Assembly: GCA_019400425.1 (NCBI GenBank)
Contig: JAFREE010000229.1
Span: 1 to 29,427, forward strand
DNA length: 29,427 nt
Reading direction: 5' to 3'
Origin: Hymenochaete sp. R1
Lineage: Eukaryota; Basidiomycota; Agaricomycetes; Hymenochaetales; Hymenochaetaceae
Both the position numbers and the translations under genes were made by a program. The notes beneath the pieces are model-generated. The model saw only the letters and a program-made list of their open reading frames with translations. It was not told the origin of the DNA and searched no databases. Of the stretch, positions 1 to 29,427 are shown in pieces; positions within the stretch are counted from its first letter, which is position 1, and every line of letters starts with the position of its first letter.

Positions 1-689
1 TCTTGTAACCTCAGGTCGCTGTCACGTGACCCTGATTTGTCAGACTCCTGATCAACGTCTTGATCGGACTCTAACACATAATCCTCGACCCTGTTTATTC
101 AAAGTCGTGTTAATCTTGCTTTACTATGCTACATGCCACACGGCACTGTTGAAGACACAACTACCTGCTTGTATGATAGAACACCTCACATATCTGTTTT
201 AAAAAAGAAAGTTGTTGAAAGAAAAAGGACCGGACATAAAGGAGACGTAGGGTGATCAGCGGCTCGGAGAGGCATGAAAACAAAAGGTTAGGAATCTGAG
301 GCAAAGTGGGTTAATGAGACAAAGGAAACAGATGGTTGGAGAGTTCGGGAAAAAGACAAACACCACATGAAGAAAACACCCGAAAATATAAATGGCGTTA
401 ACGGAAATAACACCGGCAGATAGACACATAGAAGAAAAGAATGCTATCAGATGGGATACTTTACATAAGTATTCAAGAATCCGACCGAAGAAAGGAGAAC
501 ACATACATGTTCATGGGCCTCGTATCGTGTCAATCATTCCGAGAAAGACAGACAGAAAGAAAGTTAAGTACAAGACGCAACACAAACAGCGCGGAAACAG
601 GTATGGTAGACGTGGAATAGTCGCTACACTTATATGTTAAAGAGATTAAGAGCTGGGCGTACGAATATCCTAGAAGGGCCTCCGCGCCC
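1..689. other. no gene seen; 3' flank of the transcription-factor pseudogene
   Basis: I see no coding exon, RNA gene or repeat that I can support here. On the minus strand the stretch is T-rich, as expected of sequence downstream of the gene ending at 690. Short open frames on both strands are low in complexity and resemble no family I know. Confidence 0.5.
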
Positions 690-3391
690 TTAGCTGAAAA
701 TAACGCCAGAGTCTCCGCTAGAATCTCCATCCCGGTCGTCATCCAGCCTGGAAAAGTTACGTTTAAAAAGGGGAGCGAAAAGGGAGAGCTTATATCAGAA
801 CAGATCTCTAGCCTATAACGAAAAGCGATGATGACTCACAGATAATTCCCTTCGATCTCTGAGAGAAACGAGAGGTAGTCTCCTGTAGTACACGTTGCCG
901 TATGAATAGGAAGATCAGAAGGTACCGTCGATGAGGCAATATACAAGGATAGACATGGGCACATACCGCCGGCGCAGACTGCATATCTGCGTTGCGCACG
1001 ACGTCCAGTAGTGTTGATGCCACGAAGTTCACCTTATTCGCGACACTTAGGTTGTTCATAGCGATGGACATCACGGACTGGATGGGAATCGGGGGTAGAA
1101 CCTTTGGAAGATCACATGCTACGGCCTCACGGCCTTCAGCAATCTGCTGTTCGAGTCCGCGCGTCCGCAAAACCACGTAGCTGTGATTCAAGATCGTCTC
1201 GGTATTGTTCAAGGGCAAATCTTACGACTTGCTGAACGAACAGAGAAGTCATAGGCCAGTGACATATCTTTCAAAACCCACAAGAAAAGACGTGAAAAAG
1301 AGGTTGGAAAGCAGCAAGGGAAACTACCCAAGCTGGGAAAAATGTTCCCAAAACGAGTGAAGCGGGAACGATTTCTCACCTGAGTGATATACAAGTTCGC
1401 CTGCAACACACTTAAAGCATTCGAAGCATTCGCACGTCTGGCATTAGGATTCTCGATTCTCAAAAAAGTCCCTAACTTCCGTGTACGGTGCTTCTCAGAA
1501 ACCAGCTTCCCCTACCTCCGCTGGCATATGCGATACCTGCAGACCCGCATTCTTCAAGCGGAGAGGCGCAGGCGCATGCGAGAGCACAACCATAACCCAA
1601 CCGTGTAGTAAGCGAAGTTCTTCAAGTCGGGCAGTCGCAAAATGTCCCTGTAGAGGAGAACATTTATTCACTCGGATGCGGACCTGGATAAAAGAGCAAA
1701 AACGCGCAAAATGTAGCTACCTCCCCACCCAACGACGGTCTTCCCATGTGGCCGGGGAAGTATTCCAATGGGCGTGTTACTATAAACAGTAACATGTAAA
1801 CCTACACGATCCAGGACAAACATCGGCATAGCTTCGGTTTACTGGGCCAGAAAAAGTAAAAGGATGTACTACCCGTCGTCTACTTTTTTTGGGGGGGGAA
1901 GACCAGTGTGCTGCGTGCTGCAATGTGCAATCTTTGTCTCGAAGACAAATGGGCAACCCAATAGGATCGACATCGATTTGTCTGCGCCAAATAATAACCA
2001 GAAGTTCTGTCCCCTTATTTCGCATTCAAGAGGATCAAGGCCTTCATAGGATGACTCTTCGTGCATATGCAACGTTACTGCAATATGTGCTGTTTCTCCG
2101 AAAGACGCATGGGACGTAGCGTCATGCCCTTCACAGAAGTGATACACATTGTCGCTGTACATAGAAATCAACCGAGTGCGAGTGATGAGATGTCAGAAGT
2201 CGTCTGGTTCCCTCAAAAACAAGCGATCTTTAGGTAGAAAAAAAACTCACAAGTAGCGAATTACGACGTGGATGGATTGAGGAGGGTCGTATGGCGTGAC
2301 AGAAATGTAATGGCTTGATTCGTAGCAAATCTGAGCTAGCTTGCGTACTGCTTGACGTTCCATGGGCAAGTACGAGCGAGGGATCTGTACAAGCGTAGAT
2401 GCGCAAGTTGACATAACCAGTGCAAAGAAAAGGGAATCCCGTTACTCCCGCCTGGAGTGCAGGTCGGCCATGAAAGGCAGTTTGTGCACACAAGGTGTGA
2501 GCAGGCAGACGAAGTCGAAGAATAAAGAGATGATGTGCATAATTGTATCGCGGGGAGCAACATCCTTCAGTCTGTGGGGACGGTAATAGCACGATAAGGG
2601 CGGGAGAGCGTTCGGGGAAGGCACTCGCAATCGTGATTGCTGTTTGGAAAATGCTGACCAGCTGTACACTGACAGAGGGTACGTGCTAAAAGAGTATGCG
2701 GAAGTAGGCACAGTGTTACTTCCAACAGATCTTGGAGCTTCCAAGGGCGGGCCCTTGCATGAATCGGACAACCGCCGAGTGAGACTTGGCATGGACGACG
2801 TAGAATGCATGCCAGGATAGTGTGAATGGAACGTAACGGCGATAATGAGGTATCAAGAGGGTGGGATGAGGGCAGATGGGGAGTTCGCGTTGCTGCTGTT
2901 GATCCCTACTTCAAGAGGCGACGTTGGGTTCTGTGAAGGAATGATTGGTGGTGATGATGGGCTCTCAACGGTCCCTCCGTTCACGGATGGCGTTGATGGG
3001 CAATGATAGCTCTCTATCTTGGCCGTTAAATACATTATGAGACGAAGCTGCAACTGCTGCGGCTTCTTGGAGATGCCGCAAGTACCTGTAACATTCATGA
3101 CGAACTTGAATGTCCAAATCAAAGTGGATGGGAGGGAGGCAAGCTGAGCTGAATTCACAAAAAGCCCGCTCTTCTTAGGTGGCATTCGAATATACAACGA
3201 ATCTCAATGGCAAAGCAGTGCTTGCCTGTAAGACGTCTGAGAGTCGTCCTGACTCGGATTCTGTCTTGCACACCGCACCTTTCATGTTCGACACGTGCCG
3301 CAATCTAGAAAATGAAAAGAAAAGGCACAATTCAGCATGCACGCGTGCGACACGTACTTTGGGACTGGCGCCTGTTGTTGGAGAAAGCCAT
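690..3391 (-). pseudogene. Zn2Cys6 fungal-specific transcription factor, degraded
   Basis: Ancestral role: a nuclear DNA-binding regulator with an N-terminal Zn(II)2Cys6 cluster and a fungal_trans (middle homology) domain. The ATG at 3389-3391 opens a small exon (MAFSNNRRQSQ). A GTACGT...TTCTAG intron follows, then the first half-cluster C-G-T-C-R-T-stop-K-V-R-C at 3270-3302. This keeps CX2CX6C spacing, but has TGA at 3282-3284 where the family has Arg. The middle domain is clear at about 1955-2102 (HEESSYEGLDP, FWLLFGADKSMSILLG). Later pieces are GHFATARLEELRLLHG (about 1590-1670), ANASNALSVLQANLYITQ (ending 1380) and, after a 148-nt intron, QVVRFALEQYRDDLESQL from 1231. Then come VNFVASTLLDVV, SFLSEIEGNYL and a spliced end LDDDRDGDSSGD with stop 690-692. 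Successive blocks lie in different frames (breaks near 1960 and 1170, for example), so this is a non-processed pseudogene. The family is certain to me; exact exon ends are not. Confidence 0.88.
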
Positions 3392-3472
3392 TTGGGAACA
3401 AAGTGGATATATCAGTAGAGTGTTGACATAAAAGAAGATACCGGAAGATGGTGGTCAAGGAAAGAGAGAGGG

Positions 3473-3478
3473 CTTATA
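3473..3478 (-). promoter_or_regulatory. possible TATA box of the transcription-factor pseudogene
   Basis: TATAAG on the minus strand lies about 85 bp upstream of the ATG at 3391 and is followed by a CT-rich run, a common fungal core-promoter layout. It sits only about 25 bp past the stop codon that ends the retrotransposon frame, so the transposon remnant directly abuts this promoter. Position is the only support. Confidence 0.3.
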
Positions 3479-3502
3479 CTCACCCGGGACTCATTAGTAC
3501 CC

Positions 3503-5204
3503 TCATGCCTGAATATCTTTCAACATAGCCAACCACTTCTTGTCCATCAGCACTATTTCCACTACGACAACCTTTGCAGTTGCAGTGGCCCCACTCGCTT
3601 GAAGATCGTCCAGAAACAACTTACAGCGCTGTGCAGAGCACATCTGGAAGCGCGGTAGCAGCAATGCATTCGGCCTCTGCTGTCGAGGTTGCCACCATAG
3701 TTTGTTTCTTGCTCCTCCATGCCACCGCTCCCCCATTGATCATGACGACATACCCGGTAGTCGATTTCCCATCTAAGTAGTTCCCGCCCCAATCTGAATC
3801 GGAGAAGGCCACTGGAGGGGTTGATGTGAATTGAATATTGGTATCCTCTTCGTTCCTGAGCCTGTACGTCAATCCGAGTTCGCGTGTGCCCTTCAGATAG
3901 CGAATAACCCGCTTTATTGCTGTTATGTGAGAGGCCTGCGGTTTAGTGATGTAGCGGGAAAGAGCATTCACCGCGAACGCAATGTCAGGTCGGGCAACAG
4001 TACTTAGCCAAATGAGGCTTCCAATTGCTTTAGCATATGGAAACTTGACGTCGATTTCGCTCTCGTCCGCTGCGAAGTTCCTGAGAGCACCTGCTTCCAT
4101 TGGCGTGAGTGCGATGTGTGCGTCCTCTAGACCAAAGTCTTAAGAAGACCATCCACCTTCTGCGAAACAGAAACCTTCATCCAGCCTTTCTTCTTGTTCC
4201 GTTCCATCAGCGTGCCGAGTACACTTGTTCTTGTCTGAAGATCCTTAACCTTACAGACGAAGCTCTTCTTCGAATCCTCAACAAACGTCTCCTCCACCTT
4301 CATCTTTATCCCGCCTATTTCCACACCAAGACCGTCGTCGACATAGAAGGTGACGAGTACCAGGCGAGTATGCCCCCCCTCGACCACGGTCTTCTTAAAC
4401 AACATCGGAGCTGAGGAGAGTTGTTCGTATCCAAGCTTTCGCATTTGCTCCGTCAAATGAATGCGAAAATTGCGCGGAGCCTGTTTCAGGCCATAAAGGC
4501 TTTTACGCAGAACACCAACGGGGTTAGTGAATCCCCGAGGACGAAAGAATGGAGGCAGAGCGGTTACCACGTCCGGTTGATCAATGTCCGCATTGAGAAA
4601 CGCAGTCGCGATGTCAAAGGCGTGAATGGATGCATTGGGAGTAGCAGCAAAGCTGGTGACAAGTTTGTAGACGCTGTAATCACCGGCGAGCGCATACGTG
4701 TCTTGAAAATCCCGGCCTTCAACCTGAAGATCCCCGCGAATGACCCAACGGGCTTTAAAAGCCCAACCACCCTCAGGAGTCTGCTTCTTGGATAAGAGGA
4801 GCATGCCCGGGATGGCATGATCTGAGGGACGTCGTTCACGAAATGTGAAGACATCCATATGCTGAAACGTGGTGAACTCTTTAATGATTGCGCACACCCA
4901 TTCATCACGATCCGGACCAGCAACAGCCTCCCTGATGTTCCGCGCTACCTTCATGGACTCCGTGTCACGATCCACAGTGAGTTCGACCTCTGGCTCATGC
5001 GCCAGAAACACCTCAATGAAGTTAGTTATGATGTTCGCCTCCGCGGTGTCAAGGAGCTCACAGAAATGAGCATGGAAACCGGCGCGAGCTTTAGCTGTTA
5101 GCTGAAGAGTTCGTGAAGAGCGACGAGGCTGCGGAGACAAGACCTGCGGTTCATTGGAGTGGTCACCGTCAAGTTCAGAGGACTGAGCAGAAGACTCCGG
5201 AGCG
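3503..5204 (-). pseudogene. copia reverse transcriptase and RNase H, frameshifted
   Basis: This part would have encoded the polymerase that copies element RNA to cDNA. It is open from the nested element's edge at 5204 to 4127. It shows the copia RT hallmarks AFDIATAFLNADID (catalytic Asp), SLYGLKQAPRNFR and the YVDD catalytic pair at 4334-4345. One base is lost or gained near 4130, after which another frame continues with PYAKAIGSLIWLSTVARPDI and YLKGTRELGL. RNase H follows with SDSDWGGNYLDGKSTTGY and SKKQTMVATSTAEAECIA. A further shift near 3640 leads to a short tail ending at TGA 3503-3505. The usual second half of copia RNase H (the block around the conserved DNQ and KHID motifs) cannot be seen, so the C terminus looks deleted. 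Confidence 0.93.
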
Positions 5205-5213
5205 GTTTGTAGC
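5205..5213 (+). repeat. 9-bp target-site duplication, left copy
   Basis: GTTTGTAGC directly flanks the left inverted repeat and is repeated exactly at 8333-8341 outside the right one. Nine base pairs is the characteristic duplication length of Mutator-like elements. Joining the flanks across a single copy continues one copia reading frame, which supports this as the original empty site. Confidence 0.85.
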
Positions 5214-5255
5214 AGTTGTGAACTTTTCGCACTGAATTGGTGTCCGAAAAAGGAA
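5214..5255 (+). repeat. terminal inverted repeat, left
   Basis: Pairs with 8291-8332 in inverted orientation. The outer 11 bases are imperfect, with mismatches at positions 3, 5, 7 and 11. Positions 12-32 are identical, position 33 differs, and 34-42 match. Similarity ends abruptly inward. Confidence 0.9.
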
Positions 5256-5480
5256 GTACGCGCACGTGACCCGCTTGATATGGAAAGTAGAGTTGCTGTT
5301 TTAATTCAGATACCGAAGATCAAGCCTGCCATATATGGAGTGTACACATAGATAGGTTAAGACCAAAGATAGCTAACTATTCACACGAAAATCGGCAGGT
5401 TTTTTTTGTTAAGTCAAAAATGAGATTGCTACGAAAACGACATAGATATCAATAAAAACTACACTATGGGTGAAATTACA

Positions 5481-5935
5481 TCATGTTTGTTTGTTAAGAA
5501 CAGCATTTGGGTCATAAGAAATAAAAGAAAATGAGGAGGAAGGAACAGAAGTTTGAGGTGGGGAGGCAAGCGGCATAAAAGGAGAATGGGAGGAAGGCGG
5601 ATTTGGGGATGAAACGGAAGGTGGCGACTTCCGTTTTCGAGTGTTGCAGATAGGAATTGACGGGCTGGCAGGCTGCTGAGGCTGGTTACCATCTGATGCA
5701 CACATGACATTGGACGAGTTGTTCGAACTTTTCCCCAGACCCAGTCGAATGCGGATGACCAGCGGGTTCTTGTTATTTGCGGGGACGACGGATACTGTTC
5801 CACCCTCCACCCGGGACTGTTGGAGAAGGGGAGGTGACAACTGTTGGTCGGGCTGCTGCTGGTCTCGTTGTGCGAGATGGTTGGTCATGAAGTCAGGTAC
5901 CTGAAGAAGTGTCAGCTTATCCGTCAGGTGTGGCA
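5481..5935 (-). pseudogene. terminal-exon-like fragment of an unrecognised gene inside the TIR element
   Basis: A frame stays open from a plausible splice acceptor (pyrimidine-rich tract, then CAG at about 5936) to a stop at 5481. The predicted protein starts LPHLTDKLTLLQVPDF and continues into a Gln/Pro/Ser-rich, low-complexity tail with a short basic patch (NTRKRKSPPS). I do not recognise a family. It lies directly downstream of the DBF4-like stop at 6170. It may be an alternative last exon, the neighbouring gene of the donor locus, or a second captured gene. Codon content and length argue for real coding ancestry. Confidence 0.4.
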
Positions 5936-6169
5936 GCTGCCAGATTAAAAACCGAGAGTAAAAAAAAGGAGGAAGAAATCAGTCGCATCGAGGTCATAGG
6001 AAGATTATTAGACGTGGCGATAGGGATAGGAACGTAATGTGGTGGAAACGACACACGAGCAGGAAATGGCAGTAAATACGAAAGAGAAACCGTCGAGTCA
6101 TAGGAGACCACCGCATAATATCTGCAGCGTCATCTTTGATTGTCTTGGGATTGCAAGCAACCGACATAT

Positions 6170-7260
6170 CACACTTCGTCAGGAACATCACTATCCAGGT
6201 CAACGTAGCGGATATTCACGTCTTCATCAGCCTCGACACACGATCCGTTACGAGCACCACTGAGCATCCTTTCCCGTTGCATCGTCCTTTGCATCTCTAA
6301 TTGTTTCTTGGACTCTTCGACCTCAGCCTTGGTCTTCCTGCATAAACGGCCGTGGGCAATGTCGAGTTGCAGAAAATTTGCCTCCGTACCGGCAAACTTC
6401 TGGTGTCTACGACCACGGATATGCTAATGAAATATCAGTGGGTCGAAACATTCGGAGGTGTAGGAACCATGTACTACTTTGAAGTCCTCGAATTTCTGAC
6501 GGCAACTTTCACAGTAACCAGGCTTTGACTTTTCGTCCCTTTTTGGCATCTTCAAAGTATTTGTGCTCTTACACTTACGCAGCAAGGTCTGCCGATCAGG
6601 AACCTCTGGTGGAGGCATCATCACAGAAGAGGCCGAAGCCTTGCTGAAGCTCGTGCTGCGACTTGGTTCTTTGTCGCCGACACGCCTGGAGGTCAAGACT
6701 TCTGGCAACGGCACGCGAGAGAGGCCTCGACTTTCGAGTCCAAGACCACTGATAGTAGAACTACCTGCGCCCATGGTCGAGGTGGTGCCGAAAGCGGTTG
6801 AAGCTATGCTCATGCTGTTCCCAGACGCTGCGATGTATGCGTTGGAATCAAAGCCCGAAGCTCCATTGTTATCAATGAAATTCGTGTTCGTGTAGTTTTC
6901 ATAGGCGTTATCATTGAAGTTTCGGTGGAGATTAGAAAGGGAAACGCAACGACGGAGGTCATTCTGTTTCCGCTGTTGCATTTGGCGCACTTTCAACTTC
7001 TTCGCAGCCGCAGCACGTTCTTCTTCACGTTCCTTCTTTGCTCTCTCCATCTTTTCGCGCCGACGCTCCTCTTTGATATTGTACCCGATGAACGGTCCTC
7101 GTGAGAGACAGAGAGAGGGTGACAATAAGGGACAGTCCAAGCGCCCCTCTCCTGACCATCAGGGGTCCCAAATACTCGTGAGCAGCAATGGTCGCCAGTT
7201 CCTGCCTGATCCCGTTTGGTTGTGGTTCCAAATCGCTTCTCCGACTCAAGAAGACGCGGA
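6170..7260 (-). pseudogene. DBF4/Dfp1-like regulator of the Cdc7 replication kinase, captured and frameshifted
   Basis: DBF4 binds and activates the Cdc7 kinase, which fires replication origins by phosphorylating MCM. Seen in order: RLLESEKRFGTTTKRD (about 7210-7257); RQELATIAAHEY in a second frame (about 7168-7205); a motif-M-like GAWTVPYCHP in a third (7116-7145); RGPFIGYNIKEERRREK opening a long frame to 6475. That frame is rich in Ser/Asn/Gly and ends in the DBF zinc finger. The finger is split by a 51-nt intron (6424-6474, GTACAT...CATTAG). Splicing gives C-E-S-C, nine residues, then H-I-R-G-R-R-H-Q-K-F-A, i.e. CX2CX9HX5H. The protein stops at 6170-6172 (DLDSDVPDEV). At least two indels break motif M, and family members as I know them have extra residues between GTTTKRD and RQELA. 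The N-terminal BRCT-like region is not recognisable. It keeps its intron, so it was copied as DNA. Confidence 0.86.
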
Positions 7261-7470
7261 CGCTCTCAAGCGTAGACGGCAGACGTCCACGCGTCCTGTG
7301 CGGTTGGAGACACGGGTGTCACGCTGGCTTGGGGATAGCGGGTGGACGGCGTAGCCGTAGACGATGAGCGACAGAGGTTCCGAGACACGCCCTCACGCTG
7401 GTTAGCCGTTGACGGTAGCATGTAGGATTGTGTGGACGGAGGCCCGACGGCAGAGCGTCAGGGGCAGGCA
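7261..7470 (-). other. Ser/Thr/Pro-rich linker remnant, repetitive
   Basis: Between the exon-like pieces and the DBF4-like block the minus strand reads as a Ser/Thr/Pro-rich, disordered-looking stretch (for example PSTRYPQASVTPVSPTAQD), broken by stops. ACGCTGGTTA occurs twice, with related ACGCTGGCTT and GACGGCAG words nearby. It is probably the decayed linker upstream of DBF4 motif M. Confidence 0.3.
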
Positions 7471-7601
7471 GAGGAAGATGACGCTGGTTACCAACTTCTT
7501 TGACTTGAAATATGATTCTACACCATCAGATATGTCGTGTGCACATCGAGAAGACCTCCAATTAACTGGACTGCATCCTCGGAGGCTCGGACTCGTCGTC
7601 G

Positions 7602-8309
7602 TCAAAGGTAAAATTCGCCGAGCCTCAGCAGGTTTTCATAGGAATATTTCCCGCGTCTCACATTCATGTTCGGGATGAGCTCTCCGACGCCGAGGGCCAT
7701 CTCGCAGACGTTGCCCAGCAGGTCAATGGCGCCAACAAGGAGCGCGGACGGATGGCTCGAACCCACTCTCCTTTCGATCTGGGTCGGAGGGCAGGTGCAG
7801 CGAAGCATCCGCGAGGTGCAGGTGCGTGAATACCATCGTTCACATTGGGAGACGTCGCAAAGGAAGAAACCGCAACACGAGTCTGAATCCTGAAAGCAGT
7901 AGGATCGAGGCCTCTGGGATGGCACGGACACCGGTGGGCAGCATTCCCCAGATGGTTGTCACAGTGTAAAGGGAGGGAGGGAGAAGAAAGAAAGAGAACA
8001 GAGTTGAAAGACTTCAAGAGTACTCACCTGGGCATTTTGAGTCGTTTTTCTGACCTGTGTTCTGCTCCGGACTCCAGCACTGTACGGATCGTCCTCATAC
8101 TGCCCCTTTTGGCCGGGTTTTCTGGGAGGGAGGAGCCCATTGTCTGTCTTGCGATCCTTTGTACTTCTCGCCCAAACACCACTTGCTGCTTTGAATTCAG
8201 ATGCATAGCCCTGGCGTGCGGCTATATGATTTGATGGAGGAAGACCGGTGGCATTGGTGTCCGGGTTGAGGATGCTAATTATTTTTGCATTTCCTTTTTT
8301 GGACACCAA
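7602..8309 (-). other. exon-like open pieces of unknown origin inside the TIR element
   Basis: A frame beginning just inside the right inverted repeat runs to about 8031 and ends at a strong donor (CCCAG|GTGAGTACTC). A pyrimidine-rich stretch follows, then further open frames from about 7930 to 7602 (one contains AIDLLGNVCEMALGVGELIP). The first piece includes GQKGQYEDDPYSAGVRSRTQ. I recognise no domain. These could be decayed N-terminal exons of the DBF4 copy or fragments of another captured gene. The good splice donor is the main reason to list them. Confidence 0.3.
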
Positions 8310-8332
8310 TTCAGTGCGAAATGTTTAGACCT
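8291..8332 (-). repeat. terminal inverted repeat, right
   Basis: Inverted partner of 5214-5255 (37 of 42 positions). Reading inward from 8332 on the minus strand it starts AGGTCTAAAC and then enters the shared core. Confidence 0.9.
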
Positions 8333-8341
8333 GTTTGTAGC
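8333..8341 (+). repeat. 9-bp target-site duplication, right copy
   Basis: GTTTGTAGC, identical to 5205-5213, lies immediately outside the right inverted repeat. Confidence 0.85.
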
Positions 8342-9449
8342 GGCGAAGAGACAAGAGGAGGGGATTGCGAGACAAGTACTAGTACTAGTACTAGTATAGT
8401 ACTGTGGACGGAGGAGAATCTGAGCCACGCGAAAGCACGTGCACATCGCGAACGGGCAGAAGCTGGTTGCGATCGACGAGCACGGAGCAGAAGGTAACCC
8501 GCGTTCTCTTGATAACCAACTATCCGACCAACCACCGTGCGCGATTTCAACTTGGAACGTTTTTCCGGAGGGACGACAGCATGAACTTGCAACCCAAAAG
8601 GCAAGAAATACGAGATGGGAGGAACGCGACTAAACATGGCCTCATGGCCTGGAAGGGACACATCGACGGATTGGAAGAGATGGAGCTGACACGACAGCAG
8701 GCGCGAATAAAGTGGTGAGCAGCTTCTTCCCAGTATGAGGGCGGAAGGGAGGAGTCTGCAAGTGGCGTGCGAACAGCATCTTGAAGAGTCCGGTTGAAGC
8801 GCTCAGAGTATCCATTCATCTGGTGCTCTCGCGGAACCGTCGTGCGATGAACGATGCCTCGTTCTGCATTCCATTGCCGCATGTGAGTGTTCACAAACCC
8901 CGTCCCATTATTGGTTTGCAATGATTTGACCCGGTTGCCAGTCTGAGTCCTCACAAAGCTAATAACTGACCAACAGCGCAAAACAATCAAAGTATCCTTG
9001 CTGCGCAATGGATAGAGCCAGCAGAAATCCAAAACCCGATCAAGGAAAATCAGCGCAAGAACATTCCGATGAACCGAGGGCCGGTCAAAGAACACGATGT
9101 CAGCGTGAATGAGATCTCCGACGGCCACGGTGGCATTCGAGTGCGAAAAATGCGGGGAGGACACAGCTTTACCAGACATACAGACCGCGCATGACAGTTC
9201 AGATGAATTGGGGCGTATGGTCACCCCAGAGACTCGATTGAGCGTGACTGCTTTCCGCAGTTTGAACGAAGAAATGTGCGAAGCAGCTTGGTGAAGAACA
9301 TCAAGACTGATGAACTTCGGCTGGGCAAGGAGTGCGTTCAAGCGAGGAATCATAACCCGCAGAGAATGAAGCCCGGAGACACCCATGGAACTAACGGCAA
9401 AGAGTACGCCATGCTTGTGTAGCGTGAGAGAGTCGTCAGAGTCAGTCAA
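8342..9449 (-). pseudogene. copia integrase, catalytically altered and frameshifted
   Basis: Ancestral role: inserting element cDNA into the genome. The longest frame (8547-9449) holds the zinc-binding region (H...H then SCAVCMSGK) and a DDE core. Counting from 9449 the core residues are Asp117 (LIHADI), residue 180 and Glu216 (NGYSERFNRT), with x62 and x35 spacing. Residue 180 lies in LQTNNG where copia has TDNG, so the second catalytic Asp is Asn (codon at 8910-8912). After a shift near 8560 the C-terminal part continues (EKRSKLKSRTVVGRIVGYQE) and shifts again near 8500 before meeting the nested element at 8341. The catalytic substitution alone would inactivate it. Confidence 0.93.
8377..8396 (+). 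repeat. ACTAGT microsatellite (three overlapping TACTAGTA units)
   Basis: A 6-bp repeat in the copia integrase/RT linker. The same 8-bp palindrome recurs singly at 17309, 21257, 21363, 23322, 24099 and 24426. Confidence 0.9.
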
Positions 9450-10053
9450 GGTAATGTTCTGTCCTTTGAGTCATCTAACCGCAAACAAATTAGCTGATAG
9501 GCTCGGCACATATATCACATTCCGGAGTTCAATAGCGTTCCAACCGGAGCCGGAGGAAATGTAATATCGAAAAGAGACCGAAAACTCCGGGGCCCCTCTC
9601 GCCCTCCCCTCGTCCCTCATCCCTTCTGACCACCTCGCTTCACTTCGCCTCGTCTCGGAGCGTCCCAGCGTCCCCTAAGCGAACGGACGACCGGACGAAC
9701 GGAAAGAAGCTTAAGGGAAACTAAGCTAAACAGAAGCTGCAGAAGCAGAAACAGAATTCCGAAGGGAGTAGAGATTTGTAGATTGTAGATTCTCGGAAGT
9801 TTTTTTCTTTTCCTTCCAAGTTTCTTTCTTTTCTTTTCTGATAAGCTTACTTCAAAAGTCCTGTTTCCTGTTTTCTTTTCTCCCGCGGACAGAACCAGAT
9901 AGCACGGAGTAGACCGGATGGTTTTTCGCGGCCGTTTGAATCATCTGTACGTGCTCCTTCGGATCAATGAGAAGAGACTGATCATTAACTAAATGACACG
10001 ACGCCCCAGTGTCGCAAATAAAGGACGTGAAGAGGGACGAGCAGGCGCTGTTC
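9450..10053 (-). pseudogene. copia protease, interrupted
   Basis: The aspartic protease that would mature Gag-Pol is split. The catalytic block FICDTGASCHLVND (DTG codons at 10005-10013) is followed by LLIDPKEHVQMIQTAAKNH down to about 9900. The C-terminal part reappears at about 9480-9570 as AIELRNVIYVPSLSANLF, the usual LxNVLYVPxLxxNL element that leads into the integrase zinc domain. A stop or frameshift follows it. The roughly 320 bp between the blocks resemble no protease. Confidence 0.85.
9575..9895. other. CT/purine-biased insert of about 320 bp splitting the protease
   Basis: The plus strand moves from a C-rich pyrimidine tract (around 9590-9680) through a purine-rich segment (9700-9770) to a TTTCTTTTCTTTTC tract (9800-9890). 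The composition differs sharply from the flanking coding remnants. I see no open frame, inverted ends or convincing target duplication. It could be a small non-coding element or an expanded simple-sequence region. Confidence 0.4.
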
Positions 10054-11437
10054 CTAGAGTGCTACGATCTGGTGAGCTTTTCGATTCTTCACTTTTTCAT
10101 TGTGAAGCTGTTTGCGCATAAGGTCAAGTTCGGATAATGGAGAAATATTGGAGGGTGGAACATAGGACTGTGAGGACGGCGGCACAAGCTCTGCAATCTG
10201 TGCGAGAGGCCGCGCATGCCGAGGTCGAGGAGCCCATCCCTGAGGGCGACGATTCACAGCACCACCACCATCCGAATAGCAGTCGGCAAGCAAGTGACTG
10301 TAGTCGGAGCATTTGGAGCAATATTGCTCACGAACTCCGCCTTTGAACCGGCAGTTGTGTGTGGGGTGACGCCCACTGCTGCAATTCGAGCATTTTACAA
10401 CGGTAGCGGTAGTCGACGTAGGCGTAGCAGTAGTAACGGGCACCGTAGGAATGGAATTGACATGAATTGACAGCACCGGAAGCCGGTTTTGACACAGAGC
10501 CTTTGGTAGAGTCCAAGGATGCAAGTTCCCCTCGTCGCACGACAAAACGCGTGAACTCTTCCACAGTTCTTACATCCGACCGATCAGCCTCCAGCCGCAG
10601 AGCCTCATTCTATGCCGTTCGGAAAGAAGTCTTCAGTAAATGAAGAAAATTGAACTCATTCATGCATCCTCCGGTAAGCTCGAACGAAGCCAGGAGGTCA
10701 TGCATACGTGCAATATCAGATCGGATAGAGTCCGATGGAAGCATACTGGCTCCGTATAAATTCCTGGCAGCCGATGCAGAATCGACCGGATGCACGAAAG
10801 CGGAGAAACGGCTGGATATCATACTCCACAGCTTGAAGGCAAATGGACAACGCAGAAACTGAGACGTAAGGGGCCTGTCCATGCTGAACAAAATAAACCC
10901 CCGAAGTTGTTGGTCATCATCCGCTAGACCGAGCCTATCCAGTTGTCCTTCGTGAAAGTCGAATGCTGTCAGATCCTTCCAAGGTTTTCGGCAAAGAGCA
11001 AACTCCATACAGCTCCGCCAGAACTCGAAGTTACTGCCGTCAACTTTCAGTACCTCAGGTGGTTGAGTCAATGCACCGCGCGATGAAGCGGTAGGAGCTA
11101 TCGGAACCGGTGCAGGAACCGGAAAGTATTGGTCCCGATCAGATGTGAATTGAGGCTGATAAGTGGGTGGATGAGGCAAGTCAACAGGATGGCAAAGCTG
11201 AGGAACTGGAGCGTGTACAGGGTCAGGAGCTGCAGGATACGAGCCAGTGACTGGCGGCTGAGGCAATGGCCTACGACTAGATGGTCGAGACGGAAGCAGT
11301 TGAGGAAGTGGCAAACTCTGGTTTACTTCAACATACTGTACCGAACGTCCAGGAGGAGCGTGAAAAACAGGAACCGAAGGCGAGAATTGCGATTGCGGGC
11401 GCGACAAGCTTGGATGATGTGAAGTCGAAGAAAGCAA
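10054..11437 (-). pseudogene. copia gag polyprotein, frameshifted
   Basis: Gag would form the virus-like particle of the retrotransposon. A Pro/Ser/Gln-rich N terminus leads into a capsid-like region (KVDGSNFEFWRSCMEF, then GFILFSMDRPLTSQFL and FKLWSMISSRFSAF) in the frame 10610-11437. Shifts near 10600 and 10470 move it to frames that carry two perfect CX2CX4HX4C nucleocapsid knuckles (CSNCSSGRHPTHNC and CSKCSDYSHLLADC, about 10290-10395). The frame closes at 10054, where the protease follows. I chose the most upstream start-like position as the 5' limit; no primer-binding site or LTR was recognised upstream. Confidence 0.88.
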
Positions 11438-12270
11438 TCATAATGTCGAGTTGTTTTCTCTTCAACTCGACCATCCAGAAATATCCCCTTTATGCGAAAT
11501 GTGAGCATTTATGCAAAGCAGAAAATAAACTTTAATCTAACTTTCTCTCGATGATGCTCGATGACCCATGTGAGGACTCGAAGCACTGCGCATCTGTTCG
11601 GAGTCGGATGGGGATTCTGACTCACAGTGACACCAGTATACGAACAACACTTAAGGCGACTGTAAAGATGAAGAGAGGCAGGCCTCTTTCCTACAATATA
11701 CAGGGTCTTTTCGGTATGTGTCTGCTTTGTATTTGAATAAAAGTCGCTTTTTTTCTCAACTATTTATAGAATTGATCACATATACTCTCCATTTTATGAT
11801 GAAAGTAATTGGGGTAGGCTACCACAAGTCGCAAACATCCCTCAGACTCTCACACCTATGCCCACTCCTCAACACTTTAGATCTGGTAATCTACATCGAT
11901 GCCAAGTTCACGGGAACAGAAGTTATACAGAGGCAAATGGGGTATCTAACTATGGAATTAAAACCATAAATAATAGACCCTGTTTAATAGCGTGTTATTG
12001 GTGGGAAAGAGCTCAGAATACACGGCCAGTAGTTTGTGTGGCTTGCACTGATGATTGCTTACAAAGCACGGCGTCACTCTTCTAGACAACCGAATTCGCA
12101 TCGAGTTTTTCCTCCGACTACCACTATCGCTTCTACCAATTGGCCTCCTTCTCCTCCCCCAGCTCTCTGCTCTACCTTTCTCCCCCCTTCCCTTACAATA
12201 AGTAGGTTCTGTAATCATCTTTTCACCTGCACTTCCACAAACTATTAACTATATATTACTTCATAGTACG
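11438..12270. other. no gene seen; flank of the retrotransposon and promoter side of the F-box gene
   Basis: AT-rich with no coding frame I can support. Any 5' LTR of the copia element should lie here, but I find no second copy in the window. A C/T-rich stretch at 12120-12190, about 80 bp before the F-box ATG, would suit a fungal promoter. Confidence 0.4.
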
Positions 12271-13804
12271 ATGAGAACTCGTAGCGGGCGCAATCTCCAC
12301 CCTCGAGACCCCACTGGCGCTCCTCCCCAATCACCCTCCAATATCCACAATGGCAATATAAATAGGTAAGCTAACACATTTTTCCCCCGATAAGGCTTTT
12401 TAATGTATATTCTTCTGTAGGATAATGGGCACCCCCACCATTCCGACTTCGACGTCTCTCTCTCGCCTTTCGACAGAAATACTCGAGAACATTTTTCTTT
12501 TCGCTCTCCCATCTGATGGATACCCGAGACTGGAAGATTCTCCCAGGAACATATCACAAACTTGTGCGTTTTGGAGGATGATATCTCTCAATCGCAGCCA
12601 ACTCTGGGCCCGACTCAAGGTTGGATTCGAGCCCGAACTTCGCTTAACCCTGAAAGCAGCAAAGGGTCTTGTTTCCTTATGGCTCAACCGGTCAGGCAAC
12701 GCTTTGCTCCACTACAAGATTAAGGTTACACGAAGGAATGCACGTACGTCAGGGAAGCGCGACCTTCTTGCTCTCGCCGATGTTGTTGAGCTACTTTGCG
12801 GGAGTCAAAATCGATGGGTCAACATGTGGTTCGACTTCGACGGATATAACCCCAACTTCAATCGCTTTACAGCAAAGAAACCCCAGAGAGTGATGGAGTT
12901 CCATAACCTAAGTAACCTGGAGAGTTTGGTGCTCGAAAGCACCGGAACGACCACACTCAGCAGTGGAAACAGAATCCTCTGGAAGCAAGATCAACACGCT
13001 CCTTCGGATGTTATTCCTTACATGCACATACCGAATTTCGTTGGTGAGACACCGATAGCTCCCAAGCTCACGAACCTCACCGTACTGCCCACAAGCAACA
13101 GCATGACCGCACGAAAAGACTTGCTCAATGTCTTACAACAATGCCCGAACCTGACAAAGCACGTCATCGATGCGCGAACGACGTCTCCAGGTGATGAAGT
13201 ACCTGACAAATTGGTCATTATGGAACACCTGCGCACACTCACTATGTTCTGCTACAAGCGAGGATGGCTGACGTGCATTCAAGCTCCGAACGTCGAGAGG
13301 CTGGCCGTAATAGGGGATACGTCTTGCTTGTGGATCGACGATGTTCGTGACGATCTCATTGGAGACGTTATATCATTCCTTCAAGTACCGCGACGCCCTG
13401 GGTCCAAAATTACCGAATTCACATTTGCAAACAATATGCACGACAACAGAGGAACGTTAGCTGAGGTACTCAGGCTCCTTCCAGACGTTGTTGTGCTCGG
13501 CTTCCCCGCTGTCTTAACGCTTCCGGATGACTGGCTGAGGGATCTCAAATTGACTCGGGAGGTGGACGGCCGTCAAACAATAGATCTCTGCCCTAAGCTC
13601 CTATGCATAGAAGGAAACGATCTCAATCGTAAGCACGCAAAGAAGTTCTCAGAAGTGGTCCGCATTCGTCACGACCTTGACTGTAGCTTAGATGGGGTGC
13701 TTTTCCGCGTTAGATTCGAAAACATACAGGATAAGTTTCTGAAAGAGAAACAAAAGCACCAGTGGGAAACGAAGGGCTTAACGTTCACAATTGAAGTACG
13801 TTAG
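12271..13804 (+). CDS. F-box domain protein
   Basis: Two exons, 12271-12365 and 12421-13804, joined by a 55-nt intron (GTAAGC...CTGTAG), give 492 residues with no internal stop. The spliced start MRTRSGRNLH is in frame with the long exon; the internal ATG at 12425 would also give an open frame but skips exon 1. An F-box-like motif lies near residues 40-95 (LSRLSTEILENIFLFALP ... ISQTCAFWRMISLNRSQLWARL), matching the agaricomycete pattern LPxEILxxIF...CxxWRxIA...LW. The rest has weak leucine-rich-repeat-like blocks (LTNLTVLPTSN, LRTLTMF), as in many expanded fungal F-box families. Such proteins act as substrate adaptors of SCF ubiquitin ligases. The substrate is unknown. It is one of two intact genes here and the only intact one on the plus strand. 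Confidence 0.87.
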
Positions 13805-14767
13805 TATAATTTCACCTGCTTTCTTATTTATAAATGAGGGGCGCACATTGTTCGTTTGGGACCCATGGTTTCTGGGAGCAGGGACCGACTTTCCCCTTCA
13901 TTCCCTTTCATTTTGTAATGTACTATCTGTGCACCGTTCGTAGTTCATAAAGTAATACAACTTACCAATAATCTGACTGAGTACCCTTGATATATCGATG
14001 GGTTTATTCAACTCAAACCTTGTTGAAATATTTGTATTGTTCGTGAATTATTTCAGAAAATTCACCATACAATTGACTTTCTTCAACCGCATATCGCTAA
14101 AAACGTCTGACTACATCGCTACGAAATACGCCGTAGACAATTACAGCGTCAGTCTTTTCTTTTGCCCCCTTTAGTACGTAATTTGATTTGAGACTTCGTG
14201 AAATCCGTCAAAATAGTCGACATGCTTGACTTCGGTAGAGTAAAGGCTCTCGGTAAGGAATGCAACTTATTTGAACAAGGGGTGGCCCTCTACATATCCC
14301 TCCTAACCCCTATCTCCTGATCAATTCCAACCACCTCTTCTTTGCATAATTAATTTTTCGGGTAAATCGATGAAGTATCTGGAGGAAAGATCGCACTTGC
14401 TTTCGGGAATTATAACCCTAAATACATTTTACAAGATACCGTGAGTATTTAGGTCAGTACTTAGCTCTGCAAGCCTGCGAATAATAGCATACAGTGCCTT
14501 ATGCACAGTATACAGCAATGTGCGACGCGACATGGATGACTAATCAGGCGCTTTTGTCAACCACAATACCACCCCTCATATTACGTATGCATGATGGTAT
14601 GGTTAAACGGTATGACTCAGGAGCACCTCTGCTTTGCACGACATTGCCTCGGTTGTGTATAAATGCTTCCACTACATCTTATTAACCGAATACATCTATC
14701 TCCTTTCTTTTTTTAACTCCCTGTATTGGCATTGATAGGCAAACACATAGTACCTCCTCCTAGTATA
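13805..14767. other. no gene seen; convergent 3' intergenic region
   Basis: AT-rich spacer between the ends of the F-box gene (+) and the orphan gene (-), which converge here. No coding frame, RNA gene or repeat that I can support. Confidence 0.5.
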
Positions 14768-17700
14768 CTACGGAATATGCCCCTTCTTTTCCGCGCGTGA
14801 CCAATACTCCTCTTCACCTGAGTTGCCAGTCTCCATGCAAATAGACCACGAATCAAGAGCAGCGACAGGGCGAATGTTTGTTGAATATGTATTTCGACCA
14901 CTTCCACTTCTACTTGAAGTTCTTCCACCCCAAGAGTCGTTCGTACCGCATGCCACCCCTGTTCCATCCACATTTTGCGTACAGTTACTACCTATCGCAC
15001 CCGTGCCTTTTCCGTAATAACAGCGGCACCCTTCACTATCTCCGAGTGTGCTATTGACGATAATTGGGTAGCTTTTGGTCCCCACGGTTGATGCATCCTG
15101 CGTCTGGGACATTATAAACTCGGGCCACGACGAACCGGCAGGTTTGTATTGATCATCAATGTCTGCTTCGTCTGCATGGAGCTTGTTTTGGCACACGCAA
15201 CGAAGAACGAAATTGTCATCTTTTCTCTGGTTCTCCGAGACAAGTCCAATCAATTCTTCCTCGAATATGCACAAAACCTCGGAACAGAGGGCCCCACTCC
15301 TTCTGAGGTGTTTCAAAACAGCTAGAGAAGAGAACACCCCGAGCGTCCAATCAGACTTGAATTCGTCTGTTCCAAACCACCCTGAATACGAATAATTCGC
15401 TTGAACATTGGAGTTTAGAATGTCAAGATTTATAATGGCATATAGAGCCGCGAAAACGTTTCTAGAAAGGGTTCTTTTTTCCCTTGCTGCATCTTTAACC
15501 CCAAGGCTATTAAACCTGAGAGAATCTTCCCCTGGCACAGTAAGCATTTTATATAAACTAAAATTATGTGACAATTACCTATTACTTTCGATGGATCGCA
15601 TCGTAAGTCATCCGCTGTAGAGAGAACCCATTGAATAATTGTAGCATATACTTTGGGGTGATCTGCGTTTATTCCGAGTCTGTCATTACAGCGTTCAAGT
15701 ATGATTGCTTTGACTGTGTTGGCCATATTGTCCATGCAGTAAAAGTGTCTACCCAATGCCAGGCAATCTGTCAGAGCAATTGAAAGGTGGCCTGTACCTG
15801 GCCTCAATAGTCTTCTCATTACTAGTCAGCCATATTCTGCTCATCTAACATATGGTAGAAGCTCACAACTGGTCACCTGGCCCGAGTAGTACAGGGTGGC
15901 AAGCAACTGCAGCCTCATCCTTTTCTTCAGAATCTGCCATATATCCCTTCGTATCTCCACAGCTCGAGTTTTCGTATACGAAGCAGAGTTTGACGCCTAT
16001 CCACATGTACAAGAGCATGCATAGACCTGAATATTCGGCACGCTGGTTGCTGGATGCACCTTTGGTGGATGCAGTCGCCCACCGATGAGCAAAGTCCTCC
16101 TCATTCAATCGAGTCGATATATCGCCAACACCAGAGGAATATATAGAGGTATATTTTCGAAAGTCGTCAAATTCCCTAACTTTATTTAAGCGAGGCATCA
16201 AAATAAATAAAAAATCAGGCGGTGTTTACTCACAGAAATAGGATGTCGTGGGGAAGTGGAATATTGGAGTAGTTTATATAGTCTGACTCGCTGTCGGCGC
16301 CGTGTTCTTCTCGGTTTGTTAGAAGACGGAGGCTTTGGAAACCCAGTTTTCCTGGCTTCCAACTCGGTTTTTTCTTCTGCATTTCTTCTATGTATGTAAC
16401 CCTCCTTTCCGAGTCAAAGGTCGCTAATTTTGAGGCGTGAATGGGATCTATAGCCTTCTGGTCTATTAATTTGTTCCGATGGGGAGAGGGAGTTAGAAGG
16501 AGGTGGGGGAAGATTATCATGTTACAGATCATATATAGAGCCCCAAGAAAGGCTCACCATCTGCCATCAGCCGTTGATTCAAGACAAGTATTCGAGACAG
16601 ATCGCTTTCCTTCATCTCCTTAATCCCACCATATCTACCTATCTCCCCGCCGTATATAACGATTGTCTTTTTAGACAGTAGCTTCCTCTTGTTCTTGTCG
16701 CTCTTCCTCCTCCACATTTCTTCACTAATTGCCTCAAAGCATTCCGAAGTCTCCGAGATACGAAGCCTTTGTGATTCCTTAAAGAATTGGTGCTGTTATA
16801 CAGGTCGGGCGCACAACATTCGTGTCATTTCCAAGATTTCGATAACAACCACTACCACTCACCTGCCCTATTGCGCAAGAAGTCTTCACATTCCCTATCA
16901 ACAGCTTTTCCTTCTTGCAGGCGTTGTTGGAAGAAAAAATTCCCTTTCCCACTTCTAAATCTGGAATGATACTACTATACCAGTCCGCTCGGTGCTCTGG
17001 GACATAGCAAGGAAGCTCGAGTTTGAACGATAGATCCTGTGAAAATAGGTTTGTCACCTTTACATGTAAATTAGGTCCGTAAGTCTCACCTCATACTCCG
17101 TCTCTCCAACCAGGTCTAATTTATCCCACATATCAGGTCGCTTGTGATATCCAAACAAGCACCTCCGTTCCAAATTCACGTTGAAATACGAGGCAGAAGT
17201 GACGTCTACGCCTCGCCCATCCAGTCTAATTTTCTTCTTGGCTTTGATATTGTTTAATCCTCGTGCCCTTTTTTTTCCATAATCCACGTTGCAGTTCTTT
17301 ACCCCATCTACTAGTAGGTCATGATTTTTGTCGAGATGAAAACCTCCTCCTCCGAGTCTCTTGTTCGGGTTAGACCGTTTTTGCGACGAATAATTGTTAT
17401 GACGGCGATGATTTCCACGAGTGGAAAGCTCGGTGGAAGACATATTCAGCTTCGTTGCGGCCTTCCGCGACGACATCTTTATCTTCTCCATCTGTGGGTC
17501 TACATCGAGATGCCAGCTGTCTTTCCTGAGGTCTATTGTAACAATAAATTTACCAGGAGTCTTGTTCCCTTCGAAAAGGAACACTAAATGCATAGCTTTG
17601 GCCTTCTGTACAAGCTTTAACTCGCTTTCATTTGGAAGGACCAATTCCTCTAACTCAGGTGGACGCTCCTCCACAAGGCCATGTTTAGCGACAATTTCAA

Positions 17701-19166
17701 CAAGTCTGGCTCGTAAGTCCACATCACCAAAAAGAGCAAGATCAAATATTACGTTGAAGAGAGAATGTTCTACTGCGGTCCTCTTCTTGTCGTGTTTGAG
17801 ACGGGGTTGAGTGAGAGACTGCTCAAAACAAAGGTCACCAATCCCATGCATGGTAGTCATCGCTATGTCATTTACGCGACTCACATCAATCAATCCTCCA
17901 GCGCTAAAAGCCGTCTTTGAGTTGTTTGCCCAATTATGAGGCACCAGCAAGCAAATGGGGCTCAAGGACATAACGAGAAGAATCGGGCGTAGGAGCTCTC
18001 TGTCTGTCATCTTTCCAATTCGCAATATATTGAACTCGCTTTGGCCAGAAGAAAGGGCATACTTTGCCCAGGAACTGTAATGGACTCGTCAATAGGAGGT
18101 GTTCTACAGGCGTGGATAGTCATACTTACTGAACAATTTCTGTCAAACTGTGCGTGTCTTTTCGCTTGCATACATCGCCCCACATCCCCTTAGTACCCAG
18201 TGTTTCTTCCCCCGTTTGCTCTTTACCGACACTTGTACATTTTCCATCTACACTTCTCCCCTCTACATCTTCAATTCTTTTACTTTTTGACGAGCTGTCG
18301 ATGCCTGCAATGCTCTCTGTATAAGCTTAGTTAGAGTGAGGTAAATTAGACCTTCACGCACTACTAGATAAAGTATCGAGCTCTGAATCTCTACGGCATT
18401 TTTTTAGCCTATGTCTCTACAGTTATTCTTATAAATTGCTATAACTTTCATACTTGTAGAACGAACTTACCGTCACAAGGGCTGCAAGGCCAAGTGCTGC
18501 AAGACAAAGTGATTCCTCGATTATGCCTATAGTATGCACTTTTCTGGCTCGACATCCGACTTGAACAAGTTTTGCCATGTTTTTTTCTTCACCTATTGTT
18601 GTGGGACCTCCTCTTCCTGCGAATTCATTTGGCGCCACATTAGCATCTACGCAGCCAACGGCCTCATCCCTGATACAGTTGACTGGTAAAATCATGTTCG
18701 AAAATTGGTTCCAGGTCCTGTCCCACGACAAGTAATGGCCCCACACCGTCTTGAGTTTAGGATCGATCGGCTTGGGCTCATCCAACTTTGGGTGGCGCAT
18801 ACTTGAGCCAGGGTCACAGGGTTTACTGGCGAACTCGACTCGATCACATGTGTTAGACGCTACGAAGTTTGCGATCCAATCTATATCTGCGACGCTATGA
18901 GCCATACTTCGGAAATAACTCCGAGACCTCCAATCAGAGAGATTAAGAACAGCGATGGCGCTGGCGTCAGTGTCAAGCACAATCTGGCCGATATCTTTAT
19001 ACATCTGTAACCTTTGACCAAGAATGCGCTGTGTGCCGCTCAAATCGGCGCGATAGTCAAGTGCATCATTGTAGTATGGCGCTGATTTGGCTGAGGAGAG
19101 GAATTTGAAGAACTCGACGGTTTGTACGGGCATTTCCACAGGAAATGATGGTAGGTTACAAACCAT
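14768..19166 (-). CDS. large orphan protein, nine exons, intact
   Basis: I can join nine exons in one uninterrupted frame: 19166-18471, 18314-18130, 18074-17090, 17036-16863, 16792-16558, 16462-16234, 16175-15877, 15797-15579, 15531-14768. All introns are GT-AG with matching phases, giving 3786 nt and 1261 residues. I do not recognise a family. Visible traits: a hydrophobic run near residue 315 (ILLVMSLSPICLLV); a Lys/Arg-rich region around 500-590 with a nuclear-signal-like GKKRARGLNNIKAKKKIR; a possible membrane segment near 890 (YSGLCMLLYMWIGVKLCFVY); and a Gly/Ser/Cys-rich tail (CRCYYGKGTG, RTSSRSGSGRNTYS). The acceptor of exon 2 (CAGAG|AGC) is the least certain junction. An upstream exon is possible. 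That so long a frame survives among pseudogenes suggests it is expressed and constrained, which is inference. Confidence 0.83.
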
Positions 19167-19633
19167 ACTGGGGGGAGTTGCGAGGGTCGGAGGACAAAAT
19201 GAGGATATACCAGTGTAATATATAATTTAGTTCAACTCAGGCACGTGGCACTAGTAGCCCTTGTTAACTGAAAGGGGCGAAGAGGATTACCTCTGCCTCT
19301 TCAGCCCAATCCTCCTAAAAAGGATTCTCAACTCGTTAAATCGCTACGTTCACAGGCTTTCTCAGCACACCGTCCTTTGAGGATGCCATACGCCCACCAT
19401 GTACCGCGGTGAATGCCGGGTGTCCATTTCAACGCTCACACAAGGTATAAAAGTAAGAACCTTTTGTATTACACCAGCTTTTTACACTCACACCCCAGAC
19501 ACAATCTCAGGCCTATTGGACCTGAATTATGATAATGGTACAATTCGAAAGGGACCTTAACCTCCCTTCCCCCCAAATTCCACCTCTAATCCTCTCATAA
19601 ATTTCACTTCTTCTCCACATAGAGACATCAAAC
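19167..19633. other. intergenic, carries one arm of a 12-bp inverted repeat
   Basis: Likely promoter side of the orphan gene (-). No coding frame that I can support. ACTAGTAGCCCT at 19250-19261 is the inverted partner of 21252-21263. Confidence 0.5.
19250..19261 (+). repeat. 12-bp inverted repeat, left arm
   Basis: ACTAGTAGCCCT is repeated exactly in inverse orientation at 21252-21263, so the pair brackets the tryptophan pseudogene. Eleven of the 12 bases recur at 24100-24110. No target duplication is visible outside the arms. Confidence 0.55.
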
Positions 19634-21140
19634 CTAACAGGCGCAAATATCTGCCTCCAAAATAGTGCTGAGACCAATCCAACTTCTACAAATAATTGTA
19701 CCCCTTGCTTTTGCTCTCTTGACGAGGCGGTCTAGCTCGGTAGATCTGCCCTTTTTCATATTGTCATTCAAACAATTGAGACCTACAATTTTTGCGCGGA
19801 TTCGCATCGCTACCTCCATTTCCGCGATTCTGTTCACTTCGACCAGAGATTCTAGCCCAATATTTGATGTGAAGAGGTAAAGCTCCTTCAACTCCGAGTC
19901 GTCTTCCGTTAACAAAGATGCCATCAAAAGAACTGCGTCGGCTCCATTACTCTTCGCAGCTAGTATTTGTTGACGATGTACTATGAAATCCTTCATCATC
20001 ACCGCCGGCCTGTATGCACATTCGGAAGTTCACGCCTAGCGAGGCTGAGGTCGTTCATGCAACCCTTGTGCCATACAGAATCCGTCACTACACACAATGC
20101 ATGTGGACGTGGAGATGAAGCAAGTCCAAGAAGAGCAGCTTGGGCACCTGCTGGACAAGCTAGGTGGATAGGATAGCCTGCTGGATCAACTTGAACGTGC
20201 TTGATTTCCGGTAAAGATGACGCAGATATCGCTTTGTCACTACGTAATCGAGCGTAAAATGAAACAACGTTCTTCGCATAAAGTTGTTCTTCTGCTGCAG
20301 CCAAGTATTCGAAAGATTTCCCTGGTGTATTCATCTGCGCGACGATGCGTGCCATCGTGATCCTTCGCACCATGCGCACGCTAACGGGTTTGTCGAAAGG
20401 CGATGCTGTAGTCTCTGGAGCAGCGAATGGTCGGAATGGAACAGCTGTCAACTCAGGCTCGGCGGCCACATTACAATCCCAAGAAATTCCAACGAGGCTA
20501 ACAAACTTAGTCCATACAGTGCTCCAGATGACATTGTCGAGATATATCCCAGGGTGCAGCTGAATACCGTGGAATGTGTAGCGTTTATGCCGCAGAGCTG
20601 CAACACCACCGCTTTCAAGTGCCGAGCATATCTCAAGATCATCTGAGAGAGCCCGTATATGCGAAAACTGGGTAGGGCAGTGGTGCAAACTAAAAGGATT
20701 GTACACTCCCTTGAAGATGGTACGTCCGTCGTGACAAAGAACGGCAGGGTCGCTTGCGTGACCGGCGTCAGACTCTCTGCAGTGGGGCATGAGTCCTATG
20801 CCCTCGTAAATATTAATGTACAGAAACCTACTGAAATATGCCACCGAAAACGTCAAGTACGATGTCTAGCGTCCTACATATGCATAGAACTGGCACTCGT
20901 CCCGTAAAATACTGGATCGCTCTGCGAGAAACCGTAGATATAGCAAGTGGAATGGACGGTTCAGGTGGTACGACGAGTCTGCCTAATTGCAGGGATGGGA
21001 AAGAGGGGACAGTCTATGTCACCGTGAAAGACGACTTTCGGGTCCACTCCAAGCAACGTGAATGACTGGTACACAAAGTTCGTGCAATTGTCACCGTTGT
21101 CGATGATGAGATATTGAATGTGGCCTTCTGCGAAACTCAT
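19634..21140 (-). pseudogene. fused tryptophan-biosynthesis gene (GATase-IGPS), truncated pseudogene
   Basis: Fungi fuse anthranilate synthase glutaminase, indole-3-glycerol-phosphate synthase (IGPS) and PRA isomerase in one protein. From ATG 21138-21140 the GATase start is recognisable (YLIIDNGDNCTNFVYQ), then SRRAIQYFTGRVPVLCIC, where the nucleophile Cys survives but the next Gly is lost. LDIVLDVFGG precedes a TAG at 20828-20830. A long frame (19999-20856) continues with HDGRTIFKGVYNPF, ICSALESGGVAALRHKRYT and GIQLHPG, where the family has HPE and the catalytic Glu is gone. IGPS follows: LPEIK, TDSVWHKGCMNDLSLARREL, a one-base shift near 20020, then RPAVMMKDFIV, GADAVLLMASLL and GLESLVEVN. 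It ends at 19634 with no PRA-isomerase domain. It is an unprocessed, decayed copy; a functional gene must lie elsewhere if the fungus is prototrophic. Confidence 0.87.
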
Positions 21141-21251
21141 TTCGCAACGCTATGGGTATCGTACAAGTCACCGACGAGTTTATTGATGTTCTCTAGATTG
21201 CAGAATCTAGTAAATCAATGATAGTACGTGGCAGGAAAGAGAAAGGGGAGG

Positions 21252-21263
21252 AGGGCTACTAGT
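21252..21263 (-). repeat. 12-bp inverted repeat, right arm
   Basis: AGGGCTACTAGT on the plus strand, the exact reverse complement of 19250-19261. It includes a TACTAGT palindromic core. Confidence 0.55.
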
Positions 21264-22120
21264 AAAGGCTTCGTTGGTCTTCAGTAAAAAAAAAAGTGAC
21301 CACCCGATCACATGTTAGATTTATTTCTGCCCATTTCATTTTTTTTTGCCATTTGCAGACGCTACTAGTAAATCTATAAATGTGTACATCATGATACATC
21401 CCATATTCTTGCTCCGGCCGTCCTGCACAAACTTCTATTTAGGATTGGTCTAACCTTGTTGATCAACAAAATCGACGTTGCGGCTGTGTCCTCTGCGAGT
21501 GTGAGAGTATGCATGAAAAGTTTTCGATGGAAAACATGAACCGTAAGGAGGAATACATCGTAATGAAGAAGTAAGATAAAGAAATGTAAGAAGGGACGCG
21601 GACAAATGACCTCCCTTTTGAAAATTTCTGAAGGCAAATCTCGAAAGTATGGAGGAAGGACGGCGATTAAAGCCAAGGTTTATGGAGAATGGCGAGAACC
21701 CCTCCCAACTCAAGTTAGCACACGCTCATTTCATTCTACGCAATACAGTCTGGGAGCGCTCAGACTGACAAAAAAACTCAAAAAAAAACATGTAAGGATT
21801 CATACTCAACGACTATATTTGAATCCAATCCCAGGCGCTTATTCCCCGCCTCGTTCTACTATCTCCCCTCACGTCTGACCCTCCTCCACCCTCTGAAACC
21901 GCCTTGATTACGCAGTACCCACAATTTAGCGTGTCGTTGCTGAGGTTGATATCATAAGGCGCTCGTCGGGCGGGATGGTTTGATATGGAAAGTGTGATGA
22001 GAACGCCTTGTTTTCAGTCGGGTTCGCAAACATACTAAAGAACGCAACCGTATTTTACAAACGATTGCGAGAAGACGAAACAAGAGCATACCTGACGAAT
22101 GAGCTTTATTGTCACCTCCA

Positions 22121-22228
22121 TTACTTCGATCTACCTAAAACAATCCCTCGCTGCGAAAATGCGTCTTTCCCGGACTCAATAACCTCATCCGCAAACTCTT
22201 TGGTGAACTCGTCCGTCAACCGCAGCTC
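22121..22228 (-). pseudogene. possible isolated exon of an unknown gene
   Basis: The minus strand reads ELRLTDEFTKEFADEVIESG and on to a stop at 22121-22123. It has a charged, helix-like composition unlike its surroundings. No family is recognised and flanking exons were not established. It may be a relic exon or chance. Confidence 0.2.
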
Positions 22229-25168
22229 TTACGCAGCGAATCCACAGCAACCAATCGACCGACGAGAATAACAAATAGAGGAAAGGGGATCAACGAAGAA
22301 GCAAAACATGCACAGTCAATTATACTCGCCATATCACGTATCGCCTCGATCACCCTCAGATATCTGTTCCCAATACACGTTGCAGCCGCGCTACCCGCAA
22401 CGACTGTGCTCCTTTTTCCACCGTCGCCCTCGTACTTTAGTACCACAGCCCATGCGCCGAGACAACCTTGAACGGACGGCACGAACGGCGTGCGACGGAA
22501 GATGGTGTGGTACGAAGGCTTGGAGCGGGAGTCGAGGAGTAGAGATTAAGGACAAGGACGGCGTCGGCGTCAAGTTTGGCTTGAATTTATCAGCCGTCAA
22601 TGGATCGGGCCTGACGAACTGAAGACTTCAGGGTCGATACCGTTTCGCGATATGCCTGTGTTGAAAGAGGTCGATGATCTAAGAGGAGCGATAACGGGCG
22701 ACATGGTGAGGTGTGAGAATCAAATGGAGTAGTCGCACTAAGCCTGAGTTTGAAGATTCTATTCCATACTCCTTTACGAGTGACACTCAAGCTCATCATG
22801 ATGCCAGTGGGTATTATGCCTGCAGGAACTCTGAGACGGTTGTTGTTACTTGTTAGCTCCATACTGAGGACTTTCAGAAATAGTATGGAAAGCGACCATA
22901 AGCAATTCTGGCAGAGTTATAACCGATGAAGTCGTCACAAGACTTGAAGGACGTTCCCAGTAAACAAATCTGTAAAGGAACGGTAACCGCTGAGTCGCTG
23001 ACAACATATTGACCATAACGCGCCTGGTTAAAGCCTTTGAAAGTCGATAGTTCGTGCTAAACGGTGTACAAAGGTCGTCTAGCATTGACATCTCAGACGC
23101 GCCGCGCCGGTGGAACTCAGGTTGTGAAAGCGGAAGTGCGAATTTGAAGAGGGTGAAGTGCACCCGACGTGTTAGACCGAAGGTTCCGGGGCCTAGTACA
23201 TCATTGATTGCAGTCATAAGACAGCTCTAAGTCACTTTTATGTAATATATACGAGTTGCGAAGAAGGCACATAGCGTACGCCAGCCAAGCAGTTACACCA
23301 CAGTCCTACGGGGTAATTTGATACTAGTACACTTCATCTTCGTGTTCTCGATGTTCTTGTCAAAAGGGATGCTGACTATAAAAGTTTCGCTTGCGCATCC
23401 ACCCTCAGACGAATGAGACGATGGTGTTAGTGGTGGGTTGAGAACTTGAAGTTGAACGCCATTATGATCCACATGGTACTATGTAGTAAGTTTGTTGGTC
23501 GCCGTCTATTGCCTTCGAGTTTTTGCTCAAAAGGGGTAAGAAGCACATGATACTTCTCTCACGATAAACACCACGCGAAGCCCCACCACCGAAGCTGCTC
23601 CCCATCCCTCCACTGGCAGTTGTCGTCGTCAACGTTGCGCTCGTTATTTCTCATCGATCTTCTCACTATACATATACTAGGCCCGGTACTAGGTATGCCT
23701 CAGACAAACGCGTATCCAATCTAACGCATCGTCAATCCGTTCTTAGTTCTTTATTCCACGACACACAGTCCAGCTCAAAAACGTCAACAGCAGTACAGTG
23801 CTGCTGTAACCCAGCTTTATTCCCGTTCCTGTACTTACAGCCAGCGTCTCCATCAAACCTACAACCACACAGAGCCCCAAGACCACCCACGATCATGATG
23901 GCAGATGCCTTTCACCATAGGCAACTGATGGCAGGGACCTAGAACATTCGCTCAACATCTCGAATGGCTTTTCGCATGTCCTTCGTAAAAGGTACTCAGC
24001 CAACGGCACTCCGAAAAAATCGACATCGCTCCCTACAGCTGTCTTGCTAACACTGACAATAACTTGAACCAAACCAACGTCCCAGTCGTTTCCGTGCCTA
24101 CTAGTAGCCCCACCGTTACCATGTTCCGCTCGCAACCTCCGTTTCTGTCTCGTCCATCGCCTATGTTCCATTGGATCCGAGTCATTGCAATCCCGAACCG
24201 TCTGTCGCAGTATCCGTGAAAGTGATGCTCCCCTTCGTGTAGGCAGGGTCAGTGATGGTCCCCGTCAGGATATTGGCACATCCAATGCGTAGAACATGAA
24301 GAAGCTGGCTTTCGAAAGCAAGGTTGTCGGTTGTTCCCATGTCGCAATGTGCTGCTAAACGAGAGGTATGATTCTCATCAAAGGTACAAAATCTTCTTTC
24401 GGCCCGTTTTTAATTATTATCTAACTACTAGTACTTCTTCCCGACATAGATTCCAGGTTCAAGTTATTTCTAGTGAAGGACGAAGACCAGTTGCTACTGA
24501 ATGTTGCTTATCTGCGAAGCAGAGTGAAATTAGCCAAGTATGTGACGATGGAGGTCGAACTAGGACGCGAACGATAGAGCCAGCCATATGTTTTCTAGTA
24601 CGTCAAACAAGTCATATCTATCTCGTATTATTCTAACTAGTCGTCCTTGGCGTAAATATCGTGAAGCAACTCGATCCCTTCTCAACCAAATGACTTCAAA
24701 ACTGCGTGCCACCAAGTACACGACCTCAAAGGCCCTTTCTTTTCCACTTCGATGCAGCAATCAAATCCATATCCTTCCTCGTTAGCACATTATTATTCTC
24801 TGCTGCTCGTGCTGTAACCACAAGCAAAGCAACGCAAGCTGCATCTGCTATCGGTGCAATGTTCTATACGCAACTCAGTCCGGGTGGCCACACGACGGCT
24901 CTCCGCCCTTCACTCAAGTTCATCTTCTGTAAGCTGAAAGTCGAGCTTGTTTTGGACTCACTAGTATTGAATGACGCAAGTTCACTACGCAGGCGAGTGA
25001 GTGACACAGCGCAGATTTCAAAGAGTTCAACTCATTGCGACGCGCGTCTTACTTCATCTTAATTTGTCCTTATCCGTGGACCACGAACTCCCCATACTGG
25101 GAACAATCTATCACAACTCAATCTGCGTGGATCAACAGCAAGTTATTCTCAAAAACTTGCTGAGAGGC

Positions 25169-26210
25169 ATGGTGCCGAAACCCTCAAACATTCCAACACT
25201 TCGCCAGCTTTATTCGAATGGCACGATGCACCCAAGGCCCAGCTGGAAAGTGCCCTCAGTGGAGAAGTATCTCGATATCGTATCGCTCATGTAAGTCTGA
25301 AATTGTCCAATTAAGATGCTTTTGAGTTTCTTTTCCGCATCTGGCTCGTTACTTTTGCTAAACTCATGGGCAGTCAGGGCAATATTATGGAACTTGAGGT
25401 GGACGCGATCGTGAACGCCGCAAATAGGGGTCTCAAAGGCAAGTCACGTATCGGCACCAGCTCTTTCTACTTGGTGTCTGATTGTCGTTTTAAACTTTGA
25501 AGGTGGAGGAAGAGGCGCGAGGCTTGCCTTCTGGGTGTATCTCGAGGGCGCTTACAATTACTAGTCAATGGAGCAACGCATAAAGCCGCAGGGAAAGGTC
25601 TTCTTGAGCACGCACGCACGTACAAACTCTGCTGTCCTTTCTTTTCTCTGACGGAGGAACAGACATAACTCTTGGAGGATGCGAAACGGGAGACACGAAG
25701 ATTACAGCCGGGTACAACTTACCAGCGTAAGCTCTTTAATTTTTGCACACGCCACATAATGGCAGAGGACTGAGGAATCGTGTATATGAAGACATTGGCA
25801 ACACGTCATACACACTGTCGGGCCGATCTATTCGCCTTTTAAAGAAGATCTGGTCTCCAAACAGCTTCTGTCAAGCTACTCACGAAGCTTGAGAGTCGCC
25901 GTGGACAACTCGTTGAAGACGATAGTGGGTGTCTTTGCACGGTGTTCATATGATACCTGGGATTTAGTCACTCATTTTCGCCATAGGCTTTTTCGTCTAT
26001 TTCTACGGGAGTATATGGGTACCCTATTGAAAGTGCGACAAGAATTACTTTGAGGGAGACGAGACGCTTTCTCGACGTATTGCCGGAATCGAACCAGCAT
26101 GTGCGTGATAAAGCGCTGATTCCTAAGTACGAATCGGATGACCCTTATATTCATCCAGTTGGATGATCGTGTCATCTTCTGCGTCTTAAATAATGAAGCT
26201 CGACAAGCAT
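25169..26210 (+). pseudogene. macrodomain (ADP-ribose-binding, Appr-1''-p processing type) protein, probably decayed
   Basis: Macrodomains bind or hydrolyse ADP-ribose derivatives. The start MVPKPSNIPTLRQLYSNG matches fungal macrodomain proteins. Spliced pieces follow: QGNIMELEVDAIVNAANRGL (ligand-loop motif VDAIVNAAN; exon 2 is 25374-25438), GGG, VNGATHKAAGKGLLEHART, ITLGGCETGDTKITAGYNLP, HVIHTVGPIYSPF, a 65-nt intron, FSSISTGVYGYPIESATRI, then LDDRVIFCVLNNEA. The intron after exon 2 (25439-25502) has a GC donor in the strong context AAAG|GCAAGT. Two lesions are apparent: extra sequence with a stop (about 25510-25563) between GGG and VNGA, and a one-base frame conflict between the ART and ITLGG blocks. 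If unrecognised small introns explain these, it could still be a gene. The 3' end is uncertain. Confidence 0.85.
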
Positions 26211-26933
26211 GTATGTATGTGCCGTTTGATGTGGTCCAGATGCTTACATCTAACGCTTCTTAGTGATTATCTGTCAGAGTACTTTCCCTCATTGATGCGA
26301 TGAATGAAAGAAGATGATAGATTCCAAGACAGTAGTTTTACCGGTGCGCAACCCTTCAGATGCATGATAGCGCTTCCTGGTACCTTTGTGCAAGATATTA
26401 TCGAGACTGAGCCACGACTACTTGGTGGAGTTTGCCCTCCCCGTCCTTTTTTTTAAAAAAAATGTTCAAGTCATCATAGGCATCGAAATACTGCAATGTT
26501 CATATATGATGCTTGACGCAATATTGCACTTGCTCTTTCAGTGAGATCGCTTACACGATCCTCTTTTGGTCTTGTAGTCCTGTTCCACCAGGCAGCTATC
26601 TGTTCACTGATATCAATGCAAATCAATCTAACGCCAAATCCTGTGATGAGTACGTGTGCCCAAGGAAGTCACAGTTTTGCTTTTGCAGTACTAAAGCTTT
26701 ATACGGAGGTGGAGGATCGAGAACATTTGACCTGCTCGCCGTCGAGGCTTCGGATTTGCGAAGCTTCGCGTATGAATTTGATCTGTCTCTTCCATTCCTC
26801 ATTTAATCCTTCAATACCTTTACTTCTGAATTCATGCCCGTAGGTGGTGGTGTTCCATCTTGAACAGTCCCAAGTCATACTGACAAATCCTCTTTTTACA
26901 GGCTCATTGTTATACTAGTCTATCGGAACGATC
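26211..26933. other. no gene seen
   Basis: Between the macrodomain remnant and the convergent minus-strand frame at 26934. A plus-strand frame of 97 codons at 26513-26806 has no recognisable motif. A T/A homopolymer run lies at 26450-26462. Confidence 0.45.
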
Positions 26934-27979
26934 CTAGCATTGAATCGACCATATGATGCCTTCAGGTCCTAGACCTCTTGTACATGCATTGTAACTTGTA
27001 ATGTAGTTAAGACATTGCACAGAGATACTAATATCAAGTCGAGCTAAAATGCAACAAGCGTGGAGCCCTCTGATCTCAAATCGATACGGAGACAATTCAA
27101 ACCCAGCCAATAGCGTATCCGATTCGACACCCTTCAACAGCCCACCCGAAACGAGCATTCTCACAACATTAAGTACCCACCGCATCTCGCCCACGTCACC
27201 AATACCACCATCTTCCATTGGGTGCGACCACACCCTCGCTAAGCGCGCCAAAGTTGAGTCCGGGAGCGCGTCGATGGAAAAGGCGTGCGTGGTTAAGAGG
27301 GAGACAATTGATTGGATGGTGGGCGGCGTATGTTGGTGGGAAGCAGGGGAAGACGAAGGAGTGAGAGCGAGGGAGCAGACAAACCGACTTTCGTCACGGG
27401 ATAGTGGCGATTCAAAGTCCGAGTAGGATATACTGGTGAACCTGAGCATCTCCACACCGCCCACGTATGAGGCCTGAGGTACTGGGGTCGGGGTCGATTC
27501 CGATCCAGGTGCGGGGACGACTCCCTCGACTTTACCCGGGAATTCGATGCATTTGAAAATCTCGACAGCATCCCAGGTGCCGTCCTTGTTGCGCCATATG
27601 TAGTAGCGACGAGAGACATTGTGGTACGTGAATCCATCAACTGTGGCGTGCACGTGTACGGAAGTAACCTGACGTGACCAGTCCTTTTCTGAGCGCGGCG
27701 GTGTTAACGGGGAAGAGGGGCCTAGCGAGGAGAAGCATGGTGCTGAGGATACTTGTAGGGTATGTTGAAAAGAATGTGTGAAGTTGGGTGATAGTTCAAA
27801 TGAAAGATCTGAAGCCTAGGAATTGTGACAAATGGTGTAAATACTTTGCCCAACTCGAGCGTATCGGGACGAATAATGCAAAGGTTGCTATCGTGGATGG
27901 TTGTTGTCACCTTTGCGCCATTGTGTGACGATACTTCGCGAAGGAACGGGTTGCCTACCTGTCGAGTAGCTTGAGGACT
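26934..27979 (-). CDS. uncharacterised protein, two 3' exons visible
   Basis: I do not recognise the family. Two exons join in frame: 27979-27911 (acceptor TATAG|AGTCC, reading SPQATRQVGNPFLREVSSHN) and 27815-26934, across a 95-nt GTGACA...CCTAG intron. Together they give 316 residues without a stop. The second exon has a Pro/Ser-rich start (PSSPLTPPRSEKDWSRQ), then an aromatic, charged segment (FTYHNVSRRYYIWRNKDGTW, DAVEIFKCIEFPGK), a low-complexity Pro/Ser middle and a hydrophobic, Leu-rich end. No start codon was found upstream, so 5' exons are missing from this model or lost. Alternatively the first exon reads straight on for 50 codons in a different frame. It could be a real small gene or another relic. 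Confidence 0.4.
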
Positions 27980-28376
27980 CTATAAACATGAAATAGGCAC
28001 ATGAACGTCAATCATAGAGCACAGACATCATTACACATGTCATTAGATGAATGTATACACTACGAGCCATGAAGACACGATTAATTCTAATAAACCATCG
28101 TCAGAAGGTCGTATTCAATCGTGAGGAAATTAAGTGTAGGATCAGAAAGAGTTCGCTGTGCTTAAGCACAACGAACGAATCAAGCCGGACGTAAATCCTG
28201 CACCTCCCGAAAGACAGACTTGCATTATATACAAGAAAGTATCGAAGAAGTCATATGGCCCCGGCGGAATCCATCATAAATGAATCAAATATATACATAA
28301 ATAGCTCACCTATTTCTGCTCGTACAACGGATATGAATTCGAGAGCCCAAAGTAACAAAATACAAAGCATTTCCCA
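27980..28376. other. short spacer, no gene seen
   Basis: AT-rich spacer between the stop of the DHHC copy at 28377 and the first visible exon of the next minus-strand frame. Any 5' exon or promoter of that frame should be here; I could not identify one. Confidence 0.4.
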
Positions 28377-29344
28377 TCAGAACTCATCACCTTCACCGTC
28401 GCTATCCGTAAGCTCGTCGCCAGGACTGACGCCTTTGTGCGCATTGAGTCCTGGCTTTCGTGCCCAAGACCTTCCATCAGTGTAAGGTGCAGCTCGCAAT
28501 GGTAACAACAAACTGGTATAAGAGCTTTGAATAACAGTCAGTTAATTTAGTGCGCTGCGGAAATGCACACATACTATTCGTTTTCGCCCAGATTAAAGAA
28601 TAGCTTCAAATTTTTGCGTGCTCTGTACAAGATGATGAGCCCTCAGCATTAAAGATTAAAAAAATAACACACCCTAGGTCGTAGGAATTCTCGAACGTCT
28701 GATGAATCAATTAGACCAAATACATTCAACATTTAGATACTTGAGACTTACTTGACCTCTTCCTTTTGCAAATTCGCGATACATACATGCATCGTAGTCA
28801 TGCGACTCAACGATAGTTTCTCCCTTACTGACGCTCCAGAGATGCCACGTCAGCATGACTCCAACGGCGGGGCAAAGGGCAACGGATAGAATGTAGACCA
28901 GGGAGAAGAGGACAGATGGTGTCCAGTAATCCCACGTCTAGGAGGTAAGTTGTTAGAATATTCCTTGATACACGAGGCACTGAACCAACATATGAGAAGC
29001 CCAGCGACTCCCACATTTTCTCGGATCAGAGCACTATGAAGAATAGCGTTGAAAGTACGAAGTATGCCCTTCAGAGATTACATGTCAGCGATGATTTAAA
29101 AAAGTGGCGACAAAGACACACATGAATAATACGAAGTGCCGCTCGTTATAGAGACCCACACATTGGTTATCCATGAAAGTTAGAATAGGTAGGTACTCGG
29201 AAGAACTAGTATAATAACGATAACACCTACACGGAGCTTTCGCAATTTAATTAACATGTATATAAAAAGAAAAGTAAAACATACTGGGCAATGGTGATCA
29301 TACTTTAGTACGCAATGATTGCATATACGGCAATGGTGTGCTCT
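28377..29344 (-). pseudogene. DHHC-type protein S-acyltransferase, C-terminal part, decayed
   Basis: These enzymes palmitoylate Cys residues of membrane-associated proteins; the Cys of DHHC carries the acyl intermediate. The first exon seen (29344-29285) reads RAHHCRICNHCVLKYDHHCP, an intact DHHC cysteine-rich domain ending at a GTATGT donor. Next come QCVGLYNERHFVLF, AYFVLSTLFFIVL and EKMWESLGFSY. Then follow SVLFSLVYILSVALC with WHLWSVSKGETIVESHD (28937-28752), FENSYDLG (28698-28673), KNLKLFFNLGENE (28622-28575) and the end YTDGRSWARKPGLNAHKGV (28512-28377). Lesions: after the DHHC exon the expected AG acceptor and one base are missing (about 29165-29185), and TGA follows FFIVL. The last four exons splice cleanly. 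N-terminal membrane segments lie beyond the window or are lost. Confidence 0.85.
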
Positions 29345-29427
29345 CTGCCAGTGTTACGGTTCAACACCGTTCATACGCTTAGTCAAGCTTACCCGCTTAC
29401 TTCATTTCTTTCTTTGTCATCTTCTTC

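Follow-up and report, generated by a model that had tools for sequence, protein, structure and literature searches.

The window analysed here, a stretch of 29,427 nucleotides from Hymenochaete sp. R1, carries at positions 5214 to 8332 an element of 3,119 bp that is very probably a non-autonomous, gene-capturing transposon with terminal inverted repeats (TIRs), a Pack-TYPE element, most likely of the Mutator-like (MULE) class. It is inserted between the integrase and reverse transcriptase parts of a copia retrotransposon, has its ends in common with a family of MITEs in the same genome, and holds a mosaic of host-gene pieces between its TIRs.

Borders of the element and insertion into copia

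The element is bordered by an exact direct repeat of 9 bp, GTTTGTAGC, which is found at 5205 to 5213 and again at 8333 to 8341 (no strand assigned) and represents the target-site duplication (TSD). The inverted arms as detected span 5213 to 5255 and 8291 to 8333 (43 nt, 88% complementary). As their outer C/G pair is part of the duplication, it was dropped, which leaves TIRs of 42 bp with 37 identical positions; both the termini and the perfect duplication had been read in the same way in the first-pass annotation. The left TIR (5214 to 5255, plus strand) is an A-type end that starts with AGTTGTGAAC-TTTTCGCACTGAATTGGTGTC, and the right TIR (8291 to 8332, minus strand) is a B-type end that starts with AGGTCTAAAC-ATTTCGCACTGAATTGGTGTC. 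In a self-comparison of the whole window this pair (E 1.8e-8) was the sole self-match obtained at E≤1e-4. Nine open reading frames (ORFs) of at least 100 aa overlap the element, and a Pfam scan of eight of them returned zf-DBF as the sole match, in agreement with the earlier view that no transposase is encoded; the ninth (8311 to 8661) is the copia linker.

The host retroelement is oriented on the minus strand. Its reverse transcriptase frame lies at 4127 to 5140 (RVT_2, E 1.3e-27) and its integrase-core frame at 8547 to 9449 (rve, E 8.9e-7, with 29.6 bits below the Pfam cut-off of 32.6). For an empty-site model, the element and one duplication were removed and 600 bp of each flank were joined. 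In the joined sequence the linker frame runs through the junction into the reverse transcriptase frame for 353 codons, up to the edge of the join; in the occupied site, both borders are closed by stops inside the element. In controls with one or two extra bases the linker frame closes 12 or 38 codons past the junction. With two extra bases, however, a different upstream frame is open for 296 codons into the reverse transcriptase side, so that the test loses some force and is good rather than unique. The restored frame and the flanking RVT_2 and integrase-core matches nevertheless confirm what had been proposed from the letters alone, namely that the element is nested in copia and that its excision together with one duplication reopens the linker. 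The integrase-core ORF ends short of the end of the linker and is in another frame than the linker, indicating that this copia copy is damaged otherwise and is not intact by itself. Copia LTRs were found neither as direct repeats of at least 40 bp in positions 1 to 14,000 nor among the self-matches of the window at the above threshold.

A resident MITE family with the same ends

A search of the 27.8-Mb assembly of this strain with the left end of the element gave 13 places, including the query itself and the right end of the window element. Three intact MITEs were identified, on contigs C271 (577 bp), C235 (577 bp) and C230 (545 bp), and six further MITE ends are truncated by contig ends. The ends are of two types, which differ in the decamer in front of the core TTTTCGCACTGAATTGGTGTC; it is GGTTGTGAAC in A-type and AGATCTAAAC in B-type ends. 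Intact MITEs have both, the truncated ends comprise three of one type and three of the other, and in the window AGTTGTGAAC matches the A-type decamer and AGGTCTAAAC the B-type decamer. The core itself shows one mismatch at the right end of the window element and at some MITE ends.

Six insertions could be evaluated on two flanks. A perfect 9-bp TSD is present in four of them (the window, C271, C96/C166 and C222/C217), at C230 eight of nine bases match, and at C235 there is a 1-bp indel; the MITE ends on C188 and C53 are without a partner end. C96/C166 and C222/C217 were paired across separate contigs among nine possible pairings, with a chance expectation of about 3e-5, and their matching 9-mers indicate that each contig pair represents the two sides of one insertion. 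The sister copies and the comparison of duplication lengths that had been proposed as a check of the element are thereby at hand.

Apart from the ends, nothing in common was detectable between the MITE interiors and the window cargo. No tRNA was found by ARAGORN in MITE L010, and neither this MITE nor the window had an Rfam match at the gathering score. The window element is the one copy with gene cargo that was found; the other copies are MITEs. The ends common to element and MITEs imply one transposase. An autonomous partner with a MULE transposase, for which the first-pass annotation had proposed a search with the termini, was not found: searching the own assembly with the TIR core at up to three mismatches gave 15 places, that is, the 14 known ends and one isolated place on C304 with three mismatches, and no further TIR pair. 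As the MITE family breaks this assembly, with breaks at six MITE ends, a missing partner or transposase is no proof of absence.

The DBF4 fragment

The interior had been described as dominated by an intron-containing copy of a replication gene. An intron-bearing piece of DBF4 is present, but the description understates the cargo, a mosaic put together from pieces of at least four genes. The DBF4 part occupies the minus strand from 7104 to 6169 with 293 codons in two exons. The first of these (6478 to 7104) has an open frame that starts at the end of motif M and reaches the zinc finger, and it shows 98% amino acid identity to the public protein P0001; it is followed within the zinc finger by a retained GT-AG intron of 54 bp (6424 to 6477, GTAGTA...CATTAG), and the last exon (6169 to 6423) contains the second half of zf-DBF and extends to the stop codon. 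The spliced frame scores 53.5 bits with zf-DBF (PF07535), and the 98% identity to P0001 holds over 226 aa when the intron read-through is included. Species-named DBF4 relatives among the matches listed are those of Volvariella volvacea, Panaeolus cyanescens and Tulasnella calospora, which by themselves make a mushroom-forming basidiomycete the most likely host. The P0001 protein carries motif M; in the element the corresponding region (7105 to 7253, minus strand) is split into pieces that lie in different frames, and it has a deletion. The scanned ORFs of the element (eight of the nine of at least 100 aa) gave no match to a BRCT domain. With motif M broken and no BRCT match, the DBF4 copy is a gene fragment that comprises the 3' part.

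In the own assembly the zf-DBF profile matched inside the element only, and a search with the P0001 protein likewise found only the element. A search of the assembly with the motif-M family gave no match, but its control was silent too, so that the point of the missing DBF4 is carried by the P0001 protein search. As a rough completeness check, an MCM search gave 15 matches on seven contigs. The absence of DBF4 elsewhere is probably due to an assembly gap. We consider it very improbable that the transposon-borne 3' part is the last DBF4 coding sequence of this genome; if it were, an essential replication regulator would depend on a transposon-borne gene fragment with an intact motif C zinc finger and a broken motif M. 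There is also the risk that gene predictors annotate the captured copy as the DBF4 of this species.

Further cargo pieces and their donors

From the right end inwards, the cargo consists of a stretch at 7932 to 8290, a zinc-finger-like piece, F-box-like piece 2, DOCK piece b, DOCK piece a, F-box-like piece 1, DBF4 and an exon matching protein P0096. The stretch at 7932 to 8290 (minus strand) is exon-like with a splice-donor-like end, as judged by eye; it matched nothing in the own genome at the DNA level and no Pfam family, and among 14 candidates there was no protein match at E≤1. The 49-bp zinc-finger-like piece (7883 to 7931, minus strand) matches its donor on C157 at 42 of 49 positions. 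Two minus-strand pieces derive from an F-box-like gene on C315, namely piece 2 (7749 to 7873), with 110 of 125 aligned bases identical and a 10-base gap, and the 29-bp piece 1 (7253 to 7281), with 26 of 29. For the latter, the score of 43 against its gene was reached in none of 1000 shuffles, which gave at most 30, and 37 other real segments reached a top score of 24. Two pieces from a DOCK gene on C267 are inverted relative to each other: piece b (7479 to 7751, plus strand; 249 of 265 aligned bases, eight gap columns), which starts with bases that look intron-like by eye, and piece a (7291 to 7481, minus strand; 173 of 184 aligned bases, seven gap columns). A DOCK_N match in the frame next to it (E 1.5e-95) supports the identity of the C267 gene. 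Pfam gave no match on the C315 frame, and the labels F-box-like (C315) and zinc-finger-like (C157) are our own reading of the sequences. Finally, the P0096-like exon is an open frame on the minus strand (5481 to 5900; ORF 5481 to 5888, acceptor-like site near 5900 by eye) with 87% amino acid identity by BLASTP and 91% by tblastn. A search of the own assembly with P0096 matched the element alone and gave no donor.

The donors that could be located are thus on three separate contigs, C267, C315 and C157. DBF4, the P0096-like exon and 7932 to 8290 have no donor that could be found in the assembly, so that capture from this genome is established solely for the pieces of the DOCK gene, the F-box-like gene and the zinc-finger-like gene. 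The donors of DBF4 and of the P0096-like exon perhaps form one locus in the assembly gap. The cargo looks like pseudogene-like material, and we claim no product for it.

Divergence and a possible order of the captures

With gaps left out, the identity to the donors is 94% for DOCK, 88-90% for the F-box-like pieces and 86% for the zinc-finger-like piece; with gaps included, as in BLAST, it is 91%, 81-90% and 86%, respectively. These values refer to bases, whereas the 98% of DBF4 is an amino acid identity to P0001 and has no donor in this genome behind it. The unequal identities, together with the two F-box-like pieces that lie on either side of DOCK in the order of their donor, suggest that the F-box-like gene may have been captured first, DOCK later and DBF4 last, with the caveat that the true donors may be other genes, to which those on C315 and C157 are paralogous. 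The first-pass annotation had placed the capture after the copia insertion because of the nesting. This dating is not valid, since the cargo was possibly acquired earlier and elsewhere and the donor divergences are unequal; the nesting dates the transposition into copia alone, which is the latest event visible.

Third codon positions account for 15 of 22 differences in DOCK and for 8 of 15 in the longer F-box-like piece, an excess indicating that coding constraint was acting while part of the divergence built up. The captured pieces also contain frame-changing indels, which point to decay inside the element. RIP-like decay was considered as the main source of divergence and rejected, as donor CpG bases show few transitions (0 of 32 in DOCK a, 2 of 42 in DOCK b, 3 of 28 and 0 of 6 in the F-box-like pieces, 0 of 4 in the zinc-finger-like piece).

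Assignment of the element and alternative explanations

Several properties characterise the element as Pack-TYPE: it has TIRs in common with a transposon family, the TSD is of constant length (9 bp in four of six insertions, near 9 bp in two), no transposase gene was found inside in the eight of nine ORFs scanned, and host-gene fragments lie between the TIRs, as traced by DNA to C267, C315 and C157 and by homology to DBF4. A Helitron is ruled out by the presence of both TIRs and TSD. The first-pass annotation had called the element Pack-MULE-like; membership in Mutator is unproven, since no TIR-bounded partner was found and the MULE transposase domain PF10551 had no match in the own assembly (control positive in 3 of 14 genomes). 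We think that the mover was probably MULE-like. That the same Pack-TYPE element was moved by a non-MULE transposase, be it Merlin, hAT, KDZ or an undescribed family, appears unlikely, even though the missing PF10551 match would fit and TIRs of 42 bp are short by MULE standards. Merlin elements have TSDs of 8-9 bp. The Merlin-type profile PF12762, which together with PF10551 made up the transposase profiles searched in this genome, had no match in the own assembly either (control positive in 1 of 14 genomes). The mushroom Marasmius oreades is reported to have hAT families, 597-631 bp long, whose ends also occur in a relative with a transposase (PMC9674265), which would be a precedent for a hAT mover. 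The TSD of hAT elements is usually 8 bp, with 5, 6 or 7 bp in some groups, and that of Zisupton (KDZ) is 8 bp (PMC12730594). The 9-bp TSD found here, including the two near-9 cases, is at odds with the 8 bp of both and therefore favours MULE over hAT and Zisupton. It is also within the range of 8-11 bp stated for MULEs, of which fungal members with 22-bp and 51-bp TIRs are on record (PMC6446971).

As to the origin of the cargo, the mosaic of DBF4, F-box, DOCK and zinc-finger pieces could have pre-existed at one host locus, for example as a mosaic inserted next to DBF4 at an earlier time, and have been taken up at once. We regard such a single uptake as rather improbable. The original arrangement is hidden, because DBF4, the P0096-like exon and 7932 to 8290 are without an assembly donor, but the other donors are on separate contigs, the DOCK pair is flanked by F-box-like pieces in donor order, and the unequal divergences fit successive captures. 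Still less probable is a capture in a related lineage followed by introgression or horizontal transfer. The third-position excess of DOCK is as between two working genes, and the DBF4 donor was not found in the assembly, both of which would be in line with a transfer. However, an old capture after which the donor evolved under constraint likewise yields such an excess, which is weaker in the F-box-like piece, while the indels indicate decay inside the element and MITEs of the same family are resident in this genome. An assembly chimera, in which two MITE ends were falsely joined around host sequence, has very little probability. The repeat does break the assembly, as seen from the six MITE ends at contig ends, but a perfect 9-bp duplication and a restored copia linker frame are hardly expected of a misassembly, and the window TIRs have differences of their own and no MITE interior.

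For successive captures from host DNA, the following course is proposed. A transposase supplied in trans would recognise the common ends and would cut and paste the element with a 9-bp stagger. Fragments may have been acquired over several rounds in which the repair of double-strand gaps within the element was interrupted. The element would then have jumped into a copia copy that was already in place, landing in its linker. The retained DBF4 intron and the intron-like start of DOCK b indicate that DNA was captured and not mRNA. The repair mechanism is what we infer for the uptake; the overlaps of 2-3 bp could be chance, and two further cargo junctions have nine unassigned bases each. Short-homology joins were accordingly discarded as evidence, since the 3-bp alignment overlaps shrink to two exact shared bases at DOCK a/DOCK b and three at DOCK b/F-box-like piece 2, which is chance level.

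Comparison with known gene-capturing elements

Pack-MULEs of plants were reportedly described by Jiang in 2004. As in plant Pack-MULEs and Pack-TYPE elements (PMC8903248, PMC13317346), the element is non-autonomous and has kept TIRs and TSD, with host-gene fragments in place of the transposase; unlike plant Pack-MULEs, it occurs in a fungus and has short TIRs, and neither a MULE transposase nor a gene-carrying family was found. In plants, TIR elements are known to drive gene shuffling by capturing genes, whereas the fungal TIR examples found in the literature searched are single-gene hAT-histone H3 elements. These transduplications in Pyrenophora and Pseudocercospora (PMC3538342, PMC6710886) resemble the present case in that a fungal DNA transposon carries a copy of a housekeeping gene. 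They hold one gene in tens or hundreds of copies, with an 8-bp TSD in P. fijiensis, in which histone H3 is reported to have been captured as a transcript or retrocopy (PMC6710886); in contrast, the element described here has a 9-bp TSD, several donors and kept introns, and was found in one gene-carrying copy.

The Helitrons of Pleurotus ostreatus with captured genes are likewise mobile elements with gene cargo in a mushroom, but they are rolling-circle elements without TSD and are reported to have no tendency to capture host gene fragments (PMC4289320). In Rhizophagus irregularis, MULEs are also linked with duplicated genes in a fungus; there, high-copy genes adjoin the MULEs (PMC8647823), whereas here a multi-donor cargo lies between the TIRs. 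A mushroom Pack-MULE was not found in the open-access literature searched, as far as its available text extends. With its several donors, kept introns and resident MITE family, the element provides a concrete system for testing the mechanism and timing of gene capture in fungi. It is a genuine fungal Pack-TYPE element, of a kind that is known and that is uncommon in fungi in the literature searched.

MITE insertions divided between contigs

In the 27.8-Mb assembly of the source genome (G000), perfect 9-bp duplications are found at the ends of MITEs, short elements with the same termini as the transposon, both between the end of contig C96 and the start of C166 and between the starts of C222 and C217 (stretches L015, L009, L014 and L013 cover the four ends of both pairs). 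These duplications indicate two MITE insertions, one per contig pair and each divided by the assembly, so that C96 can be joined with C166, and C222 with C217.

State of the copia host copy and transposon cargo

The copia copy is damaged beyond the transposon insertion, because its integrase-core ORF (window 8547-9449) and the linker (window 8342-8802) are not in the same reading frame. A short ACTAGT-type microsatellite (window 8372-8402) lies inside the linker, near the insertion point. As to the cargo, the DBF4 3' part, no DBF4 gene was found outside the transposon in the whole assembly, in contrast to MCM, which has matches on 7 contigs. Elsewhere in the window, a 459-aa open frame (12425-13804) has no Pfam match; judged by eye, it looks like a putative F-box/leucine-rich protein.

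MITE interior

Neither Rfam nor ARAGORN detected an RNA at the MITE stretch of L010. Inside this MITE (L010, 3280-3350), the stretch GGTTCGAGTC resembles the B box motif of tRNAs.
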